From Mycobacterium sp. UM_CSW (GTDB lineage: Bacteria; Actinomycetota; Actinomycetes; Mycobacteriales; Mycobacteriaceae), in NCBI RefSeq assembly GCF_000455205.1, contig NZ_AUWQ01000055.1, forward strand, positions 62,001 through 126,000: a stretch of 64,000 nucleotides of DNA, given 5' to 3'. Position numbers and translations under genes: made by a program. Every line of letters starts with the position of its first letter. Position 1 is the stretch's first letter. The notes below the pieces were generated by a model that saw only the letters and a program-made list of their open reading frames with translations, did not search any database and was not told the DNA's origin. Of the stretch, positions 1 through 64,000 are shown piece by piece.

Positions 1-31
1 TCGATTAAGGTATCTTCTAAATTCGGGATAA

Positions 32-50
32 ATGAAGCTATAGTCTTCAT
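32..50 (+). promoter_or_regulatory. Probable leaderless promoter with inverted repeat for the SatD-like gene
   Basis: A perfect inverted repeat ATGAAG (32-37) / CTTCAT (45-50) encloses TATAGT (39-44), a good mycobacterial -10 hexamer. Transcription would begin about seven bases later, at the ATG at position 51, so the mRNA would be leaderless. The dyad overlaps the -10 and could be an operator, perhaps for the helix-turn-helix protein encoded immediately downstream. The hexamer and dyad are seen directly; the promoter and operator roles are inferred. Confidence 0.5.
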
Positions 51-698
51 ATGACAATGGTGAAGGCCACACCTTCACTGCGTGCGACGATGATCGGCGA
101 CGTCGTCGGGTCCCGGCGTGCGCGCGACCGGCCTGCGCTGCATCGGCGGGTCGCCACCGCCCTGCGGCAGGTCGCCGACGGCGCCCTCGACCCGCCCGCC
201 TTCACCGTCGGCGATGAGTTCCAGGGCAGCTACCCCACCCTGGGTGCCGCCATCGACGCCGCATTGACGGTGCGCCTGCTGCTTGCCCCCGAGACGGACG
301 TCCGGTTCGGGATCGGCTGGGGTACCGTCGCCATCCTCGACGCCGACGCCCGGATCCAGGACGGCCCGGGCTGGTGGACCGCCCGGGCGGCCATCCAGCA
401 GACGGCGGAGTCCCAGCGGCAGCCCGGCTTCACGCTGGTGCGCACCACATTCCGGGCGGACGAGGACGATCGCACCGACGTCGCCGCCGTCAACGCCGCC
501 CTGATTTGTCGGGACCATCTGCTTGGATCGCTCGATGAAAGATCGTTACGGATTGTGAGGGGCTTGATGGCGGGCCAGACCAAGAAGGAACTCGCCGCGG
601 CCGAGGGCATCAGCCCGTCCGCGGTGTCCCAACGGGCGGCCCGTGACGGTCTGGACCTCATTGTCCGTGCCTCCCAATATCTTCGGACTCTGCCATGA
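51..698 (+). CDS. SatD family protein with C-terminal helix-turn-helix
   Basis: 215 residues. The N-terminal part carries the SatD-type signature IGDVVGSR (about residues 15-22) followed by a mixed alpha/beta domain. Residues about 160-210 read as a helix-turn-helix (KKELAAAEGISPSAVSQRA), so the protein is probably a transcription regulator or nucleic-acid-binding switch. SatD proteins are named from a streptococcal acid-tolerance locus and their biochemical role is poorly known. The first ATG (51) is preferred to the second (57) because a -10 element ends at 44 and would give a transcript starting at 51. The next gene, a membrane protein, overlaps the stop by four bases (ATGA), so the two form an operon and probably act together. 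Confidence 0.75.
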   Translation: MTMVKATPSLRATMIGDVVGSRRARDRPALHRRVATALRQVADGALDPPAFTVGDEFQGSYPTLGAAIDAALTVRLLLAPETDVRFGIGWGTVAILDADARIQDGPGWWTARAAIQQTAESQRQPGFTLVRTTFRADEDDRTDVAAVNAALICRDHLLGSLDERSLRIVRGLMAGQTKKELAAAEGISPSAVSQRAARDGLDLIVRASQYLRTLP

Positions 699-1435
699 GC
701 GCCGTCGCGGTGCTGCTGATCGCGCTCGGGATCGCCGACCTGTGTCGGCGGGCGGTCCGCACGGCGTGGCTCCCTGTGGTGATCGCGCCGATCGTGGTGG
801 CGGGCTGCGCGGCGCTGGGTGCGCTGTGGCATCGCGGCGATATCCCGCTGCTCGTACTGGCGGCCACCGCGGCCGTCGTGTGGGAGTGGCTGTGCCTGCG
901 CGCCGAGCGCAGCGGCAAACGACAGGCAGCCCCGTTGGCCGTGTTCGCCGCCGCGCTGGTATTGCTGATCGGGTTGTCCGGCTGGTCCTCTCCCGTCCAC
1001 GGCCTGATCGCGCGGTGGTCCGCCTGGGCGCAACTGCCGCTGAGCAACGTGACGCCCACCCGGCTGCTGATGATCGTCGCCGTGGTGCTGGTGCAGCTCG
1101 CCACCGGAAATCAGTTGGTGCGCCTCGTGCTTGGCTCGGTGGGTGCGGTGCGCCCGGCCGGTGAGCCGCAGCCATCCGACCGACTCAAGGGCGGCCGGCT
1201 GCTGGGCCCGATGGAACGCCTGCTGATCCTGAGCCTCGGCGTCGGCGGGCAGGTGGCCGCGGCCAGCGCCGTCGTAGCCGCCAAGGGCATCATCCGCTTT
1301 CCCGAGCTGAGCGCCCAAAAGAACCGCAACGGCGACGTCGGCATCGACGAGGTGACCGAATACTTTCTGGTCGGCAGCTTCACCAGCTGGCTGCTGGCCT
1401 TGGGCGGAATCGCGCTGGTGCTGGCCGCGCGATGA
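695..1435 (+). CDS. Polytopic membrane protein, partner of the SatD-like protein
   Basis: 246 residues with about six or seven hydrophobic helices and no recognisable catalytic motif. The first helix begins near residue 3 and the last ends at the C-terminus. The start ATG overlaps the stop of the SatD-like gene, implying translational coupling. SatD-like genes followed by a small membrane protein are a recurring pair in Actinobacteria, so a membrane-sensor/regulator pair is a reasonable guess, but the function is not known. Confidence 0.65.
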   Translation: MSAVAVLLIALGIADLCRRAVRTAWLPVVIAPIVVAGCAALGALWHRGDIPLLVLAATAAVVWEWLCLRAERSGKRQAAPLAVFAAALVLLIGLSGWSSPVHGLIARWSAWAQLPLSNVTPTRLLMIVAVVLVQLATGNQLVRLVLGSVGAVRPAGEPQPSDRLKGGRLLGPMERLLILSLGVGGQVAAASAVVAAKGIIRFPELSAQKNRNGDVGIDEVTEYFLVGSFTSWLLALGGIALVLAAR

Positions 1436-1454
1436 TGGCGGGCACACTATAGAG

Positions 1455-1931
1455 GTGGCATCTGCACCGATAGCCCGGCACCTGCTGCGGGCCAAAGACC
1501 TCGTCGACGCGCATTACTACGAACCGCTTTGCGTCACCGACCTGGCGGCGGCCGCTGGCCTGTCTCCGGCGCACTTCAGTCGACGGTTCAAGCGGGCGTT
1601 CGGCGAGTCGCCGCACCAGTACCTGCTGACACGGCGACTGGAACGAGCCGCGGCATTGCTACGCACGACCGACTGGACGGTGGCCGCCATTTGCATTGCC
1701 GTGGGTTGGGAAAGCGTGGGCTCGTTCACCACAAGCTTTCGCCGCATGTTCGGCGCGACGCCACAGACCTATCGGGCCAGCTTCCCACCGGCCGAGCGTC
1801 ACATACGAATTCCCCGCTGTGTAGCCCTGGCTTACGGGCGACCGCGAAACCGCACGTTTCGAGAAGACGACGAACCCACGCCGGCCGTAGCGTCAATGCA
1901 ACGCAACCATGACAGGAGAGCCGATGCTTAA
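1455..1931 (+). CDS. AraC-family transcriptional regulator (short form)
   Basis: 158 residues. Residues about 5-105 form the two helix-turn-helix subdomains of the AraC family, with VTDLAAAAGLSPAHFSRRF in the first and VAAICIAVGWESVGSFTTSF plus the FGATPQTYR end motif in the second. There is no N-terminal ligand-binding domain; instead a tail of about 50 unrecognised residues follows. The start is a GTG at 1455, with AGAGG directly before it. A TATAGA hexamer lies at 1448-1453, too close to serve this start in the usual way. The 3' end overlaps the next gene by eight bases. Short AraC proteins are often paired with a VOC gene, as here, and may control it. Confidence 0.8.
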   Translation: MASAPIARHLLRAKDLVDAHYYEPLCVTDLAAAAGLSPAHFSRRFKRAFGESPHQYLLTRRLERAAALLRTTDWTVAAICIAVGWESVGSFTTSFRRMFGATPQTYRASFPPAERHIRIPRCVALAYGRPRNRTFREDDEPTPAVASMQRNHDRRADA

Positions 1932-2355
1932 GATTGCCAACGCCCAGTTCTGGGTGCACGACCAAGAGGCGGCGCTGGAGTTCTACACCAAAACGCTCGG
2001 CTGGGAAGTTCGGGCTGACGTAACGATGCAGGCATGGAACTTCCGCTGGTTATGCGTCGGGCCCGCCGAGCAGGACGACGTCGGGCTGGTGCTGATGCCC
2101 GTGCCGGGCCCGCCGATGCTCGACGCTGCGGCCAGTGCGCAACTGGCCGAGCTGGTTGCCAAGGGAGCCGGTGGCACCTTGTTCCTGGAGACCGACGATT
2201 GCCAAGCCGCCTACGACGAATTGTCCGCTCGCGGTGTCACATTCAACGATCCGCCCACGCCGCAGGCCTACGGTATCGACAGCTCCTTCCGCGACCCGTC
2301 CGGCAACAACATTCGGCTCACCCAGGTGCTCGAGTTTGATCCGGCACGCTGCTGA
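1924..2355 (+). CDS. VOC-superfamily (glyoxalase/bleomycin resistance-like) protein
   Basis: 143 residues. Two beta-alpha-beta-beta-beta modules typical of the vicinal oxygen chelate fold are visible: NAQFWVHDQEAALEFYTKTLG at the N-terminus and SSFRDPSGNNIRLTQ near the C-terminus. The ATG at 1924 is chosen over an upstream in-frame ATG (1909) because AGGAG at 1915-1919 is well placed for it. The gene overlaps the AraC gene and is probably regulated by it. The substrate cannot be predicted; it may be an electrophile-detoxifying or chelating protein. Confidence 0.75.
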   Translation: MLKIANAQFWVHDQEAALEFYTKTLGWEVRADVTMQAWNFRWLCVGPAEQDDVGLVLMPVPGPPMLDAAASAQLAELVAKGAGGTLFLETDDCQAAYDELSARGVTFNDPPTPQAYGIDSSFRDPSGNNIRLTQVLEFDPARC

Positions 2356-2379
2356 TCAGTCGCCCGCTCGGCGCAGGGA

Positions 2380-3540
2380 CTAGAGCCGCTCGATGATCGT
2401 GACGTTTGCCGTGCCGCCGCCCTCGCACATCGTCTGCAGACCGTAGCGGCCGCCGATGCGCTCGAGCTCGTTGAGCATGGTGGTGAACAGCTTGGCCCCG
2501 GTGGCGCCGAGCGGGTGACCCAGGGCGATCGCGCCGCCGTTGGGATTGACCTTCTCGGGGTCGGCCTTGATCTCCTTGAGCCACGCCAGAACCACCGGCG
2601 CGAACGCCTCGTTGATCTCGACGGTGTCGATGTCTTCGATTGACAGCCCGGTCTTTTCGAGTGCGTAGCGGGTGGCCGGGATGGGCCCGGTCAGCATGAA
2701 CACCGGGTCGGCGGCGCGGGCGCTGATGTGGTGGATGCGGGCTCGGGGCTTCAACCCGTGGTCTTTGACGGCCTGCTCGGAGGCGAGCAGCACCGCGCTG
2801 GCGCCGTCGGAGATCTGGCTGGCCATCGCCGCCGTCAGCCGACCGCCCTCGACGAGCGTCTTCAGGCCGGCCATCTTCTCCAGCGACGACTCACGCGGGC
2901 CTTCGTCGACCCGGAACGGTCCGGATTCCGTTTCGACAGTGATGATTTCGTTGTCGAAGTGTCCGCCGCGGATCGCCGCGAACGCGCGCTCGTGGCTGGT
3001 GAGCGAGTACCGCTCCATCTCTTCGCGGGACAGGTTCCACTTCTCGGCGATCATCTCCGAACCGCGGAACTGGGAGATCTCCTGGTCACCGTAGCGGTGC
3101 AGCCACTGCTTGGATTCGCTTGTGGGCGAGGTGAACCCGAACTGCTCGCCAACGGTCATCGCCGACGAGATCGGGATCTGGCTCATGTTCTGCACGCCGC
3201 CGGCCACGATGAGGTCTGCCGTTCCCGACATGATCGCCTGCGCACCAAATGAAATCGCCTGCTGGCTGGAACCGCACTGTCGGTCCACCGTGACGCCCGG
3301 CACCTCTTCGGGATAGCCGGCGGCCAGCCACGAGAGGCGGGCGATGTTGCCCGCCTGCCCGCCGATCGCGTCGACGCACCCGGCGATCACGTCCTCAACG
3401 GCGGCGGGGTCGACGTCGACTCGGTCAAGCAGTCCGCGCCACCCAAGGGCGCCCAGGTCGACGGGATGTATCCCGGCCAGTGCGCCGTTACGCTTGCCAA
3501 CCGCGGTACGCACAGCATCGATGACGTACGCCTCAGCCAT
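2380..3540 (-). CDS. fadA6: Acetyl-CoA acetyltransferase FadA6 (steroid C/D-ring thiolase)
   Basis: 386 residues, the length of M. tuberculosis FadA6 (Rv3556c). The thiolase catalytic residues are visible: nucleophile Cys89 in DRQCGSS, His342 in ALGHPLGATG and Cys372 in MCEGGGTAN. Known role of the family member: a late thiolytic step in breakdown of the cholesterol C/D-ring fragment. The open frame extends to 3741, but the start is set at 3540, where MAEAYVIDAVRT begins and GGAGG precedes the ATG. The gene lies 55 bases downstream of kstR2 in the same direction, so it is probably co-transcribed with it and repressed by KstR2 through the box at 4214-4227. Confidence 0.93.
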   Translation of the reverse strand: MAEAYVIDAVRTAVGKRNGALAGIHPVDLGALGWRGLLDRVDVDPAAVEDVIAGCVDAIGGQAGNIARLSWLAAGYPEEVPGVTVDRQCGSSQQAISFGAQAIMSGTADLIVAGGVQNMSQIPISSAMTVGEQFGFTSPTSESKQWLHRYGDQEISQFRGSEMIAEKWNLSREEMERYSLTSHERAFAAIRGGHFDNEIITVETESGPFRVDEGPRESSLEKMAGLKTLVEGGRLTAAMASQISDGASAVLLASEQAVKDHGLKPRARIHHISARAADPVFMLTGPIPATRYALEKTGLSIEDIDTVEINEAFAPVVLAWLKEIKADPEKVNPNGGAIALGHPLGATGAKLFTTMLNELERIGGRYGLQTMCEGGGTANVTIIERL

Positions 3541-3595
3541 TGTGTCGCTCCTCCTCATCGCTTCGCTCTGCATCGTCGCCGACACGGGCCATGTT

Positions 3596-4198
3596 TCAGA
3601 CTCCTTCTTTGGTAATGCCGCCAAGGACAATGGCGAGATATTGCTGACCCACCTGCTGTGCGGTGAGCGGTCCGCCGGGTTGATACCAGCGCACCGACAC
3701 CCAGGTGGTGTCACGGATGAATCGGTAGACCAGGTCGACATTGAGGTCGGGCCGAAAGCAGCCCTCGTCGATGCCTTGATTGAGCACCTCGACCCACATC
3801 TTGCGTTGTTGGCGGTTCATGTCCTCGATGTAGGAGAACCGCGCTTGCGATAGCAGCCGTTTGGCCTCGTCCTGGTAGATGACGACCTGCGCGTGGCGAT
3901 CCTCGATCGCCTCGAACGACGCCATGAACAGCCCCTTGAGCCGCTCCAGCGGATTGGGCTCGCTGTCGATGATTTCGCGGTAGCGGGTGAACAGCCACTC
4001 CAGGAATTCACGGAGCAGCTCGTCGACCATCTCCTCTTTGGAGGAGAAATGGTGGTAGAGGCTGCCGGACAGGATGCCCGCGCCGTCGGCGATGTCGCGC
4101 ACGGTGGTGGCGCGCAGACCGCGCTCGGCGAACATGGTCGCGGCGAGCGCAAGCAACTCGTCTCGCCGGCTGTTAGCCTGACCGGTCACTCGGTCCAC
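3596..4198 (-). CDS. kstR2: TetR-family repressor KstR2
   Basis: 200 residues beginning at a GTG (MDRVTGQ...). The N-terminal helix-turn-helix (TTVRDIADGAGILSGSLYHHF, about residues 30-50) and the C-terminal ligand domain match KstR2 closely across the whole length. KstR2 is known to repress the HIP (ring C/D) catabolic genes and to be released by HIP-CoA, the product of FadD3. A perfect KstR2 operator lies only 15 bases before the start codon, which indicates autoregulation. fadA6 follows on the same strand. Confidence 0.95.
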   Translation of the reverse strand: MDRVTGQANSRRDELLALAATMFAERGLRATTVRDIADGAGILSGSLYHHFSSKEEMVDELLREFLEWLFTRYREIIDSEPNPLERLKGLFMASFEAIEDRHAQVVIYQDEAKRLLSQARFSYIEDMNRQQRKMWVEVLNQGIDEGCFRPDLNVDLVYRFIRDTTWVSVRWYQPGGPLTAQQVGQQYLAIVLGGITKEGV

Positions 4199-4213
4199 CC
4201 GATCAGGGTATCA

Positions 4214-4227
4214 ACCAAGCGCTTGCT
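4214..4227. promoter_or_regulatory. KstR2 operator upstream of kstR2-fadA6
   Basis: ACCAAGCGCTTGCT matches the published KstR2 consensus AnCAAGnnCTTGnT at every fixed position. It lies immediately upstream of kstR2 and is expected to mediate autorepression and control of fadA6. Confidence 0.9.
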
Positions 4228-4728
4228 CGGCCAGCGAGGCCGCCGGTTGAGCCACCATCACCGACGCGGCCTCGGTAGCTCGCGTTTCCGCGCGACGGTA
4301 ACGGGAAATTCGCGGGTTTCGAACTGAGGGAAATTTCAGCCAAAACCGGGAGAAACCCGCGGCAGCGTCGTAATCTCACCGACATTCGGGCCAGCCCGAC
4401 GCGGTAAATGGGTCGAAGCGTGGAGTTCAACGGTCATGAGTACCCAGTTCGGGGGTCTCTTCAGCCTCGCTCGACTCCTCTCCGGATAGGCACGGCTGCA
4501 GTCGCGTTGCCGCCGATCACACGGTCCGCCGCGTGACCCGACAAATTTGACTCCGGCCACAGCGAATCGCGTCGCTGACCCAAAAATAGGGAAAATTCCC
4601 GATGCTTTGGGCCAGCCCGCCGACACACGCTGTCCTCGAGTCGTGTTCCGGGCCGCTCGTTGAAAGCAGTCGTGCACCGGACCGGCTGTACTTGCCACGC
4701 CAACGAGGGAAACGCGTAGGAGTCTGCA
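4228..4728. other. Long intergenic region before the first PPE gene
   Basis: About 500 bases between the KstR2 box and the first PPE gene. No convincing gene is seen on either strand. The stretch holds several AT-richer patches (GGGAAATT, GGGAAAATTCCC at about 4589-4600) and two similar GGGCCAGCCCG segments (about 4389 and 4610). The PPE promoter probably lies in the last 150 bases, but no unambiguous -35/-10 pair was identified. Confidence 0.4.
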
Positions 4729-6384
4729 ATGGCGAACTTTGCGGTGCTATCGCCAGAAATCAATTCTCTGCTGATGTTTAGTGGCGCCGGGTCGGCGCCG
4801 ATGCTGGACGCGGCGGCGGCTTGGGACGGTTTGGCTTCGGAGTTGGGATCGGCGTCGTCGTCGTTCTCGGCGGTCACTTCGGGGTTGACCGGCCAGGCGT
4901 GGCAAGGTGCGGCATCTCAGGCGATGGCGGCCGCGGCAACACCGTATGCGGGGTGGCTCAGTCAGGCGGCGGCCCAGGCTTCCGGTGCAGCCCTGCAGGC
5001 CCGCGTGGTGGCCGGCGTCTTCGAGGCGGCGCAGGCGGCGACGGTGCACCCGCTGATGGTCGAGCTCAACCGCAATTCGTTTGTGCAGCTGGTGATGTCG
5101 AACTGGCTAGGGCTCAATGCGCCGGCGATTGCCCAGCTCGAGGGCGAGTACGAGGAGATGTGGGCCCAGGACGTGTCCGCCATGGTGGCCTACCACGGCG
5201 GGGCGTCGACGGCCGCCGCGCAGTTGGTGCCCGCGGCCACGCTGCAGGACCTGCTGCAGAACCTGCCCAGCCTTGGAATCGGCAACATCGGCAACGGCAA
5301 CCTGGGCACCGGCAACACCGGCAGCGGCAATGTCGGCAGCGGCAACCAGGGCAGCTCCAACCTGGGCGGCGGGAACTTCGGCAACTCCAACGTTGGTGCC
5401 GGAAACACCGGCAACAACAACTTCGGCGCCGGAAACTCTGGTGTGGGAAACATCGGCTTCGGAAACAACAACATTGCCAGCAGCACCATGGGCCCGAACG
5501 TGGGCATGGGCAACGTCGGCAACAACAACTTCGGCTTCGGAAACGCCGGCCGCGGGAACTATGGTGGCGGAAACCTGGGCAATGGGAACATCGGCGGTGG
5601 GAACAGCGGGAACAACAATATCGGCTTTGGGCTTTCCGGCAGCAGCGAGATCGGTATCGGCAATACGTATTTCGACAGAGCGACCAACCAGTTTCACTTC
5701 GGCGGGTTGAACTCGGGTGCCGGCAACATCGGCTTCGGGAACTCGGGCACGGGCAACATCGGCTTCTTCAACTCCGGCAGCGGCAACATCGGGATCTTCG
5801 ATACGGGCAGCAACACGCCCTCATCGCTGAACCACTTCAACAACTTCGGCTTCGGGAACTCGGGCAGCAGCAACGTCGGCTTCGGCAACTCGGCCGTTGG
5901 AAACACGGGTTTCGGGAACACAGGCGCGTACAACACGGGCTTCGGGAACTCGGGTGGCGAGAACACCGGCTTCGGTAACGCGGGCAGCGACAACACGGGC
6001 AGCTGGAATTCGGGCGACCTCAACACGGGCGACGGGAATTCGGGCTTCGTCAACACGGGACTCTGGAATTCCGGCAACACGAACACGGGCGTCGCGATCA
6101 CCACCGACTCCGGCCTCACCAATTCGGGCTTCGGCAACACCGGCGACGATGTGTCGGGCTTCTTCAACACGGCAAGCGGCCCGGGCTTCAACGGCTTCAT
6201 GTCGGGCTTTTTCAACTCCGCCACCGGCGGTGCTTTCGGCAGCTTCCATGTTTCGGGCATTGGAAACCACGGCATCCCCGAGAGCCAGAACCCATTCTTG
6301 GGCGCGGCTAGCGGCTACGACTCCGGCTTCTTCAACGTGGGCACCACCATATCGGGCTTATTTAACCTCAGTCGGTTGCCGTAA
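4729..6384 (+). CDS. PPE-MPTR family protein, PPE64-like, copy 1
   Basis: 551 residues, close to M. tuberculosis PPE64 (Rv3558), which occupies the same place next to kstR2. Residues 1-180 are the PPE domain with a WQG motif between helices and [11 protein letters not shown] near its end. Residues about 185-480 are the MPTR region, built of NxGxGNxG-type pentapeptide repeats. The name-giving motif is SPE here (residues 8-10) instead of PPE. PPE proteins of this type are exported by type VII secretion (ESX-5) and located at the surface or secreted. No PE partner gene is adjacent. AGGAG at 4718-4722 supports the ATG. It is a tandem paralogue of the gene at 6859. Confidence 0.9.
5275..6155 (+). 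repeat. MPTR coding repeats, PPE copy 1
   Basis: Degenerate 15-base units encoding N-x-G-x-G are repeated continuously (GGCAACxxCGGC pattern). They are protein-coding tandem repeats within the PPE gene and likely hot spots for recombination with the second PPE copy. Confidence 0.85.
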
Positions 6385-6385
6385 C

Positions 6386-6745
6386 GAGACCGAAATGACC
6401 TCTGCTGTCAGGTCACTGAGGTAGTAGCTGGCCAGAAACGCGCTCGCGATTTCCCTCGGATCGGCAGCGCAGCCGAACGCCTGGTCGGCCGACAGCCGGT
6501 CGATCAGTTCGGCCGATGTCATCTGTCCATAAACTTTGCCGGACGATGCCGGGCGAGACGGCGTTTATCCGCACGGCATGGTCGCCGGCTTTTATGCCAC
6601 AGCGCGGCAGTGAAGGGCCCAAACACGAACGCGGCGTGACAGCCAGGTTGCGGTTTAACTCGTCTTCTGCCACCAGCGGGCATTGTCACTGAAACGCCCG
6701 CGGTTCCCACGGCGGCGTTGTAATGTCCAAAGCGTGGGGACCTGC
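6386..6745 (-). pseudogene. Decayed 3' fragment of an ipdF (Rv3559c-like) gene
   Basis: This stretch aligns base for base with the 3' part of the intact short-chain dehydrogenase gene at 8542-9330. The block from CGAGACCGAAAT (about 6385) through GGCGAGACGGCGTT (about 6550) corresponds to 8557-8745 with scattered substitutions and small indels. Similarity then fades through a deletion near 6570 and a last recognisable piece around 6700-6735 that resembles the VNNAG-coding segment. The frame is broken by stops and shifts. It sits directly after PPE copy 1, exactly as intact ipdF sits after PPE copy 2, so it is the remnant of a tandem duplication. The outer limit at 6745 is approximate. Confidence 0.8.
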
Positions 6746-6858
6746 CCGATTAGAGCGATTAAGGGCCCAGTGCAGGAAGACCCAGGTCGTTTCCGACCGT
6801 GCCCCCATAGATCAGTGGTTTGCCGTCGCGGTTGCTGAATGGTCAGGAGGTCACGGTA

Positions 6859-8532
6859 ATGAGTTTCATGGTGTTGCCCCCGGAGATTAATTCTTTGCTG
6901 ATGTTTTCCGGCGCGGGCTCGGCGCCGATGTTGGAGGCGGCGGCGGCCTGGGACGGGTTGGCCTCGGAGCTGGGAAGCGCGGCATCGTCGTTTTCGTCCG
7001 TGACATCCGGGTTAGTCGGTCAAGCGTGGCAGGGGCCGGCGTCCCAGGCGATGGCGGCAGCGGCCAGTCCATATACCGGGTGGTTGAATTCAGCAGCGGC
7101 GCAGGCCGCGAGTGCGGCCGGGCAGGCCCGCGCGGTGGTTAGCGCCTTCGAGGCCGCCCAGGCGGCTACCGTCCACCCGCTCATGGTGGACCTCAACCGG
7201 AACTCGTTCGTCCAGATGGTGATGTCGAATTGGTTCGGCCTCAATGCGCCGGCGATCGCCGAGCTGGAGGGCGAGTACGAGGAGATGTGGGCGCGAGATG
7301 TGTCGGCCATGTCGGGCTATTACTCCGGGGCCTCGGCGGCCGCCGCGCAGCTGGCGCCCGCGCAGGGTCTGCAGGACATCCTGGCGGGGCTGCCCAGCCT
7401 GGGCATCGGCAACAAGGGCAACGGCAACATCGGCCTAGGCAACACCGGCACCGGCAACGTCGGTAACGGCAACACCGGCGCCGGAAACGTCGGCGGCGGG
7501 AACCTCGGCAACAACAACATGGGCAGCGGGAACACGGGCAACAACAACTCCGGTTCCGGAAACTTCGGCTTCGGAAACGTCGGGTTCGGAAACAATGGCA
7601 TCGCCATGAACGCGGGCCACAACATGGGCATTGGCAACACCGGCAGTAACAACGTGGGCCTGGGAAACAATGGCATTGGAAATATGGGCGCTGGAAACAC
7701 CGGAAACAACAATATTGGCTTCGGGCTTACCGGCAACAATGAGATCGGCATCGGTAATGCCTTTTTCAACACGGCGACCAATCAGTTCACTTTTAACGGC
7801 CTGAACTCCGGCACCGGCAACATCGGCTTCGGGAACTCTGGCAACAACAACATCGGCTTTTTCAACTCCGGCACCGGTAACATCGGCCTGTTCAATTCCG
7901 GCATCAATACGTTTGCCAATGGCACAGCCCTCCCCAACAACATTGGCATCGGGAACTCGGGTGTCGCGAACTTCGGCATGGGGAACGGGGGCAGCCTGAG
8001 CACCGGATTCGGGAACGCGGGCACCGTGGACACCGGCTTCGGGAACACGGGCGGCTCAAACACCGGCTTCGGGAACTCGGGCGGGGCCAACACGGGCATG
8101 TGGGACTCGGGCAACGCCAACACAGGCAATGGGAATTCGGGCAGCTTCAACACGGGCCTCTGGAATTCGGGTAACACGAACAATGGCGTCGGGTTCGTGA
8201 CCGACTCCGGGCTCGCCAACTCGGGCTTCGGCAACACCGGCGCCGGCATCTCGGGCTTCTTCAACACGGCCGGCGGCAACGGACAGCACTTCATTTCGGG
8301 CATTGCCAACACGGCCGTCGGCGGTGGTACGAATCAGTTCTTCTCGGGCATTGGAAACGTCATCAACATCGCCAACCCTGGCGGTATCAATTTGGGTATG
8401 TCGGGCTTCTTCAACACCGGCCTGCCCGGCGCCTTCACCGCGATATCAGGACAAATAGGTGCCGACTCGGGGCTGCTGAACATGGGCAGCTTCTTGTCGG
8501 GGCTTCTCAGCCTCGGTCGGCTGTTGCCATAG
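6859..8532 (+). CDS. PPE-MPTR family protein, PPE64-like, copy 2
   Basis: 557 residues. The N-terminal PPE domain (about 180 residues) is nearly the same as in the preceding PPE gene but keeps a true PPE motif (LPPEINS). The WQG motif and EGEYEEMW segment are conserved, followed by NxGxGNxG (MPTR) repeats to about residue 500 and a short unique C-terminus ending LGRLLP. The start is at 6859 because AGGAGG (6845-6850) is well spaced from it; an upstream in-frame start at 6820 has no such signal. It is expected to be an ESX-5 substrate. It ends nine bases before the convergent ipdF stop. Confidence 0.9.
7400..8260 (+). repeat. MPTR coding repeats, PPE copy 2
   Basis: Tandem degenerate units coding N-x-G-x-G, like those of the neighbouring PPE gene. 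They are coding repeats and not a CRISPR array, since there are no regular spacers and the reading frame is kept. Confidence 0.85.
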
Positions 8533-8541
8533 CCGAGCGGC

Positions 8542-9330
8542 TCACGGGTGCTGACTGGAGACCGAAATCACTTCTCCGGTCAGGTAACTCGAGTAGTCGC
8601 TGGCCAGAAACGCGATAGTGGCCGCCACCTCCCATGGCTCGGCGGCGCGGCCGAACGCCTCGCCGGCCGACAGCCGGTCGAGCAGGTCGGCCGAGGTCGT
8701 CTTGTCCAGGAATTTGTGCCGGGCGATGCTGGGCGAGACGGCGTTGATCCGGACGTCGTACTCAGCGGCTTCGATTGCGCTGCAGCGGGTTAGGGCCATC
8801 ACGCCGGCCTTGGCCGCAGCGTAGTGCGACTGCGAGTGCTGCGCGCGCCAGCCCAGCACACTGGCGTTGTTCACGATCACACCGCCGTGCGACGCCTCGC
8901 GGAAATACCGCAGCGCCGCGCGGGTCGCCCTGAACACCGACGTCAGCGTCACGTCCAGGACGCGATCCCATTCGTCGTCGGTCATGTCGACTACCGGAGT
9001 CTGCCCGCCCAGCCCGGCGTTGTTGACCAGAACGTCGAGGCGGCCCATGCGTGCGGTGGTCGAGTCGATCAGGGCGTCGACCTGGGCCGTGGACGTCACG
9101 TCGCACACGACCTTCTCCACCCGGCCCTGTCCCAGCGCGGCGAGTTCGTCGGCGGTCTCCCCCAGCCGCCGTTCGTGGTGGTCGGAGATGACCACGTCGG
9201 CCCCTTCGGCGAGTGCCCGCCGGGCGGTCGCCGAGCCGATACCGGTTCCGGCGGCCGCGGTCACCACGACCACCTTCCCTTGCAGAAGCCCGTGTCCGGC
9301 AATCTCTTTGGGCGCTTCGGAGAGCGTCAT
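8542..9330 (-). CDS. ipdF: Short-chain dehydrogenase IpdF (HIP-CoA pathway)
   Basis: 262 residues. The classical SDR elements are present: a glycine-rich cofactor loop TAAAGTGIG (residues 24-32), NNAG (103-106), catalytic Ser157, Tyr170 and Lys174. It is the counterpart of Rv3559c, known to act on the hydroxylated HIP-CoA intermediate in steroid C/D-ring breakdown. The start codon overlaps the fadE30 stop by four bases (ATGA), so the two are translationally coupled and share the KstR2-controlled promoter upstream of fadE30. A decayed second copy of its 3' half lies at 6386-6745. Confidence 0.93.
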   Translation of the reverse strand: MTLSEAPKEIAGHGLLQGKVVVVTAAAGTGIGSATARRALAEGADVVISDHHERRLGETADELAALGQGRVEKVVCDVTSTAQVDALIDSTTARMGRLDVLVNNAGLGGQTPVVDMTDDEWDRVLDVTLTSVFRATRAALRYFREASHGGVIVNNASVLGWRAQHSQSHYAAAKAGVMALTRCSAIEAAEYDVRINAVSPSIARHKFLDKTTSADLLDRLSAGEAFGRAAEPWEVAATIAFLASDYSSYLTGEVISVSSQHP

Positions 9331-10487
9331 CCCTTAACCTCTCGCGGTAGGCCGAGCACCCGCTCGGCGATGATGTTGCGCTGGATCTCGTTGGACCCGC
9401 CGTAGATGGTGTCGGCGCGGGTGAACAGGAAAAGCCTTTGCCACTCGTCGAATTCGCCGTCGGGCCCACTTCCTGACAACGCCATTGAGGTCCGGCCGAT
9501 CACGTCCATCGCCAGCTCGCCCAGGTCGCGATGCCAGTTGGCCCACAACAGTTTCGAGACGTTGTCCTGCCCGGGCTGCTCGACGTCCATGGTGGCCAAT
9601 GCGTACGACCGCATGGCCCGCAGACCCGTCCACGCCCGCGTCAGCCGTTCCCGGATGAACGGGTCGTTGGCGGCGCCGTTACGCTGCGCGAGCTCGGCAA
9701 GGTTGGAAAGCTCACGGGCGTAGCGGATTTGCTGCCCAAGTGTGGAGACGCCGCGCTCGAAGGTCAGCGTCCCCATCGCGACCCGCCACCCGTCGCCTGG
9801 CTGGCCCACCACCAACGACGCGTCGGTGCGGGCGTCGTCGAAGAACACCTCGTTGAATTCGGCGGTGCCGGTGATCTGCACGATCGGGCGGACCTGGACG
9901 CCCGGTTGGTCCAGCGGGACCAGCAAATAGGACAGGCCGGCGTGTCGCTTGGAGCCCTTCTCGGTGCGCGCCACCACGAAGCACCACTGCGACAGGTGCG
10001 CCAGCGACGTCCACACCTTCTGGCCGTTGATCACCCACTGGTCGCCGTCGAGTTCGGCGGTCGTCGAGACGTTGGCCAGGTCGCTGCCGGCGCCGGGTTC
10101 GGAGTAGCCCTGGCACCACAGCTCGGTGACGTCCAGGATGCGCGGCAGGAAGCGCCGCTGTTGCTCCGGCGTACCGAACGCGATCAGGGTCGGGCCCAAC
10201 AACTCCTCGCCGAAGTGGTTGACCTTGTCCGGGGCGTCTGCCTTGGCGTACTCCTCGTAGAACGCCACCCGGTGCGCGGTCGAAAGCCCTCGCCCGCCGT
10301 GCTCCACCGGCCAGCCCAGGCAGGTCAGCCCGGCCTCGGCGAGATGCTGGTTCCACGCCCGGCGTTCCTCGAACGCCTCGTGCTCGCGGCCGGGGCCGCC
10401 AAGGCCCTTGAGAGCTGCGAATTCGCCGACCAGATTGTCGGCGAGCCACTGGCGGACCTCGGCCCGGAACTCCTCGACGTCCTGCAT
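9327..10487 (-). CDS. fadE30: Acyl-CoA dehydrogenase FadE30
   Basis: 386 residues, a full-length acyl-CoA dehydrogenase: N-terminal helical domain, FAD-contact segment SEPGAGSDLANV near residue 130, and the C-terminal signature GGSNEIQRNII. It is the counterpart of Rv3560c, known to dehydrogenate the HIP-derived CoA ester after FadD3 activation. It is the first gene of the minus-strand fadE30-ipdF unit and is divergent from fadD3, sharing a 47-base intergenic region with a perfect KstR2 box. Confidence 0.93.
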   Translation of the reverse strand: MQDVEEFRAEVRQWLADNLVGEFAALKGLGGPGREHEAFEERRAWNQHLAEAGLTCLGWPVEHGGRGLSTAHRVAFYEEYAKADAPDKVNHFGEELLGPTLIAFGTPEQQRRFLPRILDVTELWCQGYSEPGAGSDLANVSTTAELDGDQWVINGQKVWTSLAHLSQWCFVVARTEKGSKRHAGLSYLLVPLDQPGVQVRPIVQITGTAEFNEVFFDDARTDASLVVGQPGDGWRVAMGTLTFERGVSTLGQQIRYARELSNLAELAQRNGAANDPFIRERLTRAWTGLRAMRSYALATMDVEQPGQDNVSKLLWANWHRDLGELAMDVIGRTSMALSGSGPDGEFDEWQRLFLFTRADTIYGGSNEIQRNIIAERVLGLPREVKG

Positions 10488-10504
10488 GCCCTGTAGGCTA
10501 ACCT

Positions 10505-10518
10505 ACCAAGCACTTGCT
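10505..10518. promoter_or_regulatory. KstR2 operator between fadE30 and fadD3
   Basis: ACCAAGCACTTGCT fits AnCAAGnnCTTGnT at all fixed positions. It is centred in the 47-base divergent intergenic region and can repress both fadE30-ipdF and fadD3-fadE31-fadE32-fadE33-aspB. Confidence 0.92.
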
Positions 10519-10534
10519 TTGTTAAGGAGTTCCA

Positions 10535-12091
10535 GTGTCCACCGATCCCCGCACCGTGCCCGCGGCGCTGGATCGCTTGGCACACCAACTGCCCGACCAC
10601 GACGCGCTGATCACCGAGGAGCGGTCCTTCACGTCCGCCGAGCTACGCACGGAGGTGCACCGCGCGGCGGCCGCGCTCATCGCGCTGGGCGTCCAAGCCG
10701 GCGACCGGGTGGCCATCTGGTCGCCGAACACTTGGCATTGGGTGGTGGCTTGCCTCGCGATTCACCACGCCGGCGCCGCGATGGTGCCGCTGAACACCCG
10801 CTACACCGCCGCGGAGGCCGCCGACATCCTCGCGCGCACGGACGCGCCGGTGTTGTTCGGCATGGGCCGGTTCCTCGGCAACGATCGCATCGCCGACCTG
10901 GACCGCCTTGGTGCTCCAGGCCTGCCGGCGCTGCGACACATCGTGCGGATCCCGATCGAGGCAGACGACCGCACCTGGGACGACTTCATGGCCCGCGGGA
11001 GCGACACAGCGGCGGTCGCCGAACGCGCCGCGGACGTCGTGCCCGACGACGTCAGCGACATCCTCTTCACGTCCGGCACCACGGGCCGCAGCAAAGGCGT
11101 CATGTGCGCGCACCGGCAGTCGCTGTCGGCCTCGGCGTCGTGGGCCGCCAACGGCAAGATCACCGCCGACGACCGCTACCTCTGCATCAACCCGTTCTTC
11201 CACAACTTCGGCTACAAGGCCGGCATCCTGGCCTGCCTGCAGACCGGCGCGACGCTGATCCCACACCTGACCTTCGACCCGCTGCGAGCGCTGCAAGCCA
11301 TTGAGCGACACCGCATCACCGTGCTGCCGGGTCCGCCAACCATCTACCAGACCCTGTTGGACCATCCGGCGCGCGAGGACTACGACCTGAGCTCGCTGCG
11401 CTTCGCGGTGACCGGGGCGGCGACCGTGCCGGTCGTGCTGGTCGAGCGCATGCAGTCCGAGCTCGACATCGACATCGTGCTGACCGCCTACGGGCTGACC
11501 GAGGCCAACGGCATGGGAACGATGTGCCGCGCCGACGACGACGCGGTTACCGTTGCGACCACCTGCGGGCGCCCGTTCGCCGACTTCGAATTGCGCATCG
11601 ACTCAAGCACTTCGGGTGAAGCGGGCTCCGAAACAGGAGAAGTCCTGCTGCGCGGGCCCAACGTGATGCTCGGCTACCTCGACGACCCCGCGGCGACGGC
11701 CGCGGCAATCGACGCCGACGGCTGGCTACACACCGGCGACATCGGCGCGGTCGACGAGGCGGGCAACCTGCGCATCACCGACCGGCTCAAGGACATGTAC
11801 ATCTGTGGCGGGTTCAACGTCTACCCCGCCGAGGTCGAGCAGGTCTTGGCGCGGATGGACGGGGTGGCCGACGCCGCGGTGATCGGGGTTCCCGACGAGC
11901 GGCTGGGCGAGGTGGGGCGCGCGTTCGTGGTGCCCCGGCCCGGTTCCGACCTGGACGAGCAATCGGTGATCGCTTACACCCGTGAGCATTTGGCGAACTT
12001 CAAGGCGCCGCGGTCGGTGCGGTTCGTCGACGAGTTGCCGCGCAACGCGGGCGGCAAGGTGGTCAAACCACAACTGCGAGAGTTGGCCTGA
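10535..12091 (+). CDS. fadD3: HIP-CoA synthetase FadD3
   Basis: 518 residues of the acyl-CoA synthetase/ANL family: P-loop FTSGTTGRSKGV, the TGDIG hinge region, DRLKDMYICGGFNVYP, and the C-terminal lysine motif NAGGKVVK. The known role of the orthologue (Rv3561) is to ligate CoA to the C/D-ring propionate HIP, which starts ring C/D breakdown and makes the inducer of KstR2. The start is a GTG at 10535 with AAGGAG at 10524-10529. It is first in a five-gene operon with overlapping or abutting genes. Confidence 0.95.
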   Translation: MSTDPRTVPAALDRLAHQLPDHDALITEERSFTSAELRTEVHRAAAALIALGVQAGDRVAIWSPNTWHWVVACLAIHHAGAAMVPLNTRYTAAEAADILARTDAPVLFGMGRFLGNDRIADLDRLGAPGLPALRHIVRIPIEADDRTWDDFMARGSDTAAVAERAADVVPDDVSDILFTSGTTGRSKGVMCAHRQSLSASASWAANGKITADDRYLCINPFFHNFGYKAGILACLQTGATLIPHLTFDPLRALQAIERHRITVLPGPPTIYQTLLDHPAREDYDLSSLRFAVTGAATVPVVLVERMQSELDIDIVLTAYGLTEANGMGTMCRADDDAVTVATTCGRPFADFELRIDSSTSGEAGSETGEVLLRGPNVMLGYLDDPAATAAAIDADGWLHTGDIGAVDEAGNLRITDRLKDMYICGGFNVYPAEVEQVLARMDGVADAAVIGVPDERLGEVGRAFVVPRPGSDLDEQSVIAYTREHLANFKAPRSVRFVDELPRNAGGKVVKPQLRELA

Positions 12092-12092
12092 A

Positions 12093-13226
12093 TTGGATCT
12101 GCAATTAGACGACGAGACGCTGGCCTTCCAAGCCGAGGTGCGGGAATTCCTGGTGGCCAACGCCGAGAAGATCCCGACGAAGTCCTACGACAACGCCGAA
12201 GGCTTCGCGCAGCACCGGCTTTGGGATCGCGTGCTCTTCGACGCCGGCCTGTCGGTGATCACCTGGCCGGAGAAGTACGGGGGCCGCGACGCGCCGCTGC
12301 TGCATTGGGTGGTGTTCGAGGAAGAGTACTTTCGCGCCGGGGCGCCGGGCAGGGCCAGCGCCAACGGAACCTCGATGCTGGCCCCGACGCTGTTCGCCCA
12401 CGGCACGAAGGAGCAACTCGACCGCATCCTGCCGAAAATGGCCAGCGGCGAACAGATCTGGGCGCAGGCCTGGTCGGAGCCAGAGTCCGGCAGTGACCTG
12501 GCCTCGTTGCGGTCCACCGCCACCAAGACCGACGGCGGCTGGCTGCTCAACGGCCAGAAGATCTGGAGCTCGCGGGCGCCGTTCGCCGAGATGGGATTCG
12601 GGCTGTTCCGCTCCGACCCCGCGGCCGAGCGGCACAACGGCCTCACCTACCTCATGTTCGACCTGAAGGCCCAGGGCGTCACCGTGCGCCCCATCGTCCA
12701 GCTCGGCGGCGACACCGGCTTCGGGGAGATCTTCCTCGACGACGTCTTCGTTCCCGACGAGGACGTGATCGGCACCCCGAACGACGGCTGGCGCGCGGCG
12801 ATGAGCACGTCCAGCAACGAGCGCGGCATGTCGCTGCGCAGCCCGGCCCGCTTCCTGGCCGCGGCGGAGCGATTGGTGCAGCTGTGGAAGGACCGCGGGA
12901 GCCCCGCGGGGTTCGCCGACCGGGTCGCCCAAGCGTGGATCAACGCGCAGGCCTACCGCCTGCAGACCTTCGGCACAGTGACCAGGCTGGCCGGCGGCGG
13001 TGAGCTCGGCGCCGAGTCGTCGGTGACCAAGGTGTTCTGGTCGGACCTCGACGTGGCGATACATCAGACCGCGCTCGACATCCTCGGCGCCGACGGCGAG
13101 CTGGCCGGACCCTGGACCGACGGGCTGCTGTTCGCCCTGGGCGGCCCGATCTACGCAGGCACCAACGAGATTCAGCGCAACATCATCTCCGAACGTCTGC
13201 TGGGTCTACCCCGGGAGAAAAGGTAA
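12093..13226 (+). CDS. fadE31: Acyl-CoA dehydrogenase FadE31
   Basis: 377 residues if translation begins at the TTG at 12093, one base after the fadD3 stop. This gives MDLQLDDETLAFQAEVREFL, matching the family N-terminus and length; the longer open frame back to 11982 only overlaps fadD3. The FAD region (WSEPESGSDLASLRSTA) and C-terminal GGPIYAGTNEIQRNII are clear. FadE31 is reported to pair with FadE32 as a heterotetrameric acyl-CoA dehydrogenase in late steroid ring catabolism. It overlaps fadE32 by one base. Confidence 0.92.
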   Translation: MDLQLDDETLAFQAEVREFLVANAEKIPTKSYDNAEGFAQHRLWDRVLFDAGLSVITWPEKYGGRDAPLLHWVVFEEEYFRAGAPGRASANGTSMLAPTLFAHGTKEQLDRILPKMASGEQIWAQAWSEPESGSDLASLRSTATKTDGGWLLNGQKIWSSRAPFAEMGFGLFRSDPAAERHNGLTYLMFDLKAQGVTVRPIVQLGGDTGFGEIFLDDVFVPDEDVIGTPNDGWRAAMSTSSNERGMSLRSPARFLAAAERLVQLWKDRGSPAGFADRVAQAWINAQAYRLQTFGTVTRLAGGGELGAESSVTKVFWSDLDVAIHQTALDILGADGELAGPWTDGLLFALGGPIYAGTNEIQRNIISERLLGLPREKR

Positions 13227-14170
13227 TGGACTTCGCACTAGACGAACAGCAGCGCGACTTCTCCGCCAGCATCGACGCGGCGCTGGGCGCCGCGGACCTG
13301 CCGGGCGCCATCCGAGCGTGGTCAGCCGGCGACACCGCGCCGGGCCGCAAGGTGTGGGAACAGCTGGCCAACCTCGGCGTCACCGCGCTGGCCGTGCCGG
13401 AGAAATTCGACGGCATCGAGGCCCATCCCGTCGACCTGGTGGTCGCGATCGAACGCCTCGGGCGTTGGTGTGTGCCCGGCCCGGTAACCGAATCCATTGC
13501 CGTCGCACCGATTCTGCTCGCGTCCGACGATCAGGCCGAGCGCTGCGCGGGCCTGGCTTCCGGTGAACTCATCGCCACCGTCGCGCTCCCCCCCGACGCG
13601 CCGCGCGCGGTCGACGCCGACACGGCCGGGCTGGTGCTGCTCGCCACCGACCAGGGAGTCACCGAAGCCCAAGCGGGAGAGGCGCATCAGTCCGTCGACC
13701 CCAGCCGTCGCCTCTATGACGTCACGCCGACCGGCGACGCCTGGCACGCGGATGTCAAGCGCGCCTACGAGTTTGGTGCGCTGGCCACCGCGGCGCAACT
13801 GGTCGGGACCGCCGAGGCACTGCTGAACGGCGCCGTCGACTACGCCAAGCAACGCAGCCAGTTCGGGCGGGTGATCGGTTCGTATCAGGCGATCAAGCAC
13901 AAGCTGGCCGACGTGCACATCGCGATCGAACTGGCCCGCCCCCTGCTGTACGGCGCGGCGCTCAGCCTGGAACCACGCGACGTGAGTGCGGCGAAGGCGG
14001 CCGCATCCGACGCGGCCCTGCTCGCGGCGCGCGCGTCGCTGCAAACCCACGGCGCCATCGGGTTCACCCAGGAGCACGACCTATCGCTGTGGCTGCTGCG
14101 GGTGCAGGCACTACGCTCGGCCTGGGGCACGCCCGAGGCGCATCGCCGCCGAGTGCTGGAGGCGCTATGA
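13226..14170 (+). CDS. fadE32: Acyl-CoA dehydrogenase subunit FadE32
   Basis: 314 residues, the short subunit type. It has the C-terminal QFGRVIGSYQAIKHKLAD helix and the GAIGFTQEHDLSLWLLR segment but lacks the full N-terminal half found in FadE31. The orthologue (Rv3563) forms mixed complexes with FadE31 and FadE33 in ring C/D degradation. The ATG shares a base with the fadE31 stop and the end overlaps fadE33 by four bases, so the subunits are translationally coupled. Confidence 0.92.
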   Translation: MDFALDEQQRDFSASIDAALGAADLPGAIRAWSAGDTAPGRKVWEQLANLGVTALAVPEKFDGIEAHPVDLVVAIERLGRWCVPGPVTESIAVAPILLASDDQAERCAGLASGELIATVALPPDAPRAVDADTAGLVLLATDQGVTEAQAGEAHQSVDPSRRLYDVTPTGDAWHADVKRAYEFGALATAAQLVGTAEALLNGAVDYAKQRSQFGRVIGSYQAIKHKLADVHIAIELARPLLYGAALSLEPRDVSAAKAAASDAALLAARASLQTHGAIGFTQEHDLSLWLLRVQALRSAWGTPEAHRRRVLEAL

Positions 14171-15120
14171 GCATGACTGAAGAGCGGGAGCTGCTGCGGG
14201 AGACCGTGGCCGCCCTGGTCGCCAAGCACGCGGACCCGGCGGCGGTGCGCGCCGCGATCGAGTCGGACCGCGGCTACGACGAGGCGCTGTGGCAACTGCT
14301 GTGTGAACAGGTCGGCGCCGCGGCGCTGGTAATCCCCGAGGAGCTGGGCGGCGCGGGCGGCGAATTGGCCGACGCCGCAGCCGTCCTGCAGGAGCTGGGC
14401 CGGGGCCTGGTTCCCTCTCCCCTGCTAGGCACGACGCTGGCGGAGCTGGCGTTGCTCGCGGCGGCCGAACCGGATGCGAAGACGCTCGAAGGCCTCGCCG
14501 AGGGCAGTTCGATCGGCGCGCTGGTGCTCGACCCCGACTTCGTGGTCAATGGTGACGTCGCCAACGTCGTCGTCGCGGCCGCCGACGGCGGGCTGAGCCG
14601 GTGGACCCGCTTCAGCACACAGTCCGTCGCCACCATGGACCCCACCCGCCGCCTGGCCCGAGTGCAACCGGAGGAGACCGAAGCCATCGGTGATGACCCT
14701 GGCATCGCGGACATCGCCGCCATCCTGCTGGCGGCCGAGCAGATTGGCGCCGCCGAACGCTGCCTGGAACTGACCGTCGAATACACCAAGAACCGGGTGC
14801 AATTCGGCCGCCCGATCGGCAGCTTCCAGGCGCTCAAGCATCGGATGGCCGACCTGTATGTCACGATCGCCGCGGCGAAGGCCGTGGTGTCCGACGCGTG
14901 CGACGGCCCCACCCCGACCAACGCGGCCACCGCGCGCCTCGCCGCCACGGAAGCCCTGAAAGCCGTGGCGGCCGAGGGTATTCAGTTGCACGGCGGCATC
15001 GCGATCACCTGGGAACACGACATGCACCTGTACTTCAAACGCGCCCACGGCAGCGCGCACCTGCTCGACCCGCCGCGAGAGCTGCTGCGCAAGCTGGAAT
15101 CTGAAGTACTGGCAACGTGA
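14167..15120 (+). CDS. fadE33: Acyl-CoA dehydrogenase subunit FadE33
   Basis: 317 residues from the ATG at 14167, which overlaps the fadE32 stop; the open frame further upstream is only overlap with fadE32. It has QFGRPIGSFQALKHRMAD and GGIAITWEHDMHLYFKRA near the C-terminus. The orthologue (Rv3564) pairs with FadE32. It overlaps aspB by four bases (GTGA). Confidence 0.92.
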   Translation: MSMTEERELLRETVAALVAKHADPAAVRAAIESDRGYDEALWQLLCEQVGAAALVIPEELGGAGGELADAAAVLQELGRGLVPSPLLGTTLAELALLAAAEPDAKTLEGLAEGSSIGALVLDPDFVVNGDVANVVVAAADGGLSRWTRFSTQSVATMDPTRRLARVQPEETEAIGDDPGIADIAAILLAAEQIGAAERCLELTVEYTKNRVQFGRPIGSFQALKHRMADLYVTIAAAKAVVSDACDGPTPTNAATARLAATEALKAVAAEGIQLHGGIAITWEHDMHLYFKRAHGSAHLLDPPRELLRKLESEVLAT

Positions 15121-16286
15121 TTGACCGCGTCGCGCTGCGCGCCGGCATCCCGCCGTTCTACGTGATGGATGTCTGGCTGGCCGCCGCGGAGCGCCAGCGC
15201 AGCCATGGCGACCTGGTCAACCTGTCGGCGGGCCAGCCCAGCGTCGGCGCTCCCGAGCCGGTGCGCGCGGCCGCGGCCTCGGCGCTGCACCTCAACCAGC
15301 TGGGTTACACCGTCGCGCTGGGCATTCCGGAGCTGCGCGCCGCGATCGCGGCGGACTACCAACGCAAACACGGGATCGACGTCGATGCCGACGCGGTCGT
15401 CGTGACCACGGGTTCCTCCGGTGGCTTCCTGCTGGCATTCCTGGCGTGCTTCGACGTGGGAGATCGGGTGGCGCTGGCCAGCCCCGGCTATCCCTGCTAT
15501 CGAAACATTCTGTCCGCGTTGGGATGTGAGGTCGTGGACATCGCCTGCGGGCCGGAGACGCGGTTTCAGCCGACCGCGCAGATCCTCGCCGAACTCGACC
15601 CGCCGATCAAGGGCGTGATCGTCGCCAGCCCTGCCAATCCCACCGGGACGGTCATCCCGCCGGCCGAGCTCGCCGCCATCGCGTCGTGGTGCGAGGCCTC
15701 CGGGGTGCGGCTGATCAGCGACGAGGTCTACCACGGGCTGGTCTACGAGGGTGCGCCGCAGACCAGCTGCGCCTGGCAGACCTCACGAGATGCGGTGGTG
15801 GTCAACAGCTTTTCCAAGTACTACGCGATGACGGGCTGGCGACTGGGGTGGCTCCTGCTGCCGACGGAGCTGCGCCGCGCGGTGGACTGTCTGACCGGCA
15901 ACTTCACCATCTGCCCGCCGGTGCTGTCGCAGCTCGCCGCGGTGGCCGCGTTCACCCCGGAGGCGACGGCCGAAGCCGACGGCAACCTGGCGCACTACGC
16001 GATCAACCGCTCGCTGCTGCTCGACGGCCTGCGCCGAATCGGCGTCGACCGGTTGGCGCCTACCGACGGCGCGTTCTACGTGTACGCCGACGTCTCGGAC
16101 TTCACCGACGATTCGATCGGTTTCTGCTCAAAGCTGTTGGCCGACACCGGCGTTGCGATCGCGCCGGGCATCGACTTCGACACCGCGCGCGGCAATTCGT
16201 TCGTCCGGCTGTCATTCGCCGGACCCACCAGCGATATCGAAGAGGCCCTGAAACGAATCGGCCCCTGGCTGCCCGTCAGCGGTTGA
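15117..16286 (+). CDS. aspB: Pyridoxal-phosphate aminotransferase AspB
   Basis: 389 residues, fold type I aminotransferase. The PLP lysine is Lys234 in NSFSKYYAMTGWRLG, with ASPANPTGTVI and ISDEVYHGLVY typical of the family. The start is a GTG overlapping the fadE33 stop. It is the last gene of the fadD3 operon in the same position as Rv3565. Its substrate is not established; a role linked to steroid catabolism is implied only by co-transcription. Its last 11 bases overlap the convergent acyl-AMP ligase gene. Confidence 0.88.
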   Translation: MIDRVALRAGIPPFYVMDVWLAAAERQRSHGDLVNLSAGQPSVGAPEPVRAAAASALHLNQLGYTVALGIPELRAAIAADYQRKHGIDVDADAVVVTTGSSGGFLLAFLACFDVGDRVALASPGYPCYRNILSALGCEVVDIACGPETRFQPTAQILAELDPPIKGVIVASPANPTGTVIPPAELAAIASWCEASGVRLISDEVYHGLVYEGAPQTSCAWQTSRDAVVVNSFSKYYAMTGWRLGWLLLPTELRRAVDCLTGNFTICPPVLSQLAAVAAFTPEATAEADGNLAHYAINRSLLLDGLRRIGVDRLAPTDGAFYVYADVSDFTDDSIGFCSKLLADTGVAIAPGIDFDTARGNSFVRLSFAGPTSDIEEALKRIGPWLPVSG

Positions 16287-18135
16287 ACCGCCCGGCGAGG
16301 TATTCGGCCCGGCAGGCGTTACGGGCGAGCTTGCCGCTCGTCGTGCGGGGAATGCCCCCGGCGGCCACCAGGCGCACATCGGCGACGCGGATCTGGTGAT
16401 GCCGCGAGATCGCCGCCCGCACCGTGTCGGCGATGGGCCCCAAGTCGCGGCCCGCGCCGGCGGCGCGCTCGGCGACGACGACCACCTGCTCGCCCGATCC
16501 GCCGCTCCCGGTGAGAGTTGAAACCGCCTCGGCCGGAACGGAAAACGCGGCGACGTAGCCGGTGCGGATCGCCGGTGAAGCTTCGCTCACGGTGGTTTCG
16601 ATGTCGTGCGGGTAGTGGTTGCGGCCGTCGATGATGATGAGGTCCTTGATCCGGCCCGTCAGGTACAGCTCGCCGTCGATGTAGACGCCGAGATCGCCGG
16701 TGGCCAGCCAGGACCCGTTGTCCGGAGCGCCCTCGGCGTGGCTGCCCACCTCGAGCCGGGACTGCAGCTTGTTGCCGAACACTCGTCGCGTTTCTTCCTC
16801 GCGGCCGAAGTATCCGCGGCCGACGTTGTTGCCGTGCAGCCAGATTTCCCCGACGGTGCCGTCGGGTACCTCCGCACCGTCCGGGTCGGCGATCACCGCC
16901 CACTCCTCGAGGATCGGCTGGCCACAGGAGACAAGGGAGAGCGCATTCGGTGCCGTCGGGTCGACGACCACGGCGCGGCCGGCGCCGAGCTGCTCGCGGT
17001 CGAGGAAGATCGCGCTGGCCGCGGCGTCCGGGGCGATGCTGGCGACCGACAGGGTCGCTTCCGCCATCCCGTAGGACGGCTTGACCACCGACGCGGGCAG
17101 GCCGTACGGAGCGAAGGCGTTGGTGAACTGCTCGATCGCCGACATGCTCACGGGCTCGGACCCGTTGAGCAGGCACACCACGTTGCTGAGGTCGAGGTCT
17201 TCACCCTTCGGGGGCAGGCCTCGCTGGGCCGTCAACTCGAAGGCAAAGTTCGGTGCCGCCGCCATTGTCCGGCCGCGGGTCGCCGCGATACCCAATTGCT
17301 TCATCCAGCGGTAGGGCCGGCGAAGGAAAGCCATCGGATCCATCAGCGCGACGTGCGCCCCGAAATACGCCGTGAACACGATCATCATCAGTCCCATGTC
17401 GTGATACAGCGGTAGCCAGCTCACGCATTGGACGTCGGTGTTCAGCCCGCCGTGCAGGATCATCTGCATCGCGTTGGTGTAGACGGCGCGATGGGTGATC
17501 TCCACCCCGGCCGGCGTGCGGGTCGAGCCCGATGTGTACTGCAGGTAGGCGAGGTCGTCGGTGTCCCGGACGGGGTCGGTGAAGGTCTCGGCGAGACTGG
17601 CGGGCACCGCGTCGACCGCGATCATCCGTGGCCGCTCGTTCGCGGGCAGAGTCCGGATAAAGGTCCGCACCGATTCGGCCGCCGCGGTGGTGGTCAGGAC
17701 CGCGGCGGGCCGACCGTCGGCCAGAACGGCCGCCAACCGCTCGCCGTGCCCCGCCAACGTCGGCGCGAAGAGGGGAATCGCGACATTGCCCGCGTGGACA
17801 GCGGCGAAGAAACCCGCCACGTAATCCAGGCCCTGGGGCGCCAGGATCGCCACCCGGTCCCCGGGCTGGGTGACCTGCTGCAACCGGGCGCCAATGGCGC
17901 AGACGCGCGACCACAGCTCGTTCCAGCTGAGTTCGAGGATCCGCCCGTCTTGGTCCTGCGAATAGTCGATGAAGCGGTAGGCCGGACTGTCACCCAACAA
18001 GGCCCGGTTGTGGTCGAAATTCGAGGTCAGGGTGACACCCTCAGGCACCACAATCCCGCCGCTCGGGACAGCGTCAGCGTCGACACTGCCCGAGGCAGCC
18101 CCGACAACACCGGCCGACCCGCGATCCCGACTCAC
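16276..18135 (-). CDS. Fatty-acyl-AMP ligase (FAAL-type FadD)
   Basis: 619 residues. The core matches long-chain acyl-AMP ligases of mycobacteria: P-loop YTSGSTRTPAGVEITH, PSYGMAEATLSV, and the FAAL-type region GYFGREEETRRVFGN, then GRIKDLIIIDGRNHYPHDIE. FAALs activate fatty acids as acyl-adenylates and usually pass them to a polyketide synthase or other carrier protein. No PKS, NRPS or carrier gene is nearby, so the acceptor must be elsewhere. The start is a GTG at 18135; an alternative is VTLTSNF about 35 codons in. It sits between aspB and nat, where M. tuberculosis has no such gene, and overlaps aspB tail to tail by 11 bases. Confidence 0.85.
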   Translation of the reverse strand: MSRDRGSAGVVGAASGSVDADAVPSGGIVVPEGVTLTSNFDHNRALLGDSPAYRFIDYSQDQDGRILELSWNELWSRVCAIGARLQQVTQPGDRVAILAPQGLDYVAGFFAAVHAGNVAIPLFAPTLAGHGERLAAVLADGRPAAVLTTTAAAESVRTFIRTLPANERPRMIAVDAVPASLAETFTDPVRDTDDLAYLQYTSGSTRTPAGVEITHRAVYTNAMQMILHGGLNTDVQCVSWLPLYHDMGLMMIVFTAYFGAHVALMDPMAFLRRPYRWMKQLGIAATRGRTMAAAPNFAFELTAQRGLPPKGEDLDLSNVVCLLNGSEPVSMSAIEQFTNAFAPYGLPASVVKPSYGMAEATLSVASIAPDAAASAIFLDREQLGAGRAVVVDPTAPNALSLVSCGQPILEEWAVIADPDGAEVPDGTVGEIWLHGNNVGRGYFGREEETRRVFGNKLQSRLEVGSHAEGAPDNGSWLATGDLGVYIDGELYLTGRIKDLIIIDGRNHYPHDIETTVSEASPAIRTGYVAAFSVPAEAVSTLTGSGGSGEQVVVVAERAAGAGRDLGPIADTVRAAISRHHQIRVADVRLVAAGGIPRTTSGKLARNACRAEYLAGRFNR

Positions 18136-18147
18136 GTTGGGACAGGT

Positions 18148-18165
18148 TAATAGACGCTCTTATTA
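18148..18165. promoter_or_regulatory. AT-rich inverted repeat upstream of the acyl-AMP ligase gene
   Basis: TAATA (18148-18152) and TATTA (18161-18165) are separated by eight bases in an otherwise GC-rich intergenic region, 13 bases before the GTG start at 18135. It could hold the -10 element and an operator for the FAAL gene. The assignment is tentative. Confidence 0.3.
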
Positions 18166-18240
18166 TTCGCCGCATTTGCGGGGGTATGGCGGTCGTCACG
18201 TCGAACAATGGGCGCGCGGCGGATCACGTGGAAATCGACG

Positions 18241-19071
18241 TCAGGGCCCGAGGACCTTGTCGAGGCGGGCCTCGAGCGTGCCGCGATCACCCAGATCGGC
18301 CACATTGATGCCGAACCGTTCGGCGAGGGCGTCGACGACGGCGGCCGCGTCGTCCAGCAGGGTTTTCTCGCTGCCGTCGGCGCGGTGGACGGTCAGGTGT
18401 CGCCCGGCCAGGTTCCATCGGGCGCCGTCGGTGACCCGCGCGGCCGTCAGGCCGGTCACGAAGTGCGACGACGGGTGGGTCGAGACGAACCAGCTGCCGA
18501 CCTTGAGGTCGATCGCCGGCGCGGTGCGCGTGGTGAACTCATACAGCGGCGCCCATTCGCCGCGGATCTGCGCCTGCAGCACCAGTCCGTCGCCGCGGTC
18601 TTCCAGTCGGTACGGCTCGAGCGTGGTCTGTTGGACGTTGCCGGTCTCGATCCGGATCGGGGAGGTCGGTGTCTGCCCGCCGAAGCCGACGTCGACGAGG
18701 TAAGACCCCTGGGAACCGGGGAAGGTCACCGCGAGCACAGTGTGGGTCTGCGCCGGGAACGGCGCGTCGGGCGGGAGCATCCAGATCACCCGGCCCGCCA
18801 GTCGCCGCACCCGAAAGCCGAGTTCCGACAGCACATAACCCATCAGTCCGTTCTGCTCGTAGCAATAGCCGCCGCGGCGTCGGTGAACCAGCTTGTCGGT
18901 CAGGGCATCTGGGCCGAGGTCATCGACTGGCGTTCCCATCAGCGGATCGAGGTTCTCGAACGGGATCGCGCGGGTGTGAGCGCTCACCAGCGCCTGCAGC
19001 GCGTCGAGCGTCGGCTCGGCAACGCCTTGAAAATCGATGCGTTCGAAATACCCCTTCAGATCCAACGTCAT
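18241..19071 (-). CDS. nat: Arylamine N-acetyltransferase
   Basis: 276 residues from the ATG at 19071. The catalytic triad is in the standard places: Cys70 (RRGGYC), His110 (AQTH) and Asp127 (YLVDVGFGG). The length and N-terminus fit the mycobacterial NAT (Rv3566c, 283 residues), so the longer open frame up to 19194 is not used. NAT acetylates arylamines with acetyl-CoA and has been linked to propionyl-CoA from cholesterol breakdown. In M. tuberculosis it ends the hsa operon; here it is separated from hsaB by about 4.7 kb and must have its own promoter in the 91 bases shared with the divergent kinase gene. Confidence 0.92.
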   Translation of the reverse strand: MTLDLKGYFERIDFQGVAEPTLDALQALVSAHTRAIPFENLDPLMGTPVDDLGPDALTDKLVHRRRGGYCYEQNGLMGYVLSELGFRVRRLAGRVIWMLPPDAPFPAQTHTVLAVTFPGSQGSYLVDVGFGGQTPTSPIRIETGNVQQTTLEPYRLEDRGDGLVLQAQIRGEWAPLYEFTTRTAPAIDLKVGSWFVSTHPSSHFVTGLTAARVTDGARWNLAGRHLTVHRADGSEKTLLDDAAAVVDALAERFGINVADLGDRGTLEARLDKVLGP

Positions 19072-19162
19072 ATCGCCATTCTGGCCCGAGCATCCCCTCG
19101 AAGGCTCGTGCCAAACCGTTGCATCCTCGTGCGGTTGGCCGCCACGTCTTGGCTTGATAACG

Positions 19163-22100
19163 ATGGTCGCCGAAAGACACTCCGGCGAGGTCACGGGCGA
19201 TACTCTTGAGCTCTCTGAGCTGTATGTACGGGAGGTTAAGCGGCCAGGAATGCCCGAAGAACCCAGGTCCGACGGCGTGGCGTCGGTATCCGGCGGGATC
19301 GCCGCGGAGCTGGCGGCCGCCGGATTTGAGGATGCGCAGCAGGTGGCCCGGGGCGGGGCCGGAGTGATCTACCGCTGTTACGAGACGGCGCTGGGCCGCA
19401 GCGTCGCGGTGAAGCTGCTGCCGTCGCACATGGACGAGGAGAGCCGGGAACGGTTCCTGCGCGAGGGCTACGCGATGGGCGGGCTGTCCGGGCACCCCAA
19501 CATCGTCAACATCCTGCGGGTCGGGGTGACCACCAGCAACAGGCCGTACATCGTCATGCCCTACCACGCCGCGGATTCGCTGGCGGTCCGGTTGCGCCGC
19601 GAGGGACCCCTGTCCTGGCCCGACGCCCTGCGCATCGGTGTAAAGCTTTGCGGCGCATTGGAAACCGCGCACCGGACCGGAACGCTGCACCGCGACATCA
19701 AGCCGGCCAACATATTGATCAACGACTACGGCGAACCGCAGTTGAGCGATTTCGGCATCGCCCACATCGAGGGCGGTTACGAGACGGCGACCGGGTTCTT
19801 CTCCGGCACCATCGACTACACGGCGCCGGAGGTGATGACCGGCAGTCCGGCGACGGTTGCGGCCGACATGTACTCGCTCGGCGCCACCCTTTATGCGCTC
19901 ATCGTCGGCAACGCGCCCCACGAGCGCAGGAAGGGTGAGGACCTGATCGCGCAGTACCTGCGGATCAGCACGACCGGCGTCCCGGATCTGCGCCCCGAGG
20001 GAATCCCGGACGCCGTGTGCTCGGCGATCGAGAGGGCGATGTCGCTCGACCCGGCCGACCGGCCAGCCTCGGCCGAAGAATTCGGTCGCGAGCTGCAGGC
20101 CGCGCAGCGCGTCAACGGCCTCAAACCCGATGCGATGGCGATCGGCGGGCAGGGTCGAGCGGCCGTCGACGCCGTCCCCTCCCCCTCCCCCAATGGCGGG
20201 GAAACGCGCCCGACCTCGCCGATCGGGGCGCCGGACGCCCGGGACGACGCGGTCGCGGCCACGCCGCCCACCCCGTCGGGCCCCTCCGGTCATGATGAGT
20301 TTTCCGCGGCGGCCAGCGTCCTGCGCAGCGGGCACGCCGCGGAAACGCAGCCGCAGACGTCGTCCGGCGGCCCGCCGAGCGCGCCGAGCGGTCCCGAACA
20401 GCCTCCGGCGCCGCCCCCATGGCGCAAGCCCTTAGCGCTGCGAATCCGGGAGTGGTTCGCCCAACCGGGAAAGAGGCGCAGTCGCGTCGCCCTGGCGGCA
20501 GCCGTCGTGGCGCTGTTGGTCGTGGGTGCCGTATTCCTGTGGCTGCGGCCCGACAACGGCACTCACAAGACCGCCGCCCCGCCGACCCAGGCGCCCCTTG
20601 CCTGGAAGCCGATCACCAACGCCCGCGTCGCGCGCGATGCGGTCGCCACCACCCAGGCCGACGGCACGATCTGGGTCTTCGGCGGCATCCGAAGCGACGG
20701 CAACCCCACGACCAAGCACGAGGGCTACGACCCCGCCATCGACGAATGGAAGGGCGGCGACGATCTGCCGGTGGCGCTGCAACACGCGATGGCCGTGACC
20801 TGGCAGGGTAACCCGGTCGTCCTCGGCGGCTGGAAGACCGTCAACGGCAAAAAGGTTGCCAGCGACCAGGTTTGGCGGGTGGTCAACAGCCGGTGGGTCG
20901 AACTGCCACACCTGTTGGCGCCCAGGGCCGCCGCGGCCGCGGCGGTGGTCGGAGACCGCCTCGTCGTCACCGGCGGGGTCGACGCCGGCGGGGCCCTGCT
21001 GAGCACCACCGAGGTCTTCGACGGCAACTCCTGGAGCCTGGGCGCCCCCATACCGACCCCGCGCCAGATGCTGGCCGCAGCCTCGGACGGCAAGCTGGTG
21101 TATGCGGTCGGGGGAACCACCGGCGACTCCGACCTGACGATGGTCGAGGCGTACGACCCGGCCGCGAAAACCTGGGCGACAATGCCGGCGCTTCCCCAGT
21201 CCCGCAGCGACCTCGGCGTGGCCATCGCCGACGGGCGGCTGGTCGCCGTCGGGGGCGCGTCGGGAGGACGGGTTCTCAAGAGCGTCTCGGTGTTCGACCT
21301 CATGACGAGGCACTGGGACGCCCTACCGGACATGGCGACGGCGCGACACGGGATGGCCGTCGCCGCGGTGGAGAAGTCCGTGTACGCGATCGGCGGGTCG
21401 ACGGCCGTCGGGGACAGCCAGGTTATTTCGGAGGCCGAATCGCTGAAGCTGCCGCCCCGCGAGATCCAGCCCGCGTCGCAATGGCGTTCCCTGCCCGACG
21501 CGCCGACCCCGCGGCTGATGATGGCGTGGACCGTGCTGGGCGACAAGATCTGGATCATGGGCGGCCTGCGGGAGGGTGTCGCCCTCACGACGGTCGAGAG
21601 CTACGAGCCGCGCACCGGCGCCTGGGAGACCGGGCCCCCGTTGCCCATCCCGCTGCACCATGCGGCCGCGGCGACCTACCGCGGCGAGGTTGTGGTGCTC
21701 GGGGGCGCCAGCGACAACATCGCGGACGGGTCCAACCGGGTCTTCGCGCTGCGCGGCGGCAACTGGGTGGAGCTGCCCAGCCTCAGGCACGCCCGGGCGG
21801 CGCCGGCGGCGGCGGTGGCCGGCGACAAGCTCGTCGTCGTCGGCGGGCAGAACGCCAAGCAGCTGGTCCCCCAGACCGAGGTCTTCGACGGAAGTTCGTG
21901 GACCGATGCCCCCGACATGCCCACCGCGCGCGAACACCTGGCCGCGGTGTCGGACGGCACCTACGTGTACGCCATCGGCGGCAGGTTCCTTTCCGCCGAC
22001 AAGAACTCCGCGGCGCTGGAACGCTTCGATCCGGTATCCGGGTCGTGGACGAGGTTGGTGGGCATGCCGACGCCGCGCGGAAGCTACGGCGCCACGTACA

Positions 22101-22330
22101 TCGACGGGCGCATCGTGGTGGTCGGTGGCGAGGAGCCGACGATGGTGCTGAACGTGGTCGAGATGTACGAGATCGCCGACGGCAAATGGACCACGTTGGC
22201 CCCCATGCCGACCGCGCGCCACGCCGAGGTGGTGGCGACGGTTGGCAACACCGTCTACTGCATCGGCGGGGCGAATCGGCCGACCCACGAGGGCCCCATC
22301 GCGACGGTCGAGGCGCTCGACTTCCGGTAG
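19163..22330 (+). CDS. Transmembrane Ser/Thr protein kinase with twelve Kelch repeats
   Basis: 1055 residues from the ATG at 19163; an ATG at 19251 is a possible later start. The kinase domain is at residues about 45-320, with glycine loop ARGGAGVIY, Lys in VAVKLL (about 82), HRDIKPAN (about 175) and DFG (about 195); it resembles the PknK kinase domain. A Pro/Ser-rich linker follows, then one membrane helix (about 442-462). Outside the membrane, residues about 485-1055 hold twelve Kelch units ending in GG (FGGI, LGGW, TGGV, VGGT, VGGA, IGGS, MGGL, LGGA, VGGQ, IGGR, VGGE, IGGA), enough for two six-bladed propellers. The plan recalls PknD, a kinase with an external propeller sensor. It is divergent from nat. 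Confidence 0.9.
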   Translation: MVAERHSGEVTGDTLELSELYVREVKRPGMPEEPRSDGVASVSGGIAAELAAAGFEDAQQVARGGAGVIYRCYETALGRSVAVKLLPSHMDEESRERFLREGYAMGGLSGHPNIVNILRVGVTTSNRPYIVMPYHAADSLAVRLRREGPLSWPDALRIGVKLCGALETAHRTGTLHRDIKPANILINDYGEPQLSDFGIAHIEGGYETATGFFSGTIDYTAPEVMTGSPATVAADMYSLGATLYALIVGNAPHERRKGEDLIAQYLRISTTGVPDLRPEGIPDAVCSAIERAMSLDPADRPASAEEFGRELQAAQRVNGLKPDAMAIGGQGRAAVDAVPSPSPNGGETRPTSPIGAPDARDDAVAATPPTPSGPSGHDEFSAAASVLRSGHAAETQPQTSSGGPPSAPSGPEQPPAPPPWRKPLALRIREWFAQPGKRRSRVALAAAVVALLVVGAVFLWLRPDNGTHKTAAPPTQAPLAWKPITNARVARDAVATTQADGTIWVFGGIRSDGNPTTKHEGYDPAIDEWKGGDDLPVALQHAMAVTWQGNPVVLGGWKTVNGKKVASDQVWRVVNSRWVELPHLLAPRAAAAAAVVGDRLVVTGGVDAGGALLSTTEVFDGNSWSLGAPIPTPRQMLAAASDGKLVYAVGGTTGDSDLTMVEAYDPAAKTWATMPALPQSRSDLGVAIADGRLVAVGGASGGRVLKSVSVFDLMTRHWDALPDMATARHGMAVAAVEKSVYAIGGSTAVGDSQVISEAESLKLPPREIQPASQWRSLPDAPTPRLMMAWTVLGDKIWIMGGLREGVALTTVESYEPRTGAWETGPPLPIPLHHAAAATYRGEVVVLGGASDNIADGSNRVFALRGGNWVELPSLRHARAAPAAAVAGDKLVVVGGQNAKQLVPQTEVFDGSSWTDAPDMPTAREHLAAVSDGTYVYAIGGRFLSADKNSAALERFDPVSGSWTRLVGMPTPRGSYGATYIDGRIVVVGGEEPTMVLNVVEMYEIADGKWTTLAPMPTARHAEVVATVGNTVYCIGGANRPTHEGPIATVEALDFR

Positions 22331-22428
22331 CCACCGGCGGATACCCGGTTGTTTTATTCCTGTCAAATATGGGGACCCCGGTACGGACGGGCTGCAGCAG
22401 CTACCCAGACGAACCGACGGAGCCCCCT

Positions 22429-22872
22429 ATGAATACGAGCACCATGTGGATTGTGATCGCCGTGGCGGCGGTTCTCGTGATTGCCGCCGTGATCTTTGCC
22501 GCCAGGGCGGCGGCGCGCCGCCGGCGCGTGCGGCAGGCCGAGGAGATTCGCGAACAGGCCAGGGTCACCACGACCCGGGCCGAGAAGCGGCAAGCCCTTG
22601 CCGATGAAACGGCCGCCAAGGCGCGGGCCGCGCAGGCCGAAGCCGAAGCCAAGGCCGCCGAAGCCGCCAGGTTGCAGGAACGCGCGGCCAGTCATCACAG
22701 CGACGCGGCGGCGTCACGCGAGGAACTCCAGGACCAGTTGAAGCGCGCCGAGAACATCGACCCGCAGACCCGTACCGAGGCGCATGAAACGCCCGCCGAG
22801 GGCCGCGACGAAGCGCGGCATGACACGTCACGGGAGACCAACGCGGAAGCGACCAGGCACCACCGCGCCTAA
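22429..22872 (+). CDS. Small membrane-anchored coiled-coil protein
   Basis: 147 residues. One N-terminal membrane helix (residues about 5-24) is followed by an Arg-rich stretch and a long Ala/Glu/Arg-rich coiled coil (about 25-105), then a polar tail. No enzyme motif is seen. It resembles small mycobacterial proteins of unknown function with a similar helix-plus-coil plan. It is 98 bases downstream of the kinase gene on the same strand and may be a partner or a substrate of it, but that is only inferred from position. Confidence 0.7.
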   Translation: MNTSTMWIVIAVAAVLVIAAVIFAARAAARRRRVRQAEEIREQARVTTTRAEKRQALADETAAKARAAQAEAEAKAAEAARLQERAASHHSDAAASREELQDQLKRAENIDPQTRTEAHETPAEGRDEARHDTSRETNAEATRHHRA

Positions 22873-22893
22873 GCCCCGGGCCGGCCGGCCAGT

Positions 22894-22926
22894 CCCGGTG
22901 GCCCGCCCCCTCAGCGGGCCACCGGG
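22894..22926. terminator. GC-rich hairpin between convergent genes
   Basis: CCCGGTGGCCCGC (22894-22906) and GCGGGCCACCGGG (22914-22926) form a perfect 13-base-pair stem with a seven-base loop. It lies between the stop of the coiled-coil gene (22872) and the end of the convergent CHAD gene (22936). There is no T-run, as is common for mycobacterial terminators. It would serve both strands. Confidence 0.7.
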
Positions 22927-22935
22927 CGCGGTCGT

Positions 22936-23766
22936 CTACACCAGCTGTAAGGCGTCTTCCCGGCACTGGCGGGCGCGTTGCTGTTCGCGCGCGTACAGCA
23001 TGCCGTAGCTGAAGCCGTTCTCCCCCACGGTCGTTCCCGCGGCCAACGCCATCTGCCGAAGTGTCTGGGTGGCGACAACGGTGTCTTGGTGGTCGCCGAG
23101 CAGGCTTTGAATCCGCTTGTAGTGCTTGACGGTCCGCTTGGCTCGCTTGTCCAGGGGATTGCGCAGCTCGGCCGCATAGCGGGCGCGCTTGGCGGCCTTG
23201 CGCGCTCGATGCAGCAGTTCGTTGTCGTCGGATCCGAGCGCCTCGGCCAGCCGCCGATCCGCCTTGCGCTCCGCGCGCCGGGCCCGCTTGCGCAGCGCCG
23301 CGGCCGAGATCTGTTGCGCGACGGGCGGTTCGTAGCGCCAATCGCGCAGCACGGTCAGCAGCGCGCGGTAACGGTCGGAGTCCATCGCCTCGTCGAGCCG
23401 GGCGCGGGCGGGGAGCTCGATCGCCTGCAGGTCGTTGCGGATCCGCGACCGGACGGGACCGAGAATCAGCTCGTCGGGCATGCCGTCCAGCGCCTCAGCG
23501 AAGCGGCGTTCCTGGACCTCGCAATCGCGAACGTCGCCGAGCAGCGCCGCGAACCATTTGAGTTCCTCGTCGGCGTCGCCGATCTGCTGCCGGTCCAGCA
23601 GTTTGGCGAAGACGCGCAAGGTGCTCCGCAACCGCCGGATCGCCACGCGGGTGTCGTGCACGGGGTCCTCGCCACCGCCGTGGCGCAACTCCTCGTCGCC
23701 GTTTTCTATCTCGTCGATTTGGGCGTTGAGATAATCCGTCAACGCTCGGCTGGCTGATGAGCGCAT
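22936..23766 (-). CDS. CHAD domain protein
   Basis: 276 residues, helical, rich in Arg and Lys. The CHAD signature DPVHDTRVAIRRLRSTLR is near residue 35 and a second half-repeat lies around HRARKAAKRARYAAE. CHAD domains bind inorganic polyphosphate through their basic surface. No CYTH/triphosphatase partner is fused or adjacent. The gene lies on the same strand as the hsa operon, 58 bases downstream of hsaB, so read-through from the KstR-controlled promoter is possible. Confidence 0.85.
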   Translation of the reverse strand: MRSSASRALTDYLNAQIDEIENGDEELRHGGGEDPVHDTRVAIRRLRSTLRVFAKLLDRQQIGDADEELKWFAALLGDVRDCEVQERRFAEALDGMPDELILGPVRSRIRNDLQAIELPARARLDEAMDSDRYRALLTVLRDWRYEPPVAQQISAAALRKRARRAERKADRRLAEALGSDDNELLHRARKAAKRARYAAELRNPLDKRAKRTVKHYKRIQSLLGDHQDTVVATQTLRQMALAAGTTVGENGFSYGMLYAREQQRARQCREDALQLV

Positions 23767-23824
23767 ACCTCATCGGATGCCCGCAAGGCGGCGGGCGCCA
23801 AACATGGGGTCGCTGCGCGAGGAC

Positions 23825-24388
23825 CTACAGCCAGGTGTCCTGGGTGGTCGTGGTGAGGAAAGCCTCCAGGTCATCGCGCCATTGGGCGGGCGTCGTCTTG
23901 TCCGGCTCGATGCCGGTGTAGTCACCGCGATAGAACAGCAGCGGCCGCGGCTTGATCTTGGGAGCCTCCGAAAGAGATTGCACGGAACCGAACACCACGA
24001 AGTGGTCCCCGCCGTCGTGCACGGACGCCACCGTGCAATCGATGTAGGCCAGCGACCGGTCGATGATCGGCGAACCCAATTCCGAAGGGTGCCAGTCGAT
24101 CCCGGCGAACTTGTCGGGCTCCTTCGAGCCGAACCGGGCCGAGACGTCCTTCTGCTTTTCGGTCAGCACGTTGACGCAGAACCGGCCGCTGGCCTCGATG
24201 GCCTTCCAGGACCGCGACACCTTCGTCGGGCAGAACAGCACCAGCGGCGGGTCCAGGGACAGCGCCGCGAAGGACTGGCAGGCGAAGCCGATCGGCACGT
24301 CGTCGTGCACGGTGGTGATGATGGTGATCCCGGTGCAGAACTGACCCAGCACCTGCCGGAAGGCCCGCGGATCGATCTGTGCCGACAT
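23825..24388 (-). CDS. hsaB: Flavin reductase HsaB
   Basis: 187 residues of the flavin reductase domain family (FMN-binding split barrel, CTGITIITTVHDD...PIGFACQSF). It supplies reduced flavin to the oxygenase HsaA, as known for Rv3567c. It is the last gene of hsaA-hsaD-hsaC-hsaB, 12 bases after hsaC. In M. tuberculosis nat follows directly; here a CHAD gene follows. Confidence 0.93.
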   Translation of the reverse strand: MSAQIDPRAFRQVLGQFCTGITIITTVHDDVPIGFACQSFAALSLDPPLVLFCPTKVSRSWKAIEASGRFCVNVLTEKQKDVSARFGSKEPDKFAGIDWHPSELGSPIIDRSLAYIDCTVASVHDGGDHFVVFGSVQSLSEAPKIKPRPLLFYRGDYTGIEPDKTTPAQWRDDLEAFLTTTTQDTWL

Positions 24389-24400
24389 AGTTGCCTCGGG

Positions 24401-27362
<2,962 letters not shown>

Positions 27363-27402
27363 TTACGTTGCCTCCCGAGAGTACGGACTTAACACAGAAG
27401 AC

Positions 27403-27416
27403 TAGAACACGTTCCG
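27403..27416. promoter_or_regulatory. KstR operator, hsaA side
   Basis: TAGAACACGTTCCG matches the KstR consensus TnnAACnnGTTnnA at all fixed positions but the last (G for A). It lies 41 bases upstream of the hsaA start on the minus strand and should control hsaADCB. Confidence 0.75.
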
Positions 27417-27470
27417 ATTCGTGTCGAGCAGGGTATTCCTGCGGCTGGTAGCGGTATATATCCGCTTTTC

Positions 27471-27484
27471 TGTAACATGTTCTA
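27471..27484. promoter_or_regulatory. KstR operator, kshB side
   Basis: TGTAACATGTTCTA fits TnnAACnnGTTnnA completely. It ends 26 bases before the kshB start. With the weaker site at 27403 it makes a two-box divergent promoter region for hsaA and kshB. Confidence 0.9.
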
Positions 27485-27510
27485 GTTGTGTCGAAAGGAA
27501 GGGACGGGGC

Positions 27511-28593
27511 TTGACGGAAGCGATTCCCGACGAACCGCTGGGTGACCACGTCCTCGAACTGCAGATCGCCGAGGTGATCGCCGAGACCGACGAGGCGCGG
27601 TCGCTGGTGTTCGCCGTGCCGGACGCGCCCGGCGACCCGGGCATCCCGCCCGAGCGGCTGCGGTACGCGCCGGGCCAGTTCCTGACGCTGCGGGTTCCGA
27701 GCGAGCGCACCGGGTCGGTGGCGCGCTGCTACTCGCTGTGCAGCTCGCCGTTCACCGACGACGCGCTCACGGTCACGGTCAAGCGCACCGCGGACGGGTA
27801 CGCGTCCAACTGGCTCTGCGAACACGCGCAGGCGGGCATGCGCATCCACGTGCTGGCGCCGTCGGGCAACTTCGTGCCCAAGACCCTCGACGACGACTTC
27901 CTGCTTATGGCCGCCGGCAGCGGGATCACCCCGATCATGTCGATCTGCAAGTCGGCGCTCGCCGAGGGCAGCGGTCAGGTGACGCTGCTCTACGCCAACC
28001 GCGACGACCGCTCGGTCATCTTCGCCGAGGCGCTGCGCGAGCTGTCGGCGAAGTATCCCGAGCGGCTCACGGTGGTGCACTGGCTTGAATCGCTGCAGGG
28101 GCTGCCCGGCGCGACGTCGCTCGCGAAGCTCGCCGCCCCCTACACCGACCGGCCCGTATTCATCTGTGGGCCAGGCCCTTTCATGGACGCCGCGCGCGTC
28201 GCGCTGGAGGAGCTGAAAGTGCCTGCGGCGCAAGTGCATATCGAGGTGTTCAAGTCGCTGGAGTCAGATCCGTTCGCGGCGGTCAAGATCGAGGACACGG
28301 CCGAGGGAGATCAGCCCCCGGCCACCGCGGTGGTGGAGCTGGACGGTGAGACGCACACCGTGTCGTGGCCGCGCAACGCCAAGCTGCTCGACGTCCTGCT
28401 CGCCAAGGGCCTCGACGCCCCCTTTTCGTGCCGGGAGGGGCACTGCGGCGCGTGCGCCTGCACGCTGCGCGGCGGCAAGGTCAACATGGAGGTGAACGAC
28501 GTCCTGGAACAACAGGACCTCGACGACGGCCTGATTTTGGCCTGTCAATCTCGCCCCGAATCTGATTCGGTGGAAGTCACCTACGACGAATAG
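27511..28593 (+). CDS. kshB: 3-ketosteroid 9-alpha-hydroxylase reductase KshB
   Basis: 360 residues if started at the TTG at 27511, which gives MTEAIPDEPLGDHVLE, the family N-terminus; AAAGGAAGGG at 27494-27503 is a fair ribosome site. The longer open frame from 27421 runs through the KstR box and is rejected. Domains in order: FAD-binding barrel (YAPGQFLTLR, RCYSLCSS), NAD-binding (AAGSGITPIMS, FICGPGPFM), and a C-terminal plant-type [2Fe-2S] ferredoxin with CREGHCGACAC and LACQS. It passes electrons to the KshA oxygenase that opens ring B. Confidence 0.94.
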   Translation: MTEAIPDEPLGDHVLELQIAEVIAETDEARSLVFAVPDAPGDPGIPPERLRYAPGQFLTLRVPSERTGSVARCYSLCSSPFTDDALTVTVKRTADGYASNWLCEHAQAGMRIHVLAPSGNFVPKTLDDDFLLMAAGSGITPIMSICKSALAEGSGQVTLLYANRDDRSVIFAEALRELSAKYPERLTVVHWLESLQGLPGATSLAKLAAPYTDRPVFICGPGPFMDAARVALEELKVPAAQVHIEVFKSLESDPFAAVKIEDTAEGDQPPATAVVELDGETHTVSWPRNAKLLDVLLAKGLDAPFSCREGHCGACACTLRGGKVNMEVNDVLEQQDLDDGLILACQSRPESDSVEVTYDE

Positions 28594-28621
28594 GCGCGTA
28601 GCGAACCGGAAGGGGGCGACG

Positions 28622-29155
28622 ATGAAGCGGCTATTACCGGGATTTGCGGTCGTCGGGGCCATGCTGACGTTCCTGCCCAGTCCCGCCGCGTCGGCCGCGA
28701 GCAACGAGGCCACCAGCCTGTTCCCGCTGGACGGCCCCAACCAGCTCGAGACGCACGCCTTCCTCAACTGCATCAGGGCCGACGGCCACTGCGACTTCAC
28801 CGTCGGCGCGGATACCCGCACGCCCGACGGCGTGACCGGGTTCCCGCCGGGCCTGTGGGCCCGCCAGACGACCGAGGTTCGGTCACCGAACCGGCTGGCC
28901 TACCTGGACACCCACGCCAACGGCCAATTCGAAAGGGTCCATAAGGCGATGGGCTCCGACGAGATCACCACCGTCTACTTCGGGGAGGGGCCGCCGGACA
29001 AGTACCAGACGTCCGGCCGCATCGACTCCGCAGACTGGCAGACGGGCCAGTCCAAGACCGATATCAGCGTGATCCTCTGCACCCACATCCAGGTGGTCTA
29101 CGGCGGGGTCAACATCACCTCGCCCAGCACCTGCGCGCAGACCACGTTCTCTTAG
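28622..29155 (+). CDS. Conserved secreted protein (Rv3572-like)
   Basis: 177 residues. The N-terminus is a signal peptide (KRLL, hydrophobic core, cleavage near ASA/AS at about residue 25). The mature part has three cysteines (CIRADGHC and the later CTH) plus one near the C-terminus, so two disulfides are likely. It corresponds in place and length to Rv3572, whose function is unknown. It follows kshB by 28 bases and probably shares its KstR-regulated transcript. An imperfect palindrome begins 16 bases after its stop. Confidence 0.8.
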   Translation: MKRLLPGFAVVGAMLTFLPSPAASAASNEATSLFPLDGPNQLETHAFLNCIRADGHCDFTVGADTRTPDGVTGFPPGLWARQTTEVRSPNRLAYLDTHANGQFERVHKAMGSDEITTVYFGEGPPDKYQTSGRIDSADWQTGQSKTDISVILCTHIQVVYGGVNITSPSTCAQTTFS

Positions 29156-29171
29156 GTTCCCCATCGCCGAA

Positions 29172-29229
29172 CCTGAAAATCTGCAGACAAAGTGCGAGTA
29201 GCGGCCTGCAGAATTACAGGCCCGGCGAA
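29172..29229. repeat. Palindromic direct repeat, copy 1 (left flank of the DUF559 gene)
   Basis: 58 bases matching the copy at 30122-30179 at 53 positions. Within it CCTGAAAATCTGCAG (29172-29186) and CTGCAGAATTACAGG (29206-29220) pair at 13 of 15 positions across a 19-base loop. The stop codon of the DUF559 gene (29214-29216) lies inside the right arm. The hairpin also follows the Rv3572-like gene and could end its transcript. Confidence 0.85.
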
Positions 29230-30101
29230 GCGGGCGAGCTAGGCCGCCAGCCTCGAGCCAGCAGTGCCCGCCTGACGCGCTCGATGATGTCCCCGGGCTC
29301 GTCCTCGGCGATCACGCGAACAACAATCCAGCCCGTTTCGGCGAGCTTTCGTAGTCGCCGCTGATCGTTGACGTACCGACGCCGATCGCTGCGGTGTTGG
29401 TCGCCGTCATACTCGGCGGCCACGCCGAACTCCGGCCAGCCCATGTCGAGCACGGCGAAATACCGGTAGCCCTCGACCACCGGTATCTGGGTGATCGGCG
29501 TGGGAAAGCCCGCGTCGATGAGCAGGAGCCGCAGCCAGGTCTCCTTCGGCGAGGCGGCGCCGCCGTCGACGAGAGACAGCGCGGACCGCAGCCGTCGTAT
29601 CCCGCGGGCGCCGGCGTAGCGCTTGGCGAGCAGCAGCACGTCCTCGATCGAGAACGGCTTTGCACGCATCAGCGCGTCGAGGCGGGCGACCGCCTGCCCG
29701 CGCGGCAGATACCGGCCCAGGTCGTAGGCCGTTCGCGCGGGAGTCGTCACAGGCAATCCCACGACGCGGGTGATTTCGTCGTCGGACAACAGCTGCTCAC
29801 GCGCGACTATCCCCCGCGGTGGCCGCGTGTTCGACCACACCAACTCGATCGGGATGTCGGCGTCGACCCAATTGGCGCCATGTAACGCCGACGCCGCGAC
29901 GCCCGCGACGACCGCCCGGCGCCGCGACCACAACCACGCCACCTCGGTCCTGTGCCGCAACGAAAGTTGTTGACCCCGTGCGGTATACACTCCCGGGAAA
30001 ATGGGATCATACCAACGTTGCAGTTCGTGCCGCGTTATAACTCCCCGCGCGACGGCTTCGCTGCCGATCAACACCCCGGCCATGGCCGAATGGTCGCCCA
30101 T
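29214..30101 (-). CDS. DUF559 endonuclease-like protein with AbiEi-like N-terminus
   Basis: 295 residues from the ATG at 30101; a start at 30083 is also possible. The N-terminal part (about 1-90, with ITRHELQRWYDPIFPGVYTARG) resembles the winged-helix domain of AbiEi-type antitoxin-like proteins. The C-terminal part (about 190-285) is a DUF559/Vsr-like nuclease domain with FGVAAEYDGDQH, an Arg/Asp-rich helix and GWIVVRVIAED. This architecture is common in mycobacteria and its function is not established. The gene sits alone between two genes that are neighbours in M. tuberculosis (Rv3572 and fadE34) and is framed by a 58-base direct repeat, which suggests insertion as a unit. Confidence 0.8.
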   Translation of the reverse strand: MGDHSAMAGVLIGSEAVARGVITRHELQRWYDPIFPGVYTARGQQLSLRHRTEVAWLWSRRRAVVAGVAASALHGANWVDADIPIELVWSNTRPPRGIVAREQLLSDDEITRVVGLPVTTPARTAYDLGRYLPRGQAVARLDALMRAKPFSIEDVLLLAKRYAGARGIRRLRSALSLVDGGAASPKETWLRLLLIDAGFPTPITQIPVVEGYRYFAVLDMGWPEFGVAAEYDGDQHRSDRRRYVNDQRRLRKLAETGWIVVRVIAEDEPGDIIERVRRALLARGWRPSSPASPGL

Positions 30102-30121
30102 GGCACCGACAACTCGCCGAG

Positions 30122-30179
30122 CCTGTAAATCCGCAGCCAAAGTGCGAGTAGCGGCCTGCAGAATTACAGGCTCGACGAA
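30122..30179. repeat. Palindromic direct repeat, copy 2 (right flank of the DUF559 gene)
   Basis: Same orientation as the copy at 29172, offset by 950 bases. CCTGTAAATCCGCAG (30122-30136) and CTGCAGAATTACAGG (30156-30170) pair at 13 of 15 positions. It lies eight bases beyond the fadE34 stop and 21 bases upstream of the DUF559 start, so it may terminate fadE34 transcription while sitting in the DUF559 upstream region. Confidence 0.85.
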
Positions 30180-30187
30180 ATGGGCGC

Positions 30188-32311
30188 CTACCGAGGCAGG
30201 CCGAGAAGCCGCTCCGCGGCGACGGTGAGCAGGATCTGCTCGGTCCCGCCGGCGATGGTGAGGCAGCGGGTGTTGAGGAAGTCGAAGACCGCTCGGTTGC
30301 GGACCAGGCCGCCGCCCTCCGCGACGTCCATCGCGTATTCGGCCAACGCCTGCCGGTAGCGGACGCCGATGAGCTTGCGCACGCTGGACTGCGCGCCGGG
30401 GTCCTGGCCCCCGACCGCGAGCTGGGCGATGCGCTGGTCCAGCAGCGCGCCGACCGCGGCAGTGGCGAGTAAACGGCCAAGCTTGTCTTGCTGAGACACG
30501 TCCAAGTCGATCTCCGCCAGCACTCTGAGCAGTTCTTCCATCGGGTTGCCCAGCGCTGTGCCGGAGGCCATCGCGATCCGCTCGTTGGCCAGGGTGGTGC
30601 GGGCCAGCCGCCAGCCGTCGTTCACCGCGCCGACCACCATCTCGTCGGGGACGAACACGTTGTCCAGGAAGACCTCGTTGAACAGCGAGTCGCCGGTGAT
30701 CTCACGCAGCGGCCGGATCTCGAGGCCCGGCGATTTCATGTCCACCAGGAAGTAAGTGATGCCCTTGTGCTTCGGGGCCTCAGGGTCGGTGCGCGCCAGG
30801 CACACGCCCCACCGCGCCTTGTGCGCGGCGGACGTCCACACCTTCTGCCCGGTGAGCAGCCAGCCGCCCTCGCCACGGACGGCCTTGGTGCGCAGCGACG
30901 CCAGATCCGAGCCGGCCCCCGGCTCGGAAAACAGTTGGCACCAGAGGAATTCGCCGCGCAGGGTGGCCGGCACGAAGCGCTCGACCTGTTCGGGCGTGCC
31001 GTGCTCGAGGATGGTCGGCGCCGCCCACCAGCCGATCACCAGGTCGGGGCGCACCACGCCGGCCGCCGCCATCTCCTGGTCGATCAACAGCTGCTCGGCC
31101 GGGGACGCGCCGCGCCCGTACGGCGGCGGCCAGTGCGGCGCCTGCAGGCCGGCCTCGGCCAGCGCCACCTGCCGCTTTTCTTCGGGCAGCGCGGCCACCT
31201 CGGCGACGGCCGCCGCGATCTCGGGTCGCAGCCCCTCGACCTCGGAGAGATCGATTCCCAGGCGGCGTCGCACCCCCGCCTGCGTCAGCTCGGTGATGCG
31301 GCGCAACCAACGCTCGGCGCCACCCAAGAACCGCCCGATGGCATGCGCCCGGCGCAGGTATAGGTGCGCGTCGTGCTCCCAGGTGCAGCCGATGCCGCCG
31401 AGCACCTGAATGCAGTCCTTCACGTTGGCCTTCGCGGCGGCGATGCCGGTGCTCGCGGCCAGGGCCGCGGCGATCGAGAACTGGGCCGGATCGGGCTCGG
31501 CGGCGGCCCGGGCGGCGTCGGCGGCCACCACCTCGGCCTGCTCGGCGCGGCACAGCATCTCCGCACACAGGTGTTTGACGGCCTGGAAGCTGCCGATCGG
31601 CTTGCCGAACTGCTCGCGCACCTTGGCGTACGCGACCGCGGTGTCCAGCGACCACCGGGTGATGCCGGCGGCCTCGGCCGCCAGGACGGTCGCGGCCAGC
31701 TCCTCGACCCGTTGCTCCGAATCCGCGACGACCGTGACCGGCGCCGACGTCAGCACCACCCGGGCCAGCGGCCGGGAGAAGTCGGCGGCCTGCAGCGGCT
31801 CTAGTTCCACACCCTCGGCGCCGGTGTCGACGAGCAGCCACTTCCCGTCGGCGGGCAGGAGCACGACGGCGCCTTCCGCGGCGCCCAGCGCCCACGGCAG
31901 CGTGCCCGACGCGCGTGACGTCTGGCTGTCGAACCGCACCTCGCCTTCCAGCGCCAACCCGGCGAAACGCTCCCCGGCGGCCAGGGCGGCCAGCAATTCG
32001 GGGTCCTCGACGACAAGGGTGGCCAGGGCCGTGGTGGCAACCGGCCCGGCGACCAGCGCCTTGGCCGCTTCCTCGACCATCGCGCACAGATCCTCGATGC
32101 TGCCGCCCGCCCCGCCGCGGTCCTCCGGGATCGCGACCCCGAACAGCCCCAGGTCGGCCAGGCCCGCGAAGACCGGCCGCCACGCGTCGGGGTTACCCTG
32201 CTCGACCTGGCGGATCGCCGCCGTCCCGCCCGGTCCCGACGTCGAATTACGCGCCCAGTCGCGCACCAGCGCACGCGCGGCGAACTGCTCGTCGGTGACG
32301 GTCGCTACCAC
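30188..32311 (-). CDS. fadE34: Acyl-CoA dehydrogenase FadE34 (fused two-domain)
   Basis: 707 residues, twice a usual subunit, so two acyl-CoA dehydrogenase halves are fused. The N-terminal half carries REQFGKPIGSFQAVKH and GGIGCTWEHDAHLYLRRA, as in FadE33; the C-terminal half carries FSEPGAGSDLASLRTKA and a FadE31-like end (TRCLTIAGGTEQILL). The orthologue Rv3573c (also named ChsE3) dehydrogenates the C24/C22 CoA esters of the steroid side chain. It is divergent from kstR with a perfect KstR palindrome between them. Confidence 0.94.
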   Translation of the reverse strand: MVATVTDEQFAARALVRDWARNSTSGPGGTAAIRQVEQGNPDAWRPVFAGLADLGLFGVAIPEDRGGAGGSIEDLCAMVEEAAKALVAGPVATTALATLVVEDPELLAALAAGERFAGLALEGEVRFDSQTSRASGTLPWALGAAEGAVVLLPADGKWLLVDTGAEGVELEPLQAADFSRPLARVVLTSAPVTVVADSEQRVEELAATVLAAEAAGITRWSLDTAVAYAKVREQFGKPIGSFQAVKHLCAEMLCRAEQAEVVAADAARAAAEPDPAQFSIAAALAASTGIAAAKANVKDCIQVLGGIGCTWEHDAHLYLRRAHAIGRFLGGAERWLRRITELTQAGVRRRLGIDLSEVEGLRPEIAAAVAEVAALPEEKRQVALAEAGLQAPHWPPPYGRGASPAEQLLIDQEMAAAGVVRPDLVIGWWAAPTILEHGTPEQVERFVPATLRGEFLWCQLFSEPGAGSDLASLRTKAVRGEGGWLLTGQKVWTSAAHKARWGVCLARTDPEAPKHKGITYFLVDMKSPGLEIRPLREITGDSLFNEVFLDNVFVPDEMVVGAVNDGWRLARTTLANERIAMASGTALGNPMEELLRVLAEIDLDVSQQDKLGRLLATAAVGALLDQRIAQLAVGGQDPGAQSSVRKLIGVRYRQALAEYAMDVAEGGGLVRNRAVFDFLNTRCLTIAGGTEQILLTVAAERLLGLPR

Positions 32312-32372
32312 CCTCTGGTCCTCCGCCTGCTTGGTTCGGGATGACGGGGCGCTCTGACTACTGAAAGCCCAC

Positions 32373-32386
32373 TAGAACGTGTTCTA
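32373..32386. promoter_or_regulatory. KstR operator between fadE34 and kstR
   Basis: TAGAACGTGTTCTA is a nearly perfect palindrome and fits TnnAACnnGTTnnA entirely. It is placed to repress fadE34 and autoregulate kstR. Confidence 0.95.
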
Positions 32387-32527
32387 ATAGTGCCAGCGAT
32401 CGAGCGTCAAGTCGAACGCCATTACAGCAGTACACGTCGTTGTCCCTGCTGCGGGGAGGTGGGAAATTTACGCCCAGCATGCGTATCGTTTGCGAACGAG
32501 CCACCCCGAGAAGGAGCACGCCCTCAA

Positions 32528-33190
32528 ATGTCGTCAGCCAACCCGAACGCGGCCGACGTGCCTGACTCGCAACCGCGCGAGGTCATGAACGTGGCGGTCC
32601 TCGCCGAGTCCGAGCTCGGCTCGGAGGCGCAACGGGAACGCCGCAAGCGCATCCTGGACGCCACCATGGCCATCGCGTCCAAGGGCGGCTACGAGGCGGT
32701 CCAGATGCGCGCCGTGGCCGACCGGGCCGACGTCGCGGTCGGCACGCTGTACCGGTATTTCCCGTCGAAGGTGCACTTGCTGGTGTCGGCCCTGGGCCGG
32801 GAGTTCAGCCGGATCGACGCGAAAACCGACCGCTCCGCCGTCGCCGGGGGCACCCCGTTCCAGCGGCTGAACTTCATGGTCGGCAAGCTGAACCGCGCGA
32901 TGCAGCGCAACCCGCTGCTCACCGAGGCCATGACGCGCGCCTACGTGTTCGCCGACGCCTCCGCGGCCAGTGAGGTCGACCAGGTCGAGAAGCTCATCGA
33001 CAGCATGTTCGCGCGGGCTATGTCCGACGGCGAACCGACCGAGGACCAGTACCACATCGCCCGGGTGATCTCGGACGTGTGGCTGTCCAACCTGCTCGCG
33101 TGGCTCACCCGCCGCGCCTCGGCAACCGACGTCAGCAAACGGCTGGACCTCGCCGTGCGGTTATTACTGGGCGAACACCAGCCCAACTAG
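32528..33190 (+). CDS. kstR: TetR-family repressor KstR
   Basis: 220 residues from the ATG at 32528, which has AAGGAG (32511-32516) upstream. An ATG at 32587 (MNVAVLAESELGSEAQ) gives 200 residues, nearer the length reported for M. tuberculosis KstR. The helix-turn-helix VQMRAVADRADVAVGTLYRYF and the ligand domain are highly conserved. KstR represses the side-chain and ring A/B genes and is released by steroid CoA thioesters. The 3' end overlaps the convergent LacI gene by four bases, so no terminator fits between them. Confidence 0.95.
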   Translation: MSSANPNAADVPDSQPREVMNVAVLAESELGSEAQRERRKRILDATMAIASKGGYEAVQMRAVADRADVAVGTLYRYFPSKVHLLVSALGREFSRIDAKTDRSAVAGGTPFQRLNFMVGKLNRAMQRNPLLTEAMTRAYVFADASAASEVDQVEKLIDSMFARAMSDGEPTEDQYHIARVISDVWLSNLLAWLTRRASATDVSKRLDLAVRLLLGEHQPN

Positions 33191-34302
33191 GCCGGCGGTC
33201 CGGCGGTGCGACCCCGGATCAGCTCGGTGTCCAGGAGTTCGACGACCGGCAAGCCCGTGCGTGGCGGCCTCATCAGCAGTTCGCCCGCCCGATGGCCCTT
33301 CTGCAAGCTGGGCTGCGCCACGGTTGTCAGGCCGCGCCCTATCGCCTCGGGCACGCCGTCGAACCCGGTGACGCTCATCTGCCCGGGCACGTAAATGCCA
33401 TGGGCGCGAAGATAATCCATCGCCGACAGCGCGAGTATGTCAGCGGTACACATCAGCGCCGTGATCCGCGGGTTGGCCTCCAGCGCCGCCTTGGCGGCGG
33501 CGCCTCCCGATTCGGGTAGGTGCTCATAGCTTTCGACGACGGTCAGCGAGTCCGGGTCGACGCCCGCGGCGGTCATCGCCTCCCACACGCCGACGATGCG
33601 TTCGCGTTGCACGTCGAAGGCCGGTGACCGCAACCGGTCGGCGTCCACCAGGCCCTGCCGGCGCTCCCGGCCCAGCCGCATGGTCAGCAAACCGATCTCG
33701 CGGTGTCCGAGCCCGAGCACGTAGTCGGCCAGCTCACGCATGGCCGCCCGGTCGTCGATGCCCACCCGGGACACTCCCGCCAGGCCCTTGGGCTGGTCGA
33801 CCACGACGACGGGCACGCGCCGCTGCAGCACCACCTCCAGGTAGGGGTCGTCGTTGCAGGCCGAATACACCACGAAGCCGTCGACTCCGGCCCCCAGCAC
33901 CGCGGCCGTGCCGTCCTCGAGGCTGCGGCTCGCGCCGACGGCGACCAGCAGCAGGCCCTGACCGAGTTCCTCGCACGACTGCGCGACCCCCGCGACGAAA
34001 TCCCGCGCCGCCGGGTCGGAGAAGAAATAGGTCAACGGTTCGGCCATCACCAGGCCGACCGCGCCGGCCTTGCGCGTCCGTAGCGATCGCGCCACCGGGT
34101 CGGGTCCCGCATAACCCAGCCGCTTGGCCGTCGCGAGCACCCGTTCACGGAGGTCGGCGGACAGCTGATCCGGCCGGTTGAAGGCGTTCGAGATCGTCGT
34201 GCGCGAAACCTTCAGTTCGTCGGCCAAAGACGCCAGAGTCGCACGCCGACGCGGTGTGGGACTCACGCTCGGTGACGCTACAGCGGTTCGCTGTCGGCGC
34301 AC
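33187..34302 (-). CDS. LacI-family transcriptional regulator (Rv3575c-like)
   Basis: 371 residues. An N-terminal helix-turn-helix (ATLASLADELKVSRTTISNAFN, about residues 20-41) is followed by a periplasmic-binding-protein-like effector domain (VGLVMAEPLTYFF...SVTGFDGVPEA). It is in the same place as Rv3575c. The effector and targets are unknown. It is divergent from the zinc ABC transporter across a region holding a Zur-type dyad, so Zur could also affect it. Confidence 0.85.
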   Translation of the reverse strand: MRRQRTAVASPSVSPTPRRRATLASLADELKVSRTTISNAFNRPDQLSADLRERVLATAKRLGYAGPDPVARSLRTRKAGAVGLVMAEPLTYFFSDPAARDFVAGVAQSCEELGQGLLLVAVGASRSLEDGTAAVLGAGVDGFVVYSACNDDPYLEVVLQRRVPVVVVDQPKGLAGVSRVGIDDRAAMRELADYVLGLGHREIGLLTMRLGRERRQGLVDADRLRSPAFDVQRERIVGVWEAMTAAGVDPDSLTVVESYEHLPESGGAAAKAALEANPRITALMCTADILALSAMDYLRAHGIYVPGQMSVTGFDGVPEAIGRGLTTVAQPSLQKGHRAGELLMRPPRTGLPVVELLDTELIRGRTAGPPA

Positions 34303-34326
34303 ATGCGGCGGCGCTGCGCCACTTTC

Positions 34327-34347
34327 TAATGGAAACGATTTTCATTA
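34327..34347. promoter_or_regulatory. Zur-type operator upstream of the zinc ABC transporter
   Basis: A 21-base dyad: TAATGGAAA on the left, TTTTCATTA on the right, with outer arms TAATG/CATTA perfect and the AT-rich centre typical of Zur boxes in mycobacteria. It stands out from the GC-rich surroundings and ends 36 bases before the binding-protein start. Zur with zinc would repress transport here. Confidence 0.75.
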
Positions 34348-34383
34348 GTATTATGGCTCGGCCGCGGGCGGGAGAGGACAGGG

Positions 34384-35286
34384 ATGGCAGTCACGATGGG
34401 ACGGCGGCTTTCGGCCGTCCTGATTGCCCTGAGCGGCTTGATCGCGCTCACCGGCTGCGCCGGTTCGACGCGCGCGCAGGCGGCCACCGTGGTGGCGTCC
34501 ACCGACGTGTGGGGCAGCGTGGCCAGCGCCGTCACCGGCCACCACGTCGCGGTCAAGTCCATCCTGACCGGCTCCGATACCGATCCGCACTCGTACACGG
34601 CCAGCCCGTCGGACGCCGCCGCGATCACCGACGCCGCCCTGGTCGTCTACAACGGCGGCGGTTACGACCCCTGGGTGGACCAGGTCCTCACCAGGCATCC
34701 GCGCGTCAAATCGGTCGACGCCTACTCGTTCGTCCATGCCGCGGCCGACGGGGAGCTGCCGAACGAGCACGTCTTTTACGACCTGGGCGTCGCCAAGTCG
34801 GTGGCCTCCTCGATCGCCGACCGGATGGCCGTCATCGACCCGGCCAACGCCGCCGACTACCGGGCCAACGCCGCCGCGTTCTGCCGCGCCGCCGACGCGA
34901 TCGCGAACTCCGAGCACGCCATCGCCGGCGCGTATCCCGACGCCGGAGTGATCGCGACCGAGCCAGACGTGGAGTACCTGCTGGCCGCGTCGGGCCTGGT
35001 GAACCGCACCCCGGCCGCGTTCGCCGCCGCCAGCGAGAACGAAACCGACCCGTCGCCGGCCGACATGGCCAAGGTGCTCGACATGATCAAACGCCGGCAG
35101 GTCGCGGCGCTGCTGATCAACCCGCAGACGTCCAGCTCCGCGGTGAACGGGCTTCAGGACGCAGCGCGGCGCGCGGGGGTGCCGGTCACCCAGGTGAGTG
35201 AGACGCTGCCCGACGGCACCGACTACCTGACCTGGCAGCGCAACACCGTCAACCAACTGCTGGCCGCGCTGCGGTCGGGCCGGTAA
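34384..35286 (+). CDS. Zinc ABC transporter substrate-binding lipoprotein
   Basis: 300 residues. A lipobox (ALTGC, Cys25) marks it as a lipoprotein. The cluster A-I metal-binding fold is indicated by DPHSYTASPSD (first His) and NEHVFYDL (second His). The position usually holding a third His reads ATEPDVEYLL, so Glu may be the ligand. There is no His-rich loop. GGAGAGG upstream supports the ATG. It heads a binding protein-ATPase-permease operon behind a Zur box. M. smegmatis is known to have Zur-controlled znuABC genes at the matching place next to the kstR region; M. tuberculosis lacks them here. Manganese is a less likely alternative. Confidence 0.85.
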   Translation: MAVTMGRRLSAVLIALSGLIALTGCAGSTRAQAATVVASTDVWGSVASAVTGHHVAVKSILTGSDTDPHSYTASPSDAAAITDAALVVYNGGGYDPWVDQVLTRHPRVKSVDAYSFVHAAADGELPNEHVFYDLGVAKSVASSIADRMAVIDPANAADYRANAAAFCRAADAIANSEHAIAGAYPDAGVIATEPDVEYLLAASGLVNRTPAAFAAASENETDPSPADMAKVLDMIKRRQVAALLINPQTSSSAVNGLQDAARRAGVPVTQVSETLPDGTDYLTWQRNTVNQLLAALRSGR

Positions 35287-35294
35287 GCACCCCC

Positions 35295-36119
35295 GTGACT
35301 GTCGAAGCGGTCCCCGCCGTCCACGGCCATGCCCACACCGTCTCGCTGTCCGGCGCCCGGCTGGCGTTCGGCGACCGGGTCCTGTGGGACCACCTCGACC
35401 TGTCAGTGCGGCCCGGCGAGTTCATCGCCGTGCTGGGCCCCAACGGCAGCGGCAAGACGTCGCTGCTCAAGGTCCTACTCGGGCAGCTGCCCCTGAGCGG
35501 TGGCGTCGCGTTGGTAGACGGACGGCCGATCACCTCCGGCCGCGGCAGCATCGGCTATGTCCCGCAACACCGCCCGATCGACCGCGAGGTGATGTTGCGC
35601 GGGCGCGACCTGGTGCGGCTGGGCATCGACGGGCAGCGGTGGGGCGCGGCGCCGCTGCGATCCGCCGAGCGGGGCCGTCGCCGTGCGGCCGTGTCCGAGG
35701 CGCTGCGTCAGGTCAACGGCGAACAGCTGGCCGGCGTCCGGGTGGGCGTCATGTCGGGCGGCGAGCTGCAGCGGGTGCGGATCGCCCAGGCGCTGGTGAG
35801 CGACCCGATGCTGCTGCTGTGCGACGAACCGCTGCTGACCCTGGACCCGGCGAACGCGAAGCTGGTGTCGGCGCTGATCGACCGACGCCGCCGCGAGGCC
35901 GGAACCACCGTCATCGTCGTCACCCACGAGATCAACACGATCCTGCCGTACGTGGACCGGGTGCTCTATCTCGTCAACGGCCGCTTCGAGGTCGGCACCG
36001 TCGAACAGGTGATGAAAAGCGAGACGCTCTCGGCGCTGTATCGCGCCGACATTCAGGTGGTGAAGGTGCGGGACCGCTACGTGGTGGTCGGTGAGCCGGA
36101 CGACGGGTGCGCTGGATGA
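35295..36119 (+). CDS. Zinc ABC transporter ATP-binding protein
   Basis: 274 residues. Walker A GPNGSGKTS, signature MSGGELQRVRIAQAL, Walker B LLLCDEPL and the switch His in VTHEIN are present. The start is a GTG eight bases after the binding-protein gene. Its last four bases overlap the permease start (ATGA), so subunit production is coupled. Confidence 0.9.
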   Translation: MTVEAVPAVHGHAHTVSLSGARLAFGDRVLWDHLDLSVRPGEFIAVLGPNGSGKTSLLKVLLGQLPLSGGVALVDGRPITSGRGSIGYVPQHRPIDREVMLRGRDLVRLGIDGQRWGAAPLRSAERGRRRAAVSEALRQVNGEQLAGVRVGVMSGGELQRVRIAQALVSDPMLLLCDEPLLTLDPANAKLVSALIDRRRREAGTTVIVVTHEINTILPYVDRVLYLVNGRFEVGTVEQVMKSETLSALYRADIQVVKVRDRYVVVGEPDDGCAG

Positions 36120-36976
36120 ACCGCCGGCTCGACGACATGCTGCACCACCTGTTCTCCTTTGACCTCACCGCCGACCTGCTCCGCCACGACTTCGTCCAGC
36201 AGGCGGTGGCCGCGGGCGCGCTGCTGGGTCTGGTGGCCGGGCTGATCGGGCCGTTCATCGTGATGCGCCAGATGTCGTTTGCGGTGCACGGGTCCAGCGA
36301 ATTGTCGCTGACGGGAGCGGCTTTCGCGTTGCTGGTCGGGTTCGAGGTGGGGGCCGGGGCGCTGATCGGCAGCGCCCTGGCGGCGGCGCTGTTCGGCATT
36401 CTCGGCCAGCGGGCCCGCGAGCGCGACTCGGTGATCGGCGTGGTCCTGGCCTTCGGGATGGGCCTGGCGGTGCTGTTCATCCATCTTTACCCCGGGCGGA
36501 CCGGGACCGCCTTCGCGCTGCTGACCGGCCAGATCGTCGGCGTCGGCTACACCGGCCTGACCATGCTGGCCCTGGTCTGCCTGCTCGTCGTCGCCGCGCT
36601 CGGCACGTGCTACCGGCCCCTGTTGTTCGCCACCGTCGACCCCGACGTCGCGGCCGCGCGCGGTGTCCCGGTCCGCGTGCTGGGCATCGTGTTCGCCGCG
36701 CTGGTCGGCGTCGTGGCCGCCCAGGCCGTGCAGATCGTCGGGGCGCTGCTGGTGATGTCATTGCTCATCACCCCGGCGGCCGCGGCGGCGCGGGTGATCG
36801 CGTCGCCGGCGGCGGCGATCGTGGCCTCGGTGGCCTTCGCCGAGGTCGCGGCCGTCGGGGGCATCGTGCTGTCGCTGGCGCCGGGCGTGCCGGTGTCGGT
36901 GTTCGTCGCAGCGATTTCCTTTGTCATCTACCTGTTTTGTTGGCTCCTCGGGCGACGCCGCGAGGTCCCCGCCTGA
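36116..36976 (+). CDS. Zinc ABC transporter permease
   Basis: 286 residues with about eight membrane helices of the ZnuB/TroC (ABC-3) family, including the conserved cytoplasmic loop region DVAAARGVPVR. The ATG at 36116 overlapping the ATPase stop is preferred to a GTG at 36107. It completes the zinc importer. Confidence 0.9.
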   Translation: MNRRLDDMLHHLFSFDLTADLLRHDFVQQAVAAGALLGLVAGLIGPFIVMRQMSFAVHGSSELSLTGAAFALLVGFEVGAGALIGSALAAALFGILGQRARERDSVIGVVLAFGMGLAVLFIHLYPGRTGTAFALLTGQIVGVGYTGLTMLALVCLLVVAALGTCYRPLLFATVDPDVAAARGVPVRVLGIVFAALVGVVAAQAVQIVGALLVMSLLITPAAAAARVIASPAAAIVASVAFAEVAAVGGIVLSLAPGVPVSVFVAAISFVIYLFCWLLGRRREVPA

Positions 36977-36997
36977 CGCCACCCATAAGCTGGGCGG

Positions 36998-37756
36998 GTG
37001 GCCGCTATCGACCTCAACGCCGACCTGGGCGAGGGCTTTGGCGTCTGGAGCCTGGGCGACGACGACGCCATGCTCGGGATCGTCAGCAGCGCCAACGTGG
37101 CATGCGGATTCCATGCCGGGGACCCCGCCGGCCTGTTGCGGGTGTGCCGGTCGGCCGCCGAGCGCGGCGTGCGCATCGGCGCTCAGGTGAGCTACCGCGA
37201 CCTGGCCGGGTTCGGCCGACGCTTCATCGACGTCGCCCCCGACGACCTAGTCGCCGACGTGGTGTATCAGATCGGCGCGTTGCAGGCGATCGCGCGGGCG
37301 TCCGGCTCGGCGGTGTCCTACGTCAAACCCCATGGCGCGCTGTACAACACGATCGTGACCAACCGAGAACAGGCGGCGGCTGTCGCGGCGGCGGTGCACC
37401 TGGTGGACGCGGCGCTGCCGGTGCTGGGCATGGGGGGTTCGGCGTTTTTCGAGGAGGCCGGCCGCCTTGGCTTACGCACGGTGGCCGAGGCGTTCGCGGA
37501 CCGCGCGTACCGGCCCGACGGCCAATTGGTCTCGCGTCGCGAACCCGGCGCGGTGCTGCACGATCCTGCGGCGATCGCCGAGCGCGTGCTGGCCATGGTG
37601 TCCTCGGGGCGGGTCACCGCGACCGACGGCACACAAATCAGCGTCAGCGTGGAATCGGTTTGCGTGCATGGTGATTCGCCCGGCGCGGTGCGGATCGCGA
37701 CCGCGGTGCGCGATCGGCTGGAGGCGGCCGGCGCCGAGATCGGGGCGTTCTGCTGA
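36998..37756 (+). CDS. pxpA: LamB/YcsF family protein (5-oxoprolinase subunit A-like)
   Basis: 252 residues with the family N-terminus IDLNADLGEGFG, then NVACGFHAGDP, YVKPHGALYN and VCVHGDSPGA. In bacteria PxpA works with PxpB and PxpC to hydrolyse 5-oxoproline to glutamate using ATP. The B and C genes are not present in the window. The start is a GTG at 36998. It follows the zinc transporter by 21 bases and may be co-transcribed. It shares one base with the next gene. Confidence 0.85.
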   Translation: MAAIDLNADLGEGFGVWSLGDDDAMLGIVSSANVACGFHAGDPAGLLRVCRSAAERGVRIGAQVSYRDLAGFGRRFIDVAPDDLVADVVYQIGALQAIARASGSAVSYVKPHGALYNTIVTNREQAAAVAAAVHLVDAALPVLGMGGSAFFEEAGRLGLRTVAEAFADRAYRPDGQLVSRREPGAVLHDPAAIAERVLAMVSSGRVTATDGTQISVSVESVCVHGDSPGAVRIATAVRDRLEAAGAEIGAFC

Positions 37757-38676
37757 TGCGGGCCAAGCTCGGCCGCCCCGACCTGGCGCGGTACGCGGAC
37801 CGGTTCGACGTGCCATTGGCGGGACCCGATGCGGCGCTCGCGGCGACCTGGATGGGTGTGGCGACATTGCTGCTCGACGACGGGTCGTCGGCGCTGCTGA
37901 CCGACGGTTACTTCTCGCGCCCCAGCCTGGCGCGGGTGGCCGCCGGCAAGGTGTCGCCGTCACCGGCGCGCGTGGACGGCTGCCTGGCCCGCGCCAAGGT
38001 CTCCCGGCTGGAGGCGGTCATCCCGGTGCACACCCACATCGACCACGTGCTGGACTCCGCGCTGGTCGCCGACCGCACCGGCGCGCGGCTGGTCGGCGGC
38101 GAGTCGGCCGCCAACGTCGGCCGCGGATACGGACTGCCCGGGGACCGCATCGTCGTCGCGACGCCGGGTGAGCCGATTCGCCTGGGCGCCTTCGACGTAA
38201 CGCTGGTGCAATCCCATCACTGCCCGCCGGACCGGTTTCCCGGGACGATCGACGAGCCGCTGACCCCACCGGTGCGGGCGTCGGCCTACCGCTGCGGTGA
38301 AGCCTGGTCGACGCTGGTGCACCATCTACCGTCGGACCGGCGGCTGCTGATCCAGGGCAGCGCCGGTTTCGTCAAGGGTGCACTGGAGGGGCGGCGCGCC
38401 GAAGCCGTCTATCTGTCCGTCGGACAGCTGGGCCTGCGGCCGCGGTCCTACATCCACGACTACTGGGCCGAGACCGTGCGCGCCGTCGGGGCGCGCCGGG
38501 TGATCCTGATCCATTGGGACGACTTCTTCAGCCCGCTTTCAAAGCCGTTGCGGGCCTTGCCGTATGCGGGCGACGACCTGGACGTGTCGATCGGGGTCCT
38601 GGACGAGCTGGCCGCACACGACGGTGTCGCGCTGCACATGCCGACCGTGTGGCGACGCGAAAACCCCTGGGCGTGA
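37756..38676 (+). CDS. MBL-fold metallohydrolase (Rv3577-like)
   Basis: 306 residues. The metallo-beta-lactamase signature HTHIDH appears near residue 94, with further candidate metal ligands in QSHHCPPD and ILIHWDDF. It corresponds to Rv3577, whose function is not known. The ATG abuts the pxpA stop. A zinc enzyme behind a zinc importer is suggestive, but the substrate cannot be told. Confidence 0.8.
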   Translation: MRAKLGRPDLARYADRFDVPLAGPDAALAATWMGVATLLLDDGSSALLTDGYFSRPSLARVAAGKVSPSPARVDGCLARAKVSRLEAVIPVHTHIDHVLDSALVADRTGARLVGGESAANVGRGYGLPGDRIVVATPGEPIRLGAFDVTLVQSHHCPPDRFPGTIDEPLTPPVRASAYRCGEAWSTLVHHLPSDRRLLIQGSAGFVKGALEGRRAEAVYLSVGQLGLRPRSYIHDYWAETVRAVGARRVILIHWDDFFSPLSKPLRALPYAGDDLDVSIGVLDELAAHDGVALHMPTVWRRENPWA

Positions 38677-38689
38677 AGCGGTTTAGACG

Positions 38690-39931
38690 TTGGATTTGAC
38701 CGCCGCGCTGTTGTTGCTTGCTGCCGTGCTCGTGTTCGCGGTCGTCCGCCCAAGGGGTTGGCCGGAGGCGGTGGCGGCGGTCCCGGCGGCGCTCATCGTG
38801 ATCGCGGTCGGCGCGATATCGGTGCATCAGGCGGCCCAGGAGGTGGCCGGGCTGTCCGGAGTGGTCGCCTTCCTCGGCGCGGTCCTGGTGCTGGCCAAGC
38901 TGTGCGACGACGAGGGGCTGTTCGAAGCGGCGGGCGCGGCGATCGCGCGGGGGCGCGTCTCGTCGGGCGGCCTACTGCGGCGGGTGTTCGTCGTCGCCTC
39001 CCTGATCACCGCCGTGCTGAGCCTGGACGCCGCCGTGGTGTTGCTGACCCCGGTGGTCCTGGCCGCGGTCCGCCGGCTGCACACCCCGCCGCGGCCCTAC
39101 GCCTATGCCACCGCTCACCTGGCCAACGGCGCCTCCCTGCTGCTGCCGGTGTCGAACCTGACCAACCTGCTGGCGTTCCACACCGCCCACCTCTCATTCA
39201 CCCGGTTCACCGTGCTGATGGCGTTGCCGTGGCTGGGCGCGGTGGCGGTGATCTACGCGATCTTTCGCTGGTTTTTCGCCGGTGACCTGCGCGTCCAGCC
39301 CGACGCCGAGGAGATCGGCCCGGCGCCGCGCCCCCCGGTGTTCGTGCTGGTGGTCGTGGGGCTGACCCTCGCCGGGTTCGCGGTCGGCCAGTCCGTCGGG
39401 GTCGCCCCCGCGTGGGTGGCGGCCGCCGGTGCCGCGGTGCTCGCGGTGCGCAGCCTGAGCCGCGGACACACCTCCGTGGCCGAGATCGCGCGCTCGGTGC
39501 ACGTCTCGTTCCTGGTGTTCGTGCTGGCGCTGGGAGTCGTGGTCCGGGCGGTCATGCTCAACGGCATGGACAGGGCCATGTCCGCGGTGCTGCCGTCAGG
39601 TTCGCGTCTGCCCGCGCTGCTCGCGATCGCCGCGATAGCCGCCGTGCTGGCCAACGTCGTCAACAACCTGCCCGCCACGCTGGTGCTGCTCCCGCTGGTC
39701 GCGCCCGGCGGTCCGGTGGCCATTCTGGCGGTGCTGATCGGGGTGAACGTCGGCCCCAACCTGACCTATGTGGGTTCGCTGTCGAACCTGTTGTGGCGCC
39801 GCGTTCTTCGCCGACATGACGTCGACGCCGGCGTCGGCGAGTACACCCGACTCGGGTTGTGCACGGTGCCCATCGCGCTGGTGGTCGCCGTGGTCGCGCT
39901 GTGGGCGTCCACACGGCTACTGGGCGTGTGA
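38690..39931 (+). CDS. ArsB/NhaD-family ion permease (ArsB2-like)
   Basis: 413 residues, about eleven membrane helices. The citrate/arsenite-type transporter features are LDAAVVLLTPVV, PVSNLTNLLAF and a symmetrical second half with NNLPATLVLLPL and GVNVGPNLTYVGSLSN. It matches Rv3578 (arsB2) in position. No arsR or arsC is adjacent, so arsenite transport is not proven; another anion is possible. The start appears to be a TTG at 38690, 13 bases after the MBL gene, without a strong ribosome site. Confidence 0.8.
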   Translation: MDLTAALLLLAAVLVFAVVRPRGWPEAVAAVPAALIVIAVGAISVHQAAQEVAGLSGVVAFLGAVLVLAKLCDDEGLFEAAGAAIARGRVSSGGLLRRVFVVASLITAVLSLDAAVVLLTPVVLAAVRRLHTPPRPYAYATAHLANGASLLLPVSNLTNLLAFHTAHLSFTRFTVLMALPWLGAVAVIYAIFRWFFAGDLRVQPDAEEIGPAPRPPVFVLVVVGLTLAGFAVGQSVGVAPAWVAAAGAAVLAVRSLSRGHTSVAEIARSVHVSFLVFVLALGVVVRAVMLNGMDRAMSAVLPSGSRLPALLAIAAIAAVLANVVNNLPATLVLLPLVAPGGPVAILAVLIGVNVGPNLTYVGSLSNLLWRRVLRRHDVDAGVGEYTRLGLCTVPIALVVAVVALWASTRLLGV

Positions 39932-39942
39932 GGCGCGCGGGT

Positions 39943-40254
39943 TCAGCCGACCGCCTCCCTGAACGCCACGCCCTGCTGCAGCGCCTGCGCGGCCTCCGCG
40001 ATGTCGAGGACGGGATAGATCTGGTAATCCAGGATGGTGGCGAATTGGCTTGTGGTCTCGACTAAGTCGGCCGGATTGTCGGTCTCGACCACGGCGAATC
40101 CGCCACCGCCGTCGACGCGCCCGACGAACTGGTGATACGTGGTGCTCTGCGGCGGCGACCACTTCGAGTAGGCGGCCAACCCCCGTCGCAAGCTTTCGTC
40201 GTTCTCCGCGGCCGTGCCGTTCAGGCGGTAAGTCCAAGACACTACGTACTTCAT
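39943..40254 (-). CDS. DUF3303-like small protein
   Basis: 103 residues. It begins KYVVSWTYR and has the ferredoxin-like pattern of the DUF3303 family (GGGFAVVETDNPADL...FATILDYQIYPVLD). No catalytic residues are known. It converges with the permease gene (11-base gap). A dyad shared with the LuxR-family gene region lies about 70 bases upstream (40326-40341), so it may belong to that regulon. Confidence 0.7.
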   Translation of the reverse strand: MKYVVSWTYRLNGTAAENDESLRRGLAAYSKWSPPQSTTYHQFVGRVDGGGGFAVVETDNPADLVETTSQFATILDYQIYPVLDIAEAAQALQQGVAFREAVG

Positions 40255-40325
40255 CGCTCACTCCTTTTCTGGTCGGGCCAACTCGGCTCTGCAGGCACGC
40301 TACGGCCGACCTGACGCGCCCGAAC

Positions 40326-40341
40326 GAGTAGCCGAGTACTC
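40326..40341. promoter_or_regulatory. Candidate operator dyad, copy 1 (upstream of the DUF3303 gene)
   Basis: GAGTAGCCGAGTACTC, flanked so that CGAGTA and TACTCG form perfect 6-base arms. Its core GTAGCCGAGTAC recurs with one change at 43069-43080. The two copies lie on either side of the LuxR-ATPase gene, in the upstream regions of the DUF3303 gene and of the LuxR/FAD oxidoreductase pair. Confidence 0.5.
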
Positions 40342-40366
40342 GACTTTCAGCCGCGGCGCGCGGGGG

Positions 40367-42979
40367 CTACCCGCCGCCCGGTCCCGATCGCACGATCGAG
40401 GCCAGCTCCTCGCGCGATTGGGCCCCCACCCGCTGGCAGGCCCGGTAGATGTGGCCCTCCACGGTGCGCACCGACATCACCAGCTTCTCGGCGATCTGGC
40501 GGTTGGACAGACCGGCGACGACGAGTTCGACGACGTCGCGCTGGCGACCCGACAGCTTGATTCCCTCCGGGGTTCGCAGGGCCGGTGTGCAAAGGCCGCC
40601 GCACTCGTCGGCCAGTTCCCTCGCCAGCGCGGCGGCATACAGCGCGCGCTTGTGCTGCTGGCTTGCGGCGAATGCGGCGGAGGCCTGCGCCGCGGCGTCG
40701 GCGGCCACGGCCTTGTCACCGATCGCCCGGTAGGCCGCCGAGGCGGCCAGCAGGCCCTCGCCGTCGCCGCCGAGCAGAGCCTTCGCGTGCAGCGCGATCG
40801 CGTCGGCCAGCGGCAGCGACAACGCCTCGGCCAGCTCCGCCGCGCGGGCCGCCCCAAACGCGTCGCCCCACTGCGCCGCGGCCTGGATGCACGCCAACTC
40901 GTGGGTGGGCTGGCCGCGGTCGCGGGCAAGTTGTGCCGCTTCCCGCACGGCGGCGACGGCCTCGCCGAGGCGACCGCTTGCCGCCATCGCCCACCCGTCG
41001 GCCAGCGACAAGGCGGTGTGCATGAACAGGTAGTCGGCCGGCACCGCCGAGCGCGCCCCGGCCGCCGCGTCGTTCGCTTCGGCGGCCTGGCCGAGCTTGG
41101 CGTGCGCCTCGGCCAGCGCAAAGTAGCTGGCCGCACGCAAACCCGTCGTGACGGAGTGCATTTGCACTCTGGCAACCGCCTCGTGCAGCAACCGGGCCGC
41201 GTCGGTTACAGCGCCGCGGACCAGGTCGGCGTTGCCGAGCAGCAGGGCCAGGTTCGCGTAGGCCAGGCCGGGGATGTCCCGGGCCGAATCGGCCAATTGC
41301 TTTGCGGTGCCGACGAATTCGTCGATGCGCCCGGTCAGACGGCAGGCCCGGCCGTACACGGCGCCGAACCAGAACCGCAACTGCGACGCCTGAAACGACG
41401 TGGTCGCGCGCCGCAACGCCTGCTCGGCGACGCCAGGGAGGCCGTCAACCTCACCGAGTGCCCCCATCGCCATGATCAACGCGAGCGCGGCCAGCAAGGC
41501 GTGCAGGTCCGGCAGGGCAGCGAAGGCCAAGGCGCTCCGCGCCCTTTCGGCCGCCGGCTCGCAGCGCGCCGATATCGCGTCCAGGCACGCCTGCACCGCA
41601 AGGCGTTCGGCGACCTGCGCCTCGGTCTCGGGACCCGCAGCAAGTCCGTCCAAGATCACGCCCGCATCGGCGGGCTTGCTGAGGATCCACATCAGGTTGA
41701 TCGCCCGGATCGTCGCCCAGTGGTGACCATCGGGGCCGTCGACCAAATCACGCAGCGCCGCCTCGGCCTGCTCGCCGCGTCCGAGCAGCACCAGGTTCAT
41801 CGCCCGCACCCCGGCCGCCCCGGGCGCCCCGGCCCGCGCGGCGGCCGTCGCGAACCGGTCGGCCAGGTCCAGATCCAGCAGCGTCATGGCGTGCCGCGCC
41901 GCTTCCAGATACAGCTCGGGTTCGGGCTCGAGATCCGATTCGAGGTGCAGCAGCGTGCGGCGAACGGTGGCCTGCATGTCGGTGTCAGCGTTTTTGGCCA
42001 GCCGGCAAGCGAGCCTGCCCCGGAGCGACGACAAGTACATCTCGCCGGCGCTCGCGCGGCGCAGCTCGCCGAACAGGGGATGCGCCAGCCGGGCCATCAA
42101 CCCGCCGGCCGTGCGTTCGACGCTCACCAGGCCCATGCTTTCGGCGACCGCCAGGTCCCGGCGGGGCACCAAGTCGCACAGCACATCGACCGCGAGTGGC
42201 TCGCACTGAGACAGCATGTCGACGACCAGCGCCGGCTTGGGGCTGAGCCGATCCAGCTGGCGGCCGACCGTGTCGGACAGGCTCGGCGACACCGCGACGT
42301 CGCCGTCCCATATCCATACCCCGGCGACCTGCCGCATCTGGCCCGCCGCGACCTGATCGGACAGCAACTGCCGGAGGAACAGCGTGTTTCCGCCGGTCAG
42401 TTTCCGGAACCGGGCCGCGCACCGCGCGTCGATGGGACCGCCCAGCGTGCTCTCGATCACCTCGCGCGTGGCCGCGGCCGAAAGCGGTTCGAGATCCAGG
42501 CGAGCCAGCAATCCCTCCTTCCACAACGCCGTCACCGCATCCGGTTCGTCGCTGCCGGTGCGGATCGTGACCACCAGCCGCACCCCGCCCGACTGGGCCA
42601 GCTCGTGGACGACGAGGGCGGACAAGCCGTCCAGCAGGTGCGCGTCGTCAACCCCGACCACAACCCGACCGCGCCGCTGTTGTGCGACAAACGAATTGAT
42701 CACCCGCCGCACGTTCGTCAGCGGGTCCGACATCGCCTCGCCCAGCAGGCCGATAAACGCCCCGAGCGGCAGAGCCCGCGCGGATTCGGTGCCGACGAGC
42801 CACTGCGTGCGCTCACCGGAAGCCTCCGCGCGCCGCAGCGCTTCGCGGGCCAGCCAGGTTTTGCCCACACCGGCCGCTCCGGCGATCAATACGCCGGAGT
42901 GGTTGCCAGCCCCGCCCAGGGCGCGACGGACGAGCGCAAGTTCGCTGTCGCGCCCGGTCAGCGGTTTACCGCTGATCAC
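40367..42979 (-). CDS. LuxR-family regulator with N-terminal AAA ATPase (LAL type)
   Basis: 870 residues. The N-terminal ATPase has Walker A GAAGVGKTW (near residue 38) and a Walker B-like VVVGVDDAHLL. The middle is a long helical, TPR-like region rich in Ala and Leu. The C-terminal 60 residues are a LuxR helix-turn-helix (LSGRQRDVVELVVAGLSNRQ, VMSVRTVEGHIYRACQ). Such large ATP-dependent activators respond to small ligands or inducers. It is divergent from the FAD oxidoreductase gene, a likely target, and a dyad lies on both sides of the gene. Confidence 0.88.
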   Translation of the reverse strand: MISGKPLTGRDSELALVRRALGGAGNHSGVLIAGAAGVGKTWLAREALRRAEASGERTQWLVGTESARALPLGAFIGLLGEAMSDPLTNVRRVINSFVAQQRRGRVVVGVDDAHLLDGLSALVVHELAQSGGVRLVVTIRTGSDEPDAVTALWKEGLLARLDLEPLSAAATREVIESTLGGPIDARCAARFRKLTGGNTLFLRQLLSDQVAAGQMRQVAGVWIWDGDVAVSPSLSDTVGRQLDRLSPKPALVVDMLSQCEPLAVDVLCDLVPRRDLAVAESMGLVSVERTAGGLMARLAHPLFGELRRASAGEMYLSSLRGRLACRLAKNADTDMQATVRRTLLHLESDLEPEPELYLEAARHAMTLLDLDLADRFATAAARAGAPGAAGVRAMNLVLLGRGEQAEAALRDLVDGPDGHHWATIRAINLMWILSKPADAGVILDGLAAGPETEAQVAERLAVQACLDAISARCEPAAERARSALAFAALPDLHALLAALALIMAMGALGEVDGLPGVAEQALRRATTSFQASQLRFWFGAVYGRACRLTGRIDEFVGTAKQLADSARDIPGLAYANLALLLGNADLVRGAVTDAARLLHEAVARVQMHSVTTGLRAASYFALAEAHAKLGQAAEANDAAAGARSAVPADYLFMHTALSLADGWAMAASGRLGEAVAAVREAAQLARDRGQPTHELACIQAAAQWGDAFGAARAAELAEALSLPLADAIALHAKALLGGDGEGLLAASAAYRAIGDKAVAADAAAQASAAFAASQQHKRALYAAALARELADECGGLCTPALRTPEGIKLSGRQRDVVELVVAGLSNRQIAEKLVMSVRTVEGHIYRACQRVGAQSREELASIVRSGPGGG

Positions 42980-43066
42980 TCGGCGACTATAACCGGTTGT
43001 CTCCGCGCCTAACAGGCCATTTCATCCGCGTTTCGGTGCCGGATCCGCGATGCCGGCGGCGAAGTT

Positions 43067-43082
43067 GCGTAGCCGACTACGC
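43067..43082. promoter_or_regulatory. Candidate operator dyad, copy 2 (LuxR / FAD oxidoreductase intergenic)
   Basis: GCGTAG and CTACGC form a perfect 6-base inverted repeat with a CCGA spacer. It matches the site at 40326-40341 at 13 of 16 positions. It lies in the 170-base divergent region between the LuxR-ATPase gene and the FAD oxidoreductase gene. Confidence 0.5.
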
Positions 43083-43149
43083 TATCGGCCCCCACGGTTT
43101 GCTGTGAGCATCGCTTTCGTCAGCTGGCGGATCGGCGAAGGCGGTAAGC

Positions 43150-44568
43150 ATGATCAAGATCGGCAGTAACGCGGTGGTACTGGGAGCGAGCATGGCCGGT
43201 CTGCTGACCGCGCGGTCGCTCGCCGATTTCTTCGACACGGTGACGGTGGTGGAGCGCGACCCGCTGCCCGACGACGACGCCGGTCGACGGGGCGTTCCCC
43301 AGGGGCGGCACCTGCACGCCCTGTTGCCCCGCGGCGCCCAGGTGATCGAGGAATTCTTCCCCGGCGTGCTCGACGAGTTGGTTCTCGACGGCGCGCAGTA
43401 CTTCGACGGGCGCGATCTGTCGCGGCTCCACTACAACGTGGGCGGGCATCTGCTGGCGCAAAGCGGCAGCGCCACGTCTTTTACGGCCTACTGCGCGACA
43501 CGGCCCTTCGTGGAGGGGCATGTGCGTCGGCGGGTGCGCGAGATCCCCAACGTCGTGGTGCTGGACGAGCACAACATCGTCGGCCTGACCGCGACGCCCG
43601 ATCGCCGTCGTGTCACGGGGGCGAGGGTGGTCAGCCGCCGCACCGGCGAATGCGCCGTGTTGAAGGCCGATTTGGTGGTCGACGCCACCGGCCGTGCCGC
43701 GCACACCCCGGGGTGGCTAGAAGGTCTGGGATACGACCGCCCGTCCGAGGATCGTGTGGTGGTGCACTTGACCTACGCGAGCCAGCGCCTGCGCATGGCC
43801 GCGGATACGCCGCACGAACTGGGTTTCCTGGTCGGCATCGTGCCGGGCACCCCCAGAGGCGTCGGCTTGCTGCACTGCGAGAACGACACGTGGATCTTCA
43901 CGGTGATCGGCATCGCCGGTCAAGAGCCCGGGGGCGACCTTGAGGCGATGTGCGATTTCGTGGCCGATTGCGCGCCCGCCCACTTGCTCGACGCGGTGCG
44001 GCGTGCCGAACCGATCGGCGAGCCGGTGCGCCACAAAATGCCGTGCAGCCAATGGCGCCGTTACGACAAATTGCGCCGTTTCCCGGAGGGCCTGCTGGTC
44101 ACCGGCGACGCGGTCTGCAGCTTCAACCCGGTCTACGGCCAGGGCATGACCGTGGCGGCGCTCGAGGCGCGGGCGCTGCGTGACTGCTTGTCAAGCGGCA
44201 CGGAGGATTTGGCGCGGCGCTTCTTCCGCGCTGCGGCGGTCCCCATCCGCCAGGCCTGGCAGCTGTCGACCAACCCCGACCTTGCGCTGCCCGAGATCGA
44301 GGGCACCCCACCGCTGTCCGCCCGGCTGCTGAATGGGTACCTGGATCGCGTGCTCAAGGCGGCGGAAACCGACGTCGCCGCGGTGGATCAGTTCGTCCGG
44401 GTGACTTCGCTGGTCGACCCCGCGACGAAGCTGCTGCGCCCAGGGATGATCTGGCGAGCCGTCCGTGCGCGCCGACGGGCGGCCGAACAGCGGGACGGCG
44501 CCGTCAGCGTTGTTACGGAAGCGCACAGCCCGACGGATGCGGCCGATTACAGCATCCGTTCCTGGTGA
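43150..44568 (+). CDS. FAD-dependent oxidoreductase / monooxygenase-like
   Basis: 472 residues. The N-terminal Rossmann motif is VVLGASMAGLLTARSLAD and the second FAD motif is GLLVTGDAVCSFNPVYGQGM (about 315-334). The protein is of the p-hydroxybenzoate-hydroxylase/geranylgeranyl-reductase-like superfamily; the substrate is unknown. It is divergent from the LuxR-ATPase gene, which probably regulates it, and 19 bases upstream of the cyclase gene. Confidence 0.8.
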   Translation: MIKIGSNAVVLGASMAGLLTARSLADFFDTVTVVERDPLPDDDAGRRGVPQGRHLHALLPRGAQVIEEFFPGVLDELVLDGAQYFDGRDLSRLHYNVGGHLLAQSGSATSFTAYCATRPFVEGHVRRRVREIPNVVVLDEHNIVGLTATPDRRRVTGARVVSRRTGECAVLKADLVVDATGRAAHTPGWLEGLGYDRPSEDRVVVHLTYASQRLRMAADTPHELGFLVGIVPGTPRGVGLLHCENDTWIFTVIGIAGQEPGGDLEAMCDFVADCAPAHLLDAVRRAEPIGEPVRHKMPCSQWRRYDKLRRFPEGLLVTGDAVCSFNPVYGQGMTVAALEARALRDCLSSGTEDLARRFFRAAAVPIRQAWQLSTNPDLALPEIEGTPPLSARLLNGYLDRVLKAAETDVAAVDQFVRVTSLVDPATKLLRPGMIWRAVRARRRAAEQRDGAVSVVTEAHSPTDAADYSIRSW

Positions 44569-44587
44569 GCGCCCTATCGTAAGGCGC

Positions 44588-47500
44588 ATGACGGCCCCCT
44601 TGGCATGCCCGAGGTGCGCCGCCGAACTGCGGCCGAGGGCCAAGTTCTGCGACGAATGCGGCTCGCCGACCGCAGTCACGAGCGCGCCGGCGGAGTACAA
44701 GCAAGTCACGGTGTTGTTCGCCGACGTCGTGCACTCGATGGACATCGCCGCGGCGGTGGGCGTGGAGCGGCTGCGCGAGATCATGACCGCGCTCGTGACG
44801 CGGGCCGCGGCCGTGGTGCAGCGGTACGGCGGCACGGTGGACAAGTTCACCGGCGACGGCATCATGGCTTTGTTTGGGGCACCCGCAGCATTGGAGGACC
44901 ACGCGCTGCGCGCCTGTTTGGCAGCGCTGGGCATTCAGGAGCAGGTCACCCGCTTGGCCACGGAGGTTGGGCGCCGCGACAATATCGAACTGAGGCTACG
45001 CGTCGGGCTGAATTCCGGCGAGGTTATTGCCGGTGAGATCGGTTCGGCCGCAATGGGTTACACGGCTATCGGCGAACAGGTAGGGATGGCGCAGCGGATG
45101 GAATCGGTCGCGCCACCCGGGGGTGTGATGCTCAGCGAGTCGACGGCCCGGCTCGTCGACGGCTCCGCCGTCCTGGATGCGCCACAACTGGTGCGCATCA
45201 AGGGCGTCGAGAACGCAATACCCGTGCGGCGGCTGCTCGGCGTGGCCGAGGGGCGGGGTGCTTCTTCGTATACGCCGTTGGTTGGCCGCGAGTGGGAAGT
45301 GACCACGCTGATTGCAATGCTCGACCGGGCGCTTGCGGGGCGCGGTTCGGTGGTCGCAGTGGTCGGCCCGCCCGGGATCGGCAAGACGCGGCTCACCGCC
45401 GAAGCCGCCAGGATCGCGAAAAACTCTGGGGTCGAAGTCTTTTCCACCTTCTGCGAAGCTCATGCCGTTGATGTCCCGTTCCACGCCGTGGCGCGTCTGC
45501 TGCGCGTAACCGGGCGGTTGAGTGGTCTGGATGACCAGAGCGCGCGGGGCCGGGTGCGGGAGCAGTTTCCGGACGCCGATCCGCAGGATTTGCTGCTGCT
45601 CGATGACTTGGTGGGCATCGCCAATCCCGAGGTGGGACTGCCCAAGATTGACCCGGATGCGCGGCGCCGGCGGTTGACGACACTGCTCAACTCGGCGCAG
45701 CTCGCTCGCACCGCACCCGCGGTCTTCGTGGTGGAGGACGCGCACTGGATCGACGAGGTCAGCGAATCGATGATCGCCGACTTTCTGGCGGTGATCCCCC
45801 AGACCCCGTCACTGGTGCTGATCACCTATCGTCCCGAATATCACGGGACCCTGGCCCGAGTCGGCGGAGCGCAGACCATCGGCCTGGCTCCCCTGACCGC
45901 TGCGGAAACTGCAACGCTGGTCACCGAGCTGTTGGGCGGCGATCAGACCGTGTGCCAGGTCGGCGAGATGATTGCCGAACGCGCAGGCGGCAACCCGTTC
46001 TTCGCCGAAGAGATCACCCGCGATCTTGCGGAACGCGGCGTACTCGTCGGCGAAAGCGGTCGCTATACGTGCGATGTCGACGTGGCCAACGTCAGCGTGC
46101 CCGCGACGCTTCAGGCAACGATCGCCGCCCGCATCGATAGGCTCGGCGCCCCCGCCAAACACACGCTTGCCGCCGCATCGGTCATCGGGGCTCGCTTCAA
46201 CCGTGACCTGCTGGCCAGCCTGGACGTCGATCCGGCTATCGGCGAGCTGATGGCCGCCGAACTCGTCGACCAGGTGCGGTTCACGCCGCAGGCCGAATAC
46301 GCGTTCCGACATCCGCTGATCCGCACCGTGGCCTACGAATCACAACTTAAGTCGCATCGCGCACTGCTGCACCGCCGACTGGCCGCCGCGATCGAAGCCG
46401 ACGATCCGGAATCGACTCAGCAGAACGCCGCGATGATCGCCGAACACCTGGAGGCGGCCGGGGACCTTCCCGCCGCCTATGGCTGGCACATGCGGGCGGC
46501 AACCTGGGCAACCAACCGCGACATCAACGCGGCGCGACTCAGCTGGGAGCGCGCCATGAGTATTGCCGACGCCCTACCCGACGATTCCCCGGACCGGTTG
46601 GCCATGCGAATCGCTTCACGTACGTTGTTGTGCGGGACGGCCTTTCGTGTCCATGCGAATGTTGGCGACGCGCGATTCGAGGAATTGCGCCAGCTCTGCA
46701 CCGCCGCCGGCGACAAGGCGTCGCTGGCTGTCGCGATGGTGGGGCGTTTGGCCGAGCATGCATACCGGGGCCGGGCGCGGGAGGCCTCGCGGCTGGCAGC
46801 CGAAGCCTGGACCCTCATCGAGTCGGTCGACGATCCGACACTCACCGTGGGCCTCTCATCCGTGCCGATCTACGCGAAGATGGAGGCCGCGGACTACTCT
46901 GACGTGCTGCTGTGGTCGCAACGGGTGGTTGACCTGGCCGACGGTGATTCGTCGCGGGGCGACTTCATTCACGGATCTCCGTTAGCCCTCGCCCTCACCA
47001 GCCGAGCGCTTGGCCGGTTTTGCCTCGGTCGTCCTGGTTGGCGCGATGACATTCGGGACGGCATTGCCATGGCGCGCGACGGCGACCCCTTGACACACGC
47101 CGCGACCGTCACCTACGCCTACGGCACGACAATCCCGACTGGAGTGCTGAACCCCGATGATTTCGTGATGCACGAGATCGAAGACGCCCTACACGGCGCG
47201 GAACGATCCGGAGACGATTTCGCGCTGGCCCACGCCCAGGTGACGCTGGCGATTGCGCTGGTCCACCGTCCAACAGTTGCCGAGCGTCACCGCGGCGAGC
47301 AGCTCTTAGCGGATGTTCACGACACCTTCTTGCGCGATCAACACCACTTAGGCGATTTGGCTGTAGTTGACGCATATTTGGCACGTGAAATGGCTCGACG
47401 TGGCGACCACCATCGCGCGATACCACTAATGCGCGACACCACCGAAAACGTCATCCGTGACGGACAGCTGCTGGGATGGGGCATCGTTACGACCGGGGTT

Positions 47501-47755
47501 CTGGTGGAGACCTTGCTCGACCGCGGGACCGACGGCGACTTGGTGGAAGCCGAGGACGCGACCGATCGATTGGCGGCGGCGCCCTTCGACGACCGCCATG
47601 CGTTGCGCGATATCCTGCTCCTTCGGTTGCGCGCCCTGCTGGCCCGGGCTCGCGGCGACGACGCGACCTATACCGAATTCAGAGATCGTTATCGCAAGAT
47701 GGCGAGAACTCTTGGCTTCGAAGGGCATATCGTCTGGGCAGACGCGATGCCGTGA
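44588..47755 (+). CDS. Class III nucleotide cyclase-like protein with AAA ATPase and TPR-like region
   Basis: 1055 residues from the ATG at 44588; the longer frame back to 44465 only overlaps the previous gene. Domains: a zinc ribbon (CPRCAAEL...CDECG, residues 7-27), a class III cyclase domain (about 38-200) with metal Asp in FADVVHSMD and DKFTGDGIMALFG, an AAA ATPase (Walker A GPPGIGKTRL, Walker B VFVVEDAHW), and a long helical region. In the transition-state motif, where cyclases usually have VNLAAR, it reads VGMAQR, so the Asn is Gly. The family is common in mycobacteria. Codon use in the second half is visibly less GC-biased than that of its neighbours. Confidence 0.85.
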   Translation: MTAPLACPRCAAELRPRAKFCDECGSPTAVTSAPAEYKQVTVLFADVVHSMDIAAAVGVERLREIMTALVTRAAAVVQRYGGTVDKFTGDGIMALFGAPAALEDHALRACLAALGIQEQVTRLATEVGRRDNIELRLRVGLNSGEVIAGEIGSAAMGYTAIGEQVGMAQRMESVAPPGGVMLSESTARLVDGSAVLDAPQLVRIKGVENAIPVRRLLGVAEGRGASSYTPLVGREWEVTTLIAMLDRALAGRGSVVAVVGPPGIGKTRLTAEAARIAKNSGVEVFSTFCEAHAVDVPFHAVARLLRVTGRLSGLDDQSARGRVREQFPDADPQDLLLLDDLVGIANPEVGLPKIDPDARRRRLTTLLNSAQLARTAPAVFVVEDAHWIDEVSESMIADFLAVIPQTPSLVLITYRPEYHGTLARVGGAQTIGLAPLTAAETATLVTELLGGDQTVCQVGEMIAERAGGNPFFAEEITRDLAERGVLVGESGRYTCDVDVANVSVPATLQATIAARIDRLGAPAKHTLAAASVIGARFNRDLLASLDVDPAIGELMAAELVDQVRFTPQAEYAFRHPLIRTVAYESQLKSHRALLHRRLAAAIEADDPESTQQNAAMIAEHLEAAGDLPAAYGWHMRAATWATNRDINAARLSWERAMSIADALPDDSPDRLAMRIASRTLLCGTAFRVHANVGDARFEELRQLCTAAGDKASLAVAMVGRLAEHAYRGRAREASRLAAEAWTLIESVDDPTLTVGLSSVPIYAKMEAADYSDVLLWSQRVVDLADGDSSRGDFIHGSPLALALTSRALGRFCLGRPGWRDDIRDGIAMARDGDPLTHAATVTYAYGTTIPTGVLNPDDFVMHEIEDALHGAERSGDDFALAHAQVTLAIALVHRPTVAERHRGEQLLADVHDTFLRDQHHLGDLAVVDAYLAREMARRGDHHRAIPLMRDTTENVIRDGQLLGWGIVTTGVLVETLLDRGTDGDLVEAEDATDRLAAAPFDDRHALRDILLLRLRALLARARGDDATYTEFRDRYRKMARTLGFEGHIVWADAMP

Positions 47756-47760
47756 CCGCA

Positions 47761-48720
47761 TTAAGCGTGAGGGTAGGCCGGCGGCAGCGGCATCCCGAGC
47801 GCGGCCATGACGGCGCGCGCCCGCGTCGGGAAGTCGGTGATGATGCCGTCTACGCCGTATCCGATCTGGGCGCGCATGGCGTCGGCGTCGTTGACCGTCC
47901 ACGGAATCACCTCGAGCCCCAACGAATGCGCGTGATCGACGTAGGGCTTTCCGGTGACCAGCGCATAGTTTGGCGAGACGGCGTTGGCGCCGACCAGCAG
48001 CGCCCCGAGCATCGGGTCGCCGACGGCGCCGGCGTCGACGCCGTTCAGCCACGGCGAGCCCGGCACCCAGGTCTCCTCGTTGTACAAGGCCACCAACGGG
48101 ATTGACGGCTCGGCCCGGTGCACCATGGGCAGGGTTCGCCAGTCGAAGCTCTGGATCTCCACGCGATCGACCTTGCGGCCGGCGCGAACCGCGGCCAGTA
48201 TCACGTCGACGAATTCCTGCGGTTCGGCCGACGAGCCCGGGTGGTCGGCTTCGACCTTGGTTTCGACGTTGTAGCGCACGCCCGCCCGGTACGAGTCGGC
48301 GAGCGCGAAGACCTCCGGCAGCGTCGCGATCTTGTTGCCGCGCACCACCTCCGCGTCGGGGAACTCGGCGAGCCGCTTGCCGCAATCGAGCGTGCGGATC
48401 TGCACCAGGGTGAGCTCGTGCACCAACTTACCGACGTAGGGGTAAGCCGGGTCGCCGGCGAACGCCGGCCCGGTGTCGGAGCACTTATCCGCCTGGATCG
48501 TCGGGTCGTGCCACACCAGCGGCTGGCTGTCCTTGGACAGGACGATGTCCAGTTCCAGTGTGCTGACGCCAAGTTCGAGCGATTTGGCGAATGCCCGCAG
48601 CGATTCCTCGGTCGTCTCGCCCCGCCCGCCGCGGTGTGCCTGCAGGTCGAATTTGGGCGCTTCCGCGGAAGCCGGCCCGGCAAGCAGCACCGTCAGCGAA
48701 AGCAGCACCACGGCCCACAT
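47761..48720 (-). CDS. Secreted glycerophosphodiester phosphodiesterase
   Basis: 319 residues. A signal peptide (WAVVLLSLTVLLAGPASA, cleavage about residue 19) precedes a GDPD barrel with the catalytic motifs AHRGGRG, LELDIVLSKD and VWHDP and the C-terminal GVDGIITDFP. It hydrolyses glycerophosphodiesters outside the cell, feeding glycerol phosphate uptake, and may act on host or self lipids. It ends five bases from the convergent cyclase gene. Confidence 0.88.
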   Translation of the reverse strand: MWAVVLLSLTVLLAGPASAEAPKFDLQAHRGGRGETTEESLRAFAKSLELGVSTLELDIVLSKDSQPLVWHDPTIQADKCSDTGPAFAGDPAYPYVGKLVHELTLVQIRTLDCGKRLAEFPDAEVVRGNKIATLPEVFALADSYRAGVRYNVETKVEADHPGSSAEPQEFVDVILAAVRAGRKVDRVEIQSFDWRTLPMVHRAEPSIPLVALYNEETWVPGSPWLNGVDAGAVGDPMLGALLVGANAVSPNYALVTGKPYVDHAHSLGLEVIPWTVNDADAMRAQIGYGVDGIITDFPTRARAVMAALGMPLPPAYPHA

Positions 48721-48734
48721 TCGCGAGCAGACGC

Positions 48735-48770
48735 AAAAGCCCCCAAATCTTCGGCGTGTCGGGGGCTTTT
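48735..48770 (-). terminator. Rho-independent terminator of the carD...tsnR gene run
   Basis: AAAAGCCCCC (48735-48744) and GGGGGCTTTT (48761-48770) form a perfect 10-base-pair stem with a 16-base loop. Read on the minus strand it lies 46 bases beyond the stop of the rRNA methyltransferase gene and ends in TTTT. This is one of the few canonical terminators in the window. Confidence 0.85.
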
Positions 48771-48815
48771 GCTGGGGGCACCTCCCGCTTGCGGGGGACT
48801 GCTCGGCCAGAGGAC

Positions 48816-49745
48816 TCAGCCCCTGCGCTGGCGGGCGATTTCGGCCAACACCACCCCGGCGGCCACCGAGGCGTTCAGCGATTCGGTTCGGCCCGCCATG
48901 GGAATCGAGACGACCTGGTCACAGGTCTGCCGCACCAACCGGGACAGCCCCTTGCCCTCCGAGCCGACGACCACCACCAGCGGGTCGGTGCCGTCCAGGT
49001 CGTCGAGCGTGGTGTCGCCGTCGGCGTCCAGCCCGATGACGCGCAACCCGCCGTCGGCCCAACCCTTAAGCGCCCGAGTCAGATTCGGTGCCCGCGCCAC
49101 CCGCAGCCGCGCCGCCGCCCCGGCGCTGGTGCGCCAGGCCACCGCCGTCACCGACGCCGATCGCCGCTGCGGGATCAGCACGCCGTGACCGCCGAACGCC
49201 GCGACCGAGCGAACAATGGCGCCGAGGTTGCGGGGATCGGAGATGTTGTCCAGCGCGACCAGCAGCGCGGGCGGCGATCCGGCCGCGGCCGCGAGCAGGT
49301 CGTCCGGGTGGGCGTAGTCGTACGGCGGCACCTGCAGCGCGATGCCCTGATGCAGGTGATTCGTGGTCATCCGGTCCAGGTCGGTGCGCGGCACCTCGAG
49401 GATCGCGATGCCCAGATCCGCTGCGCGGGAAACGGATTCGGTGAGTCGCTCGTCGGCCTCGGTGCCCAGCGCCACGTAGAGCGCGGTCGCGGGGACGCCG
49501 GCGCGCAGGCACTCCAGCACCGGGTTGCGGCCCAGCACCGTTTCGGTCTCATCGGTGCGCTTGGTGGGTCGGCGCGGCTGCGACTGGGCGCGCCTGGCGG
49601 CGGGATGGTTGGGGCGCAGGTGCGCCGGCGGGGTGGGACCGCGGCCCTCCAGCCCGCGGCGGCGCTGGCCGCCCGAGCCGACGGTCGGGCCCTTCTTGGT
49701 GCCGGATTTGCGTACCGCCCCGCGGCGCCGCGAGTTGCCGGCCAT
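48816..49745 (-). CDS. TrmH/SpoU-family RNA 2'-O-methyltransferase (Rv3579c-like)
   Basis: 309 residues. A basic, disordered N-terminus (about 65 residues) precedes a substrate-binding domain and the SPOUT methyltransferase knot with motifs [26 protein letters not shown] and [13 protein letters not shown]. It is annotated as TsnR in M. tuberculosis and resembles RlmB, which methylates 23S rRNA. It starts one base from the cysS stop, so they are co-transcribed. Confidence 0.9.
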
Positions 49746-51152
<1,407 letters not shown>

Positions 51153-51201
51153 GACGTGCCAGCTTACCGGGTACTTCGGGGCGCCCGGCCGAGCGCGTGG
51201 C

Positions 51202-51693
51202 CTACAGGACGCTCACTCGATTGCGCACGACGAGCGCGGTCGCGATCGCGGCCAACCCTTCGCCGCGCCCGGTCAGACCCAGCCCGTCGGTCGTCGTCGC
51301 CGACACCGAGACCGGCGCCCCCACCAGACGCGACAGGACCTCCTGCGCCTCGGCGCGCCGCGGGCCTACCTTGGGGCGGTTGCCGATCACCTGCACGGCG
51401 GCGTTGCCGACCCGGTAGCCCTGGCGGGAGACGAGCGCGACGACGTGGCGCAGCATGTCGGCGCCGGTGATGCCTTTGACGCGCGGGTCATCGACGCCGA
51501 ACACCGCCCCAACATCGCCCAACCCGCCGGCCGACAACAGCGCATCGCACAGCGCGTGCGCGCCCACGTCGCCGTCGGAGTGGCCGGCGCAGCCGTCGTC
51601 GTCGGGAAACAGGAGCCCCAGCAGCCAGCACGGCCGCCCGGGTTCGATCGGGTGCACGTCGGTGCCCACGCCGACCCGCGGCAGCTCGGTCAC
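51202..51693 (-). CDS. ispF: 2-C-methyl-D-erythritol 2,4-cyclodiphosphate synthase
   Basis: 163 residues. Metal ligands Asp12 and His14 are in GVGTDVHP, and [16 protein letters not shown] is the second conserved motif. It makes the cyclodiphosphate in the MEP isoprenoid pathway. The start is a GTG whose bases overlap the ispD stop by four, so IspD and IspF are coupled. Confidence 0.95.
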
Positions 51694-52376
51694 CGCCGCA
51701 CGACCGTTTGCGCCAGCAACAGATCCAGCCGGGTGGTGATCTTGAAGGCGAGCGGGTCGCCGTCGACCACCTGGACCTGGCCGCCGACCTGTTCGACCAG
51801 CGACGCGTCGTCGGTGAAATCGGCGGTCCCCGCGCGCTCGTAGGCGCGCAGCAGCAGATCGGTGGCGAAGCCCTGCGGCGTCTGCACGGCGCGCAGGCCG
51901 GCCCGCTCCGGCGTGCCCAGGACCACCCCGTTGGCATCCACGGCCTTGATGGTGTCAGACAGCGGCAGCGCGGGCACGACGGCCGCGTGGCCGGACCGCA
52001 ACGCGTCGACCACCCGCACGATCAGCCCGGGCGGCGTCAACGCCCGGGCTGCGTCGTGCACGAGGACGAATTCCGGAGACGTGGGCAGGGCGGACAGCGC
52101 CAGGCGCACCGATTCGGTGCGCTCGGCGCCGCCTGCGACGACGACGGCCCGGTCACCCAGCAGCTGCCCGGCCTGGTCGATGCGGTCGGCGGGCACGGCC
52201 ACCACGACGTGGTCGACGGCGCCGGAATCCAGCAGCCCGGCGACGGCGCACTCCAGCAGGGTGCGCCCGTCGAGTTCGCAGAACGCTTTCGGGATGCCGG
52301 CGGCCAGCCGTTGACCCGACCCGGCGGCCGGGACGATTGCAACTACTTTGCCCGGGACGCCGGTTTCGTCGGCCAC
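51690..52376 (-). CDS. ispD: 2-C-methyl-D-erythritol 4-phosphate cytidylyltransferase
   Basis: 228 residues. The CTP-binding loop is [18 protein letters not shown] near the N-terminus; VHDAARAL and the C-terminal DDASLVEQ are also conserved. It catalyses the CTP-dependent step before IspF in the MEP pathway. The GTG start follows carD by 16 bases. Confidence 0.95.
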
Positions 52377-52392
52377 CAGAGCGTCAGGGCCT

Positions 52393-52905
<513 letters not shown>

Positions 52906-53113
52906 TCATGCTAGCACGGCGGCCCTAGGCGTGCGGAACAACGGTGCAGGTCAGGGGCACAACACGGGCGGATTAGGGGTTGACAGGCGGAGCTGGACGT
53001 GCAAGGGGTCACACTACGCCGGTCCCGATCGGGCCCGCGCAGCCACCCCTGCGAGGCCCTGCCGCGCTGGTCCGGTGCCCTGCGCTACCGTCGCGAAGAC
53101 CTTCCTACTACTG

Positions 53114-53129
53114 TGCATAGTTGCATAGT
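53114..53129 (+). promoter_or_regulatory. Tandem octamer at the probable lpqE promoter
   Basis: TGCATAGT is repeated twice without a gap (53114-53121, 53122-53129). The second copy contains CATAGT, a plausible -10 about 43 bases before the lpqE GTG. The repeat may double as a regulator site. The rest of the 290-base carD-lpqE interval holds a TTGACA at 52980 with no matching -10 at normal spacing, and no gene. Confidence 0.4.
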
Positions 53130-53171
53130 CGAACCACTGACATGGTGGGTCCGCCGAGCAGGAGGCTTTGA

Positions 53172-53690
53172 GTGAACCGCTTCGCCGTCGTCGGTCTGGT
53201 CGCCCTGGTCGCCGCCCTGCTCAGCGGTTGCGGAGCCGGCCAGATCTCCCAGATGGCCACCCAGGAACCGGCAGTCAACGGCAACAAGGTCACGGTCAAC
53301 AACGTGGCGCTGCGCGACGTCCGGATGCAAGCCGTCCAGACCGGCGACTTCCTGCAGCCGGGCAAGACGGTGGACCTGGTGGCGGTCGCCGTCAACCAGT
53401 CACCCGACGTCCCGGACCGGCTCGTGAGCATCACCAGTGACGTCGGCGCCGTGACGATCGGCGGCGACGGCCGGCTGCCCGCGGGCGGCATGCTGTTCAT
53501 CGGCACGCCCGACGGCCCGAAGGTGGCGCCGGGCCCGATCGAGTCCAACAACGCGGTCAAGGCGACGGTGGCACTGGCCAAGCCCATCAGCAACGGCCTG
53601 ACCTACAGCTTCACCTTCAACTTCGAGAAGGCCGGGCCGGCCACCTTGCTGGTCCCGATTTCGGCGGGAGTGGGCGCACAACCCGCCTGA
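53172..53690 (+). CDS. lpqE: Lipoprotein LpqE
   Basis: 172 residues. A short signal peptide ends in the lipobox LLSGC (Cys20). The mature part is a copper-chaperone-like/immunoglobulin-like beta fold of unknown function ([30 protein letters not shown]). It corresponds to Rv3584. AGGAGG at 53160-53165 supports the GTG at 53172. Confidence 0.88.
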
Positions 53691-53740
53691 CTCGGCCTGT
53701 CTTTCCGGGGCTTGTCACACCGGCCCGATACCGTCATGAC

Positions 53741-56238
<2,498 letters not shown>

Positions 56239-56244
56239 GCTCGG

Positions 56245-57066
56245 TCAGCCCGCGGGAGACGGGCCCGGGGCGGCCCCCGGCGGCCCCTCCGGCGGCGGCG
56301 CCATGGCCGGCTGACCCGGCTGACCCGGCACCGGCCCAGGCGGCGGTGGCGGCTGATTCAGGATGAACGGCACCGGCATCGAGCGCAGGTTGCCCAGCTG
56401 CACGACGAGGTTGTAGGTCCCGGCCCCGATCGCGGGCCGCGGCAGCGGGCAGTGCGGCGCCGACCCCATGCCGGTCCACGTCACCGCCGTCGTCACCTGC
56501 TCGCCCGGCGTGAAGGTCTTCACCAGGGTCTCGTTGGACGGCGCACAGTCGAGGTTCGACCACAGCCGCTTGTTGTCCAGCGAGTACACGTAGGCCGCCA
56601 GCACCGCGGCCCCGACGTCGCGCTTGCAGGCAACCAGGCCGATGTTGGTGACGACCATGGTGAACTTCGGCTGGTCGCCGATGAAGTATTGGGGCGCGTT
56701 GGTCAGGCCCTTGACGGCCAGCGTCGAATCGGGGCAGTCATCGCCCTCCTTCAGCACCGGCGGCGGCTGCACCGCGGCGGTGGGCGTGACCGACTCGGGG
56801 TTCTGTCCCGGCGGCGCCACCGGGGTGACGCCCTCCTGCCCCGCGGGGGGAGGCGCCTGGGCCGGCGGTGCGGCCGGCTTGCTCTCGGCAGTGCCCGGCT
56901 TGCCCACGCTGGCGGGTTTGGCGCCGGTGCTGTGGCTCATGAAGGCGATGATCGTGGCGACCACGACCCCGATCACGACGACCGCGATGCCCAGGGCCAG
57001 GCCCCTGCGCCGCCAATAGATCTCGGTGGGTAGCGGGCCACGCGGTTCCAGATCCAGCACGATCAC
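56245..57066 (-). CDS. Membrane-anchored proline-rich protein (Rv3587c-like)
   Basis: 273 residues from the GTG at 57066 (MIVLDLEPRGPLP), the start matching the M. tuberculosis protein; a GTG at 57084 is an alternative. One membrane helix (about 24-43) is followed by a Pro/Ala/Gln-rich spacer, a folded extracellular domain (about 105-235, with CPDS...CKRD...LDCAPSN...HCPLP) and a Pro-rich tail. Four cysteines suggest disulfides outside the cell. The function is unknown. It converges with disA (six-base gap). The 212 bases upstream to canB hold no clear feature. Confidence 0.85.
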   Translation of the reverse strand: MIVLDLEPRGPLPTEIYWRRRGLALGIAVVVIGVVVATIIAFMSHSTGAKPASVGKPGTAESKPAAPPAQAPPPAGQEGVTPVAPPGQNPESVTPTAAVQPPPVLKEGDDCPDSTLAVKGLTNAPQYFIGDQPKFTMVVTNIGLVACKRDVGAAVLAAYVYSLDNKRLWSNLDCAPSNETLVKTFTPGEQVTTAVTWTGMGSAPHCPLPRPAIGAGTYNLVVQLGNLRSMPVPFILNQPPPPPGPVPGQPGQPAMAPPPEGPPGAAPGPSPAG

Positions 57067-57278
57067 ACCGTAGGCCCAGGTCACGCCAATTTGTTATATC
57101 CGGCCCGGCGTGTCGCGATGTTTGCTGGCCGACCGCCGTGCTAGTGGGCACCTTTCAGCGTGCGCCCTGGGCGTTGCGCGTGCGGCCAGGGTGACGACAC
57201 GCCGAGGCACTGCACCGCCAGCGCAGTCTCAACGCCGCCGCCGCACACAAAATGCCGGCGGGTCGCGGAATCCCGCGG

Positions 57279-57896
57279 TTATTCGCCGATATCCCCGACA
57301 TGGTCGACCAGCGCCGCCTTGCCGTCGGCGAGGTGATAGGTGACGCCCGCGATGCCCACCGTGCCCGCGGCCACCCGCTCGGCGATGGCCGAGGAACGCG
57401 CGACGAGTTGTGCGAGCGTCTCTTTGACGTGGCGTTCCTCGAACTCGTCGACGCGGGTCAGGCCGTCGCGTCGGCCCATCAGGATCGACGGCGCGACCCG
57501 CTCCACGACGTCGCGCACGAAACCTGGGGGTATTGCGCCGTCCTGAATCGCCGCTAGGGCCGCCTTGACGGCGCCGCAGCTGTTGTGGCCGAGAACGACG
57601 ATGAGCGGCACGTCGAGCACCGTCACCGCGAACTCGATGGAGCCGAGCACCGCGGAGTCGATGACCTGCCCGGCGGTGCGGACCACGAACATGTCGCCCA
57701 AACCCTGGTCGAAGATGAGCTCGGCGGCCACCCGGCTGTCCGAACAGCCGAACACGACCGCGGTGGGCTTTTGACCGGCGGCCAGGCTGGCGCGGTGATC
57801 GACGCTTTGGCTGGGATGCTGCGGCTTGCCGGCAACGAATCGCTCGTTACCCTCTTTGAGTGCTTTCCACGCGGTTATCGGGCTGGTGTTCGGCAT
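57279..57896 (-). CDS. canB: Beta-carbonic anhydrase CanB
   Basis: 205 residues from the ATG at 57896 (MPNTSPITAWKALKEGN), matching the length of Rv3588c. Zinc ligands are Cys51, His104 and Cys107 (GCSDSR, LGHNSCGAV), with the Asp53-Arg55 dyad. It interconverts CO2 and bicarbonate. The longer open frame to 58151 overlaps mutY and is rejected. Its start region overlaps that of the divergent mutY. Confidence 0.93.
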   Translation of the reverse strand: MPNTSPITAWKALKEGNERFVAGKPQHPSQSVDHRASLAAGQKPTAVVFGCSDSRVAAELIFDQGLGDMFVVRTAGQVIDSAVLGSIEFAVTVLDVPLIVVLGHNSCGAVKAALAAIQDGAIPPGFVRDVVERVAPSILMGRRDGLTRVDEFEERHVKETLAQLVARSSAIAERVAAGTVGIAGVTYHLADGKAALVDHVGDIGE

Positions 57897-57906
57897 GGCC
57901 CATATC

Positions 57907-58794
57907 ATGCCGCACCCGCACATGAACGTCAGCCCGGGCGAGCTCATCGATTGGTACGAGCGGTCCCGCCGTGACTTGCCTTGGCGGGAGCCGGATGTCA
58001 GCGCGTGGCAGATCCTGGTCAGCGAGTTCATGCTGCAGCAGACACCGGTGACCCGGGTGCTGTCGATCTGGCCGGACTGGGTGCGGCGCTGGCCCACCGC
58101 GTCGGCGACCGCCGCGGCCAGCGCGGCCGATGTGCTGCGGGCGTGGGGCAAGCTCGGCTACCCGAGGCGCGCCAAAAACTTGCACGAATGCGCCACCGTC
58201 ATCGCGCGCGACCACGGCGACGTGGTCCCCGACGACATCGAAGTGCTGCTGACGCTGCCCGGCGTCGGCAGCTACACCGCGCGCGCCGTCGCGTGCTTCG
58301 CCTACCGTCGACCGGTGCCGGTGGTCGACACCAACGTGCGGCGCGTGATCGCCCGCGCCGTGCACGGCCTGGCCGACTCCGGGCCGCCGTCCGCGTCGCG
58401 CGACCACGCGGACGTCTCGGCATTGCTGCCCGATGACGAACGGGCGCCGACGTTTTCGGTGGCGCTCATGGAGTTGGGCGCGATCGTGTGCACCGCCCGG
58501 TCCCCGCGCTGCGGGCTGTGCCCGCTTGCCGAGTGCGCGTGGCGGCGCGCCGGCTATCCCCCCGCCCAAGGGCCGGCCCGCCGCGTCCAGACCTATGCGG
58601 GAACCGACCGCCAGGTGCGCGGACGATTGCTGGATGTGCTGCGCGCCAAGGACTCTCCCGTCACCCGGGCGGAACTCGACGTGGCCTGGCTGAGCGACAC
58701 GCAGCAGCGTGACCGGGCGCTGGATTCGCTTCTTGCCGACGGACTGGTGACACGGACGGTCGACGGCCGGTTCGCGCTGCTGGGCGAGGGCTAG
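57907..58794 (+). CDS. mutY: A/G-specific adenine DNA glycosylase MutY
   Basis: 295 residues from the ATG at 57907; starts at 57895 and 57922 are also possible. Catalytic Glu40 is in SEFMLQQT, the helix-hairpin-helix is LPGVGSYTARAVACFA with Asp in VVDTNVRR, and the [4Fe-4S] cysteines are in CTARSPRCGLCPLAEC. It removes adenine mispaired with 8-oxoguanine. It ends 15 bases from the convergent hycE. Confidence 0.93.
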   Translation: MPHPHMNVSPGELIDWYERSRRDLPWREPDVSAWQILVSEFMLQQTPVTRVLSIWPDWVRRWPTASATAAASAADVLRAWGKLGYPRRAKNLHECATVIARDHGDVVPDDIEVLLTLPGVGSYTARAVACFAYRRPVPVVDTNVRRVIARAVHGLADSGPPSASRDHADVSALLPDDERAPTFSVALMELGAIVCTARSPRCGLCPLAECAWRRAGYPPAQGPARRVQTYAGTDRQVRGRLLDVLRAKDSPVTRAELDVAWLSDTQQRDRALDSLLADGLVTRTVDGRFALLGEG

Positions 58795-58809
58795 GGCCCT
58801 CAGAGGTCC

Positions 58810-60288
58810 TCAGAGATCATTGCCCGCGTACGACTGATTGAAGCTTTTGTTGACCAGCGGGAAGTCGGGGACGATGGTGTCGGCCATCGCGACGGGCAGC
58901 GCGGGCCAGTTGAACCAGGACGGGTCGACGATCTTCGCGCGCGTGATCCGGTCGGCGGCAGCGGTTTCGACGCGGTGCACGATGGTGCCGCGCCAGCCTT
59001 CGACGATGCCGATGCCACTTCGGGGCCCGTGTGAGGCGGGCGCGGCCTCGACGTATTCGATTGGGCCACTGTGCGACTCGATCAGATGACACGCCAGCTC
59101 GGCGCTCGCCGCGAACTCGTCACGCCGCACCGTGTAGCGGGCCAGCACGTCACCCGCGGTGACCCCGACCTCGCTGACGGGCAGCGCGGTTGTGGGATGT
59201 TCGATTCGCGCGTCGGTGCGCATACCGCTGGCGCGCGCCACATAGCCCAGACACCCGAGTGCCTCGGCGTCTTCCTTGCCCAGGACGGCCGTCCCGGCGA
59301 AGCGGTCGTACACCACGGCGTTGTGCAGCGTCAGCTCAGCGATCTCGGCGACGTCCGCGGCAATCCGCCGCAACGCGTTGGCATCCGGCAGCGCCCGCAG
59401 CGCGACCGCGCCCGGGCGGATCGCGCCGCGCAGCAGCCGATGTCCGGTGACGGACGCGTTGAGTCGCAACAGCTCCTCGCGCACGCGTTGCGCGTGCGCG
59501 TGGGCGATGCCGAAGCCGACGTCGTTGGCCAGCGCGCCCAGGTCCGCGGAGTGGTTGTACAGCCGTTCGAGTTCGACGAGCAGCGCCCGCAGTCGGTGCG
59601 CCTCGTCGGGAAGTTCAATCCCGAGCGCATCCTCGACGGCGAGGCAGTGGGCGAGCGCGTGCGCGGCGGAGGTGTCACCGCTGGCGCGTTCGGCCAAGTC
59701 GACCGCGCCGCCGCTTGGGCGGCCCTCGAAGAGCTTTTCCAGGCCCCGGTGGACGAACCACAGTCGGGCCTTGAGCCGCAGCACGGTTTCGCCGGCGACA
59801 GAGAAGCGGAAGTGACCGGGCTCGATCAACCCCGCGTGCACGGGACCCACCGGGATCTCGTACACCCCCGGCCCCTCGACAGTGACGAACGGAAAATGGC
59901 CGCTGCCATCGAATTTGGGGGCGGTGGGCGCGGCGCTGCGCATCGGATACCACTCCTCCGGCCAGTGGGCGTGGCGCACCAGCCGTCGCGGCTTGGGATG
60001 CCCGAGCGGCCGGATTCCGTACAGGTCCGCTATCTCGCGCTCGAACCGGCCGGCCACAAACGACAGATACGCCAGCGATCTGATCTCCGGATTATCCTTC
60101 GGGACAACGCATTCCAATTCGACGCGGCGATCGGGCCAGCCGGCCAGGAAGAGATAGACGACGCGAAAGGCGCCGCCGTCGTCGTGGGCGGCCATCAGGG
60201 CCAAACGAAAGCCCCTGTCCAGCAGCATTTCCGTCGTCTCCGCCAGATTGGGTTGGGATACCCGGTGACGCACCCAGTCACGGCTCAT
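58810..60288 (-). CDS. hycE: Hydrogenase-4/complex I-like large subunit (HycE-like) lacking metal cysteines
   Basis: 492 residues, the length of Rv0087. The N-terminal third is NuoC-like (EREIADLYGIRPLGHPKPRRLV) and the rest is NuoD/HycE-like (VHRGLEKLFEG, then VEDALGI, and LYNHSADLGAL). Where [NiFe] hydrogenases have RxCGxC it reads ERASGDTS, and where they have DPCxxC near the end it reads NQSYAG. It therefore cannot carry a NiFe centre and is unlikely to be a hydrogenase. It is the last gene of the operon and overlaps hycQ by four bases. Confidence 0.87.
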   Translation of the reverse strand: MSRDWVRHRVSQPNLAETTEMLLDRGFRLALMAAHDDGGAFRVVYLFLAGWPDRRVELECVVPKDNPEIRSLAYLSFVAGRFEREIADLYGIRPLGHPKPRRLVRHAHWPEEWYPMRSAAPTAPKFDGSGHFPFVTVEGPGVYEIPVGPVHAGLIEPGHFRFSVAGETVLRLKARLWFVHRGLEKLFEGRPSGGAVDLAERASGDTSAAHALAHCLAVEDALGIELPDEAHRLRALLVELERLYNHSADLGALANDVGFGIAHAHAQRVREELLRLNASVTGHRLLRGAIRPGAVALRALPDANALRRIAADVAEIAELTLHNAVVYDRFAGTAVLGKEDAEALGCLGYVARASGMRTDARIEHPTTALPVSEVGVTAGDVLARYTVRRDEFAASAELACHLIESHSGPIEYVEAAPASHGPRSGIGIVEGWRGTIVHRVETAAADRITRAKIVDPSWFNWPALPVAMADTIVPDFPLVNKSFNQSYAGNDL

Positions 60289-61754
60289 CGCGGGGCCCCG
60301 ACCTCGCTGGCGGCGGTGGTGAACAAGCCGGTGAGCGGGCCCGCGGTGACACCGAGCGCCGCCGACGCGGCGACCCCGACGACCAACGCCGCCGCGACCG
60401 TCCGCGGCACCGTGATCGCCGGCGCGTCAGCGCGGCTGTCCCCCAACAGGACTCGGCCGAAGTTGCGCGCCAGCGCGGCGAAGGCGATCGCAACCAACAG
60501 CAGGCCCGCCCCAATGGCCCACGTGAGCCTGGCATCGGCGAGCGAGCGCACAATGGCCAACTCGCTGGCGAACATCGCGAACGGCGGCAGCCCGAGCAGC
60601 ACGACCACACCGGCCGCGAGCGCTACACCGACCAGACGGGAGCGCCGCAACACGGCGCTCATGTCGGCGATCGCGGTGGAGCGGTGCGCGGCCTGCAGCT
60701 GGCCGCTCGCCAGGAAGAGGACCGTCTTGCCGATTCCGTGGGCCAGCACATGCAGCAGCAGCGCGGCGACGGCCAGCGTGGTTCCCGCGGCCGCGGCGAT
60801 CGCGATCAGGCCCATGTTCTCCATCGAGGAGTAGGCGAGCATGCGCTTGAGGTCGGGGGTCACCGTCAGCATCAGGGCCGCCACCACCAGGGTGGCCAGC
60901 CCGATCACCAGTAGCCAGGACCGCATGAAGGTGGGCCCGGTGGCCGCGTCGATGATCGGCTTGAGTCGGATCAGCACCGAGAAGGCCACCGACAGCAGCA
61001 CCCCGCTCATCAGCGCGGAAACCGGTGCCGGGGCCTGGCTGTGCGCGTCGGCCAACCAGGTGTGGAACGGAAACAGCCCGACCTTCGCGCCGTAGCCGAT
61101 GAGCAGCAGTCCGCCCGCGAGCCGGGCGATGTCGGGATTCAGCGTGCCCGCATGCGCCGCCAGCACGTCGAGGTTCAGCGCGGCCGCGGCCGGCGCGCCG
61201 GCGTGCTCGGCCGCGTAATACAACAGCACCGTGCCGAGGAAGGCGACCGCGATTCCTACCGAGCAGATCACCACGTACTTCCACGTCGCCTCCAGCGCGC
61301 CACGGGTGCGGCGGTGCCCGACCAGGAAGGCGGTGATGACGGTGGTGGCTTCGACGGCGATCCAGATGACCCCGATGTTGTTGGCGCACACCGCCACCAC
61401 CATCGCCGCCAGGAAGGCCGACGTCAGCGCGCCGTAGATTCGGGCGCCGCGCGCGTCGGTGTGGCCGTGCGCGAGCTCGGTGTCGAGGTAGCCGATGCTT
61501 GCCCAGGTAGCCAGTGCGGCAACGATTCCGATGACGATCAGCATGGTGACGGTGAGCGCGTCGACGCGCAGCAATCCGCCCAGCGCGAACTGCGTCCCCG
61601 ATCCGACCCGCAACCCCAGCGCCGCACCGCATCCGAGCACCGTCATCGCCGACAAGGCGATCAGCGTCGCCGTCGCCCGGCGCCAGCCGGCGATCAGTGT
61701 GGCGACCGACGCGCCGACCGGCGCGAGGATCGCGGTGAGCAGCAGAGCGGTCAT
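60285..61754 (-). CDS. hycQ: Proton-pumping antiporter-like membrane subunit (HycQ/HyfF)
   Basis: 489 residues, about fourteen membrane helices of the NuoL/M/N-MrpD family. Conserved elements are GYGAKVGLFPFHTWLADAHS (key Lys in the helix) and LAHGIGKTVLFLASG. The length equals Rv0086. The frame continues upstream to 62342 but the start is set at 61754, where [10 protein letters not shown] begins at the hycP stop. It probably couples electron transfer to proton or sodium movement. Confidence 0.88.
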   Translation of the reverse strand: MTALLLTAILAPVGASVATLIAGWRRATATLIALSAMTVLGCGAALGLRVGSGTQFALGGLLRVDALTVTMLIVIGIVAALATWASIGYLDTELAHGHTDARGARIYGALTSAFLAAMVVAVCANNIGVIWIAVEATTVITAFLVGHRRTRGALEATWKYVVICSVGIAVAFLGTVLLYYAAEHAGAPAAAALNLDVLAAHAGTLNPDIARLAGGLLLIGYGAKVGLFPFHTWLADAHSQAPAPVSALMSGVLLSVAFSVLIRLKPIIDAATGPTFMRSWLLVIGLATLVVAALMLTVTPDLKRMLAYSSMENMGLIAIAAAAGTTLAVAALLLHVLAHGIGKTVLFLASGQLQAAHRSTAIADMSAVLRRSRLVGVALAAGVVVLLGLPPFAMFASELAIVRSLADARLTWAIGAGLLLVAIAFAALARNFGRVLLGDSRADAPAITVPRTVAAALVVGVAASAALGVTAGPLTGLFTTAASEVGAPR

Positions 61755-62416
61755 CAGTCGTGCAGCTCCTGCAGCCGGTCCAGGTCGGCACCCCCGAACG
61801 CACGAGACAGCCGACCGGTCAGCACGCCGATCACGATGACCGCGAACAGCACGTCCAGCGACGCGCCGAGCTCGACGATCATGGGCACCCCGGCCGTGAG
61901 CAGGAACGCGGTGGCGGCGATTCCGTTGTCCAGCATCAGGAATCCCGCCGCCTGCGAGACCGCATGGCGCCGTGTCACCATCACGAGCAGCGCGATGAGG
62001 ACGACCGCGGTGGCGGCCGGGACGGCAGTCGTCGTGGCCGCCGGTTGCAAATTCACCAGCGGCCGGGTGGCCGCGAAGGCGGCCAGCGTCAGCGCGGCAG
62101 TTATCAGCAGTGACGTGGCGGTGTTCACGAGCGGGGTGGCTTCGCGATGCGACTGCGGTCCGGACCCGACGGCGCGGGACAGCAGCCGCGGCAACACCAC
62201 GGCGCGCAACACGAAAACCGCGGCGCCGACACCGATCAGCGCGCCGTCGCCGTCGTACATTCCGCGCAGCACGGGGATGGCCGCCAGCGCTGCGCCCTGC
62301 ATCGCCAGCAGGCGGACGATGGCGATCAGGTCGCGGCGCCACACGATCAGCACCGCGCCCAGGAGCAGTCCGCCGGCGGCGAGGTCGACGAGAACCGCGA
62401 AGTTATCGGGCGTCAT
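61754..62416 (-). CDS. hycP: NuoK/HyfE-like membrane subunit (HycP)
   Basis: 220 residues, seven or so membrane helices, equal in length to Rv0085. The HyfE family is related to NuoK. The start at 62416 ([16 protein letters not shown]) overlaps the hycD stop by four bases, and the stop overlaps the hycQ start. Confidence 0.85.
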
Positions 62417-63372
62417 GCCGGCACCGCGAAGAAGTTGGCGGCGACCACCGCGAGCAACGCCAGCAGGAAAGACCCGGAAAGCAACTCCGGGACCCGGAAC
62501 AGCCGCAGCTTCGCGACGAAGACCTCGACGGTGGCCAGCAGCCCTGCGAGCACAGCGACCTTGGCCACCACCGCCGCCAGGCCGGCGAGCACGCCCAGCG
62601 CGGTGGGCTGGGTGCCGGCGATGCCCCACGGCGCGAACAGGTTCGCCAGCAGCGCCAAGAGCACGGTGAGTCGCATGCCGGCGGCCCACTCGACCAGCGC
62701 CAGCCGCGGCCCGGCGTATTCGAGGATCATCGCCTCGTGGACCATCGTCAGCTCGAGGTGGGTCGCCGGATTGTCCACCGGCAGCCGGCCGGTCTCGGCG
62801 ACGATGACGATCACCAGCGCGGCGAACGCCAGCACCGCGGCCAGCGACACCACCTGCCCGGGATGGTCGATCGTATGTTCCACCAGGGCACCGAGATTGG
62901 CCGACCCCGCTGGCATCGACAGGGCGAAGACCGCCAGCAGGATGGTGGGCTCGACCAGCGCGGCGATGGTGATCTCGCGGCTGGCGCCCATGCCACCGAA
63001 CGAGGTGCTGGTGTCAATGCCGGCCAGGGTCAGCGCGACTGTGCCCACGAACAGCAGGCCGACGACGGCGAACAAGTCGGCGCTAGCGTCCAGCGGCGAG
63101 CCGGTGGCGACTAGCGGCGCGATCGCGGCGATCAGCAACGCGGACCCGGCGACGACCGCCGGCGCGGCCGCGAACACCACCGTCGTGCCGCGCGGCGTGA
63201 CCTGTTGCTTGCCAAGCTGTTTGACGATGTCCCGCCAGGGCTGCAGGAGGCCGCCCCCGACGCGGCCCTCCCAGCGCGCCCGTACCTGGCGGGTGAGGCC
63301 GACCACCAGCGGTGCCCCGGCCATCACGCCGCCGATCTGCGCGGCGCCCGCGACGTAGGACCAGACGTTCAT
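62413..63372 (-). CDS. hycD: NuoH/HyfC-like membrane subunit (HycD)
   Basis: 319 residues, eight or nine membrane helices, of the NuoH/HycD family ([41 protein letters not shown] with the conserved Glu residues of the quinone-site loop). It corresponds to Rv0084. It anchors the peripheral arm to the membrane part. It overlaps both neighbours by four bases. Confidence 0.9.
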
Positions 63373-64000
63373 CGGGCGACCACCAACACGGTCAGGACGC
63401 CCAGGGCACCGTACGCCAGATACAGGTGCACACTGCCGGTGTGGGCGCGCCGTACCAACACCGCCGCCGACGAAATCGCTTGGAGCACCGGCATGTAGAA
63501 ACGCTCCTCGATCGCATCGCCGATGCTGCTGCGATAGGTGATCTTGTCGGCCAGGTACCGCGACCCGGCGTTGGGCACGACTTCGATGTTGGTGTCCGGG
63601 CGCAAGACGTCATCGAAGACGCGCTGCAGCGGCTCGGCGAACGACGTGGCGGTGTACTGCATGCGTGCCGTGAGATCCTCCGCGCCACAGGCCCATAGCG
63701 GCAACGTGGCGGGTTGGGGGCGCTGCGTCCGGCGCCACCGAGCCAGGACGGCGACGGTTAGCGCGGCCACGACGACACCGGCGGCGATCACGCCGGGAGC
63801 GATCGATCCCTGCAGGCCCGGGAGTCGCACCACGGCGCCGAGGTCGGTGAATTGCTCCGCCCGCGCCGCCGGCAGCGCGGCGACCGTCCGGCGCAGTGCG
63901 GGCGCGACGACCGAGGGCGCCACAGCGAGCACCACACAGGCGACCCCTGCGACGGCCATCCCCGCCAGCATGCTGCCCGGCGCTTCGCTGGCCTCGGCGG
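63369..64000 (-). CDS. HyfB/NuoL-like antiporter subunit, C-terminal part (5' end outside the window)
   Basis: The frame is open to the right edge; about 210 C-terminal residues are visible. It has hydrophobic helices, then LPLWACGAEDLTARMQYTATSFAEPLQRVF, the typical C-terminal segment of HyfB-type proteins, and a last membrane helix. It corresponds to Rv0083 in the same gene order. An internal ATG at 63971 is not the true start, since coding continues without a stop to position 64000. Confidence 0.85.
   Translation of the reverse strand, partial: AEASEAPGSMLAGMAVAGVACVVLAVAPSVVAPALRRTVAALPAARAEQFTDLGAVVRLPGLQGSIAPGVIAAGVVVAALTVAVLARWRRTQRPQPATLPLWACGAEDLTARMQYTATSFAEPLQRVFDDVLRPDTNIEVVPNAGSRYLADKITYRSSIGDAIEERFYMPVLQAISSAAVLVRRAHTGSVHLYLAYGALGVLTVLVVAR

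Follow-up and report, generated by a model that had tools for sequence, protein, structure and literature searches.

Does a gene bracketed by two copies of a palindromic repeat form a unit that moves as a whole? The question is raised by a 64,000-nt stretch of the genome of Mycobacterium sp. UM_CSW, hereafter the window, on which an earlier note had described a DUF559 gene between two 58-nt repeat copies and suggested a possible mobile cassette. These copies, with 53 matching positions and lying 950 nt apart, were recovered as described and sit inside a direct repeat of 73 nt with the same spacing and 89% identity (Table 1). The gene lies between them and, as the ORF coordinates confirm, ends with its stop codon inside copy 1. 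The first 66 nt of each repeat copy form an imperfect hairpin with a 19-nt loop. The hairpin and its loop size were correctly given before, but the stem is longer than the 15 positions (13 paired) then proposed: it has about 22 pairs, and pairing is found at 18/22 and 19/22 positions in the two copies. RNA folding of both strands of both copies gave z-scores of -5.2 to -7.7, and no shuffled sequence was equally stable. A hairpin detector (at most 2 loop mismatches, at least 15/22 paired positions) found two sites in the window, namely these copies, and had no hit when run on 640 kb of Markov sequence; at looser settings, it returned 3-4 sites in the window, plus some false positives. No Rfam family matched at the gathering score in the window and six loci, and PHROGs and NCBIfam gave no matches either.

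Table 1. Features of the locus in the window (forward-strand positions)
Feature	Position	Strand	Basis or remark
Rv3572-like gene, 177 aa, convergent with DUF559 gene	28622..29155	+	ORF, no Pfam match
Hairpin copy 1, 3' of DUF559 gene	29164..29229	+	direct repeat runs on to 29236 (29164-29236)
Loop motif AAAGTGCGAGTA, copy 1	29189-29200	+	strand opposite to DUF559 gene
DUF559-type gene, 298 aa: AbiEi-like N-terminal part and Vsr-type nuclease (as modelled)	29214..30110	-	ORF, Pfam, fold match, PADLOC
Vsr/I-Bth0305I-type nuclease part, residues 187-288	29247..29552	-	
AbiEi-like part, residues 8-182	29565..30089	-	
Hairpin copy 2, 5' of DUF559 gene	30114..30179	+	direct repeat runs on to 30186 (30114-30186)
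Loop motif, copy 2	30139-30150	+	orientation as in copy 1
Acyl-CoA dehydrogenase gene (fadE34-like), 5' of and on same strand as DUF559 gene	30188..32311	-	

The gene starts with GTG, an alternative ATG at 30101 being possible, and lies between two genes that, following the naming of the earlier note, we take to be the counterparts of Rv3572 and fadE34. As modelled, its protein is an AbiEi-like part fused to a nuclease of the Vsr/I-Bth0305I type. Comparison of the protein model with known folds retrieved AbiEi and homing-endonuclease/Vsr folds and was clearer than Pfam, where the matches of the nuclease part are weak (MTES_1575, E 3e-4; DUF559, E 0.03) and both below the curated cut-offs. PADLOC and the fold comparison both matched the protein to AbiEi antitoxins. 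In the nuclease part, D222, E233, Y234, G236, and H239 are invariant across 58 aligned sequences. A Pfam scan of 31 members of the family returned six Pfam families, led by MTES_1575 (30), DUF559 (26), and AbiEi_1 (13). Counting the own genome, 116 of 118 genomes of the genus have relatives of the gene at E <= 1e-40, in most cases several.

To see how general the arrangement is, we analyzed 137 distinct DUF559 loci of Mycobacteriaceae. The sample joins 30 loci from a DUF559 search in the genus, the best 80 of 526, 7 PF04480 matches of the own genome, and 38 loci hand-picked from the first search, minus 2 with short flanks and 16 near-duplicates, and leans to the relatives of the window. In 60 of these loci, the 5' and 3' sides of the gene share a direct repeat scoring above the cross-locus 99th percentile, where about 1.4 would be expected; the other 77 fall below this threshold, and among pairs of control segments taken from these loci only 1 in 442 exceeded that score. 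The direct match was better than the inverted one in 56 of the 60 loci passing the threshold; over all 137 it wins in 74 and loses in 60. Hairpins of the window's loop class occur near 82 of the 137 genes (none near 55) and on both sides of 40, with identical orientation in 32 of the 40. They are concentrated at gene ends, with 122 loop-motif hairpins in 99,737 nt vs 7 in the 309,640 nt that lie farther out in the flanks, and the mean distance between stems is 0.151 within a gene vs 0.451 between genes. The flanks of DUF559 genes often have the same loop with different stems, or hairpins of other loops. Hence, the proposal that other DUF559 genes would be flanked by direct hairpin repeats was borne out at many loci, but these are not the same repeat, since the hairpins differ between gene lineages.

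Outside the genus, we hand-picked 20 loci with frames of around 300-380 aa, one of which had no usable match. Among the remaining 19, which come from five families, 14 are positive in a test of this type, and the sequences involved are different ones; 12 of the 14 are palindromic by eye, while L417 and L426 are not clearly so. In Tsukamurella tyrosinosolvens, for example, the two hairpins on either side of the gene of WP_170181047.1 closely resemble each other. DUF559-type genes are thus often found between two copies of a lineage-specific hairpin, both in Mycobacteriaceae and among the Mycobacteriales sampled. Relatives on plasmids and phages are few and distant (three records at E <= 1e-20 and one at E <= 1e-10, all below 41% identity), which suggests that carriage by such elements is not their usual route.

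The hairpin is also a dispersed family in its own right. BLAST found 8 copies in the own genome and matches in 15 of 61 genomes (own included), all of the same genus, with at most 14 candidates scored per genome. We aligned 52 copies, 35 of them obtained with the detector, which demands pairing, and 17 by sequence similarity. The loop is conserved and the stem strongly covarying, with 170 double-changed cells compared with 65 after shuffling and 30-47 after sliding of the structure. The resulting covariance model, which counts both strands of one palindrome, has matches among the candidates scored in 113 of the 118 genomes of the genus, own included. In the own genome, 32 such matches among the candidates scored, both strands counted, resolve to 19 sites. 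Seventeen hairpin sites were read there, mostly with 1.5 kb on each side; 15 have no DUF559 match nearby, and the remaining two are the window pair. Genes and hairpins do not coincide in every genome: in five (G036, G083, G085, G087, G121), the model matched none of the candidates scored at E <= 0.01 although 2-8 DUF559 matches are present, and two (G113, G139) have model matches and no DUF559 match at E <= 1e-40. Other loop classes missed by the model, together with orphan hairpins, may account for these seven. Other DUF559 lineages have hairpins that match four further solo hairpins of the own genome, in one case those of its own L151 gene. Three solo hairpins (L199, L201, L212) resemble those of the L316/L318 lineage, which has no bracketed gene among the own DUF559 matches; they are possible orphans. 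A search of viral contigs with an exact loop and inner-stem pattern gave no match. The orientation of the hairpins relative to replication was 30:47 (p 0.07) among the matches listed in the six genomes with a DnaA motif at the contig start, which left out 7 of 13 genomes.

If the gene and the hairpin belong together, one might expect their sequences to change together. In a Mantel test on 74 loci, the distances between stems rose with those between proteins (r 0.517, against at most 0.198 in the permutations). Residues 11-48 show the strongest correlation (r 0.524; 0.414 as partial correlation given the rest, against at most 0.111 in the permutations), and residues 49-182 a weaker one (r 0.473); that of the nuclease part, 0.330 uncorrected, falls to -0.089 given the rest. 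Shared ancestry is part of this correlation. Since it should affect the different parts of the protein more evenly, the pattern points to the N-terminal part as the probable reader of the hairpin. Hairpins of the window type are also more numerous in genomes where the window gene has a close relative than in those where it has none (7 vs 29 genomes, Mann-Whitney p 0.0005), in a comparison that ignores relatedness and uses counts from at most 14 candidates scored per genome.

The hairpins could alternatively be host elements, either transcription terminators or structures at the 3' ends of mRNAs, by which the DUF559 gene happens to be flanked. Such elements are expected where genes converge, and in a crude reading 8 of the 15 solo sites of the own genome do lie between convergent ORFs. 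It also speaks for this explanation that the same slots are filled by other hairpins in other species. This is the case at the site of L155, an own DUF559 gene with another loop class. There, the bracketed gene is also present in G140 and G001, one similar hairpin is found in G029 and G036, the gene has an internal deletion in G062, and a remnant is left in G104; other hairpins occupy the site in G075, G082, G007, and G017, the last of which resembles that of another DUF559 lineage. However, loop-class hairpins are commoner 5' of the gene (74 of the 137 loci) than 3' of it (48), and both the conservation of their loop and the dependence of their stem sequence on the gene lineage and the N-terminal protein part are hard to reconcile with a role in termination. 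No run of T was seen by eye after the copies, viewed with 20-nt flanks; mycobacterial terminators may do without one. Furthermore, the GCGAGCAGACGC-type hairpin in one such slot, at the second site compared, matches no DUF559-bracketing hairpin in the set, and it was rejected as a DUF559 hairpin. Taken together, we consider terminators an unlikely explanation of the hairpins. Separately, a hairpin of the form GCGAGCAGACGCAAAA... / ...TGTCTGCTCGC was seen in the slot of the DUF559 unit of the L155 orthologue (L371 and L373, in G075 and G082, and also L378, in G007). The two copies tested match no DUF559-bracketing hairpin in the set, and this hairpin may be a terminator-type repeat.

The history of the fadE34 junction bears on whether the gene itself moves. 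The dehydrogenase was matched in 110 of the 118 genomes (own included), and 70 junctions were read, of which 69 were usable. Eight contain the DUF559 gene (own included), 6 have a single hairpin without the gene, and 55 have neither; in 20 of these 55, no Rv3572-like neighbor was seen. Single-copy junctions lacking the gene, predicted for related genomes by the earlier note, thus exist. It had also named two outcomes that would speak against its proposal, absence of the repeat from other DUF559 loci and presence of both copies at a junction lacking the gene: the former is not what we observed, and the latter was found in 0 of the 69 junctions. The best-matching relative (G075, 97% identity in the dehydrogenase fragment) has one hairpin and no gene. 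Two hairpins accompany the gene in four junctions according to the detector and in G031 according to BLAST, and one in the others; in G086, a second hairpin is apparently truncated. In G007, whose sister G132 is filled, the junction is empty and two stop codons overlap in CTAG. G132 has this motif on each side and G007 has it a single time, as a target-site duplication might leave it, but the motif is also the overlap of the stop codons. Two side observations concern the same junction: in G124, G001, and G006 (L083, L092, L098), it has another type of hairpin, which resembles the L155 hairpins weakly to moderately, and the widened junction of G141 (L117) has an ORF of 140 aa, PIN-domain-like by eye.

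A tree of 31 dehydrogenase sequences requires at least 12 changes among the three states vs 12.5 when shuffled. We had considered that the gene moves frequently into this junction and set this aside, because in the gene tree (a quick one of relatives with at least 60% identity and no bootstrap) the DUF559 genes at the junction form one clade of 11 (SH-aLRT 99). Most simply, this suggests that the gene arrived once and was then lost repeatedly; exchange between species may also have taken place. If the gene were lost by recombination between its direct hairpins, one of them would stay behind, in agreement with the solo hairpins seen at the junction.

These data also bear on a true transposon, in which hairpin, gene, and hairpin would move as a whole, by means of the encoded nuclease or of another enzyme acting in trans. 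Paralogues at different loci, many with a bracket of their own, are what such an element would produce, and so are solo hairpins gained or lost between species. The solo hairpin C31 is common to the own genome and G017, while the seven others aligned, sister genome included, have a gap of around 76-78 nt, beside which the letters differ too; the solo site C3 is present in the own genome, decayed in G017, and absent in the eight others aligned. Yet, the genes at the fadE34 junction are a single clade, so that the gene seems rarely to change its site, and their scattered presence is explained by loss within that clade. No target-site duplication was definable at the sites compared, and, as the earlier note had stated, no transposase gene adjoins the unit. 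A true transposon is therefore decidedly unlikely. The window gene looks like an old resident of its junction, which also weighs against the explanation preferred below. Hence, the mobile cassette is only partly right: the gene is bracketed and single-copy sites lacking it exist, but it is the hairpins, rather than the gene, that are mainly dispersed. It is very improbable that the gene is a component of an AbiEi-type defense or toxin-antitoxin system with the hairpin as operator and the other copies as decoys or regulatory sites since, despite the AbiEi antitoxin matches and the binding of AbiEi antitoxins to inverted repeats, no AbiEii-like partner lies beside the window gene (its neighbors are the Rv3572-like ORF and the acyl-CoA dehydrogenase), the fusion partner is instead a nuclease whose catalytic residues are conserved, and neither the 3' hairpin nor the solo copies elsewhere would be explained.

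The explanation that we prefer, with a probability of roughly 0.62, is that the locus belongs to a large set of two-part units, each consisting of a DUF559-type nuclease and its own cognate hairpin, which would work as REPtrons or homing elements do, but through an unrelated enzyme. The gene would usually be bracketed by two direct hairpins, with further single copies elsewhere in the chromosome. We infer that the nuclease binds, cuts, and spreads the hairpin. Its AbiEi-like N-terminal part would read the hairpin when this is extruded as a cruciform or when the DNA is single-stranded at replication, and its Vsr-type part would nick or cut at or beside it. Repair from another place bearing the hairpin could then place copies of the hairpin in new intergenic sites, in rare cases together with the complete bracketed gene, whereas recombination between the direct hairpins would delete the gene and leave a solo copy. 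A broader reading, on which we would take even odds, is that these AbiEi-Vsr fusions form an order-wide actinobacterial class, selfish or domesticated, that reads and cuts its own hairpin and seeds the chromosome with it. They would then be an independent solution of the REPtron type and the source of many intergenic palindromes of mycobacteria.

In either case, DUF559-type genes gain a specific and testable candidate substrate, the hairpin at their own ends. If true, the partnership would explain part of the palindromes dispersed between genes in the genomes of the genus. Because nature offers many combinations of a reader domain with its hairpin, a recognition code might be deduced from them. 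If cutting is confirmed, an unrelated class of enzymes would be added to the few known bacterial partnerships between an enzyme and a palindrome.

How does the unit compare with known systems? From AbiE type IV toxin-antitoxin systems it differs by the lack of an adjoining toxin partner at the window locus, by the fused nuclease, and by the hairpin bracket. In IS200/IS605 elements, a gene lies between two hairpins of the same orientation, as does the DUF559 gene; the DUF559 enzyme is however unrelated, and the Y1 HuH transposase model is absent from the Pfam scan of the 31 members. The Vsr-type homing endonuclease I-Bth0305I has the fold predicted for the nuclease part of DUF559 proteins. The DUF559 unit differs from it in that no intron was seen, the DNA-reading part is another one, and the presumed target is a hairpin in many copies. 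The gene-less junctions with one hairpin might be read as the empty sites of a homing element, but at fadE34 they are most simply losses. As to previous reports, Myt-1 and Myt-8 are named as uncharacterized stem-loop families of M. tuberculosis (PMC2267715), and the TRIT terminator model is mentioned in another paper (PMC3526491). Among titles and listings of the open-licence literature in PubMed Central, we found no earlier description of a partnership between DUF559 and a hairpin, and no DUF559 title there concerns mycobacterial hairpins. As described in PMC8266576, REPtrons consist of a TnpA_REP/RAYT gene beside its cognate REP palindromes, with many palindromes dispersed between genes, co-variation of the two, and a gene that rarely moves. 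Set against this account, the DUF559 unit likewise has an enzyme gene beside its own palindromes, dispersed copies, and co-variation of enzyme and palindrome, and its gene, too, seems to move seldom. Its enzyme is an AbiEi-Vsr fusion instead of a HuH tyrosine transposase, and its hairpins are around 66 nt long and mostly in direct orientation on both sides, with no GTAG-type tag in the consensus of the 52 hairpins and several lineages per genome. REPtrons are thus the closest functional likeness, from which the unit is set apart by its enzyme and its tag, and the DUF559-type gene with its hairpins looks like an undescribed partnership of an enzyme and a palindrome.
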